Position numbers and translations under genes: made by a program. Below the pieces are notes generated by a model. That model searched no databases and was not told where the DNA came from. It worked only from the letters and a program-made list of their open reading frames with translations. A stretch of 41,138 bases of DNA from Planctomycetia bacterium (GTDB lineage: Bacteria; Planctomycetota; UBA8108; SXIK01). Of this stretch, positions 1 to 41,138 are shown piece after piece (the stretch's first letter is position 1; every line of letters begins with the position of its first letter). Location: NCBI GenBank assembly GCA_005772855.1, contig SXIK01000236.1, positions 1-41,138 on the forward strand. The letters are read 5' to 3'.

Positions 1-853
1 TAAGTCGTGAATCAGTGTCATTGGGTTCTGATTGCACAACGCTGCGAAGCGTTTCGATTGCATCTTGTTCGCGAAACGACTTTCGAAGTTTTTCTGCTAG
101 CAGTTTTTTGTCAGTTGTACTCAGGGGAGCAATGAGGCCGCGCTTGAGTAATTGGTGAATTGTTTGATAAGTTTCGAATATGGAGAGTGCGGATAGAGAA
201 GCGATTCTCCCAATCGGAAATTCGCCATTCAGGAATGGTTTTATTTCTTTGAGACATTCCTGATTAATGTCCAAAGTGTTGGACGACAACGTTCGCTTAT
301 TTGTAAAAGCATAAATTTCTGTGTCAAGAGGTATAAGTTGCTTAATTCGTCGAAGCTCGTCATCGCGGCGGACAGATTCCATCAGGACCGCGCTTGAACT
401 TAATATAAGTTCTTTGCCTAAAACATCTGGACTAAATAACTCGAAGGCTGTGGTGTCGGCGTGTGCTGTAAATTCGTATTTGAGATCAGGGTGTACAATC
501 AGCTCAAGAACGAGGTTTTCTATTTGGTGCAATATTCGAGTTGTTACTTGGTCTTCGGTGATAATTCGTCGGGAAATCAAGAAGTCTCCTGGATAGGAAG
601 ATCCAGGAAGCCAGGAGCTAAAAATGTTTTGAAACTGAGACTCTGTAAGTAACTTGTCTTTTACAAGAATGTACTTTAAGGTGTCAGGATGCTTCGCGTT
701 AAAATTTAGTATTCTCAGGCCGGTTTTGAGTACAGCAATATTTTGTCTAAAAAAGGCAGATTCCAGCGTAAGAATTCCCTCTTGATTATTTAGCAAGAGG
801 GCCTGAAGTATATTGGAAAGGGGAATCTGAGCTACGTCGCCTTTAAAAGACAC
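1..853 (-). CDS. DUF4388 (PATAN-like) domain protein, C-terminus cut by window edge
   Basis: The frame reads from a GTG at 853 to the left edge without a stop, giving 284 codons; the gene continues outside the window. An AGAGGT ribosome-binding site lies 6 bases before the GTG. The first 30 or so residues (VSFKGDVAQIPLSNILQAL, then LLNNQEGILTLES) match the start of DUF4388/PATAN domains, which are found in bacterial signalling proteins, often with response regulators or next to phosphatases. The rest is mostly helical and polar. Near the edge a stretch containing LRKSFREQDAIETLRSVVQ could begin a TPR-like tail. The start lies 15 bases after the stop of the STAS-phosphatase gene, so the two are almost certainly one transcript. 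Its role is inferred from context: a partner or adaptor in the same partner-switching pathway. Base use is AT-rich like the phosphatase genes. Confidence 0.75.
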   Translation of the reverse strand, partial: MSFKGDVAQIPLSNILQALLLNNQEGILTLESAFFRQNIAVLKTGLRILNFNAKHPDTLKYILVKDKLLTESQFQNIFSSWLPGSSYPGDFLISRRIITEDQVTTRILHQIENLVLELIVHPDLKYEFTAHADTTAFELFSPDVLGKELILSSSAVLMESVRRDDELRRIKQLIPLDTEIYAFTNKRTLSSNTLDINQECLKEIKPFLNGEFPIGRIASLSALSIFETYQTIHQLLKRGLIAPLSTTDKKLLAEKLRKSFREQDAIETLRSVVQSEPNDTDSRL

Positions 854-868
854 AGGTGACCTCTATGG

Positions 869-2164
869 CTATATCCGTTGTATGAGAAGAGCAGTCATGT
901 CGTCTTCTTGAGGTCTAGTGGCTGCGAAGGCCATGACCGATGCAAGAACGTTGTCCAGAAAGTCTTGGCAGCTGAGGGTTCGGGGTGCTTGAGAAAGTGT
1001 GAAGAGAAGCCTTTGTCTGCCAAACGTTTCTCCTCTTGGACTCCAACACTCGGTGATTCCATCAGTGATTAAAAGCGCGTATCCACCTGGAGGTATGGTG
1101 ATTGTTTCCTGAGTCAAAGCTGTGCTAAAGAGTTTGTTTTGAGCCACGCCAAGGGGAATTCCCTTGGACTCGATTGTGGTTGGCACCCCGGAAGTATTGA
1201 GAAGAATAGGCAGTTCATGGCCTGCTCGTGCAAAAGTAAAGGTGCCTTGTGATAAGTCCAACGTGCCGTACAATGCAGTTGCAAAGTTGTACTTTGTAAA
1301 ATCTGCATACAGGTCAACGTTGGCTTGAATAAGGACGTCTCTTGGGGTTGCAAAGCGGTTGTCTTTTGCACGGAGAGCTATAACTTTCTTGGTTAGGCCC
1401 ATTAGTATCGCAGCTTCAAGTCCGTGTCCAGAAACGTCTCCGATCAAGATTCCAAGGGTATCGGCAGTGAGCGCAACAAAATCAAAGAAGTCTCCACCCA
1501 CTTTTTCAGAGCTTTTGTAGAATACTGAAAAACTGTAGCCCTCAGCGCGTGGTGGGGCCTGTGGGAGAAAATGCTTCACGCATCGGTCAGCTGTTTCCAA
1601 GCCTTTTTCGAGTATGGCTGTTCTTTTTAGGGAGGTGTTGAGTTCGATAATTTGCCTGGTGATCGTAGGATGCGTTTTCTGTGTCTCCGAAGAGCATTTT
1701 GCTTTGTTTTTTGGTGTTGTGGAAGAGTTTTCGTCTTTGTCGTATGGGACTGTTGTGAAAGTGTTGTCAACAATGGTGTACTCTTGGTATGTGCCTGTTA
1801 AGATAAGGAGGTCAACAAGTTCGGAAGGTGGCGTGCATAAAAGAAATTGTTGATTGTTTGACTTGAATCGCGTCTTGATGTTTCGCAGGAAGCCAAGAAT
1901 AGTTGTGTCGAATTTGGTTTGAGAAGTTTTATTGGTTGTAATGTTTGAAAGTTCTAAACCAGTGTCATGTGAGCATGCAAAGCAAGCCCGTTCTATTTCT
2001 TTGCCAAGCTCTTTGGTGTAGAGACCAGAGGCGGTCAAGATGCACAATTTCTCTGTTGCTGATTTTGTTAGGAGCGCATTTGGAAACTTTATGACAGTTG
2101 TTTTTACCTGGTCGTCAGGAACGGTTTGTGCGACGGGTGGCGTTGTGATGGGTTGCGCGCGCAT
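869..2164 (-). CDS. STAS-domain-linked SpoIIE/RsbU-type PP2C phosphatase
   Basis: This 431-residue cytoplasmic protein should be a Mn/Mg-dependent serine/threonine phosphatase. Residues about 20-133 resemble an anti-sigma-factor-antagonist (STAS) domain, ending in a stretch like RsbV/SpoIIAA C-termini (CTPPSELVDLLILTG). The usual DSSGL phosphoacceptor is replaced by D86-T87-T88-I-L. After a polar linker (about 134-165) and a short helix comes the SpoIIE domain, about 205-431, with metal ligands in GGDFFDF (D225, D228), GDVSGHG (D243), LLITDGITE and QEDDMT, so the active site looks intact. In known partner switches, SpoIIE/RsbU phosphatases dephosphorylate a STAS antagonist; here both are on one chain. 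The start is the only nearby ATG and has no clear ribosome-binding site. It is followed after 15 bases by the DUF4388 gene. No anti-sigma kinase is visible in the window. Confidence 0.85.
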   Translation of the reverse strand: MRAQPITTPPVAQTVPDDQVKTTVIKFPNALLTKSATEKLCILTASGLYTKELGKEIERACFACSHDTGLELSNITTNKTSQTKFDTTILGFLRNIKTRFKSNNQQFLLCTPPSELVDLLILTGTYQEYTIVDNTFTTVPYDKDENSSTTPKNKAKCSSETQKTHPTITRQIIELNTSLKRTAILEKGLETADRCVKHFLPQAPPRAEGYSFSVFYKSSEKVGGDFFDFVALTADTLGILIGDVSGHGLEAAILMGLTKKVIALRAKDNRFATPRDVLIQANVDLYADFTKYNFATALYGTLDLSQGTFTFARAGHELPILLNTSGVPTTIESKGIPLGVAQNKLFSTALTQETITIPPGGYALLITDGITECWSPRGETFGRQRLLFTLSQAPRTLSCQDFLDNVLASVMAFAATRPQEDDMTALLIQRI

Positions 2165-2552
2165 TTAAAGGTGTTATTCAGGCAAAAACACAGTGTTTAC
2201 AAGTACGTTGAAGAGAATGCACTTGGAGTATATTTTGGCGCGCGCTGTTGGGCAAGCTACGATAATGTGTCGGAGGTTTCTTGTGGTGTTATCGGTTGTT
2301 GTTTTGTAGGAGTGTGGGGTATTGAGTTTGTGGAGTAAGGGTGTTTGTGTAAGGAGATGTTATCTCGGGAAGGGCCTTTTTGTTATTTTGACAATGGTGA
2401 GGGTGGTGTGTGATGTTGTTGTGCGGGGTTTTGCTATGGACCGTGTGCAGTGTTAGCGTCGGGCCGGTGGTCTGATAATTGTTGGCAGTTGCAGTGCGCG
2501 AATAGTGACCGGTGTTGTGCGGTCGTGTGATTGGCCGAAGGATGTGAGTAAC
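2165..2552. other. AT-rich, G/T-rich divergent intergenic region
   Basis: These 388 bases separate the two divergent phosphatase genes and must hold both promoters. The plus strand is rich in G and T throughout. I found no convincing -35/-10 pair, terminator or repeat. A GTG at 2505 is in frame with the plus-strand phosphatase and could be an alternative start, but the ATG at 2553 is better placed. Confidence 0.5.
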
Positions 2553-4277
2553 ATGGACAGCGCCATTGTTGAGAAAGTAAATGGGGGCTTGCTATTTTTG
2601 TATACAGCCAAAAGTAGAAGAGAGTTTTATGAGAATCTTGAATGTTATTTGGGTGAATTATTTCGTGATGTGAAATTTTCAATTTTGGTTTGTGCTGAGG
2701 AAATTGGGTATTTTGAAGTTGAGTATTTGACGGGTGTAGAGCTGTCTAGTTTCGAGAGGACTGTTGTATTTTCGCAGGAGTTGGATGAAGTCTGCAGGGG
2801 TGTGGGTAAGAGTGTTGTTGAAAGTGGAGATGGCATTTCGATTGTTGTTGATGGGAAAAAGCTAGATGTGTTTTCAAGCAAGGTAATTGAGGCGGCGGGA
2901 GGAGTGCTTGGTCTTCTTGTCTTACATTCAAGATGTGAGCTTGAGGGTGATGGTGATTTGCAGGGGATTGAGTTTGTTTTTGGTCATGTTGTCAGTGCTT
3001 ATGGTTACATCGCTGAGAGGGACTTAGTTGCAGAGAGATTGCTTGGATGTGAGGCAAAGCTTGAGGGGATCGGTGAAATTAGTGGCATCTTGGGCGAGTT
3101 TGATTTGTATTCTTTATGTGCACAGCTATTGTCTCTGTACATTAGTTTGACTGAGGCGCAGGTGGGATCGATTGTTCTTGAAGGGGCCTTGGGGTCTGAT
3201 GTCGAGTGGGGCCTTTCACGGTGTATTCTTGATCAAATCAGGAACGTTGCTGGGAAGCCGGTCCGCGAGATAGTGCTTGAAAGTGGAGAAGCTTTGTTGA
3301 TCCCGAGGTATGGGCCAGAAGCTGGGTTTGAGGCGGTTCGTGGATTTGGGATAGGGTCATTTCTTTGTGTTCCTCTGGTTTTCAAGGACAAGGTATTGGG
3401 AACGGTTAACTTAATTAATGCGTCTTCTTGTAAAGGTCGGGTTTTTAGTAGTTTGGACGTTGCCACTGTTGTGACGATCTCTTCCTTGGCTGCGAGTGCG
3501 ATTGAGAACGTGATCTTGCACAATGAATTAATTGAGAGAGAACATATCAAGGCGAGCCTACAGATTGCCCGTTCGATCCAGCAGGGAATGTATCCCGTGA
3601 AGGGTTTGGTTATTCCCGGATATGAAATGGCTTGGGTGACGAGATGCTGTGACGAAACGGGGGGTGATTACTTTGATTTGTTTGAGCTTGGCGAGGGGCA
3701 TGCTGCGTTCGCAATTGGTGATGTGTCTGGGCATGGGATTGGCGCTGCGCTTCTGATGGCCTCTGGAAGGGCCAATTTGCGTGCTCTTCTTTCAGTCAAG
3801 GTGGATCTCAGGGACGTGGTGGATCGGCTGAATGACTTGCTCGCAAGGGACATGGATGACGCGATGTTCATGACATTGTTCTTGGGGTCGCTAAACCACC
3901 GCAACCATGTGCTTTCGTTTGTCAATGCGGGCCACGATCAACCGATATTGCTGCGACGTCGTCGTGGGTTCACCGAGGACTTGGATACGACTGGGTTGCC
4001 GGTGGGAATGATGGCTGGATGGTCGTTCGAGGTGCGATCGGTGGCTCCGCTCGAGCCCGGAGATGTTTTGGTGTTGAGTACGGACGGAGTGTGGGAGGCC
4101 ACCAACCGTCAGGGAGAGCGGTTCGGAAAGGATCGGTTGCGTGAGGTGTTAGTAACGGCAGGAAATGAGTCTCCACAGCAACTTATTGACGCAATTCTCA
4201 AGGCGGTTGAGAGTTACGCCGATGGCTGTGTGCATCCGGATGACTCGACACTGCTTGTTCTAAAGCGGGTTGAATAG
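2553..4277 (+). CDS. GAF-domain SpoIIE/RsbU-type PP2C phosphatase
   Basis: The ATG at 2553 lies behind AAGGATG and gives 574 residues. Three parts can be seen: an N-terminal GAF-like region (about 5-165), a clearer GAF domain (about 180-325, ending near SSLAASAIENVI), and a C-terminal SpoIIE phosphatase domain (about 335-574). The phosphatase domain opens with the typical linker helix (ASLQIARSIQQGM) and carries ETGGDYFDLF, GDVSGHGIGAAL, LSTDGVWEATN and HPDDSTLL, so all metal-binding aspartates are present. In this family the GAF domains sense a ligand or protein and switch dephosphorylation of a STAS antagonist. Its likely substrate is a STAS domain, perhaps the one in the divergent gene. 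The first two thirds are strongly G+T-rich on the coding strand, while the last 300 bases look like the rest of the window. Confidence 0.88.
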   Translation: MDSAIVEKVNGGLLFLYTAKSRREFYENLECYLGELFRDVKFSILVCAEEIGYFEVEYLTGVELSSFERTVVFSQELDEVCRGVGKSVVESGDGISIVVDGKKLDVFSSKVIEAAGGVLGLLVLHSRCELEGDGDLQGIEFVFGHVVSAYGYIAERDLVAERLLGCEAKLEGIGEISGILGEFDLYSLCAQLLSLYISLTEAQVGSIVLEGALGSDVEWGLSRCILDQIRNVAGKPVREIVLESGEALLIPRYGPEAGFEAVRGFGIGSFLCVPLVFKDKVLGTVNLINASSCKGRVFSSLDVATVVTISSLAASAIENVILHNELIEREHIKASLQIARSIQQGMYPVKGLVIPGYEMAWVTRCCDETGGDYFDLFELGEGHAAFAIGDVSGHGIGAALLMASGRANLRALLSVKVDLRDVVDRLNDLLARDMDDAMFMTLFLGSLNHRNHVLSFVNAGHDQPILLRRRRGFTEDLDTTGLPVGMMAGWSFEVRSVAPLEPGDVLVLSTDGVWEATNRQGERFGKDRLREVLVTAGNESPQQLIDAILKAVESYADGCVHPDDSTLLVLKRVE

Positions 4278-4327
4278 GCAATTTTTGACGGGTTGTTGTT
4301 AGTTATGAGCATCGATACAATTCTTGG

Positions 4328-5038
4328 GTGCAAGCATCAAAGGACGAGCCGTCGGATCCGGTCCCGAGGCAGGGAAGTTTCGACTCTGAATTGAATTCTT
4401 CGAGAAGCTCCTGGGATGCCGATGCCATTGAGGCGTTCTCCCACGGCGATTTGGGATCAGGGGAGAGTGAGCAGAATAGTTCCGCGGGGGGCAGCTCTGC
4501 AGAAGTCTCGGAGGAACTGGGTAACGGGAAGAGAGAGCGGAGCGGTTTTGTTGAGGCTCTGGCCCTTGTGGTGGTCGCTCTTGTGCTCGCGTTAACTGTC
4601 AAGACTTACGTGGCGGAAGCGTACGAGATCAAGGGCAGGAGTATGGAGAAGACTTTTGCCAACGGCCAGCGAGTCGTCGTTCTCAAGTCCTTCTACGACG
4701 TTAAACGCGGAGATATCATTGTCTTTGCGTCGAGCGAAGATCCGGGTAAAGACCTGATCAAGCGCGTGATAGGGCTTCCTGGGGAGAACGTGAGAATCGA
4801 ACACGGTGCGGTGTACATCGATGGCAAGCGCATCGATGAGGATTACGCCAGGCACGGCGCGCCGGGTCTGCGGGATCACCCCTGTCAGGAAAAAGTTGGG
4901 AAGGGGCGCTATTTCGTCATGGGCGACAATCGGCCAGACAGCCATGATAGTCGTGCTTTTCATGCGATCCCTGCTAGTAGCATCAAGGGCAAGGTGCTCG
5001 TGCGATGGTGGCCTTTGAATCAGTTTAGCAGCTTCTAG
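4328..5038 (+). CDS. lepB: Signal peptidase I
   Basis: This type I signal peptidase removes signal peptides from exported proteins at the outer face of the inner membrane. The 236-residue frame starts at a GTG. Residues 1-70 are a hydrophilic, Ser/Glu/Asp-rich extension, followed by one membrane segment (about 74-92). The catalytic serine is S105 in GRSMEKTF, where most family members have a proline instead of K108. The general base is K145 in DLIKRVIGLPGE. The family box MGDNRPDSHDSR is intact. There is no good ribosome-binding site before the GTG, so the start and the length of the acidic extension are uncertain. It lies 50 bases after the phosphatase gene and well before the pilus genes. 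Confidence 0.92.
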   Translation: MQASKDEPSDPVPRQGSFDSELNSSRSSWDADAIEAFSHGDLGSGESEQNSSAGGSSAEVSEELGNGKRERSGFVEALALVVVALVLALTVKTYVAEAYEIKGRSMEKTFANGQRVVVLKSFYDVKRGDIIVFASSEDPGKDLIKRVIGLPGENVRIEHGAVYIDGKRIDEDYARHGAPGLRDHPCQEKVGKGRYFVMGDNRPDSHDSRAFHAIPASSIKGKVLVRWWPLNQFSSF

Positions 5039-5491
5039 CTGGACTTTGAGCATGGTGGCCCAAGCAGGGAAAGACCGGGCGGATTCCGGTCATCTTGGGA
5101 GGTCGACAGTTTTTGTTTGGGTTCCAGGAGTGTTCCCGATTCACGGGGTGCGGTGGGACTGGGTTCGTTCCAGGGTAGCTGTGGCAAAAGCTGTTACCGC
5201 AGTCGTTGCGTTGGTGGGGAGAAGATAGTTGTGGCTTCGTCCCGGCACCAGTACAAGCTGTCAATAACGCTGGCGTTGGCTCCGCGTACACTACCCCAAC
5301 GCTATTGACTCGAGAGGGTGTGCCTTTATCATTTGAAGTAAGCCCGCCATGAGGTGGTCGTTTCCCGAGACTGCTGAGTAGCTCCTCGCTGAGCGTTTTT
5401 TGGCTTTTATTGTAGCACAACTGTGATTCCGATTGCTGTGCGCCGTTCCCACTGCGGACTGCGTACGGTGGGGGCTGGAGGTGAGCGTCTC
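5039..5491. other. 453-bp noncoding region with two hairpins upstream of the pilB-like gene
   Basis: No convincing gene is present. A hairpin with arms GACCGG/CCGGTC and a 7-base loop lies at 5073-5091, just after the signal peptidase gene, and may end its transcript although no T-run follows. A larger interrupted inverted repeat lies at 5261-5308 (separate entry). At 5386-5400 a weak GCTC/GAGC stem is followed by six T residues. Together these suggest a structured leader in front of the ATPase genes. Confidence 0.45.
5261..5308. repeat. Interrupted inverted repeat, 13-bp arms
   Basis: The left arm is TCAATA (5261-5266) plus GCGTTGG (5273-5279), interrupted by six bases. The right arm is CCAACGC followed directly by TATTGA (5296-5308). 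All 13 base pairs are perfect, with a 16-base loop. The left side also contains the small palindrome AACGC-TG-GCGTT. It could be an RNA hairpin with a six-base bulge in the pilB leader or a protein-binding site. Confidence 0.55.
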
Positions 5492-7168
5492 TTGAACAAG
5501 AAATCCGTCGGTCAGATTCTGAAGGCCATGGGCGCAGTTAACGATGGGCAACTCCAAAAGGCACTTGAGTTTTCGAAGGCCAACGGCGTGAAGATTGGGG
5601 AGGCCTTCGTCAAGACTTCAGTCTGCAGCCAGCAACTTGTCTCAAAGGCTCTGGCAAAGCACTGGGGGCTCCCTTTTGCTAACCTTTCCAAGGGCGAGAT
5701 CAAGAAGGAGATCATTGCCCTCGTGCCAAAGGATGTTGCGATCGAAAACTCCATTGTGCCTGTCACAAGGAAGGGTTCCGCGTTGATCGTCGCAATGAAG
5801 GGGCTAGACTTGATGGTGCTTGACAACCTGCGCTTTCTCTTGAACCAGCAGGTGGAAGGTGCGATTGCCACGCCGGAGGATATCGAGGAAGCGTTGGACG
5901 GCTACTATCGTCTCACCGGTGATTTGAGCCAGGTCATCGGCGACGAGGACAAGATCCAGGTGGGTCGCACGGAGTATGCGGGAGAGGATGCCGAAGCGAA
6001 CGATGCTCCCGTCATCAAGTACGTGACCCAACTCATTTCGAATGCTCTGAAGGAGCGAGCCAGCGACATTCATATCGAACCCTTTGAGAAACGGGTGCGT
6101 ATACGATATCGAGTGGACGGCGTTTGCGTCGAGAAGGAAAACCCTCCCAAGAAGTTGCAAGGGCCCATTCTCTCGCGCATCAAGATCATGTCGAAAATGG
6201 ACATGGCCGAGAAGCGTCGCCCGCAGGACGGTCGCATCAAGATTCACCTGCATGGTCGTGAGATCGACTTGCGCGTCTCGGCGCTTCCGGCCCGGCACGG
6301 AGAGAGCATCGTCATGCGTATTCTTGACAAGGAGAAGGCGCTCGTTGACCTCGAAGCCCTGGGTTTTCATGACAGCGATTACGAGCGATTTCAGAAGATC
6401 ATCAAGCGACCCAACGGTATATTTCTCGTGACGGGTCCCACGGGCTCCGGAAAGACTACTACCCTCTACGCTGCTCTAAAGACTCTGAATCGGCCGGACG
6501 TGAAGATCATCACAGCCGAGAACCCCGTGGAGTACAATCTGGCCGGGATCAACCAAGCTGAGGTCCGGCCCGAGATAGGCCTTACATTTCAGCGAATTCT
6601 TCGCGCCATGATGCGCCAGGCGCCCAACATTATCCTGGTGGGCGAGATCCGTGATCGCGAAACGGCGGACATTGCCACGCAGGCTGCGCTGACGGGACAT
6701 CTCGTTTTCAGCACTCTACATACCAATGACGCGCCTTCGGCGATTACACGTTTGATTGACATGGGAGTCAAACCCTTCCTGGTCGCCTCCGCCGTCATGG
6801 CCATTCTCGCTCAGCGGCTTATTCGCATCCTGTGTTCTGAGTGCAAGGAGCCCTACGAACCCACGGACGTTGAACTCTTGGGTGTCAGGCTAACCCGCGC
6901 CCGCATCGAGGGGAAGACGCTCTATCGGCCCGTGGGCTGCTCCGCCTGCGGTGGCAAGGGATACAAGGGGCGAAGAGGAGTGTACGAGCTGATGGAGTTG
7001 ACCCCGGACCTGCGGGAAATGGCCTTTAACAAGAAGCCCACCATGGAGCTGAGAGCCAAGGCTCTGGCGGAGGGTATGACGTCCCTCCAGGAGGACGGGG
7101 TTCGCAAGATCCTGTCGGGTATGACAACGATTGAAGAGATCCTTACCATTACTCACCGCGCCAGCTAA
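5492..7168 (+). CDS. PilB/GspE-family assembly ATPase (diverged copy)
   Basis: This is a cytoplasmic hexameric ATPase that powers type IV pilus or type II secretion pseudopilus assembly. I chose the TTG at 5492 because a full GGAGGTGA site lies 7 bases before it; this gives 558 residues. The order is an MshEN-like N-domain (about 1-130), then the ATPase core with GPTGSGKTTTLY (Walker A), ILVGEIRD (Walker B), FSTLHTND (His box) and a four-cysteine zinc site (LCSEC and GCSACG) near the C-terminus. Compared with its neighbour, the Asp box reads AENPVEY instead of TEDPVEY and RQDPD is RQAPN. The N-domain repeats have lost the glycine and glutamine positions typical of c-di-GMP-binding MshEN motifs. 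It is probably a working but specialised ATPase, co-transcribed with the next gene 42 bases downstream. Confidence 0.9.
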   Translation: MNKKSVGQILKAMGAVNDGQLQKALEFSKANGVKIGEAFVKTSVCSQQLVSKALAKHWGLPFANLSKGEIKKEIIALVPKDVAIENSIVPVTRKGSALIVAMKGLDLMVLDNLRFLLNQQVEGAIATPEDIEEALDGYYRLTGDLSQVIGDEDKIQVGRTEYAGEDAEANDAPVIKYVTQLISNALKERASDIHIEPFEKRVRIRYRVDGVCVEKENPPKKLQGPILSRIKIMSKMDMAEKRRPQDGRIKIHLHGREIDLRVSALPARHGESIVMRILDKEKALVDLEALGFHDSDYERFQKIIKRPNGIFLVTGPTGSGKTTTLYAALKTLNRPDVKIITAENPVEYNLAGINQAEVRPEIGLTFQRILRAMMRQAPNIILVGEIRDRETADIATQAALTGHLVFSTLHTNDAPSAITRLIDMGVKPFLVASAVMAILAQRLIRILCSECKEPYEPTDVELLGVRLTRARIEGKTLYRPVGCSACGGKGYKGRRGVYELMELTPDLREMAFNKKPTMELRAKALAEGMTSLQEDGVRKILSGMTTIEEILTITHRAS

Positions 7169-7210
7169 CCGTAAGAGTTTGAAGCAAGATTCGGAAGCAG
7201 GAGACGACAA

Positions 7211-8911
7211 GTGGTCGCAAAGCCGATTGGACAGATCCTCAAGGAAATGGGGATCGTGAGTGAGTTTGACATCCAGGAGACCCTGCGGGAGCAAAAGGCG
7301 AAGGACGGAGCGCTGATGGGGCAGCTCTTTTTGCAAAGGGGCCTGGTTTCCGAAGCGGACGTCAGCAAGGCGCTTGCAAGGCAGCACAATTTGGAATTTT
7401 TCGACGACCTCGACAGGGCAGAGATCCCACCGGAGGTGGTTGATATCCTGGATGCCAACACCGTTGAGACTTTCATGGTCATGCCCGTCGAGTGGGACGG
7501 CACGACTTTGACGGTCTGCATCGCTGGACCGGACAATTTGAGCGTGCTGGATGACCTGCGGTTTACGCTTCCCAAAATTCCCAACTTCAAGGCGAAGGTG
7601 GCTGGTGAGGAGTCGATCAAGCGCGCAATCCAGAAGTACTATCAGCAGAAGGGTTCGAGCATGGACGACCTCTTCGGCGGAATCGGCGCGGAGGCAATTG
7701 GCAAGGAGCGTGCGAGTCTTGATGGCAGCGAGGTTGACGTCAACGCGGGGCCTGTCGTCAAGCTCCTCGACATGATCTTGAAGCAAGCGATTCGCGATCG
7801 CGGCTCTGATATCCATCTCGAGCCCTTCGAGCATGAGTTCAAGGTGAGGTATCGAGTGGACGGCGTCCTTTACGAGATGATGCCTCCTCCTATTCAGCTC
7901 GCGCGAGCGGTGATTTCCCGTGTGAAGGTCATGGCGAATTTGGACATTGCCGAGACTCGCCTGCCGCAGGACGGGCGTATCGAGCTGAATATAGGTGGAA
8001 ATCCTGTAGACCTACGCGTCTCGACTCTTCCCACAATGTTTGGGGAGAGCGTCGTCATGCGTATCCTTGATCGCCAAAATTTGGCCCTCGACCTCGAGAA
8101 GCTCGGTTTTCGTCCTGACGAGCTGAAGGCCTTTCGTCTTCTCTGCGAGAAGCCCAACGGGATCATCCTCGTGACTGGCCCAACCGGAAGTGGCAAGACG
8201 ACCACGCTGTACTCGGCGCTGCACGAGGCGAACACCATTGATGTCAAGATCATTACGACCGAGGATCCCGTTGAGTACGACCTCGAGGGTATCGTGCAGG
8301 TGCAGATCAATGATGAGATCGGAGTGACCTTTTCGGCCTGCCTCCGGAGCATCCTGAGGCAAGATCCGGACAAGATCCTGGTCGGCGAGATCCGCGATCT
8401 TGATACTGCCCAGATCGCGGTGGAATCTGCTCTCACGGGTCACATCGTATTCAGTACGCTCCACACGAACGACGCGCCGTCGGCTATTACCCGAATGGTC
8501 GACCTTGGCCTGGAGCCCTTTCTCCTCACCGCGACCGTGGAAGGTATCGTGGCGCAGCGGCTTGTTCGGCGAATTTGCTTGAATTGCAAGGAGCCTTACG
8601 AGCCTTCCGATCAGGAGCTTTACGAGCTTGATTTGAGGCGATCGGACGTGGAGGGGAAGCAATTCTACTACGGCAAGGGCTGCAAGAAGTGCAACAACAC
8701 GGGCTACAAGGGACGCGTGGCCCTCTTTGAGATGATGATCATGAATGACCGGCTCAGAGGCATGATCATGAACCATGCCTCGACCGCCGAGATCAGGAAC
8801 GTTGCCAAGGAGGACGGTATGCGCACGCTGCGCGACGGCGGGCTGCTCATGATCTACGACGGCCACACAACGATCGAGGAGGTCGTCAAGGAGACAATTG
8901 GCGCCGGGTAA
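7211..8911 (+). CDS. pilB: PilB/GspE-family assembly ATPase (consensus copy)
   Basis: This 566-residue protein starts at a GTG with AGGAG 8 bases upstream. The N-terminal MshEN-like domain has two repeats of the form GxxLxxxGxVxxxxLxxxLxxQ (about residues 6-60), the pattern that binds c-di-GMP in MshE-type ATPases, although the leading Arg-Leu-Gly is PIG and LMG here. The core has GPTGSGKTTTLY, TEDPVEYDLEG, RQDPDKILVGEIRD, FSTLHTND and the zinc site ICLNC plus GCKKCNNTGYKG. All catalytic positions look canonical. It follows a diverged paralogue by 42 bases and precedes pilC. PilB cannot be told from GspE without the pilin and secretin genes, which are not in the window. Confidence 0.9.
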   Translation: MVAKPIGQILKEMGIVSEFDIQETLREQKAKDGALMGQLFLQRGLVSEADVSKALARQHNLEFFDDLDRAEIPPEVVDILDANTVETFMVMPVEWDGTTLTVCIAGPDNLSVLDDLRFTLPKIPNFKAKVAGEESIKRAIQKYYQQKGSSMDDLFGGIGAEAIGKERASLDGSEVDVNAGPVVKLLDMILKQAIRDRGSDIHLEPFEHEFKVRYRVDGVLYEMMPPPIQLARAVISRVKVMANLDIAETRLPQDGRIELNIGGNPVDLRVSTLPTMFGESVVMRILDRQNLALDLEKLGFRPDELKAFRLLCEKPNGIILVTGPTGSGKTTTLYSALHEANTIDVKIITTEDPVEYDLEGIVQVQINDEIGVTFSACLRSILRQDPDKILVGEIRDLDTAQIAVESALTGHIVFSTLHTNDAPSAITRMVDLGLEPFLLTATVEGIVAQRLVRRICLNCKEPYEPSDQELYELDLRRSDVEGKQFYYGKGCKKCNNTGYKGRVALFEMMIMNDRLRGMIMNHASTAEIRNVAKEDGMRTLRDGGLLMIYDGHTTIEEVVKETIGAG

Positions 8912-8963
8912 GTGCGCCTTCAAGATCTTCCTTTCCTCGCTCGTCGCTGTCGAAAAAGACAGT

Positions 8964-8991
8964 TTGGAAAACGATTAGCCCAAGGTATGAT
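8964..8991 (+). promoter_or_regulatory. Candidate sigma-70-type promoter for pilC
   Basis: TTGGAA, a 16-base spacer and TATGAT lie in the 150-base gap before pilC. Initiation would fall about 60 bases before the pilC ATG, so pilC may be expressed apart from the ATPase genes. Confidence 0.5.
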
Positions 8992-9061
8992 CGCAGCACA
9001 CCGTAAGAAGTGGCTCAAGGGTTCATGTGTCTCGGAGATGTCCGCAAAGGAGAATTGAGGT

Positions 9062-10297
9062 ATGCCCGTATTCGCCTACGACGCGATCGATGCCGGCGGG
9101 CAAAAGATCACTCGCGAAGTGAATGCGTCGAACAAGGACGATGCTGCCAAACAGATTCGCGCTCAGGGTCTTCGCCCAACCCGGATCACCATCAAGGCCG
9201 AGAAGAAACAGTCTGGCGGCGGAAGCGAGAAAAAGAAGAGAAGGGGGTTTGTACTCTTCGATCGGGTCAAGCAGGCGCAAATCGTGACCTTCACCTCGCA
9301 GCTTTCGACTCTCCAGGATGCGGGTCTTCCCATTGTCCGAAGCGTCAAGATCCTCAGTGGCCAGCAGAGTCCTGGCAGATTTCGGGACCAGTTGGAATCC
9401 GTCTCCGAAGACGTGGAGCAGGGGAGCACGTTCTCCGAGGCTCTTGGCAAGTATCCCAGGAGCTTTGACAAACTCTACACGAGCATGGTGAAGGCTGGTG
9501 AGGCCGGCGGCGTCCTCGACGTCATCTTGAACCGTCTTGCAGCCTTCATGGAGAAATCCCAGAAGCTCAAGAAACAAGTGATGGGTGCCATGATTTACCC
9601 TGCGGCGGTTGTCACCGTGGCAATGGTAATCCTTGTTTTCATCATGATTTACGTCGTGCCTTCCTTCGAAGCCATGTTCAAGGACCTCGGGCAACAACTT
9701 CCTGGCCCGACCCGGATGCTTCTTTCTCTGAGCAAGGCGCTGCGGAGTTACTGGTATCTAATTCCCGGCATCCCATTCCTGTTCTGGTTGCTTTTGAAAG
9801 GCATCACGCGGAGCGAAAAAGGCAAGATGGGTGTAGATCGTCTCAAGCTGAAACTGCCCGTCTTCGGAGTGATCATCAAGAAGTCCTCGATCTCTCGCTT
9901 TTGCCGGACTCTTGGCACCTTGATTGCCTCCGGAGTGCCGATCCTTGAGGCCTTGAAAATCGTCAAGGAGGCCATCGGCAACCTTGTGATCGCAAACGCG
10001 ATCGAGGAAGTGCACGGGAGCATTCGCGAGGGTGACACGATCGCTGGGCCGCTCCGATCCTCCGGGATCTTCGACGACCTCCTCGTGAACATGATCGACG
10101 TCGGCGAAGAGACAGGCGAACTCGACAAGATGCTCATCAAGATAGCTGACAACTACGAGACGGACGTGGATGTGGCCGTGGAGGGCATGTCCAGCCTCCT
10201 TGAGCCCATGCTGATCGTGGGCATGGGTGGTTGCGTCGGATTCATTGTCGTTGCGCTATTCTTGCCGTTGATCGAGATCATGAAGAACATCAAGTGA
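9062..10297 (+). CDS. pilC: PilC/GspF-family inner-membrane platform protein
   Basis: This 411-residue integral membrane protein is the platform on which PilB/GspE acts to assemble pilin subunits. It opens with MPVFAYDAIDAGGQKI, typical of PilC/GspF, and has two GspF domains (about 75-200 and 280-400). Membrane segments are visible at about 180-205, 230-250 and 380-405. The pattern VKAGEAGGVLDVIL in the first repeat and IDVGEETGELDKML in the second is the family signature. The ATG is preceded by AAGGAG at a good distance. It completes a pilB-pilB-pilC motor cluster; no pilT, pilin or secretin gene is adjacent. Confidence 0.93.
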   Translation: MPVFAYDAIDAGGQKITREVNASNKDDAAKQIRAQGLRPTRITIKAEKKQSGGGSEKKKRRGFVLFDRVKQAQIVTFTSQLSTLQDAGLPIVRSVKILSGQQSPGRFRDQLESVSEDVEQGSTFSEALGKYPRSFDKLYTSMVKAGEAGGVLDVILNRLAAFMEKSQKLKKQVMGAMIYPAAVVTVAMVILVFIMIYVVPSFEAMFKDLGQQLPGPTRMLLSLSKALRSYWYLIPGIPFLFWLLLKGITRSEKGKMGVDRLKLKLPVFGVIIKKSSISRFCRTLGTLIASGVPILEALKIVKEAIGNLVIANAIEEVHGSIREGDTIAGPLRSSGIFDDLLVNMIDVGEETGELDKMLIKIADNYETDVDVAVEGMSSLLEPMLIVGMGGCVGFIVVALFLPLIEIMKNIK

Positions 10298-10407
10298 CCT
10301 TTACGTCAGCTGCGACAGGGCCACAGACTGAGCATCCGTCCCGCTCTAGAATTCAGGATTGACGCGGTGTTGGCTATTTGAGTTTCCCTGGATGGATTCA
10401 CGATCCG

Positions 10408-10465
10408 GACCTCTCCAGTGAGAGACGTAAGGGGGGGAGCGGGCGTGAGGTCGAGTTCTTTTTTT
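10408..10465 (+). terminator. Possible terminator after pilC
   Basis: GACCTC (10408-10413) pairs with GAGGTC (10447-10452), and a run of seven T follows at 10459-10465. The loop is long (33 bases), but a small inner CTCT/AGAG stem shortens it. It lies between pilC and rnr, a sensible place for a transcript end. Confidence 0.35.
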
Positions 10466-10521
10466 CAGCTTTCGCAAGGGCGCACTTGAACGCGGCCTGA
10501 TTTTTCCATAGCCTCTGGGGC

Positions 10522-12678
10522 ATGCTTCCATCTTCTGAAAAGGTGATTCGTCACATCGAGCAGCACGCGGGCAGGCGAACCAAGGAGCTGGCAGAGGAAT
10601 TCGAGGTGGCCACGGGCGAGTTCGACGAGTTCGTCGAGTTGCTCATGCGTCACCAGAAGGAGGGGAGTCTGCTCAGGGTGCCGCACGCCGGCTGGGACAT
10701 TCCGGAGCGCACGGAATATCGAGTGGGCGTCCTGGAGGTCGCCAGGGGCGGGCAGGGCTTCGTGAGAGTGGCTTCGGGCTCGATACGGGAAGAGGACATT
10801 TTCGTTCGTCCCGATGATCTGGGGCACGCCCTCCCGGGCGACATGGTGATGCTTCGTGCGGGAAAGCCGCCCCGTTCAAAGTCCAGCGAAAGGCTTCGAA
10901 ACGGCAAGGTGGTCGACATCCTCGAGCGGAGCCGCAAGCCGCTCCGGGGGCGCTATACGCTGGTCGGCAGCAGAAACGGTGGGGTTGTCAAGCTTGCGGA
11001 TCGGCGTTTTCAGCAGGAATTGTTTGTATCGCTCGAGGATTCCGCGGGCGCAAAGGATGGGGAGAGAGTGCTCGTGCGCGTCATGGAGGGCGCGCTGAAG
11101 CAGGGGCATGCAAGGGCAAAGGTGGTCGTGCGGCTCTTGAACGAGGGCTCTCACGACACCGACCTCCGGACGATCTGCGAGACATTTGAGCTGCCAGGTG
11201 ACCACCCGGACTCCGTCAAGAGAGATGCCGAGGCTCTTCCGGCCATCCTTCCCGGCGCTTCCTGGGGCGACCGAGTCGACCTGCGTCACGAGCTGATTTT
11301 CACGATCGACCCCGTTGATGCCCGGGATTTTGACGACGCAGTCTCGCTCGAACGTCTCAAGGGGGGTGAGTTGCGGCTGGACGTGCACATCGCCGACGTG
11401 TCCCATTACGTGAAGCCCGGTTCTGCGCTCGATCTGGAGGCCGCGGTTCGTGGTACTTCGATTTATCTTTCCGGACGGGTGATACCCATGCTCCCCGAGC
11501 GTCTTAGTAACGATCTTTGCAGTCTTCGACCGGCCGAGGATCGGCTGACGAAGACCGTGCGAATGACCTTTGGGCCTCGAGGAGACGTGCGGGCGGTCGA
11601 GGTCTTTCGAAGCGTGATCCGCAGCCAACGCCGCTTCACTTACGAGGAGGTTCTGGCGATCCTGGAGCTGATCTCGTCTGGGCGGGCCGGCGTCGAGCTG
11701 CCCCCGGACCACGCTGCCTACGTCGACGTGCTACGCCTGATGGCGCAGCTTCGCGACCACTTGGGCTCCCAGCGCAAGAAGCGGGGCGCTCTGTCTCTGG
11801 ATATCCCCAAGCTTCGATTGACGCTCGATGCGGAGCGCAGTGTCGCCGGGCTGGGGCGTGACACTCGCGATCCGTCGCACTCCCTCATCGAGGAGTTCAT
11901 GCTGGCGGCCAACGAGGCCGTGGCAGGGTATTTCCTCAAGCACAAGCTTCCACTCGTGTCTCGTGTTCACCCGCCGCCAGAGGAAAGGCGGCTTCAAGAT
12001 TTCAAGACCTTTTCCAACGCCCTGGGCTTCAAGTTCGCCGGCAAGGGTACGCAGCAGGACTTTCAAAAGCTGATTGACAGGACCGCTGGCGAGCCGTTGG
12101 CCCCGGTGATTCAGCTCGGGCTTCTGCGGACGATGGGGCATGCTGAGTATGTCTGCGGCGCCGGTTTGCACTTCGCGCTTGCGACGAGCGCCTACTGTCA
12201 CTTCACGTCTCCGATCCGTCGCTATCCCGACCTGCTCGTGCACCAACTCATCGACGCGCACCTCGATGGCCAGCTCTCCAAGGCCACTGTGAAGCGTGAG
12301 TGGGAAGGGCGGCTGCCGATAGCGGCTGAAAAATCCTCCGAGCTCGAGAGGATCGCAGAGGAAGCCGAGCGGGAGATGACGATGCTGCGACTCATCCGCT
12401 ATCTGAAGCCGCTGATCGGGCAGGAGATGGAGGGGAGAATCGTATCCATCCACCCGTTCGGCTTCTTCGTGAGGGAGGAAGAGACCCTTGTCGAGGGGCT
12501 TGTGCATGTCGCCACGCTGGATGACGATTATTATGAATTCGACCGTGAAAAGCTGGTTCTTGAAGGTCAAAAGCGCCGCCGGCGTTTTGCGCTCGGCGAT
12601 CGGGTCCGGGTTGAGCTGTCGGACGCCGATCCGGACCAGCGCATGATTAGTTTCAAGCTCAAGAAGAAATTGGGGTGA
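10522..12678 (+). CDS. rnr: Ribonuclease R (3'-5' exoribonuclease)
   Basis: RNase R degrades structured RNA processively from the 3' end. The 718-residue protein has an N-terminal winged-helix-like segment (about 1-55), cold-shock-type RNA-binding domains (to about 230), the RNB catalytic domain (about 245-570) and a C-terminal S1 domain (about 625-715). The catalytic motif is [15 protein letters not shown], with the magnesium-binding aspartates, and the family signature [18 protein letters not shown] is intact. The C-terminus is basic (FKLKKKLG) but lacks the long lysine-rich tail of E. coli RNase R. No clear ribosome-binding site precedes the ATG. TTGAAC, 17 bases and TAGCCT (10486-10514) would start transcription almost at the ATG, so a leaderless message is possible but weakly supported. 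It begins the rnr-rnhA-peptidase-cytochrome-barrel gene string. Confidence 0.95.
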
Positions 12679-12682
12679 GATC

Positions 12683-13183
12683 GTGAAGGCGAAGGAAAAT
12701 CAGAAAAGCGAGACCGGGACTCACGCTACCCGAGTGGTCGTCCTCTATTCGGACGGGGCCTGCAAGGGGAATCCAGGGGTTGGCGGCTACGGGGTCATCC
12801 TGCGGTGCGACAGCCACGAGAGGGAGATTAGCGGCGCGGAGCGAAATACGACGAACAATCGCATGGAGCTCAAGGCGGCCATTGCTGGCCTCGAGACCTT
12901 GCAGGGACGCTGCGCGGTGACAATCTTCACGGATTCGCAGTACGTGAAGAAGGGAATGACGGAGTGGATCAAGAACTGGATCGCCAAGGGTTGGCGGACG
13001 AGCGACAGGAAGCCCGTCTTGAACCGGGACCTCTGGGAGCAGCTTCTCGAGCTGACGAAGAAGCACGAGGTGGCCTGGGAGTGGGTCAGGGGCCATGCTG
13101 GCGATGAGCTCAACGAGCGATGCGATTTGCTCGCCAATCGGGCCATCGAGGAGCTTCTGTGCAGTTCCAACAATGGGCGCTGA
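12683..13183 (+). CDS. rnhA: Ribonuclease HI
   Basis: RNase HI cuts the RNA strand of RNA-DNA hybrids. The 166-residue protein has the full catalytic set: D24 in [12 protein letters not shown]62 in NNRMEL, D84 in FTDSQYV and D148 in ERCDLLAN, with the helper histidine H138 in RGHAGDE. A polar tail of about 16 residues precedes the first strand. It starts at a GTG four bases after the rnr stop, with GGGGTGAG as ribosome-binding site, so the two are co-translated. Its 3' end overlaps the metallopeptidase gene by 25 bases. Confidence 0.96.
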
Positions 13184-14334
13184 GGCCTGGTCTCTTGCTT
13201 TTCCAGCTTGCGCTCCCGTGGGTGATGATTCGGGGCGCTGGCCTGGAAGGTCCTTCCTGGCAGGCGCGTTTTGACGACTTCGCGAAGGATGAGCGTCTTG
13301 CGGTTCTGCAGCGTCTTGCAGAAGAAACAGTTACTGAAGCGCTGGGGGGCATCCGCTCCGCCCTGGGGCTTGAGCCTGGCCGACTCCAGATCCGCTGGAT
13401 TCTGGATCTCTCCAGCAGGGCTGAGCCGGTTGCGCCAGAGGAGCCCTTCGAAAGCGGCCGCACGCACGTGGGGGAACGAGACGTTGAGGTCATCCTCCCC
13501 GCGAGGAAATTCCTGTGGGATCCTCCAAGGGCTCGACCTGTAGTTATTCACGAAGCCGTGCACGCGGTGATGGCTTCAGCGACTGGCTCGCGGGGGGCGT
13601 ACCAGTCCATTCCGAAGTGGCTTCGGGAAGGCCTGGCGCTTCACATCGCTGACGAGGGAGAGCTCCTCCTGGCGGAGACGTTGGCCTACACAATGTTTCA
13701 GGGTCAGCCGGCGTCGGCTTTTTTCAAGGGCGTGCGCGCCCAGGCTGTTTCCTACTCGGAGGCTTACCTTGCGGTGCTCGAGCTCCAGCGTAAGCTGGGC
13801 CACGACGGGCTCAAGGCTTTCGTGAGGGATGTCGTGGCCGGTGAGGGCGTGGAGCGGCTTCTCGAGAAGTACCTCGGAGTCAGGCTCGAGGCCTTCGAGG
13901 CACAAGTTGTCACTTACGGCCAGGAACGCGTGCGGGGCCTTCTCGGGGAGGGGACCGAACCAGCGTTTCGCGCCGCCATGGAGGCCCGGGTCCAGGGAGA
14001 GAAGGCAAGGGCTCGCGAAGCGTTCCTGGATCTCCTGGCCAGGCAGGGTGAGGGGCCGCTTTCCTCGACCCTCCGCTACCTGCTCGCCAGGGACGTTCTT
14101 GAGTCGGATCGCACCATTTCTGCGGCCTCCACAATGTTGCTACCCTTGCAGCAGCTTCTGGACTCTCCCGCGACCCTGTGGCGCCCCGAGGCCCTGGTCC
14201 TGCTGGGGGACTGCCATCGCCGAATGGGGGCCACGGCAAAGGCTCGCCAGGCTTTCGAGCAGGTTCTCGAAGTGTTCGGGGAGGACAAGGGGCCCGCGGA
14301 AGAAGCCAGGCGAAATCTGAAGGCCCTTCGCTAA
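13159..14334 (+). CDS. Secreted or membrane-anchored HExxH metallopeptidase with TPR-like tail
   Basis: The GTG at 13159 has AGGAG five bases upstream and lies inside the end of rnhA, giving 391 residues. Residues about 8-28 are hydrophobic after a short start with one arginine, like a signal peptide or anchor. The zinc motif is [10 protein letters not shown] (H131, E132, H135), with the likely third ligand E157 in [14 protein letters not shown], the arrangement of peptidase-MA-like (gluzincin) proteins. The C-terminal 120 residues contain at least one TPR-like repeat ([20 protein letters not shown]). The substrate is unknown. Overlap with rnhA and the 56-base gap to the cytochrome gene suggest one operon. 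A role in maturing or trimming the envelope proteins downstream is only a guess. Confidence 0.75.
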
Positions 14335-14390
14335 AATAGGCTCTCCCAGGGTCTCCCCCCGCCCAATCGAATGCCCCCCCGGAGAAGTGA

Positions 14391-15146
14391 ATGGATCGCG
14401 AAGTCCGCCACAGCGGAGATTCCGCGCCGCAAGCTTTCGCTTTTGCCGCGATAGCTATCTGCGCCTTTGGATGTGGGATCATCACAATGGTGCCGGTTGA
14501 TCCGGGCGGGTGGGCCTCGACCACCCTTCGTTTTGCGAAGGAGCACGCACCCTACGCCACGAAAGACGTGGTCTTTAGCCACGGGGTCGAGGCACATGCC
14601 GCCGAGCCCTGTGCGACGTGCCATTTCGACACGGCGAGCGAGGAGACAACAGGTATTCCCCCGGCCGCGCTGACCCGAAATGTGGCAAGACCATCGATGG
14701 CAGCGTGTTTCAAGTGCCACGACGGCCAGGCCGTCTCAAACGACTGCATCCTCTGCCACGTGACAAACCGGAAGAACCGCAAACCCGGTTTCCACGATGG
14801 TCTTTGGCCTCGCCACCACAAGGAGATGGCCGTGAGGGAGGCCTACAAGTGCACTCTTTGCCACGTCCAGGACGACTGCAAGGGTTGCCACGCCGAACGC
14901 AAACCGCTCTCGCACACTCCTCGATTCGAGCGTTCGACGCACGGGCGTCTCGCCACGCACGACCGACGTACGTGCTCGACGTGCCACGAGACCGCGTTTT
15001 GTGAGAACTGCCACATGCAGCCTCCGCCCGATCATACGGCAGCCTGGAGAGCCGGTGGGCACAAACAAGCGGCGTTGGTGAGGGGCGGCAGGAGCTGCAC
15101 TGTCTGCCATCGCTTCGCGGACGTCTGCGCGGAGTGTCACAGGTGA
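14391..15146 (+). CDS. Nine-haem periplasmic-type cytochrome c
   Basis: This 251-residue protein has nine CxxCH haem c sites, at residues 74, 106, 119, 154, 163, 195, 204, 236 and 246. Many extra histidines between them (for example H142/H143, H184, H190, H215, H224) could be sixth ligands. Residues about 15-34 are hydrophobic and could be an uncleaved anchor or signal peptide; the two cysteines there do not form a good lipobox. After the first haem, the sites come close together in groups, with CxxCH pairs four to eight residues apart at 119, 154/163, 195/204 and 236/246, as in doubled-CxxCH electron-transfer proteins. The ATG has GGAG nearby. The stop overlaps the start of the beta-barrel gene by four bases (GTGA), so the two products are made in step. 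Likely role: electron transfer across the periplasm. The donor and acceptor are unknown. Confidence 0.88.
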   Translation: MDREVRHSGDSAPQAFAFAAIAICAFGCGIITMVPVDPGGWASTTLRFAKEHAPYATKDVVFSHGVEAHAAEPCATCHFDTASEETTGIPPAALTRNVARPSMAACFKCHDGQAVSNDCILCHVTNRKNRKPGFHDGLWPRHHKEMAVREAYKCTLCHVQDDCKGCHAERKPLSHTPRFERSTHGRLATHDRRTCSTCHETAFCENCHMQPPPDHTAAWRAGGHKQAALVRGGRSCTVCHRFADVCAECHR

Positions 15147-16801
15147 AGTTCTCCACCGGGCGAGTCCCTGGGAGTGGGCGTTCCACGCTTCATGCGATCT
15201 TCCTGGCGATGTTGGTTTGCCGACCCACTCAGGCAGAGGATGCAGAGGTCGATTCCGGGCCGGGCTCGAGGGTCCCCTGGAGCTTTCTCAGCGACCCGAC
15301 CCTGGGCGGCCGCCTCCACACGACTTACCGCGTGACGTACACGAGCCGAATTCACGACTTCAAGGGCTACGACTACCCCTTCCCTCCTTCCGATCGGTCG
15401 GTGGGGCAGGTTGATCAAGATCAGGCCCGCCTGCTCCGGGAGCGGCACGAGGACATCACCGACCAGGACCTGGACCAGTACCTTGCCTTTCGGCTGGACC
15501 AGATCCCCGTACTTGAGGGCAGCTCGAAGGCCCTGAACTCGGTGGGTGGAGGAGCTTCACTTCGCTACTTCAAGGACCTTGACGGCAGCCCATCGGGTGA
15601 GGAGTCGTATGGCGGTTTTGACCGGTACGACGGTCGTCAGGTCATTCAGCTCCAGAGCTTGAATGCACGTCTTGAAGCCCTGAACCGCCACCTCGATCTC
15701 GTCGTCGGCAGGCAATACGGGCGCGAGGCCGAATGGCTCCACTACGACGGTGGCACGGCCACGATTCGTGGGATCCAGATCCTCGGCCGCGACACGGAAG
15801 TGAGCGGGTTCGCGGGCTCGCGGGTCTATTTTTACAGTCACTCCGACTCTCCGTGGAGTGGGCTTGGCCCCCGGGGCGGCGACGGGATCTACGGCGGGCA
15901 CATCCAGACGTCGATTTCCGACTCCACCCGCTTTCGTCTCTCCGATGTCTACTACGCCGACAACTCCCTCGAGGCCGAGCTGCGGCACGAGTTCACGGTC
16001 CAGAATCGCATCTCGGTGCTCTATCGGCAAATCAATGAGGACCCGCACTCCGTGCTCCTGGACCTGGCCTGGGAGTGGCTTGAGAAGAAGATCTCGCTCT
16101 ACTTTTCTTACCTGGGCAAGGTCGGGCGCAACGCGGACGATTTCAACTTCGATTACACGCAGTCGGTCCGTAAAAAGAGCCATGACGGCGGGGACCTCCA
16201 CCTCAACCTTGGCGATATCCAACCCTATGACGAGGGCACGCTGGAGTTGAGGAAGGGGCTCGGCGCGTGGCTTGGATTTTTTGGCGGTGGCACCCTTCAT
16301 CGCCTTCGCGAGCGGGACCGGATGGATAACTACAACACCGACTGGCAGGAGGTCTGGCTCGGGCTTGACTTGAACGAGCCTCTCTGGAAGGGCCTCACGG
16401 CACGGGCGACCGTGCGGTACGTGCACACGGAACTACCTCGCCAGCAGCTTCGGCTCAACGTCGCGGACGTGGTTGACAACGGCGTGCCCGACTTCCGCCT
16501 CAGTGACGTCCGCGGGACGGGTGAGCCGAGCTTTCTCGGCGTGGAGGCCATCGTGGAGCAGGACTTTTTTCGGAAGCTCGTGGTGGGTTCCACCACGATA
16601 TTTCGCTCCTACGACACACAGAACAGCTTTGCCGAGTTCGAAGCGCTCACAGCCGCAAGCCTGGGCGGCCATGTGCGATGGAAAGTCACGTCGTGGAGCC
16701 AGCTCCTTCTCAGTTACTCCTATGACACCGATTATCGCTTCGTAAACCCCGACCTCAGGGCCCTGCACACCGTGCGTCTCCAGTGTCAATCCCGCTGGTG
16801 A
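15143..16801 (+). CDS. Outer-membrane beta-barrel protein paired with the cytochrome
   Basis: The GTG at 15143 is chosen because GGAG lies 8 bases before it and the resulting N-terminus is a good signal peptide (basic start, LHAIFLAMLVC core, cleavage after PTQA). This gives 552 residues, about 520 mature. The mature part is rich in alternating polar and hydrophobic strands with many Tyr, Arg, Asp and Gly residues, no long hydrophobic helix, and an aromatic last residue (RLQCQSRW), as in porins. I do not recognise the exact family. It is shorter than MtrB-type barrels and lacks their N-terminal CxxC. A four-base overlap with the nonahaem cytochrome suggests that the two form a porin-cytochrome unit. 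A simple substrate porin is the alternative. Confidence 0.7.
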   Translation: MKFSTGRVPGSGRSTLHAIFLAMLVCRPTQAEDAEVDSGPGSRVPWSFLSDPTLGGRLHTTYRVTYTSRIHDFKGYDYPFPPSDRSVGQVDQDQARLLRERHEDITDQDLDQYLAFRLDQIPVLEGSSKALNSVGGGASLRYFKDLDGSPSGEESYGGFDRYDGRQVIQLQSLNARLEALNRHLDLVVGRQYGREAEWLHYDGGTATIRGIQILGRDTEVSGFAGSRVYFYSHSDSPWSGLGPRGGDGIYGGHIQTSISDSTRFRLSDVYYADNSLEAELRHEFTVQNRISVLYRQINEDPHSVLLDLAWEWLEKKISLYFSYLGKVGRNADDFNFDYTQSVRKKSHDGGDLHLNLGDIQPYDEGTLELRKGLGAWLGFFGGGTLHRLRERDRMDNYNTDWQEVWLGLDLNEPLWKGLTARATVRYVHTELPRQQLRLNVADVVDNGVPDFRLSDVRGTGEPSFLGVEAIVEQDFFRKLVVGSTTIFRSYDTQNSFAEFEALTAASLGGHVRWKVTSWSQLLLSYSYDTDYRFVNPDLRALHTVRLQCQSRW

Positions 16802-16855
16802 GGTCAGCCCTTGGCCCCCTCGAACCCAACATTTTTCCCCACGACAAAATCTGGA

Positions 16856-16883
16856 TTGCTGAATACAGCCCGCTGGATAGAAT
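16856..16883 (+). promoter_or_regulatory. Candidate promoter of the PpiD-like gene
   Basis: TTGCTG, a 16-base spacer and TAGAAT lie 57 bases before the ATG, in the 138-base gap after the barrel gene. This suggests that the chaperone gene has its own promoter. Confidence 0.5.
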
Positions 16884-16939
16884 CTTGAACTTCCCCCAAA
16901 CTCTAACCCAAGAAGCCTGAGTTCCCCTGGAAACTTGCA

Positions 16940-18979
16940 ATGGCCAAGCAAAACCGTAACGAGAAGCCCAAAAACGTCTGGTACCGTCTGATCACGTTCG
17001 CTGAGGAAAACCAGAAGGTCATCTGGGTTCTCCTTCTGCTGATTCTGGCCCCCACCTTCGCGATGACAGGCCTTTACACCCAGGCCTTCGCCCCCAAGGA
17101 GGACACGAAGATTTTTACCCGGGTCTTTGGGCAGAACATTACCCAGGGTGAGATCCGTCGAGCCCAGGAAGGCCTGCAGCAGGTGCAGGCTCGTGTTCGC
17201 AGCATCGCGATGTCTACCATGGAACCTCTTGCGGGTTCGCTCGGATCCGCCATGGGCCAGACCCTCTACGAAGAGATGGACCCGATCGATTACTTCGTCT
17301 TCAAAAAGAAGGCCATCGACCTCGGGCTTCGTGTCTCGGACGCCGAGCTTCGAGAAACGATACGAGACCTCTGGCAGCGCTACGAAGCGGCCGTGCGCGC
17401 GCAAAAGGAACTGGATACTCGTCCCGGATCGAAGGCCAAGGGCCCCAACGACTACTCTCAGTTCTTCGAGCGGCTTGAGCTCACGAAGAAAAAACTGACG
17501 GAGCTCCGCGGCGGCGACGGAAAATACTTCGATCCGAACTCCTGGGGAAGATACATCGAGGGCTCGGACCCGAGCAACCGTCAAGGATCCGTGCGGGAGT
17601 TCGAGGACATGCTGCGCGACTTCATCTTGATCGCCAAGCTTGAGGCTTTCGTGACAAGCGGGGTCCAGGTGACCCCACAGGAGGTTTTCAGCGAATACAA
17701 CAAGGAGGCCCAGTCGCGCAAGTTTACCTGGGTCGAGCTGAAAGTTTCGGACGCTGTCCTCGAAAAAGTCTCCAAGTCCCTCAAGCCCGCGGATGTCAAG
17801 TCGTACTATGAAACGCAGAAGCATCTCTTCCAGAAGAGCGCCTCCATTCGGACTGCCTGGCTCCTTTTGCCAAAGGAGCATTTCAAGGCCGAGGCCGAGA
17901 AGTCCGTGAATGAGGACGGCTTGAAGGCCTACTATGTAGAAAATCGGAACCAGTATCGCAAGCCGACTGTCCTTAGCGCCGAGGTCGATTTCGCAGTACG
18001 AAGCGTTGAGGAGAAAACCAAGTACGACTCCGAGCTCTACATGCCTTTCGAGGAGGTGAAGGACAAGGTCCGGGAAAAAGTGATCGAGGAGAAGACCAGG
18101 ACGGACCTGCGTGCCTTTGCCGACAAGATCCAGCAACGCATGTTTCCTCCCCGGACGGGTGACGCGGCCAAGACGCAGCCAGATAAGCCTGTTGTCAGCT
18201 TCGAAGAACTTGCCAAGGAGTTTGCCTTCCTCAAGACGGGGACTTCTGGCTTCGTGGAGCGCGCCAAGGCGAAAGAGGCGTTTGGGGACGCGTTTAGCCC
18301 CTTCGTCGACAGTTGGTTCTCGACGCTTGAGCAGACAAAGCCTCTCAACCTACCCCGCAGCGCCCAGTCAACCGATCACGGACAGGTCTTCTACTTGAAG
18401 CCAGAGTCGCGCCCCAACCAGTACCTTCCTGCCTTTGCAGAGATCCAGGCCGAGGTGGGGCTCGCGCTCGCCAAGCAAAAGGTCCTCGAAGAGGTTGAGA
18501 CGGTCTTGAAGAAGGTCGCCGAGGAGCAGAAGGACCTGACGGCCGTCGCTTCAGGGATTGATATCACGGTTGACGGCGAGTTGATCCATGTGGACGCCGC
18601 GCCCGCGCAATCGTCAACAGGCTTTGTAGCGAAGACAGGCCGGCTCATGGTGCCCAAGAAGGAAGCTGAAAAGAGACCAGATGACGCAAAGATGCCTGAT
18701 TCCAACGACGAAGACTTGCAGGAAGAGGCCCATCCTTCCTCCACGGAGATTGTCCAGGCAGCCTTTGGTCTCCCGGCAGCCGACAAGGGCCAAGTTGTCG
18801 CCGCCACCGACCTCGAGGCGAGTGCAGCTTTCCTGGTGCGATTTGATGACCTGAAGCTTCCGGATCCAGCGAAGTTCGAGGCACGCCGCGATTCGCTTGA
18901 GCAGCAGCTCAGAGCCGAGCAGGCCAGCACGGCCTTTGCGGAGTGGAAGAGGAAGTTGCTAGAAAAGTCCAAAGCCTGA
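16940..18979 (+). CDS. PpiD/SurA-like membrane-anchored periplasmic chaperone
   Basis: This 679-residue protein has a basic N-terminus, one membrane anchor (about 27-47) and a long charged periplasmic part, the layout of PpiD. Residues about 60-290 contain alternating long helices like SurA_N domains (VFGQNITQGEIRRAQEGL; VREFEDMLRDFILIAKLE). PpiD and SurA bind outer-membrane proteins as they leave the Sec channel. A parvulin isomerase domain would be expected around 350-540, but I cannot see its usual glycine-rich and H-I/V signatures, so the enzyme activity may be lost. It follows an outer-membrane barrel gene, which fits a folding role. The C-terminal 150 residues are acidic and rich in Lys, Glu and Ala. 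Confidence 0.7.
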   Translation: MAKQNRNEKPKNVWYRLITFAEENQKVIWVLLLLILAPTFAMTGLYTQAFAPKEDTKIFTRVFGQNITQGEIRRAQEGLQQVQARVRSIAMSTMEPLAGSLGSAMGQTLYEEMDPIDYFVFKKKAIDLGLRVSDAELRETIRDLWQRYEAAVRAQKELDTRPGSKAKGPNDYSQFFERLELTKKKLTELRGGDGKYFDPNSWGRYIEGSDPSNRQGSVREFEDMLRDFILIAKLEAFVTSGVQVTPQEVFSEYNKEAQSRKFTWVELKVSDAVLEKVSKSLKPADVKSYYETQKHLFQKSASIRTAWLLLPKEHFKAEAEKSVNEDGLKAYYVENRNQYRKPTVLSAEVDFAVRSVEEKTKYDSELYMPFEEVKDKVREKVIEEKTRTDLRAFADKIQQRMFPPRTGDAAKTQPDKPVVSFEELAKEFAFLKTGTSGFVERAKAKEAFGDAFSPFVDSWFSTLEQTKPLNLPRSAQSTDHGQVFYLKPESRPNQYLPAFAEIQAEVGLALAKQKVLEEVETVLKKVAEEQKDLTAVASGIDITVDGELIHVDAAPAQSSTGFVAKTGRLMVPKKEAEKRPDDAKMPDSNDEDLQEEAHPSSTEIVQAAFGLPAADKGQVVAATDLEASAAFLVRFDDLKLPDPAKFEARRDSLEQQLRAEQASTAFAEWKRKLLEKSKA

Positions 18980-19026
18980 TCGTCACTGGCTCAGGGCCGC
19001 CATGCTCCTTGCGGCGGGAGAAGGAC

Positions 19027-19069
19027 CTCCCCCGCACCGGGCGCTTATCGATCGCCGATGGCGGGGGAG
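19027..19069. terminator. Hairpin in convergent gap, possible two-way terminator
   Basis: CTCCCCCGC (19027-19035) and GCGGGGGAG (19061-19069) are perfect nine-base arms. Inside them GGCG/CGCC forms a second stem. It lies between the ends of the PpiD-like gene and the minus-strand Sua5 fusion. There is no T-run on either side, so it is not a classic intrinsic terminator. Confidence 0.4.
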
Positions 19070-19106
19070 CGCTGGTCAGGACGTCCCAATCATGGCCGCG
19101 AGGAGC

Positions 19107-20180
19107 TTATCGCGGCAAGAGGCGCTCGATGGCTTTCTCGATTTCTCTCGCACACTCACGGTATTCATGGAGTTCACCCCCGACCGGGTCGGCAATCCCT
19201 GCCTCACTTAGCATTTCCAGGTGGGGTCGTTTGACGATGGGGACTTCTTCACGAAGGAGTTCCACCGCTTTGTAGTTGGAGTGACCCAGGGCGAGCACCC
19301 GGTCCGCGTTCGTCAATAGCTCGACTGTCACGGGCTGGGACAGGTGTCGCGAAAGGTCCCCACCCTGTTCCCGCAGGACCTCCACCGCATACTCACTGGC
19401 TCTGTTGCCGCGGGCTGCGAATGTCCCAGCGGATTCGATCCTGTAACCGAGCTCCCCGAGGTCCTCGGGTGACTTCCCGAGACGCTCGGCGAGTCGCCGC
19501 TGGAAGATCTCAGCCGCCATCGGGCTGCGGCAAGTGTTGCCGGTGCAGACGAAGAGAAAGCGTCGTCCCTCCAGGAGTTGGTGGACCATGTCTCGGGTGA
19601 TGATGCCCTCGCGCAGCACTTGATAGCCAGCCTCAGTGACTTTGACGACGGTTGACGCCTGCTTGAGGCAGCACGTTCCGCCGTCAACAACGGCGTCGAT
19701 CTCATCGCCAAAATAGTGGAGCACTTCCTGCGCGCTGATGGCGGGAGGCGCTCCCGAGGGATTGGCGCTCGGGACAAGGAGAGGACTGCCCACGAGCTCG
19801 ATCAGCTTGCGGGCGATGTCGTTCGCGGGAACCCGCAGGCCCACATATTCCTGGCCAGAGTCTTTACCGGCTGGCACAACGAGCGTCAAGGGGCCCGGGA
19901 AGTAGCGATCGATCAGCTTCTGGGCCTGGAAAGGCAGATTGCCAGCGACTTCCTTGACCTGCGAGACGTGAGAGAGGTGGTAGCTATAGGGTTTTCCATC
20001 GGGCCGCCGCTTGAGCTCGGTTAGCCTCAAGACCGCAGAAGGCAGGCTGGCGACGACTCCCAGTCCGTAGACAGTCTCCGTGGGAAATGCAACCACGCCA
20101 CCGCCACGCAAGATTCTCGCGGGCTCTTCCAGAAGGGCCGGGTCGAGGTCGCGGGCTGGCATGGTGAAGCAACGAGGCAT
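19107..20180 (-). CDS. Sua5/TsaC fused to YwlE-like low-molecular-weight phosphatase
   Basis: The 357-residue frame (ATG at 20180; the ATG at 20162 or an upstream start at 20291 are possible, none has a clear ribosome-binding site) holds two enzymes. Residues about 10-195 are a Sua5/YrdC domain, which makes threonylcarbamoyl-AMP for the t6A modification of tRNAs decoding ANN codons; visible motifs are AFPTETVYGLG, ELKRRPDGKPYS and VPSANPSG. Residues about 205-357 are a low-molecular-weight phosphatase with the P-loop FVCTGNTCRSPMA (Cys212, Arg218) and the catalytic Asp in ADPVGG. The Thr before the second P-loop cysteine is the residue that makes B. subtilis YwlE a protein-arginine phosphatase. 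In B. subtilis ywlC (sua5) and ywlE are close neighbours. Both active sites look intact, so the protein is probably bifunctional. It is divergent from the PfkB gene. Confidence 0.9.
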   Translation of the reverse strand: MPRCFTMPARDLDPALLEEPARILRGGGVVAFPTETVYGLGVVASLPSAVLRLTELKRRPDGKPYSYHLSHVSQVKEVAGNLPFQAQKLIDRYFPGPLTLVVPAGKDSGQEYVGLRVPANDIARKLIELVGSPLLVPSANPSGAPPAISAQEVLHYFGDEIDAVVDGGTCCLKQASTVVKVTEAGYQVLREGIITRDMVHQLLEGRRFLFVCTGNTCRSPMAAEIFQRRLAERLGKSPEDLGELGYRIESAGTFAARGNRASEYAVEVLREQGGDLSRHLSQPVTVELLTNADRVLALGHSNYKAVELLREEVPIVKRPHLEMLSEAGIADPVGGELHEYRECAREIEKAIERLLPR

Positions 20181-20346
20181 TGCGGGCATTGTGGTGGTGA
20201 CGACCGGCGTTGTCGATCGAGAAATCACTGTGTGGCGCGTCTCATCCTCAGTCCTCGGCGGCGCAAGTTTTGAAGCCTCTCCGTCTTCCACCCCGTACCC
20301 GCCTCGTGTATCCTCTTCGCTTTCTCCAATCTGCGAGGTTTCTCAC

Positions 20347-21267
20347 ATGTCCCTGCTCGTTGTCGGATCGGTCGCTTACGACACCATCAAGACGCCTCAG
20401 GGTGAGGTTGTGGAGGCGTTGGGAGGCGCCGCGGTCTATTTCTCCCTGGCGGCCGGGCTCTTCATGCCGGTCCGGCTGGTTGGCGTTGTGGGCGATGATT
20501 TTCGTGGCGCGGACTTGGATCTTCTCTCCGATCGCAGCGTCGACGTCTCGGGACTCGAACGGGTCCATGGCGGTCGTACTTTTCGCTGGACGGGCGAGTA
20601 TTCGCAGGACATGAACAGCCGCGAGACCCTCTCGGTCGAGCTGAACGTCTTCGAAAACTTCAAGCCCAAGGTGCCTCAGGCATTCCGAAACTCCCGCTTT
20701 GTCTTTCTGGCGAACGCGCCACCCGTGACCCAGATGAGCGTGCTCGACCAGATGGATCGCCCCGACTTCGTGATGGCGGACACCATGGATCTTTGGATCC
20801 AGACGGCTCACAAGGATCTCCTCGGCCTCTTGAGGCGCATCGACGGCCTACTCGTGAACGATTCCGAAGCCATGTTGCTCACCGAGCGTCACAATGTGAT
20901 TCAAGCTGGGAGGGCAATCCAGGACCTTGGACCCTCGCGAGTCGTGATCAAGAAAGGAGAGCACGGAGCGATCCTCTTTGACGGCGACCACATCGTGCCG
21001 CTGCCGGCCTATCCCATAGTCTCCGTCAAGGACCCGACCGGTGCAGGAGACAGCTTTGCGGGTGCCCTGATGGGGTATTTGGCGTGCAGCGTCGGCGCGA
21101 GGGGAGGATTGGCTGTCGAGCCTCGAGTCTTCAAGCAGGCGCTCGGCCACGGTGCCGTCGTCGCTTCGCTGACATGCGAGGACTTCGGCGTGCGGCGAAT
21201 CGCCGCGGCCAGCAAGGCGGAGGTCAAGGAGCGTTTCGCGCAGTACCGGGAATTCCTGAGCTTGTGA
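20347..21267 (+). CDS. PfkB-family carbohydrate/nucleoside kinase
   Basis: This cytoplasmic ribokinase-type enzyme phosphorylates a sugar, nucleoside or similar alcohol with ATP. The ATG at 20347 follows GCGAGG at a usable distance and gives 306 residues, the normal family size. The N-terminus reads MSLLVVGSVAYDTI, followed by a GG-type substrate motif (ALGGAAVYFSLAAGLF). The C-terminal signature is VKDPTGAGDSFAGALMGYL with the catalytic aspartate in GAGD. VVIKKGEHGAILF is the usual nucleotide-binding strand. The substrate cannot be read from the sequence. It is divergent from the Sua5 fusion and is followed by 600 bases without a gene. Confidence 0.9.
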   Translation: MSLLVVGSVAYDTIKTPQGEVVEALGGAAVYFSLAAGLFMPVRLVGVVGDDFRGADLDLLSDRSVDVSGLERVHGGRTFRWTGEYSQDMNSRETLSVELNVFENFKPKVPQAFRNSRFVFLANAPPVTQMSVLDQMDRPDFVMADTMDLWIQTAHKDLLGLLRRIDGLLVNDSEAMLLTERHNVIQAGRAIQDLGPSRVVIKKGEHGAILFDGDHIVPLPAYPIVSVKDPTGAGDSFAGALMGYLACSVGARGGLAVEPRVFKQALGHGAVVASLTCEDFGVRRIAAASKAEVKERFAQYREFLSL

Positions 21268-21870
21268 GCCGACAAGTCCAGAGGTCACAAGGGCGGCACC
21301 GTCATCGCCGAGGACCCGACTTGACCTCGAGACCCACCGAAAGCTGCTCCTCGATCCCGACGACTACCAGTCCGTCAGCCCCTCTTGCTGGCCTTGCGGC
21401 ACAAGCCGCTTCCGCGCTCTTTGCTTCCGATATCCCATCTTACTCGGAGCCGTTGGCAAGGTGCCGGGCGCCGCCGACCTCCGGGGGAGTCTGTGAAATC
21501 TTGGAAATCTTGCACCTGGAGCCGGAAGCGAATCGACGGGGGAGCGCTGGGCGGAACAGCTGGCCTTGAGAGCCTGACCCCTGGGGTGGAGTCGCGCCGT
21601 GCCCGAGGCTGCATTTCCAAAGGACTTGAAGGCACTCTCTGCTCACTGGAGCGTGGCCCGTAATCCGCGAGGCGGGCCCGTCAAGGGGTGGAGCGAGGCG
21701 CTGGAGTCCAGCGGGATTCCGGGGCTTGGTCTCGACGTGGACGGGGCTTCTCTATTATCCTCAACGCTTTTGCTGCGAGGGCCGATATACACCGTGGTTT
21801 GGAAAGCTCCGCTGGGCCGTCAGTTCAGCCCTCCCTGAGATCTTCACCCTTCACCCACAGCGACCCGTTC
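21268..21870. other. 603-bp region between the PfkB gene and alaS, no intact gene
   Basis: No frame here looks like a working gene. A short frame at 21320-21496 resembles a zinc-ribbon fragment (separate entry). TATTAT at about 21752 could be a -10 box for alaS, but I found no good -35 partner at normal spacing. No T-box-like element is visible. Confidence 0.4.
21320..21496 (+). pseudogene. Possible relic of a zinc-ribbon (transposase-associated?) protein
   Basis: A 58-codon frame without a sensible start contains LETHRKLLLDPDDYQS and, 6 residues later, CWPCGTSRFRALCF. The arrangement (Leu-rich helix, DPxxYxP-like turn, CxxCG) resembles short zinc-ribbon proteins such as DUF6431, which often occur next to or within transposases. 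The frame stops soon after with no recognisable continuation. This may be decayed mobile DNA, or chance. Confidence 0.25.
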
Positions 21871-24462
21871 ATGAATGCACGCGAAATCCGACAGGCCTAC
21901 CTGAGCTTCTTCGAGGAGCATGGGCACACCCGCGTTCCGTCAAGCCCCGTTATCCCTCACGGCGATCCCACGCTACTGTTCACGAACGCGGGGATGAATC
22001 AGTTCAAGGACTATTTTACCGGCCGGGAGAAGCCCAGATTTCCCCGGGCGACGACGTCGCAGAAGTGCATTCGGGCTGGCGGTAAACACAACGACCTTGA
22101 CAACGTCGGATACACGAGCCGCCACCTGACCTTCTTTGAGATGCTGGGGAACTTCTCGTTTGGGGATTACTTCAAGAAGGAAGCGATCGCCTTTGCCTGG
22201 GATCTTGTGACCCGCCGCTTCGGAATCTTGCCGAGCCGACTATGGATCACAGTTTACAAGGAAGACGATGAATCCCGGGAGATCTGGAAACAGGTCGCTG
22301 GCGTCTCGAATGATAGAATCGTTGGCTTGGGGGAGAAGGACAATTTCTGGAGTATGGGCGATGTTGGTCCTTGCGGCCCATGCTCCGAGATCCTCATTGA
22401 CCGTGGCGATGCGTACGGGCCGGCCTCGATGGATAACGGCGAGCGGTTCTTCGAGGTTTGGAATCTTGTTTTCATGCAGTTCGAGCAAAAGGCGGACGGC
22501 ACACGTGTCAACCTGCCTCGGCCGAGCATCGACACGGGCATGGGGCTCGAGCGGATGGCCATGGTGGTGCAGGGCAAGGACTCCGTTTTCGAGACGGATA
22601 TATTCCAGAAGCTCATCCGCCGCGTCTCCGAAATCACAGGGACAGAGTACGATCCGGGCGATGCCGGCGTCTCGCACCGAGTGATTGCCGATCACCTCCG
22701 CAGCCTGAGCTTCGCCATCGCCGATGGCGCCGAGCCCTCGAACGAGAAGCGCGGCTACGTGCTTCGTCGCATACTCAGGCGGGCGGCACGTTATGCCCGC
22801 AAGATTCATTCGGGCGGTCCGATCCTGCATCTCCTCGTGGACGACCTGGTGCGAGAAATGGGGGCGGCTTACCCCGAGCTCACGGAGCGCCGGGAGCACA
22901 TTCAGCGGATTGTGCGGAGTGAGGAAGAGAACTTTGCCCGTACGCTAGACCGAGGTATCGAGCTTTTTGACGAGGTGGTCGCAAAGCGCAAGAAGGCCGG
23001 TTCAACTACGATCGACGGCCTGGATGCTTTCGAAATGTACGACACGTTTGGGTTCCCCGTCGATCTCGTGCAGCGCATGGCCGAGGAAATTGGGTTCACG
23101 GTTGATATGCAAGGCTTTGAGAAGGAGATGGAAAAGCAGAAGGAGCGCTCCCGTGGCGCCTCGCAATTTGCCGTCATCTCCGGTAGCTCGGACGACTTCG
23201 ACCTGGAGAAGCTTCCGGAGACGATTTTTCTTGGCTACACTCACTCGGAGTCGAATGCGGAAGTACAAGGCGTCCTCGAAGAGGCTGGAGTCTACCGGCT
23301 GGTCCTCTCGCACACGCCTTTTTATGCCGAGAGCGGCGGGCAGCTTGGGGACAGGGGAACGATCTCGGGCCCGGGATTTGTTCTCGCCGTGGAAGACACT
23401 CAAAAAGACCGTGGACGGCTCATTCACTTCTGCAAACTCAAAGGTGGCGACCCCCGGAAGGTGGGCAGGGGTGTCGAGGCCACTGCGGCCATCGACGTGG
23501 GCCGTCGCCATGCCATTGAGCGAAACCATACGGCCACGCACCTCCTCCACGCCGCGCTGCGCCAGGTCCTTGGCACTCACGTGCACCAGAAAGGCTCTCT
23601 CGTGGATTCGTCCCGTCTCCGATTTGATGTGACGCACTTTCAGGGCTTGGCTCTGGAGGAAATGGAACGTGTCGAGGATATCGTCCGGACGGAGATCGTA
23701 AAGAACACGCTCGTCGAAACCCTTGAGACTGACTACCCAGATGCCGTGAAGCGCGGCGCGATGGCCCTCTTCGGCGAGAAGTACGGTGACCGGGTCCGGG
23801 TCGTCAAGATCGGCGATTTTTCGATGGAGCTTTGCGGGGGAACTCATGTGCGACGTACGGGCGACGTGGGTACCTTCGTGGTCTCGAGCGAGGGATCGGT
23901 CTCGACGGGGGTGCGTCGCATTGAGGCGTTGACTGCAACGGGTGCTGACGATCTCCATCGCAAGAATCAGCGGATCGTGGTCGGGTTGGCTCGTGCTCTC
24001 AGGGTTGCTCCGGAAGGTGTTACCGGGAGGATTGAGAAGCTTCAGGACGAAATCCGGGAGCTGAAGTCAAAGCAGAAAGCATCGGGGCCGGCGGCTGCGT
24101 CGTCCGTGGCGGCGGTGCGTCGTGAAAGGCTTGGGAGCGTGCTTTTCCTCTCCGCCTCCTATAGCGGCGTCGAGGGGAAAGTACTCCGCGACGCCTACGA
24201 TGGCCTCAAGAAGGAATCGGACCAACATGTCTGCGCCATTTTTTCGGGCTCCGACGGCAAGGTGAGCGTACTCGTCGCGGTTTCTCCGTCCCTTTCGAAG
24301 AAGGGCATCGACGCGCGCGAGATTTTCCAGGCAGGTGCTTCGCACATCGGTGGGAGGGGCGGCGGACGGGCGGAGATGGTTCAGGCCGGGGGCACGAACC
24401 CCTCCGGGGTGGACGCTGCGGCCGAGGCCATGCTTGATTTTGTCCGCGCAAAGCTGGGTTGA
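21871..24462 (+). CDS. alaS: Alanyl-tRNA synthetase
   Basis: AlaRS charges tRNA-Ala and edits mischarged Ser/Gly. The ATG at 21871 gives MNAREIRQAYLSFFEEHGH, the usual N-terminus, and 863 residues, the usual length. The order is the class II catalytic core (about 1-240, with LLFTNAGMNQFKDYFTG and SIDTGMGLERMA), the tRNA-recognition helices (to about 460), the editing domain (about 560-710, with HTATHLLHAAL and CGGTH zinc ligands) and the C-terminal DHHA1 domain ending with HIGGRGGGRAEMVQAGG. All signature parts are intact. No ribosome-binding site close to consensus is seen before the ATG. It precedes the rpmF-fab block after a 401-base gap. Confidence 0.97.
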   Translation: MNAREIRQAYLSFFEEHGHTRVPSSPVIPHGDPTLLFTNAGMNQFKDYFTGREKPRFPRATTSQKCIRAGGKHNDLDNVGYTSRHLTFFEMLGNFSFGDYFKKEAIAFAWDLVTRRFGILPSRLWITVYKEDDESREIWKQVAGVSNDRIVGLGEKDNFWSMGDVGPCGPCSEILIDRGDAYGPASMDNGERFFEVWNLVFMQFEQKADGTRVNLPRPSIDTGMGLERMAMVVQGKDSVFETDIFQKLIRRVSEITGTEYDPGDAGVSHRVIADHLRSLSFAIADGAEPSNEKRGYVLRRILRRAARYARKIHSGGPILHLLVDDLVREMGAAYPELTERREHIQRIVRSEEENFARTLDRGIELFDEVVAKRKKAGSTTIDGLDAFEMYDTFGFPVDLVQRMAEEIGFTVDMQGFEKEMEKQKERSRGASQFAVISGSSDDFDLEKLPETIFLGYTHSESNAEVQGVLEEAGVYRLVLSHTPFYAESGGQLGDRGTISGPGFVLAVEDTQKDRGRLIHFCKLKGGDPRKVGRGVEATAAIDVGRRHAIERNHTATHLLHAALRQVLGTHVHQKGSLVDSSRLRFDVTHFQGLALEEMERVEDIVRTEIVKNTLVETLETDYPDAVKRGAMALFGEKYGDRVRVVKIGDFSMELCGGTHVRRTGDVGTFVVSSEGSVSTGVRRIEALTATGADDLHRKNQRIVVGLARALRVAPEGVTGRIEKLQDEIRELKSKQKASGPAAASSVAAVRRERLGSVLFLSASYSGVEGKVLRDAYDGLKKESDQHVCAIFSGSDGKVSVLVAVSPSLSKKGIDAREIFQAGASHIGGRGGGRAEMVQAGGTNPSGVDAAAEAMLDFVRAKLG

Positions 24463-24646
24463 ACTGATCCCTGTCAAAGCGCCCAACAAGTTCCTGCGGT
24501 TGCGTTGCGAGTTCCGGTGGGGCGATAGCAGGGTTCAAGGAGCAATGGCGAGCGCAATTCCACTTTCTCCTTTGCCGCTTGTGCCCTGGGGTTAATTCTT
24601 ACGGTTAACTACTTCTCGCGGAAGGGTTTGCGCCCCAAAGATTGCC

Positions 24647-24676
24647 TTGACTTCGCCCGGGCAGGCTACTTAAAAT
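24647..24676 (+). promoter_or_regulatory. Strong sigma-70-type promoter for rpmF-plsX-fab
   Basis: TTGACT, an 18-base spacer and TAAAAT form the best promoter match in the window. Initiation near 24683 would give a leader of about 180 bases before rpmF, long enough for feedback control by a ribosomal protein. Confidence 0.65.
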
Positions 24677-24750
24677 GCAGCCCTTTCGTCCCGACGCTTC
24701 GCAACACTGTTCCCGCTGCCGCATGGCCCCAGGCCCTGTTCGAGGGTGGA

Positions 24751-24776
24751 GAGACCGCCCGAGCTTCTGCGGTCTT
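24751..24776 (+). promoter_or_regulatory. Leader hairpin, possible attenuator of rpmF
   Basis: AGACCGC and GCGGTCT form a seven-base-pair stem with a nine- to ten-base loop, followed by TTTC. It sits about 90 bases before rpmF. It could be an attenuator or a protein-binding leader element, but the T-run is too short for a standard terminator. Confidence 0.3.
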
Positions 24777-24863
24777 TCGCTGTCTCGGTTGTAGAAGCAC
24801 CTACGGGAACCACGCCCGGCTTTTTTTCGAAGCGTAACCACCCAAGAAAATTCAGAGAACATT

Positions 24864-25049
24864 ATGGCTGTACCCAAGAGGCGCACCTCAAAATCGAGAA
24901 AAGGCACCCGGCGAGCCCACGACGCTATTACCCTGCCCGACGTCATGCATTGCTCCCGCTGCAAGACGCCGATTGAGCGGCATAGCATTTGTCCGGAGTG
25001 CGGATATTACCGAGGCAAGCCGGTCATGACAGTTGAGGAAGGGATTTAA
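24864..25049 (+). CDS. rpmF: Ribosomal protein bL32
   Basis: bL32 is a small zinc-ribbon protein of the large ribosomal subunit. The 61-residue product begins MAVPKRRTSKSRKGTRRAHD, the canonical N-terminus, and has the four-cysteine zinc site CSRC plus CPECGYYRGK. It is slightly longer than usual at the C-terminus (VMTVEEGI). An AGAGAA sequence lies shortly before the ATG. The stop codon is immediately followed by the plsX start, so the two are coupled. The rpmF-plsX-fabH order is widely conserved in bacteria. Confidence 0.97.
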   Translation: MAVPKRRTSKSRKGTRRAHDAITLPDVMHCSRCKTPIERHSICPECGYYRGKPVMTVEEGI

Positions 25050-26108
25050 TTGTCCCTCGCGATTGCCATCGACGCCATGGGCGGAGACCATGCTCCTGGC
25101 GTGGTGGTCCGAGGCGCTCTAGAGGCTGCCCGGCTTCACCCTGACGTCCGTTTGATCTTGGTGGGCATAGAGTTTCGTGTTCGTGAGGAGCTGGTGGCCG
25201 CCGGCTGGCAAGCCTCCGAAACTCCGAACTTGGAGGTTCTTCACGCCGAGTGTGTTATCGAAATGGGAGACAGCCCCGTTGAGGCGCTTCGGAAGAAGAA
25301 AGGCTCCTCCATTGAGGTGGCAACGAAGCTGGTTCGTTCTGGCGAGGCCGTTGCCATGGTGAGTGCCGGCAACACGGGCGCTTGCGTTGCAGCGGCCACG
25401 ATCCTCCTCGGGCTTCTTCCCGATGTCCGGCGGGCAGGCATCGCTGTGGCCTTCAAGGCCGGTGAGCGCCCAGTAGTTGTGATCGACATGGGAGCCAATG
25501 TCAGCTCCAAGCCCGAGCACCTCATACAGTACGGGATCATGGCCAGCCTCTACGCCCGCTCGGTCCTTGGGATTGCAAACCCTCGCGTGGGCCTCCTCAA
25601 CATCGGCGAGGAGGACGAAAAGGGCAACTCGCTCACGAAAACGACACACGACCTCTTTCAAAAGACGCGCCTCAACTACTGTCGAAACGTCGAGGGCAAC
25701 CAGGTATTTCGTGGCGCGGTGGATGTCATCGTTTGCGATGGATTCGTCGGCAATATCGTCCTGAAGGTCTCGGAAGGGCTCGCTGAGCGTTTCATGGAAC
25801 TCTTCAAGAGTGCCTTCGAAGCAGCCTTCAAGGATCTGGCTCCTGCTCTTTCGCAAGGCTCAGGAGGCGACAGGCTGGGCGAGAAACTTCGTGGAGTATT
25901 TGGCCTGCTCAAGGAACAACTCGACTACTCCGAGTACGGCGGTGCTCCGCTTCTCGGAGTCAATGGGGTCATGATCATTGCCCACGGCAGGTCGGACGCA
26001 AGTGCGATAACGAACGCGATTCGCGTTGCCAAGCGAATGGCCCTGGAAAACGTCAACAAGCACATCACCGAAGAAATTCGAGCGCTTTCTGTGAGCGAAG
26101 GGGTATAG
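25050..26108 (+). CDS. plsX: Phosphate acyltransferase PlsX
   Basis: PlsX converts acyl-ACP to acyl-phosphate, the first step of phospholipid synthesis by the PlsX/PlsY route. The 352-residue protein starts at a TTG directly after the rpmF stop, with GAGGAAGGG as ribosome-binding site inside the end of rpmF. Family motifs are IAIDAMGGDHAP at the N-terminus, MGDSPVEALRKKKGSS, VSAGNTGACVA and CDGFVGNIVLKVSEG. The length is normal. The gene links ribosome and membrane synthesis in the operon. Confidence 0.97.
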   Translation: MSLAIAIDAMGGDHAPGVVVRGALEAARLHPDVRLILVGIEFRVREELVAAGWQASETPNLEVLHAECVIEMGDSPVEALRKKKGSSIEVATKLVRSGEAVAMVSAGNTGACVAAATILLGLLPDVRRAGIAVAFKAGERPVVVIDMGANVSSKPEHLIQYGIMASLYARSVLGIANPRVGLLNIGEEDEKGNSLTKTTHDLFQKTRLNYCRNVEGNQVFRGAVDVIVCDGFVGNIVLKVSEGLAERFMELFKSAFEAAFKDLAPALSQGSGGDRLGEKLRGVFGLLKEQLDYSEYGGAPLLGVNGVMIIAHGRSDASAITNAIRVAKRMALENVNKHITEEIRALSVSEGV

Positions 26109-26171
26109 ATAGCCCGTCCAGGGCGAAGGGGGAGTCTTCTTCTCTCGCGCAGATATTGGAGATGATCGCTA

Positions 26172-27158
26172 ATGTTTGAAGCCTTCATATCAGGCACGGG
26201 CTCATATCTTCCCGAAAGACGCCTCACGAATCACGACCTCGAAATGATGGTCGATACGTCGGACGAATGGATCGTTCAGCGGACGGGCATCCGGGAACGC
26301 AGAATTGCTGATCCGGCCGATGCCACGAGCGATCTTGCAACCCGTGCCGCCAGGATCGCCCTCAAGGAGGCTCATCGGAGCGTCGACGACATCGAGTGTA
26401 TCATCTTGTGCACGGTGACCCCGGATACGTACATGCCGGCGGGCGCTGTCTATGTGCAGCGGGCTCTGGGAGCTACTCGCGCCGCAGCCTTTGACTTGAG
26501 CGCCGCCTGCACTGGTTTCATCCACGGGGTCACGGTCGGTACTGCGCTCGTTCGGTCCGGCGTTTACGAGAATCTTCTTGTCGTGGGGGCCGAGACACTC
26601 TCCCGTATCGTCGACCCTACCGACAGGAACACCTGCATTCTTTTTGGGGACGGTGCCGGGGCTGCGGTGCTGAGCCGATCAGAGCCGGGCTCGTCCTCGC
26701 GCGTCATGGACAGCTACCTGCGCGCAGACGGGACCGGATCCTGCTTGATCGAGCTGCCCGGCGGGGGTTCCCGTAGGCCCGCGACGCATGAGTCGATTGA
26801 CGCGAAGCAGCATTTTCTTCGCATGCAAGGGAAGGAAGTCTTCAAGTTCGCGACGAAGAGCCTGGTGGAGCTGATCGAGGTAGCTCTCGAGCGGAACCAT
26901 CTTGTGCCCGATGACTTGGCGATTGTCGTTCCGCACCAGGTGAACTACCGGATCATTGAGGCCGCCTTGAAAAAAGTTGCAATTCCGCTCGAGCGGATGC
27001 TCCTCAATCTGGAAAGGTACGGCAACACCTCGGCAGCGAGTGTTCCCATAGCGCTCCACGATGCCGTGACCGAGGGTAGGCTCCGGCGCGGCGACCACGT
27101 TCTCTTGGTCGCCTTCGGGGCTGGCTTGACATGGGGATACAACCTCCTAAAGTGGTGA
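26172..27158 (+). CDS. fabH: 3-oxoacyl-ACP synthase III (FabH)
   Basis: FabH starts fatty-acid synthesis by condensing acetyl-CoA with malonyl-ACP. The 328-residue protein has the Cys-His-Asn triad: Cys in DLSAACTGFIHG, His in VVPHQVNYRI and Asn in ERYGNTSAAS. Other typical parts are SDEWIVQRTGIRERRI at the start and FGDGAGAAVL. The ATG follows TTGGAGATG at a good distance. It lies 63 bases after plsX and 18 before fabD. Confidence 0.97.
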   Translation: MFEAFISGTGSYLPERRLTNHDLEMMVDTSDEWIVQRTGIRERRIADPADATSDLATRAARIALKEAHRSVDDIECIILCTVTPDTYMPAGAVYVQRALGATRAAAFDLSAACTGFIHGVTVGTALVRSGVYENLLVVGAETLSRIVDPTDRNTCILFGDGAGAAVLSRSEPGSSSRVMDSYLRADGTGSCLIELPGGGSRRPATHESIDAKQHFLRMQGKEVFKFATKSLVELIEVALERNHLVPDDLAIVVPHQVNYRIIEAALKKVAIPLERMLLNLERYGNTSAASVPIALHDAVTEGRLRRGDHVLLVAFGAGLTWGYNLLKW

Positions 27159-27176
27159 GTTTCCAAGGCATTGCCC

Positions 27177-28172
27177 ATGAATAGTCCCTACACATTCCTC
27201 TTTCCCGGTCAGGGTGCCCAGGCTCTAGGGATGGCTGTTGATCTCGCGGATTCCCGCCAGGAGGCCAGACGAATCTTCGACATGGGCAGAGACGTCCTTG
27301 GGCGAGACGTCCTGGCCATCTGCCGATCGGGCCCCGAAGAGGAGCTCAACTCCACTCGGATTAGCCAGCCAGCGATTTTTCTCCACTCGATGGCTGCGCT
27401 GGAAGTTCTGGGAACTGAAACGGGAAGCGGGGGCTTCTGTCAGGGTCTGGATGCCCCAGGCGCGGCAGGTCTTAGCCTTGGCGAATACTCGGCACTCGTG
27501 TTTGTGGGCTCTCTCACCTTCCAGGATGCTCTCCAGATTGTTAGCCTGCGCGGACAGTACATGCAGGAGGCTTGCGATACGACGAAGGGTACCATGGCCT
27601 CCGTAATCGCGATGGCGACCGCCAAGGTGGAGGAGATTATCGAGTCGGCAAAGACCGAGGGCTTCCTGGTGAGCGTAGCCAACTATAACTCCCCCGATCA
27701 AACCGTGATCTCGGGAGAGGCGAGCGCGGTGGAGGAAGCTGTGAAACGCCTCACGGCCGCTGGCGCTCGAAAAACGATCCGGCTCAAGGTGGCGGGTGCT
27801 TATCATTCACCCCTCATGGCTCCAGCGACGAAGAAGCTAGAGCCTTACTTGCGCGCCGTCAAGATTCGTGAGCCCAGGGTGCCATTTTTCTCGAACGTTA
27901 CCGGGGCACAGGTCCGCGACCCCGAGGCGATTCGTCGGAACTTGATCCTGCAGGTTGAGCATCCCGTACGCTGGGAACAAATTCTTCGAGCGCTGGCGGC
28001 CTCGGGCATGAAACGCGCGCTGGAAGTGGGTCCCGGGAAGGTGCTTGCTGGACTCTTGCGCAGCGTGGTGAGGGAGGTCGAGGTGACGAACGCGGGAACG
28101 CTTGGGGCCGTCTTGAAGCTCAAGGAAGAACTTCTCAAGCCCATGGAAGTGTCGGATCATGCCAATGGCTGA
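27177..28172 (+). CDS. fabD: Malonyl-CoA:ACP transacylase (FabD)
   Basis: FabD loads malonyl groups onto ACP. The ATG at 27177 (AAGG upstream; a TTG six bases earlier is possible) gives 331 residues. The N-terminus TFLFPGQGAQALGMA is canonical. The nucleophile motif reads AGLSLGEYSALV, with Leu in place of the common His before the active Ser. The second catalytic His is in AGAYHSPLM. The 3' end overlaps fabG by 14 bases. The GLSLG form is, as I recall, common in planctomycete FabD, one of the few lineage hints here. Confidence 0.95.
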   Translation: MNSPYTFLFPGQGAQALGMAVDLADSRQEARRIFDMGRDVLGRDVLAICRSGPEEELNSTRISQPAIFLHSMAALEVLGTETGSGGFCQGLDAPGAAGLSLGEYSALVFVGSLTFQDALQIVSLRGQYMQEACDTTKGTMASVIAMATAKVEEIIESAKTEGFLVSVANYNSPDQTVISGEASAVEEAVKRLTAAGARKTIRLKVAGAYHSPLMAPATKKLEPYLRAVKIREPRVPFFSNVTGAQVRDPEAIRRNLILQVEHPVRWEQILRALAASGMKRALEVGPGKVLAGLLRSVVREVEVTNAGTLGAVLKLKEELLKPMEVSDHANG

Positions 28173-28920
28173 GCCCATCCTGAGCCAAGTGGCGATCGTG
28201 ACAGGGGCGTCACGGGGGATCGGGCGTGCCATTGCCCTGCGCCTGGCGGCCGACGGAGCGCAGGTTGCCCTCGTGGCTCGAAGCCTTGCTGGCGTTGAAA
28301 ATGTGGCCGCCGAGCTTCGATCGAAGTACCCGACGCGTCGTTTTCTGGCGTTTGCCTGCGATGTCTCGCAGCTAAAGGACGTCGGCGTTGTCGTCGACTC
28401 GGTCGTGAAAGAGCTTGGAAGGATCGACATCCTTGTCAACAATGCGGGGATTACCCGAGACAACCTTCTCCTCCGGATGAGTGAGGAGGAGTGGGACGAC
28501 GTAATTGCCACGAACTTGAAAGGCCTCTTTAACTTCTCGAAGGCTGTTGCTCGTCAGATGCTAAGAGAGCGGCGTGGCCGCATTATCAACATCACGAGCA
28601 TCGTTGGCTTGATTGGCAATGCCGGGCAAGCCAACTACGCGGCCTCCAAGGGCGGCGTCAACGCCTTTACTTTTACGCTGGCGCGGGAACTGGCGACTCG
28701 TGGAATTACCGTGAATGCAGTGGCCCCAGGTTTCATTGAGACCGACATGACAGACGCGATGTCCGAGGAAGCGAAGGCCGCGTTTCAACAAAAAATTCCA
28801 CTCGGTAGACTGGGTAAACCGGAAGAAATTGCTGAGATCGTGGCGTTTCTGGGGGGACCGCTGGCAGGGTACATCACAGGCGAGGTGATTCGTGTTGATG
28901 GCGGCCTGGCGATTGGATAA
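28159..28920 (+). CDS. fabG: 3-oxoacyl-ACP reductase (FabG)
   Basis: FabG reduces 3-oxoacyl-ACP with NADPH in the elongation cycle. The 253-residue short-chain dehydrogenase has TGASRGIGRAIA (cofactor loop), NNAGITRDNLL, the catalytic Ser in INITSIVGLIGN and the YxxxK pair in NYAASKGG, then APGFIETDMT. The first ATG (28159) lies inside the end of fabD, so translation is coupled. An ATG six bases later is an alternative. Several stop codons in different frames follow directly after the gene. Confidence 0.96.
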   Translation: MPMAEPILSQVAIVTGASRGIGRAIALRLAADGAQVALVARSLAGVENVAAELRSKYPTRRFLAFACDVSQLKDVGVVVDSVVKELGRIDILVNNAGITRDNLLLRMSEEEWDDVIATNLKGLFNFSKAVARQMLRERRGRIINITSIVGLIGNAGQANYAASKGGVNAFTFTLARELATRGITVNAVAPGFIETDMTDAMSEEAKAAFQQKIPLGRLGKPEEIAEIVAFLGGPLAGYITGEVIRVDGGLAIG

Positions 28921-28924
28921 TGAC

Positions 28925-29085
28925 TGAGTAAGGATTCAACAAGTAAGGACTCATAACTCAGCGGGCTTGGCTCTGGAAAAATAGAATAGACAGGACCGCT
29001 TCTTAAGGGCCCGCGGAGGCGGGTGGAAACGACAACAGGCTTACCCGTCAGTCGCTGTGGCTTCGGACGGTTGAGTAAGGATTCA
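28925..29085 (+). repeat. Direct repeats flanking the acpP leader
   Basis: TGAGTAAGGATTCA occurs at 28925-28938 and again, identical over 14 bases, at 29072-29085, just before the acpP ribosome-binding site. A third, imperfect copy (AGTAAGGACTCA) lies at 28942-28953. Between them are a TAGAAT (28982-28987) and a small CCCGC/GCGGG hairpin (29010-29023). They may be binding sites for a regulator of acpP or a trace of a short duplication. Confidence 0.5.
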
Positions 29086-29100
29086 GGAGAGACAATCAAA

Positions 29101-29352
29101 GTGGCTGAAGAAATTGCTGAAAAGGTCTCGACGATCGTTTGTGACCAGCTCGACGTCGAGATGGAGAAGGTCAAGCCTGAGGCCAGCTTCATCAACGACT
29201 TGGGAGCTGACTCCCTCGACATCGTGGAGTTGGTGATGGAGCTTGAGGAGGAGTTCGACATGAGCATTCCCGATGAAGATGCGGAGAAAATCCGCACGGT
29301 CGGTGAAGCCATTGAGTACATCAAGAAGAACAAGGGCGAAGACAAGGGCTAA
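29101..29352 (+). CDS. acpP: Acyl carrier protein
   Basis: ACP carries the growing acyl chain on a phosphopantetheine arm. The GTG at 29101 with AGGAG upstream gives 83 residues, beginning [17 protein letters not shown]. The attachment serine is S38 in GADSLDIVE. The protein is very acidic, with the typical [15 protein letters not shown] helix and a short Lys/Glu/Gly tail. A longer frame open upstream is unlikely because its extra residues do not resemble ACP. The gene sits between fabG and fabF, as in most bacteria. Confidence 0.97.
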
Positions 29353-29438
29353 CCGATTCGACCTTCGAGGATCTCAATTGCCGCTGGAGCGCCAGTTTGG
29401 ATGGGTCTTCCTTGGTGATCGGGACAAGTCGGAACATC

Positions 29439-30680
29439 ATGAACAAAAGACGTGTCGCAGTCACTGGCCTGGGGGCAGTCACGCCGATTGGCATCGGGCG
29501 TGAAGCCTATTGGGACGGGATCATCAATGGACGGCACGGGTTCGGGCCGATCACGCGCTTTGATCACAGCGAATTCCCGGTGCATTTCGCCGCCGAGGTC
29601 AAGGGATTCGACACGTCTTCCATACTCTCCACGAAGGAGGCGCGGCACCTCGACCGATTCGTACAGTTCGCGCTTGCGGCGGCCATCGAGGCAGTATCGG
29701 ACAGCTCCCTCGACCTCGAGCAGGTCGACAAACGTCGTGTTGGCTGCATCTGGGCTTCCGGGATCGGCGGCCTGGAGGAGATCGAGGCGACACACAAGCA
29801 CTGCCTGGAGCGCGGCTTTCGCCGGATGAGCCCCTTCTTTATTCCAAAGTTAATGATCAACGCCGCGGCAGGCCAGATCGCCATCCGCTTCGGAATTCAG
29901 GGCGTGAACTACGGTATCACTTCCGCCTGTGCCTCGGCGGGGCACGCGATCGGGCTCGCCCTGAAGACGATCCGTAGCGGCGAGGCGGACATTGTGATTT
30001 GCGGAGGCTCGGAAGCTACCGTCTCGGCGCTTGGAATCGGCGGCTTTTGCGCGCTACGCGCGCTTTCGGAGCGTAACGATGACCCTGCTACAGCTTCCCG
30101 GCCGTTCAACAAGGATCGAGATGGATTTGTCGTTGGAGAGGGTGCGGGAGGATTCATCTTCGAGGAGCTCGAGGCGGCAAGGAAGCGAGGCGCGAGAATT
30201 TACGCCGAGATGCTAGGGGTTGGAATGACGGACGACGGCTATCACATCTCTGCTCCGATCCCCGAAGGCACGATGGCAGCCGAGGCCATGCGCCAGGCTT
30301 GCCTGGATGGTGGTGTTTCGCTGGATCAAGTCGACTACATCAACGCGCATGGCACTTCGACCCCCCTCAACGACGTGATGGAAACCCGAGCGATCCATGC
30401 CGCGTTCGAGGACCACGCAACTCGGCTGCTCGTGAGTTCGACGAAGTCGCAGCTGGGTCACCTCCTGGGAGCTGCGGGCGCCGTGGGAGGGGTTGCGGCC
30501 GTGCTTGCGATACATCATCAAATAGCTCCACCAACGATCAACTACATCACACCCGATCCGGAGTGTGACCTAGACTACGTGCCCAACGAACCGAGGCGGG
30601 CAAGAATCCGAAACGCGCTCTGCAATTCGTTCGGATTTGGTGGTCACAACGTCTCGACGCTCTTTGGGCAGGCGCGGTGA
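29439..30680 (+). CDS. fabF: 3-oxoacyl-ACP synthase II (FabF)
   Basis: FabF elongates acyl-ACP with malonyl-ACP. The ATG at 29439 gives 413 residues with N-terminus MNKRRVAVTGLGAVTPIG. The Cys-His-His active site is visible: Cys in TSACASAGHAIG, His in NAHGTSTPLND and His in KSQLGHLLGAAG. The C-terminus NSFGFGGHNVS is canonical. An ATG 42 bases upstream is in frame, but its extra residues are not typical. It lies 86 bases after acpP. Confidence 0.96.
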   Translation: MNKRRVAVTGLGAVTPIGIGREAYWDGIINGRHGFGPITRFDHSEFPVHFAAEVKGFDTSSILSTKEARHLDRFVQFALAAAIEAVSDSSLDLEQVDKRRVGCIWASGIGGLEEIEATHKHCLERGFRRMSPFFIPKLMINAAAGQIAIRFGIQGVNYGITSACASAGHAIGLALKTIRSGEADIVICGGSEATVSALGIGGFCALRALSERNDDPATASRPFNKDRDGFVVGEGAGGFIFEELEAARKRGARIYAEMLGVGMTDDGYHISAPIPEGTMAAEAMRQACLDGGVSLDQVDYINAHGTSTPLNDVMETRAIHAAFEDHATRLLVSSTKSQLGHLLGAAGAVGGVAAVLAIHHQIAPPTINYITPDPECDLDYVPNEPRRARIRNALCNSFGFGGHNVSTLFGQAR

Positions 30681-30774
30681 TCCGGGGGCCCAATCCGGAA
30701 TTGCTCTGCTCGAGCTCGCAAAGGTTTCTTTGCGGACATGGGCAGTCCTCCTCTCTACCCCTTATGAGCCGCAC

Positions 30775-32370
30775 ATGGAACGAAAACTGCTATTTATTGC
30801 CGATAAGCTGAGCGAAGACGCGCTACGGTTGCTCAAGGATCTCCCCATTGCTGTCGACAACCGACCCGGTCTGCCCCTCGACCAGAAGCTCCTGGCGGTC
30901 GCGAAGGCCCATGCCCTCATCGTGCGCAGTGAGACCAGGGTGGACAAAGCCTTCCTGGAGCACGCCGAGTGTCTCGAGCTGATTGTCCGGGCTGGAGTCG
31001 GAGTGGACAATATTGATGTGGATGCTGCCACGCGCAGGGGCATCGTCGTCCAAAACATTCCGGACGGGAACGTACGTTCGGCCGCGGAGCATGCGATAGC
31101 TCTGATCTTGGCACTTGCTCGCAACCTTCCCCAGGGCCACATGAGCATGAAGGAGGGCAAATGGGAGCGGGGAAAGCTTACTGGGGTCGAGGTGCGGGAC
31201 AAGGTTCTTGGTGTCATTGGCCTGGGGAAAATTGGTCGGCACGTGGTTCAGATGGCCACTGGGCTTGGATTCAAGATCCTCGCGTACGACCCCTATGTAT
31301 CACCGCGGCTCGCCGAGGAGCTTTCGGTGGAGCTTGTTGCTGATCTGGCCGCGCTCGTGGAACGAGTCGACTTTCTCACCGTGCATGTTCCCGGGGGCGC
31401 CGGCACCAAGAGCTTGATCGGGGAAGATATTTTGAACCGAGCGAAGCCCGGTATTCGGATCGTGAACTGCGCGCGTGGCGGGATCGTCGATGAGGAGGCT
31501 CTTCTCAGTGCGCTCGAGTCGAACAAAGTGGCAGCAGCCGCCATCGACGTCTTCAGCCAGGAGCCGCCGGGTCTCACGCCCCTGGTTTCGCACCCTCGAG
31601 TGATTGTCACTCCACACCTGGGCGCGTCTACCCGTGAAGCGCAGGAGAATGTGGCGATTGGAGCGGTTGAGCAGGTCATCGACTACCTTCTCCACCGAAA
31701 GCTCCACAGCCCCGTCAACGCGGTGGTGCTGGATCCCGAGTTGCGGGAGGGCATGCAGCCCTACCGGGATTTGGCACTAAGACTCGGCCGCCTTCACGCG
31801 CAGATGCTCGACGGGAACCCGGCACGCATCGTGATCAAGTTCTACGGCGATATCTTTACCGACAAGGTGCAAAGTTACATCACGAACAGCGTGCTTGAGG
31901 GGTTCCTTGGCCTACGTTCCGACCAGCCCGTAAACGTGATCAACTCGAGGGCGATGGCGAAGGACCAGGGCCTTGCGGTTGAAGCCCGATCGGAAGGGAA
32001 GAGCCGCTATTTTCAGAACATGATTCGGGTGGAGGTCGCATCGGGCACGGCATCGAGGGAGTTGGGAGGCACTATTCGAGGGAGGAGCGGCCTTCGACTC
32101 GTGAGCCTGGATGGATTCCAGTTCGACGCCGTACTTGAGGGGAACATGTTAATCGTTGCCAACCAGGACCGGCCTGGCATGATCGGCGTCCTCGGAAATG
32201 CGTTGGCGGCGCACAATATCAACATCAGCTACATGTCGTTGGGTCGCGACCGTCCGAGTGGCACGGCCATCGCGCTCGTGAATGTAGATGAACCTGTGCC
32301 GGCCAGGGTGGTGGAGGACTTGCGCGGTCGTGATGGCATTGTGTGGGTTCGGCAGGTACAGGTGGGGTAA
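30775..32370 (+). CDS. serA: D-3-phosphoglycerate dehydrogenase
   Basis: SerA oxidises 3-phosphoglycerate with NAD, the first step of serine synthesis. The ATG at 30775 gives 531 residues, the length of the long form with an extra substrate-binding-like (ASB) domain. The NAD-binding motif is GVIGLGKIGRHV. Catalytic Arg is in NCARGGIVDEEAL and His in TPHLGAST. The ASB domain spans about 310-450 and a C-terminal ACT domain about 455-531 (VANQDRPGMIGVLGNAL), where serine feedback is expected. It follows fabF by 94 bases and ends 21 bases from the convergent TPR gene. Confidence 0.96.
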   Translation: MERKLLFIADKLSEDALRLLKDLPIAVDNRPGLPLDQKLLAVAKAHALIVRSETRVDKAFLEHAECLELIVRAGVGVDNIDVDAATRRGIVVQNIPDGNVRSAAEHAIALILALARNLPQGHMSMKEGKWERGKLTGVEVRDKVLGVIGLGKIGRHVVQMATGLGFKILAYDPYVSPRLAEELSVELVADLAALVERVDFLTVHVPGGAGTKSLIGEDILNRAKPGIRIVNCARGGIVDEEALLSALESNKVAAAAIDVFSQEPPGLTPLVSHPRVIVTPHLGASTREAQENVAIGAVEQVIDYLLHRKLHSPVNAVVLDPELREGMQPYRDLALRLGRLHAQMLDGNPARIVIKFYGDIFTDKVQSYITNSVLEGFLGLRSDQPVNVINSRAMAKDQGLAVEARSEGKSRYFQNMIRVEVASGTASRELGGTIRGRSGLRLVSLDGFQFDAVLEGNMLIVANQDRPGMIGVLGNALAAHNINISYMSLGRDRPSGTAIALVNVDEPVPARVVEDLRGRDGIVWVRQVQVG

Positions 32371-32391
32371 GCCGAAACTTGCGGGTTCAAG

Positions 32392-33147
32392 CTACTCCGC
32401 GCCGGGTGGAAAGAAGAAGGGCTCCTGAGGTTGATCCTCCCCGCGCTCGGAAGCGCGTTCAGGAGGGGGGTTGTGGGCCTCGAACTGGTTGATGACCCGT
32501 CGAGCATAGGAAGCGAAGTAGCTCCTGGGGTATAGCTTCACGACGCGGCGGAGCAGGGCGATCGCAGAGGCAGGGTCCTTCTTTTTCTCGACCAAAATGC
32601 GTCCAGCCTTGTAGAGCAGTTGGCTGTGTCCGTAGCCGGTTTGTATCCAGTCCGCCGCCTTTCTATATTGGTAGACGGCGGAGTCGAGGAATCCCATGCT
32701 CGCATAGAGATCGCCAAGGCGCTCATGAGCCGTTGAACTCGTGGGATCCATGGCGAGTGCCTCCAGGCAGGTCTGAATTCGTTGCCACTCCTGCTTCCCG
32801 GTCAAGGGAGTTCCTGGCGGCGCTTGCCGTGAGCCCGGCGAGGTGATCTTTTCTATCAGAACACCGCAATAGTGCACGATCAGGTAGGCCGCAACTGGCA
32901 CGTAAAACATGGAGGCGCCGAAGAAGAGGAAGAACTGGGAGCCGCGGTGGAAGGCCCCGAGGTTTTCGAACTCGATCGTGCTTCCCAGGGCCGCCACGAA
33001 GCCTGCCAACAGCAGCACCAGCCCCGTGAGGCAGTGAAACAGGGGCTCGGCGCGTAACCGCGCAGCGAAATAATAGACAACGCTCAGGAACGCCCCGAGG
33101 AGGCCGTAGATGCCAGCCACAATTACATAGAGCACCGCTTCGCTCAT
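32392..33147 (-). CDS. Membrane protein with three transmembrane helices and TPR-like domain
   Basis: The ATG at 33147 gives 251 residues; an in-frame ATG at 33201 would add 18 untypical residues. Membrane segments are visible at about 5-28, 36-56 and 72-95. A cytoplasmic or periplasmic helical part follows with TPR-like repeats (about 130-200: AHERLGDLYASMGFLDSAVYQYRKA; SAIALLRRVVKLYP). The tail is acidic and Pro-rich, ending PFFFPPGAE. I do not recognise the family. It stands alone on the minus strand, convergent with serA. No ribosome-binding site is evident. Confidence 0.65.
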   Translation of the reverse strand: MSEAVLYVIVAGIYGLLGAFLSVVYYFAARLRAEPLFHCLTGLVLLLAGFVAALGSTIEFENLGAFHRGSQFFLFFGASMFYVPVAAYLIVHYCGVLIEKITSPGSRQAPPGTPLTGKQEWQRIQTCLEALAMDPTSSTAHERLGDLYASMGFLDSAVYQYRKAADWIQTGYGHSQLLYKAGRILVEKKKDPASAIALLRRVVKLYPRSYFASYARRVINQFEAHNPPPERASERGEDQPQEPFFFPPGAE

Positions 33148-33302
33148 GTGGGGGGATTGTATGGTGCTTGCAATGGGAATCCAATCAGTGTTTCCGTGCA
33201 ACGCAGGCTGGGTTCCCGGAAGTTGCGATCACGTGGGACGAAGTGCAAACCCAGAATTCCGTGTTACTTGGCAACAGAGCAGCCCGCGACATTTTTTGGC
33301 GT

Positions 33303-33331
33303 TTGACGCTCCCAGCGTTTCGTCCTACTCT
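33303..33331 (+). promoter_or_regulatory. Candidate promoter of the structured RNA
   Basis: TTGACG, a 17-base spacer and TACTCT. The same -10 sequence and spacing occur in the candidate HDOD promoter at 36165-36193. Initiation would fall near 33338. Confidence 0.4.
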
Positions 33332-33337
33332 TCATTG

Positions 33338-33628
33338 CCAACGACGGCACGAACGAGAAGAACTGAAGAGAAAATAGAGTTACGGGCGGCCGGGGCCGTA
33401 GCACCCTCCATGGAAGAGGACCCCGGCAGCCCATTTTGAAATAACAAGAGATCAGCCGGACGCGCGCCCCGGCTCAAGAGAACAGGCGCGGGTTGGTGAG
33501 AGAGGGGAAGGACGTCGGATAACCCGCTGACAGGAGTTCAGCCGGATTCAGCCGTCCTGTGAATAATTAAACGCCCCCAACCCACGTTCCATTGGCCCGC
33601 CTCCACTTTGGAGGCGGGCCTTTTTTTT
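33338..33628 (+). ncRNA. Candidate structured noncoding RNA, about 290 bases or shorter
   Basis: A plus-strand transcript must end at the terminator at 33594-33628, yet both neighbouring genes lie on the minus strand and no plus-strand protein gene is seen. Stems that can be drawn: AGCCGG/CCGGCT (33454-33459 with 33469-33474); GCGGGTT/AACCCGC (33488-33494 with 33521-33527); and ACAGGA/TCCTGT (33530-33535 with 33555-33560), whose loop holds two TTCAGCCG copies. CGCGGGTTGG (33487-33496) can instead pair with CCAACCCACG (33577-33586), so two folds compete. The stretch CGCGGGTTGGTGAG resembles a piece of E. coli 6S RNA recalled from memory, which makes 6S RNA a possibility but no more. It does not look like tmRNA, RNase P RNA or SRP RNA. 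The 5' end is uncertain. Confidence 0.5.
33594..33628 (+). terminator. Intrinsic terminator
   Basis: GGCCCGCCTCC and GGAGGCGGGCC form a perfect 11-base-pair stem with a five-base loop (ACTTT), followed by eight T. On the minus strand no T-run follows the stem, so it terminates plus-strand transcription. Confidence 0.92.
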
Positions 33629-33699
33629 CCCCAGAATATTGCCGGGGAAAAGCCAGCTGACCGGAGAGGTCGTGGGGATTTCAAGGCCGCCAACGTTCC

Positions 33700-34830
33700 T
33701 CACACCTCGAGTTCCTTTGGATATCGGTTCAAGTTGCGGCAGCCCGTCTCCGTCACCACGACCACATCTTCGAGGCGTACGGCTCCGACGCCAGGGTAGT
33801 AGAGACCCGGCTCCACCGTGATGACTTGGCCTGTCTTGATCTGGGTCTCGACTCGGCCTATTTTCGGCCACTCGTGGATGTCGAGGCCAAGGCCGTGTCC
33901 TGTCGAGTGAATGTAGCCTGATTTTTTGATTCCGACGTCCTCGTTGGCGTTGCCCCGCAACTTGAAAAGCTTTGCGACTTCGCTGTGCACTTTTTCCCCT
34001 TCGGCTCCATCCTTGATCAGGGAGAATGCCAGCTCCTGGGCATCGAGCACGTCCTTGTAGAGTTTTTTCACCGCAGCGCTAGCTTTGCCCCGGACGACGG
34101 TGCGAGTCATGTCCCCCCAGTACCGAGTCCGGATCGACCGGGGGAAAATGTCGAGGATGATTGTCTTGTGCGCCGGCAGAGGTCCGCTTCCGCGATGGTG
34201 TGGGTCGGCCCCTTGGTCGCCTCCGGCCACGATGGTGTTTGAGGCTTGGCATTCCCGCTCGAGGAGAAACTTGTGGATTTCCAGGCGCAACTTCTCCGAG
34301 GTGAGTTCTCGGCCCTCGTAGAAGAGCCAGTCTCCCCGGATCTCGCTTCGCTTGAGGATGGAGACCGCGAGGTCGGTTGCCGCCTCGGCATGACGCTGGG
34401 TCTCCTCGATGGCGTGGATCTCCTCGGCGGTTTTGATCGTACGTGACGGGAAAATGGGGTCGTCTTTCAGCCGAAGCTTGTAACCCTTCTCTCTGAGTCG
34501 TTCCGCGTGGCCAAATGGAAAGCTCAGGGGGACTGTGAGCTGCTTGATCCCTTTTTCCTTGAGGTAGAGGTCCAGCACGCTTGTCAGCCGGGCAGGCTCC
34601 TTCGCCGCACGCAGAGCCTCCTCGTACGGCGTTGTCGATACGATCTCATCCACGCGAGCTTCCGAACGGCCCCTGCCGTATTCAAGGTCGTTCAGCAGGA
34701 AGATTTTTCGGCCGTCAATCTCGAGGTAGATGACAGTGACCGTGACCAAAAATCTCGTTCTGTAGTAGAGGTCGGCACTGGCCTCGCTGTCGGCGATGAT
34801 GAGCAAGTTCTCGCTCTCACTCTGGCTCAC
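33700..34830 (-). CDS. M24-family metallopeptidase (Xaa-Pro aminopeptidase-like)
   Basis: This pita-bread enzyme removes N-terminal residues next to proline. The GTG at 34830 is preferred because a G-rich site (GAGGGGGG) lies 10 bases before it; a GTG at 34860 inside the E2 gene is the alternative. The product has 376 residues. Residues about 1-140 form a creatinase-type N-domain; the C-terminal part carries all five metal ligands: Asp in IILDIFPRS, Asp in YWGDMTRTV, His in STGHGLGLDIHE, Glu in ITVEPGLYYPG and Glu in VRLEDVVVV. It starts just after the E2 stop, so the two genes share a transcript. The biological link between them is not known. Confidence 0.88.
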   Translation of the reverse strand: MSQSESENLLIIADSEASADLYYRTRFLVTVTVIYLEIDGRKIFLLNDLEYGRGRSEARVDEIVSTTPYEEALRAAKEPARLTSVLDLYLKEKGIKQLTVPLSFPFGHAERLREKGYKLRLKDDPIFPSRTIKTAEEIHAIEETQRHAEAATDLAVSILKRSEIRGDWLFYEGRELTSEKLRLEIHKFLLERECQASNTIVAGGDQGADPHHRGSGPLPAHKTIILDIFPRSIRTRYWGDMTRTVVRGKASAAVKKLYKDVLDAQELAFSLIKDGAEGEKVHSEVAKLFKLRGNANEDVGIKKSGYIHSTGHGLGLDIHEWPKIGRVETQIKTGQVITVEPGLYYPGVGAVRLEDVVVVTETGCRNLNRYPKELEV

Positions 34831-34846
34831 TGGACTTTCGCCCCCC

Positions 34847-36106
34847 TCAAAAGGCTCCACTCTCCAGCTGACTCTTCACGTGAGCCATGAAACGATCGGC
34901 GACTGCGCCGTCGATGAGCCTGTGGTCAAACGAGAGGCTCAGGAACATCATGGAGCGAATGGCGATCGAGTCGGTTTCCTCCAGCACCACGGGGCGTCTT
35001 GTGACGACCCCCATACAGAGTATCGCTACTTGAGGCTGGCTAATGATTGGAGTTCCGATCAGGCTGCCGAAGACTCCCGGGTTCGTCACGGTGAAGGTTG
35101 CGCCCTGAACTTCTTCGGGCTTGAGTTGTTTGGACCTTGCTCGCTTCGCCAAGTCGTGCACAGTCTTCGCCAGGTCCTGCAAGGCCAGTTTGTCAGCTTG
35201 GCGGATGACCGGCACGATCAGCCCGTCGTCGAGTGCAACGGCCACCCCCAAGTTGATGTCTCCGTGGTAGCGCACGTTTTTGCCTTCGATCGATGCGTTG
35301 AGCTTGGGGTGATTGCGGAGAGCGCGGGCCACAGCTTGAAGCACAAAGGACAGGTAGGTGAGCTTCGTTTTGCCCTGCAACTCATGGCCGCTGGCATGAG
35401 AGCCCTTGAACGCACGAACCGCTGACATATCCACCTCGAAGATACTGCTCACGTGGGCGGAGGTTCGGCGGCTCGCCACCATGTGCTCGGCGATGCGTTG
35501 CCGGATCACGCTCATGGGCTCCAGATGGTCCTCCTCGGGAGAATGAGCCGTTGAAGGTGGCATCCGCGCAATATGTTGAAGTAGATCTTCCTTGGTGACG
35601 CGACCGCCAACACCCGTGCCCGAGATCGTCTTGAGGTCGATCCTGTGCTGGGCTGATAAACTTCGAACTAGAGGGGATGACAACTCTCGCAAGCGATCTG
35701 CACTTGTTCGGGGAGGCTTGCCGCTGGCGGCTCGTTGTGGATCGTCTTGGCTCGTTGCGGCAACAGGCTCAGAGGGTCTTGTAGGGGCGTCAGTTCCCCT
35801 GACCGGCGCTTCTTGCTCGACAGTCTCTTTCTCTTGAGTTTCCAGGAAGCAGACGACCGTGTGGACCGGAACAGTCTCCCCCTCATTCACCAGAATTTTT
35901 ACAAGGCGGCCGCTACAAGGGGCGGGCACCTCGGTATCCACTTTATCAGTCGAAATCTCGAAAATCGTCTCGTCCCGTCGGACGTTGTCGCCGACTTTCT
36001 TGTGCCATTTAACAACGGTCCCCTCGGCAATGCTTTCGCCCATCTGGGGCATATGTACCGGCTCTTCCGTCGTCAAGTCCCGATCATCCTCTCCTTCAAG
36101 TGGCAT
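34847..36106 (-). CDS. 2-oxoacid dehydrogenase E2 (dihydrolipoyl acyltransferase)
   Basis: E2 is the core of a 2-oxoacid dehydrogenase complex and moves the acyl group from E1 to CoA. The ATG at 36106, about 30 bases after a good minus-strand promoter, gives 419 residues; an ATG at 36052 is possible. The order is a lipoyl domain (about 16-90, lipoyl lysine K55 in EISTDKVDTEV), a Pro/Thr/Glu-rich linker, an E1/E3-binding domain (about 140-180, SSPLVRSLSAQHRI and GTGVGGRVTKEDLL) and the catalytic domain ending with SFDHRLIDGAVADRF (H395, D399). The MPQMGESIAEGTVVKW start resembles oxoglutarate or branched-chain E2 more than pyruvate E2, but the substrate is not certain. No E1 or E3 gene is in the window. 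Confidence 0.93.
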   Translation of the reverse strand: MPLEGEDDRDLTTEEPVHMPQMGESIAEGTVVKWHKKVGDNVRRDETIFEISTDKVDTEVPAPCSGRLVKILVNEGETVPVHTVVCFLETQEKETVEQEAPVRGTDAPTRPSEPVAATSQDDPQRAASGKPPRTSADRLRELSSPLVRSLSAQHRIDLKTISGTGVGGRVTKEDLLQHIARMPPSTAHSPEEDHLEPMSVIRQRIAEHMVASRRTSAHVSSIFEVDMSAVRAFKGSHASGHELQGKTKLTYLSFVLQAVARALRNHPKLNASIEGKNVRYHGDINLGVAVALDDGLIVPVIRQADKLALQDLAKTVHDLAKRARSKQLKPEEVQGATFTVTNPGVFGSLIGTPIISQPQVAILCMGVVTRRPVVLEETDSIAIRSMMFLSLSFDHRLIDGAVADRFMAHVKSQLESGAF

Positions 36107-36142
36107 CGACTGAAACCCAAGGTTGGGCTCGAAGCGGCGCAA

Positions 36143-36171
36143 ATGATATGCGAATGCGCGTGGTTTGTCAC
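36143..36171 (-). promoter_or_regulatory. Candidate promoter of the E2-peptidase operon
   Basis: Read on the minus strand: GTGACA (36171-36166), a 17-base spacer and TATCAT (36148-36143). Initiation about 30 bases before the E2 ATG. Its -35 box lies on the same bases as that of the HDOD promoter, so the two may exclude each other. Confidence 0.5.
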
Positions 36172-36193
36172 ATCGGAAGCCCGGTAGTACTCT
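36165..36193 (+). promoter_or_regulatory. Candidate promoter of the HDOD gene
   Basis: TTGTCA, a 17-base spacer and TACTCT, with initiation near 36200 inside the palindrome at 36199-36213. Confidence 0.45.
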
Positions 36194-36198
36194 CTGAT

Positions 36199-36213
36199 CG
36201 AGGAGACTCCTCG
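36199..36213. promoter_or_regulatory. 15-bp perfect palindrome, operator or 5' hairpin
   Basis: CGAGGAG-A-CTCCTCG. It covers the expected start of the HDOD transcript, so a bound protein would block that promoter. A one-base centre makes it a poor RNA hairpin unless inner pairs open, which favours a protein-binding site. Confidence 0.5.
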
Positions 36214-36231
36214 GGCAAGGTTCCGGGAAGC

Positions 36232-37119
36232 ATGATGCAAAACCGCACTGACGATCGAATTTCAAAGTTCTTGAAGACGGCCTGCGAGATTCCGTCTCTT
36301 GACGCCGCCGTCAAGAAGCTGCTCCTGCTGTCGGAGAAGGAAGCGTCGCCACGCGAATTTGCCGCACTGATCCAGAGAGACCAGGGACTTGCAGCCAAGG
36401 TGCTTCGTCTCGTCAATAGTGCCTTCTATGCTCTCGGAAAGTCGATTGTATCCATTCCGCACGCCAGCGCGCTTCTGGGCACCAAGACGCTCAAGAGCTT
36501 GGTCTTGAGCGTCAAGGTCACGAATCTGATGAAGAAGGCAGCCGCCGGACTCGACCCCTTGGTATTCTGGCGACATTCGATCGCGACTGCGATCGCGTCC
36601 CAGCGGCTCGCCCAACTGGTGCTCCCTTCCATGGAGGACGATGTCTACGTCGCCGGACTGTTCCATGATGCTGGAATCGCGCTTCTCGCCAAGCACGTCC
36701 CGGAGGACTACACAAGGGTGCTCCGTGCCGCGCGGTCCTTGGGTCGTAATCTGGCTTGCATGGAGGAAGAGTTCTTCGGCATTTCGCACGCGGAGATGGG
36801 CTGGTCGCTCGCGAGCCGCTGGAAGTTCTCTTCCCTGGTAGCGGACGCGATTCGATTTCATGAGACCGAGATATCTCGCTGGACGCTCACAAATCCCCAG
36901 GACTTGAAGGGTGTCGGCGTCGTTATGTTCGCGGACGTGATCGCCGCACATGTGGGACTCGACTTTGATGGAAAAGCGCCCGGGTTGAGCCCACTTCCCC
37001 AGGCCCCATCGTTCCTGGGGCTCGAACCTGCCGATGTCGAGGCCATCGCGCTCGCACTTCCGAGCGATGTGGCTGAAAAGGAGAGCATCCTCATGCCCCA
37101 GGATGCAGTGACGGCATGA
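36232..37119 (+). CDS. HDOD-domain signalling protein
   Basis: HDOD domains are relatives of HD phosphohydrolases that usually lack activity and act in signalling, often in c-di-GMP or stress pathways. The double ATG at 36232/36235 follows GGAAG and gives 295 residues; earlier in-frame starts would run into the divergent E2 promoter. Residues about 20-215 form the HDOD domain, with LVNSAFYALGKSIVSIPHASALLG (typical), FWRHSIATAIAS and GLFHDAGIALL. An HD pair is present in the last motif, but the Gly-Lys of active enzymes is replaced. The final 50 residues are variable. It stands alone and is convergent with tRNA-Sec. Confidence 0.88.
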   Translation: MMQNRTDDRISKFLKTACEIPSLDAAVKKLLLLSEKEASPREFAALIQRDQGLAAKVLRLVNSAFYALGKSIVSIPHASALLGTKTLKSLVLSVKVTNLMKKAAAGLDPLVFWRHSIATAIASQRLAQLVLPSMEDDVYVAGLFHDAGIALLAKHVPEDYTRVLRAARSLGRNLACMEEEFFGISHAEMGWSLASRWKFSSLVADAIRFHETEISRWTLTNPQDLKGVGVVMFADVIAAHVGLDFDGKAPGLSPLPQAPSFLGLEPADVEAIALALPSDVAEKESILMPQDAVTA

Positions 37120-37178
37120 CAGCCGATCCCCGGATTGCCTCGGGCCCCTGGCAATAACAAGCTCGCGAAGGGTCAAGT

Positions 37179-37276
37179 TGGCGGGAGTGCATGGGAATCG
37201 AACCCACCTACCGTGTTGTTCGCACGGCACCAAGGATTTGAAGTCCCGGAGGCCCACCAGGTGCCTGTTCACTCCC
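37179..37276 (-). tRNA. selC: Selenocysteine tRNA, anticodon UCA
   Basis: The 98-base gene, with encoded GCCA end, has the tRNA-Sec layout: acceptor GGGAGTG/CACTCCC with a possible eighth position, an anticodon loop CTTCAAA carrying TCA (at 37241-37239) in a GGACTTCAAATCC context identical to E. coli selC, a long variable arm (TGCCGTG/CACGGTA, seven pairs with one G-U), and a T-arm GTGGG-TTCGATT-CCCAT. The length and long extra arm separate it from a UGA suppressor of normal shape. It is charged with serine, converted to selenocysteine by SelA and delivered by SelB to UGA codons with a SECIS element. None of those genes is in the window. Confidence 0.95.
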
Positions 37277-37381
37277 GTGCCTTGACTTCCTGGTGAAGGA
37301 GCCTAAAGGTACCCGTCGTTGTGCTGCTTGGCCACTAAAAGGCGGCGAGATTGCTGCGTGCTGCTTGTACGTTGTGCGTAG

Positions 37382-37441
37382 TTAGCAGAATCAGTTTTGC
37401 TAATTAATAATTTGTTTCACTATTAACGCCTCTTGTGCTAA
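37382..37441 (+). promoter_or_regulatory. LysR promoter and candidate operator
   Basis: TTAGCA (37382-37387) and TGCTAA (37398-37403) are a perfect inverted repeat 10 bases apart, and TGCTAA recurs at 37436-37441. A promoter TTGCTA, 18 bases, TATTAA (37397-37426) overlaps the repeat. The AT-rich composition and the T-N-A symmetry suit a LysR-type autoregulatory site. Confidence 0.5.
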
Positions 37442-37453
37442 ATTTCTCCCTTC

Positions 37454-38458
37454 ATGTATCTCCACAGCCTGAAGATATTCTGCGATGTTGTACGTCACCG
37501 TAGTTTCTCCAAGGGTGCTTTCGCCAATGGCATCAGTCAGTCTGCTGCAAGTCAAGCAATTCTGCAGATCGAAAAGACGATGGGGGTCGAACTGCTGGAC
37601 CGATCCAAGCGGCCCTGGGAGTTGACAGCCAATGGCAGAATATTTTTTGATGGTGCCGAAGAGATCCTGGTTCGCTTCCACGAGCTCGAGGAAGCCATTC
37701 GACATCGCCTGGCTGATGGGTACAAGGTTCGTGTGGCGGCAATCTACTCAGTGGGTCTTCAGGATATGAGCCAGTACGTCGAGCAGTTTAAGGCTCAGGC
37801 CCCCGGCTCTGATGTTGAGCTTGAGTACATGCATCCCGACCGGGTCGTCAAGAAAGTGCTTGCGGGTGAGGCAGACCTCGGGCTCCTGGCTTTTGGTCGC
37901 GCCAGCGCGGGTCTGTCCACGACTCCTTGGCGGGAAGAGCAAATGGTTTTTGCGTCACTCCCCAGCCACTCGCTGGCGAGAGAAAAGACGATTTGCCCCT
38001 CCGATCTGCGAGGGCTCAAGTTCATTGCCTTTGATCGTGCTCTCGCAATACGACGTGAGGTCGACCGTTTCTTGCGTCGGCACAAGGTTGGAGTGGAGGT
38101 TATCGCGGAGTTTGACAACATCGCGAACATCAAGCAGGCGATAGAAGACGGAGTTGGAGTCTCCATCCTTCCTGAGCCCACAATTCGACGCGAAATTGAT
38201 CGCAAATCTCTGGCGGCAGTCCCTTTTTCAGGTGCTCGCTTTGTGCGTCCGTTGCGAATCATTCACCGCAAGAAGCGGAAGCTGAACACCTCGGTTTTGG
38301 GTTTCATGGAGCTTCTTACCCAGTGTAATGGGTTTGTGCCGCCGTCTCCGAAGCGGGAAGCTCGCTCGGGATCAGGTGGCAATACCAGCGGGAATGTGTC
38401 TCGCGCCTCGAACGGCGCGAACGTTCGGCGAGTCGAGAAAGTCGGTAAACGAGCATGA
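37454..38458 (+). CDS. LysR-family transcriptional regulator of gltB (predicted)
   Basis: This 334-residue protein has an N-terminal winged helix-turn-helix (about 1-60: [30 protein letters not shown]) and a periplasmic-binding-protein-like effector domain (about 88-290). The last 40 residues are a basic, Ser/Gly/Asn-rich tail not usual for LysR. The stop overlaps the gltB start by four bases (ATGA), so the regulator and the large glutamate synthase subunit are co-translated. LysR genes usually stand divergent to their targets; co-directional overlap is less common. Target control of gltB in response to nitrogen or a carbon metabolite is inferred from position alone. Confidence 0.92.
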
Positions 38459-41138
38459 GTCACACGGATTTTCCCCGCAAGCAAGGTCTCTACGACCCCG
38501 CGAATGAGCACGATTCCTGTGGTGTTGGCTTCGTGGTGGATATCAAGGGACGTAGGTCGCACGGCATTCTCGAGAAGGCACTCAGGGTTCTTCTCAATCT
38601 GTCTCACAGAGGCGCTTGTGGATGTGAGGTCAACACCGGCGACGGTGCGGGTGTGCTGCTGCAGATGCCACACCGTTTCCTTCAAAAAGAGGCGCGCAAT
38701 CTGGGAATTACCCTGCCGTCCGCTGGTGAGTATGCCGTTGGGCAGGTTTTTTTGCCACAGGATGTCGAGGCTCGCGTTGAGTGCGAGCGGATTCTGTCGC
38801 AAGTGGTAGAGCGTGAAGGCCAGAAAGTTCTGGGCTGGCGCGACGTGCCGACGAACAGCTCGACGATTGGCGATAGAGCAAGAATGTCCGAGCCGCGACA
38901 CAGGCAGATTTTTGTTGGCAGGGGTGAAAGCACGCCAGACCTTCTTGCTTTTGAGCGAAAGCTTTATGTGATTCGTAAGCAATCCCGTCTCAAGGTCAAG
39001 TCTTCGGACATCCCGCGTCGGGAAGCGTTCTATATGCCCTGTTTTTCGGCCCGAACCCTCGTTTACAAGGGCATGCTGATGTCGGACCAGCTTCCTGTCT
39101 ACTTTCCTGATTTGACCGATCCCGCCATGGAGACGGCGCTTGCGCTGGTCCACTCCAGGTTTTCCACCAACACCTTTCCCAGCTGGTCGCGGGCCCACCC
39201 CTATCGTTTTCTCGCCCATAACGGCGAGATCAATACCCTCCGTGGCAACATCAATTGGATGCATGCTCGGCAGAGCCTCTTCGAATCGAAGTTATTTGGA
39301 GCTGATATTCGAAAAATCCGCCAGGTGATCGACCCCGGTGGAAGCGACTCCGGAATGTTTGACAATGCGCTGGAGCTCCTGGTGCTGAGCGGACGGTCCT
39401 TGCCGCATGCAGTCATGATGATGATCCCGGAGCCCTGGTCCGGGGATTCGAGCATGAGCGATGAGAAGCGTGCCTTCTACGAATACCACGCCTGTTTGAT
39501 GGAGCCGTGGGACGGGCCGGCGTCCATTGCGTTCACTGATGGGACGTGCATTGGGGCTGTGCTGGATCGCAACGGACTACGTCCTTCTCGCTACTACGTA
39601 ACCAAGGATGGACTCGTCGTCATGGCGTCCGAGGTGGGGGTCCTTGACATTCCCCCCGAGAACGTCTTGCAGAAGGGGCGTCTTCAGCCAGGGCGTATGT
39701 TTCTCATCGACACCGAGCAGGGCCGAATTGTCGACGATGAGGAGTTGAAGCTCCAGATTGCGACGGCCCAGCCGTATCGCAAGTGGCTGAACGAGAACTT
39801 GGTCTCGCTGGAGGACTTGCCCGAGCCTCCGCACGTTCCGGAGCCTGATCACGAAACGGTGCTTCTGCGCCAGCAGGCGTTCGGCTATTCGATCGAAGAC
39901 CTTCGCTTCCTCATGGGGCCAATGGCCCGGGATGGTGTGGAAGCACTCGGTTCCATGGGCACCGATACGCCGCTCGCGGTTCTGTCTGAAAAGCCTCAAC
40001 TACTCTACAACTACTTCCAGCAGCTCTTCGCGCAGGTCACGAATCCTCCGGTCGACGCGATTCGCGAAGAGATCATCATGTCTACAGGCATCACGATCGG
40101 CGCTGAAGCAAATTTGCTCGACCCGCGGCCCGAGAGCTGTCGCCACGTCAAGCTCAAGACCCCGATCCTCAAGAACGAGGAGCTCGAGAAGCTTCGCAAC
40201 ATGGACCTTCCAGGCTTGAGAGCCCTTACGCTTCCAGTTCTTTTCAACGTGCGCGAAAAGGGACGAACTCTCGAGTCTGCTCTCGATGATCTATACCGCA
40301 AGGCGGACGCTGCCGTCCAACAGGGCTACACGATCCTTGTTCTTTCCGATCGTGGAATCGACAGAGATCGAGCTGCTATCCCGGCCCTTCTCGCGGTCTC
40401 CGGGCTTCACCACCACTTGATTCGAGAGGGGACGCGGACGCAGATTGACATCGTTCTCGAATCGGGTGAGCCCAGAGAGGTGCATCACTTCGCTCTCTTG
40501 ATCAGCTACGGGGCTAGCGCAATCAATCCTTACCTGGCCTTCGAGACCCTCGATGGCATGATTCGTCAAGGTCTCTTGACTGAAATCGAGCACGACTCGG
40601 CCGTCAAGAACTATGTTAAGGCCATCGTGAAGGGTGCCTTGAAGGTGACCTCGAAGATGGGCATCTCGACGATCCAGAGCTATCGGGGGGCACAGATCTT
40701 TGAGGCCATCGGGCTCAACCAGCAGATCATCGACAGATATTTTACGTGGACTCCTACGCGCATCGAAGGAGTCGGAATTGAGGCGATTGCCCATGAGGTT
40801 CTTGTTCGACACGAGAAAGCTTTCCCTGACCGGTCCGTCAATGGCCGAGTGCTAGACGTGGGCGGTCAGTACCAGTGGCGCCGTGAAGGGGAGTACCACC
40901 TCTTCAATCCGGAGACCGTGCACAAGCTGCAGCACGCATGCCGGACGAACAACTACAGAACTTTCAAGGAGTATTCCGAGCTGGTGAACAACCAGTCCAA
41001 GAGACTCTGCACACTGCGTGGGCTTTGCGATCTCAAATTCAGCGAAAAGCCGATCCCGATCGAGGAGGTTGAGTCGGTCGACTCCCTGGTTCTCCGCTTC
41101 AAGACGGGAGCAATGTCCTACGGCTCAATCTCGAAGGA
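38455..41138 (+). CDS. gltB: Glutamate synthase large subunit, C-terminus beyond window
   Basis: GltB makes glutamate from glutamine and 2-oxoglutarate. The first 894 codons are present. The class II glutaminase domain starts after a propeptide, with the nucleophile Cys22 in [11 protein letters not shown], then [27 protein letters not shown] and [12 protein letters not shown]. The central domain runs from about 470 to 780. The FMN-binding synthase domain begins near the edge with [13 protein letters not shown]. Whether it uses NADPH with GltD or ferredoxin cannot be told from this part. It starts with an ATG overlapping the LysR stop. Confidence 0.96.

Follow-up and report, generated by a model that had tools for sequence, protein, structure and literature searches.

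The nearest analogue in logic of the RNA described here is the alpha-r14/NfeR1 ("cuckoo") group of alphaproteobacterial small RNAs, which combine an ultraconserved, unpaired C-rich motif with stems of highly different sequence and act independently of Hfq; their motif, CCUCCUCCC, lies in three hairpins and is complementary to the Shine-Dalgarno sequence (PMC10746234). A second point of comparison is Ms1 RNA of Actinobacteria, a lineage-specific RNA of a group without 6S RNA, which was traced by synteny because its sequence diverges fast (PMC9130861). 6S RNA itself (RF00013) is a single-copy RNA that occurs in other planctomycetes, and its absence from some members of the phylum has already been reported, according to a passage of PMC5673643 that cites Wehner 2014.

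The locus considered here lies in a planctomycete genome of 5.0 Mb in 244 contigs, within a 41,138-nt stretch of DNA that was analyzed as a whole (the window). It would encode an RNA of about 290 nt on the plus strand (291 nt for 33338-33628), whose start near 33338 was placed from the position of the promoter. Like the alpha-r14/NfeR1 RNAs, it has a conserved C-rich motif and stems that are free to vary, and it occurs in a class in which no Hfq was detected. Unlike them, it has a single, unrelated 18-mer, which lies beyond the folded body and adjoins the terminator; CCUCCUCCC is absent from the window RNA sequence, and Rfam gave no homology. With Ms1 it shares a lineage-specific occurrence, a group without detectable 6S RNA, and a fast-diverging sequence, but no sequence relation between the two is known.

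Results

A stand-alone RNA gene in ten genomes

The preliminary description of the window had suggested an undescribed, lineage-specific RNA with its own promoter and terminator. Comparison across ten genomes, which share promoter, motif, and terminator, backs this suggestion, and the absence of a plus-strand protein gene was confirmed as well: no conserved plus-strand protein gene covers the region, and no conserved open reading frame runs across the RNA on that strand in the window and the homologs compared. An Rfam covariance search of the RNA region, 6S included, matched no family, and a literature search for the 18-mer motif found no report of it. The features of the locus are listed in Table 1.

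Table 1. Features of the RNA locus in the window.
Feature	Position	Strand	Basis
Promoter, TTGACG-N17-TACTCT(T)	33303..33332	+	conserved in homologs; blastn match in G007
Promoter boxes, TTGACG and TACTCT, N17 between them	33303-33308 and 33326-33331	+	sequence
Variable folded body, start to motif	33338..33572	+	lengths and minimum free energy (MFE) in homologs
GGGTTGG, able to pair with CCAACCC at 33577-33583	33490..33496	+	sequence; in G001, shorter form in G007
Local hairpin AGGACG/CGTCCT, carrying the doubled TTCAGCCG	33509..33558	+	sequence
Invariant motif CCCCCAACCCACGTTCCA, proposed contact site	33574..33591	+	identical in 10/10 homologs, directly 5' of the terminator region
Intrinsic terminator: 12-bp stem, 3-nt loop, eight T (GGCCCGCCTCCA-CTT-TGGAGGCGGGCC at 33594-33620, T run at 33621-33628)	33594..33628	+	sequence; kept in homologs
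TPR membrane protein gene	32392-33147	-	
M24 peptidase gene	33700-34860	-	

The promoter that had been noted at 33303 is present and is kept in relatives, even though it fails a strict scan for Escherichia coli sigma-70 promoters. The form TTGACG-N17-CCTACTCTT was found in 7 of the 10 homologs; two genomes of family f4 have TTGACG with a T(T/C)TACTCTT box, and G003 has a weaker promoter of the form CCTATTCT. The terminator that had been described, a stem followed by eight T, is likewise real, but its stem has 12 bp and not the 11 first given; at four of the nine consensus pairs of the hairpin, both partner bases vary among the homologs.

A search for further members in sister families by promoter alone was not productive, since the matches inspected precede apparent protein genes. 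Sites of the form TTGAC-N17/18-CCTAYTCTT were also seen, by eye, directly 5' of apparently orthologous genes for anti-sigma-type ATPases in the window genome (C157:30031, L045) and in G001 (C524:3979, L044), and these promoters of the same type hint at the -10 consensus of the class. In G001 (L019), tandem repeats of about 45 bases (GACACTTCTTGCAAGCGCCACCCCGGTGGACATGAGCGCCGCCGC) extend from about 230 nt upstream up to the RNA promoter.

Distribution in the phylum

A blastn search with 351 bases of the region as the query hit G001 and G003 once and G007 twice. The matches form two separate conserved islands, the promoter (89%) and the 3' end (80-82%); in G007 the two were matched separately, and the body between them could not be aligned. 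Common to the 3' matches, and unchanged, is AACGCCCCCAACCCACGTTCCA. When 392 genomes of the phylum were scanned for the motif pattern, with three mismatches allowed, 19 gave a match and 10 had the exact 18-mer. All 10 are of the window's class: eight belong to the window's order and two to another family (f4). The RNA is found, in one copy each, in 10 of 29 class genomes, a comparison that rests on incomplete assemblies. Two genomes of the same order, G005 and G006, have no RNA, and their assemblies also lack the neighboring serA gene.

A covariance model built on the motif and the terminator ranked the same 10 genomes at the top (E of 1e-6 or lower); neither the 16 genomes examined from family f5 nor the one from f6 yielded a convincing member. 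A match in G101 (E of 4e-6) was not accepted: it directly follows a protein gene, has no promoter, and matches the motif poorly. Other, weaker matches outside the class, where inspected, resemble ordinary terminators or unrelated sequence and do not have the full plan.

Genomic neighborhood

In the window, the RNA lies between a divergent gene for a TPR membrane protein and a convergent gene for an M24 peptidase. Outside the window, neighboring genes were named by sequence resemblance and were not each scanned against Pfam. The order is fabF-serA-TPR-RNA in the window, serA-TPR-RNA in G007, fabF-serA-RNA in G003, fabF-RNA in G010, and TPR-RNA-serA-fabF in genus g3, where serA is convergent and ends about 10 nt after the T run. 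In the eight genomes with readable flanks, the RNA lies beside fabF, serA, or both (genes of fatty-acid and serine synthesis), with the TPR gene as a further syntenic neighbor in part of them; this count leaves out G012 and also G001, in which the RNA is close to the end of the contig and has an ABC-F protein gene on its other side.

This arrangement bears on whether the RNA could be a cis element, that is, the leader of a downstream gene or the 3' untranslated region of an upstream one. The upstream gene does run in the same direction in G003 (serA) and in f4 (fabF), and the promoter of G003 is the weaker one. Against this, the window, G007, and genus g3 have a divergent upstream neighbor, and 9 of the 10 loci have a promoter of their own. 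In the window and the four g3 genomes, the closest gene downstream runs convergently, so the RNA is not a leader there, and we regard a cis element as very unlikely overall.

From the ten-genome comparison, the RNA gene is strongly supported by its promoter, terminator, neighborhood, and 18-nt motif and by its freely evolving body. The plus strand at 33338-33628 is almost certainly an independently transcribed non-coding RNA gene as judged from these features, and it is most likely the window's member of an undescribed family confined to one lineage of uncultured Planctomycetota. Elsewhere in the window, at 37183-37276 on the minus strand, lies a selenocysteine tRNA (RF01852, 66 bits), so this planctomycete probably makes selenoproteins.

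The invariant 18-mer

The strongest feature of the RNA, the invariant CCCCCAACCCACGTTCCA, had not been singled out in the preliminary description, which noted its CCAACCCACG portion merely as the arm of a stem. The motif occurs once per genome in the 10 genomes, each time with a promoter-like site upstream and a hairpin plus T run after it; in f4 it precedes an additional hairpin. Its invariance was partly selected for because membership was defined by the motif. The first members were found by search with the whole region, without the motif as a criterion, and the conserved promoter, terminator, and neighborhood are independent of the motif-based choice. The motif was absent from the viral contigs searched.

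Could the motif instead act at the level of DNA, or belong to a short coding sequence (WNVGWG on the minus strand, or small open reading frames on the plus strand)? The minus-strand frame through the motif is indeed open in several loci. However, all bases, third positions included, are identical in 10 genomes while the flanking codons share nothing, the motif keeps a constant position just before the terminator, and the plus-strand frames are not conserved. Such a reading is therefore exceedingly unlikely.

Predicted folds leave most of the motif single-stranded in G004 and G008 and part of it open in G002 and G009; in the other members, those of f4 and the window among them, part of it is paired. 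We also looked for complements of the motif in the ten genomes. The 10-mer complement GTGGGTTGGG occurs 66 times, against 67 for a reversed control, and is not enriched; a 12-mer complement is found at about chance frequency; and none of the complementary sites sampled pointed to a target conserved between genomes.

A folded and variable body

The body measures 107-311 nt in the homologs and varies in sequence. The whole 291-nt RNA folds better than its shuffles (z of -2.5; 2/200), with much of that stability coming from the terminator; the window body alone gives a z of -1.5. Body-only MFE lies below the shuffle mean in 9 of 10 homologs, and 8 of the 10 reach a z of about -1.5 or lower.

A long-range stem competing with local ones had been proposed between CGCGGGTTGG (33487-33496) and CCAACCCACG (33577-33586). 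It can form, since 9 of the 10 positions can pair, with one C-A mismatch, but as a competing structure it does not exceed chance: 51 of 300 shuffles equaled the best pairing of body and motif in the window. The idea that an upstream complement systematically sequesters the motif was rejected, because the duplex energy is not above chance in most homologs (ranks of 14 to 257 of 300 shuffles). The doubled TTCAGCCG was found as described, with copies at 33537-33544 and 33547-33554, and a hairpin equivalent to the one that carries it (GGACGG/CCGTCC) can form in G001.

In genus g3 (four genomes), unconstrained folds all reach the same three-way junction, consisting of a closing stem and two hairpins; after it come a linker that holds the motif and then the terminator. 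Support for this fold amounts to three distinct sequences because G002 and G004 are nearly identical; the three are identical at about 59-70% of aligned positions. Any two sequences show few compensatory changes in the body (0-2), and 6-11% of the shuffles of each sequence reach the same shape. Bodies of other families take other shapes, and we therefore claim no common body fold. The bodies of G010 and G012 (L026 and L027) contain a nearly invariant block, TTGACCGGAAGTCGG...CCGACTTCCGGTTGTTT, which forms a long hairpin around a conserved AGGGTCCCATGGTGTGATCGGTTCGAGTGTTGGTGGTCC and is unlike any other family member.

Relation to 6S RNA

A diverged 6S RNA had been offered as one identity for the locus, with a resemblance to E. 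coli 6S RNA in one stretch; we found no support for that resemblance. RF00013 did not match the window region even at an E of 10, nor any of the nine homologous loci up to an E of 1. The same model reported 6S RNA in 62 of 149 planctomycetes sampled, 37 of them above the curated cutoff, and no 6S RNA above noise in the 29 class genomes. A planctomycete-specific model (R2), built from 22 planctomycete 6S sequences, recovered six left-out 6S sequences at 45-103 bits (one of these, L129, is a near relative of a model member). It gave no matches at the ten RNA loci up to an E of 10, and its best score in the class, 18.9 bits, was not convincing. Strong common blocks of planctomycete 6S RNAs (L053-L060, L124-L143) are CCTCTGC, GAACCGAT, GCCCACCT, GGGTTC, and ACGGCA. 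The Rfam 6S model also seems to report several planctomycete 6S RNAs on the opposite strand.

These results weigh heavily against reading the locus as a polymerase-inhibiting 6S RNA that has diverged strongly. Neither the genome nor the class has a detectable 6S RNA, so the job could be vacant, and whether this vacancy is real or apparent, it is the circumstance that speaks for such an RNA. Yet neither model matched, even though the planctomycete model recovers left-out 6S RNAs; all members are predicted to fold into branched shapes in which the 3' motif stands apart, and not into a rod with a central bubble; and planctomycete blocks such as GAACCGAT and ACGGCA are not shared. We consider a 6S identity extremely improbable.

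Discussion

The RNA has the attributes of a trans-acting small RNA: its own promoter, no conserved open reading frame, and an intrinsic terminator. It is most likely regulatory, with the conserved C-rich segment as a putative contact for RNA pairing, which we favor, or for a protein. A contact site is expected in the motif because the motif is the only invariant part of the RNA and has a fixed place before the terminator hairpin. We hypothesize that the body serves as a folded 5' domain that would protect and present the 3' motif; that the motif, predicted to be largely open in the best-sampled genus (g3), would be the functional contact; and that it would pair with G-rich sites in other RNAs and so change how these are translated or degraded, with no part for Hfq. 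None of the 29 class genomes has a detectable Hfq, so the mechanism must be Hfq independent.

Action of the motif by base pairing in trans is put forward tentatively, with a little less than even confidence. Seeds of small RNAs are usually shorter than eighteen invariant bases, which counts against pairing, and, given that the genomes show no enrichment of motif complements and that no shared target emerged, pairing is favored just slightly over protein binding. The RNA might instead bind a protein, the single-stranded CCCCCAACCCACGUUCCA by the terminator being recognized by a lineage-specific or general RNA-binding protein that the RNA would sequester or scaffold. Eighteen invariant bases without a covarying partner, the lack of an excess of complementary sites in the genomes, and the lack of detectable Hfq in the class all fit such a role, but no candidate protein was identified, Hfq being the sole one sought; we view protein binding as possible but rather doubtful. 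It is also conceivable, if improbable, that the RNA acts as a new global regulator, perhaps one that would bind polymerase or ribosomes through its invariant 3' motif, much as with Ms1 in Actinobacteria, in a class that seems to have lost 6S RNA and shows no detectable Hfq; sister families of the class (f5 and f6) that lack both 6S RNA and this RNA speak against that role. The reading that we prefer as a whole, a stand-alone, lineage-restricted RNA with a folded 5' domain and a motif that would pair in trans without Hfq, is to our minds about evenly balanced between right and wrong.

For the class, the result would add an RNA family with a clear candidate contact site to a lineage without detectable Hfq or 6S RNA, and a class-wide loss or extreme divergence of 6S RNA can be mapped inside the phylum. 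Eight small RNA families have been counted for the Planctomycetes-Verrucomicrobia-Chlamydiae group (PMC9029176); with so few catalogued there, a new family matters.
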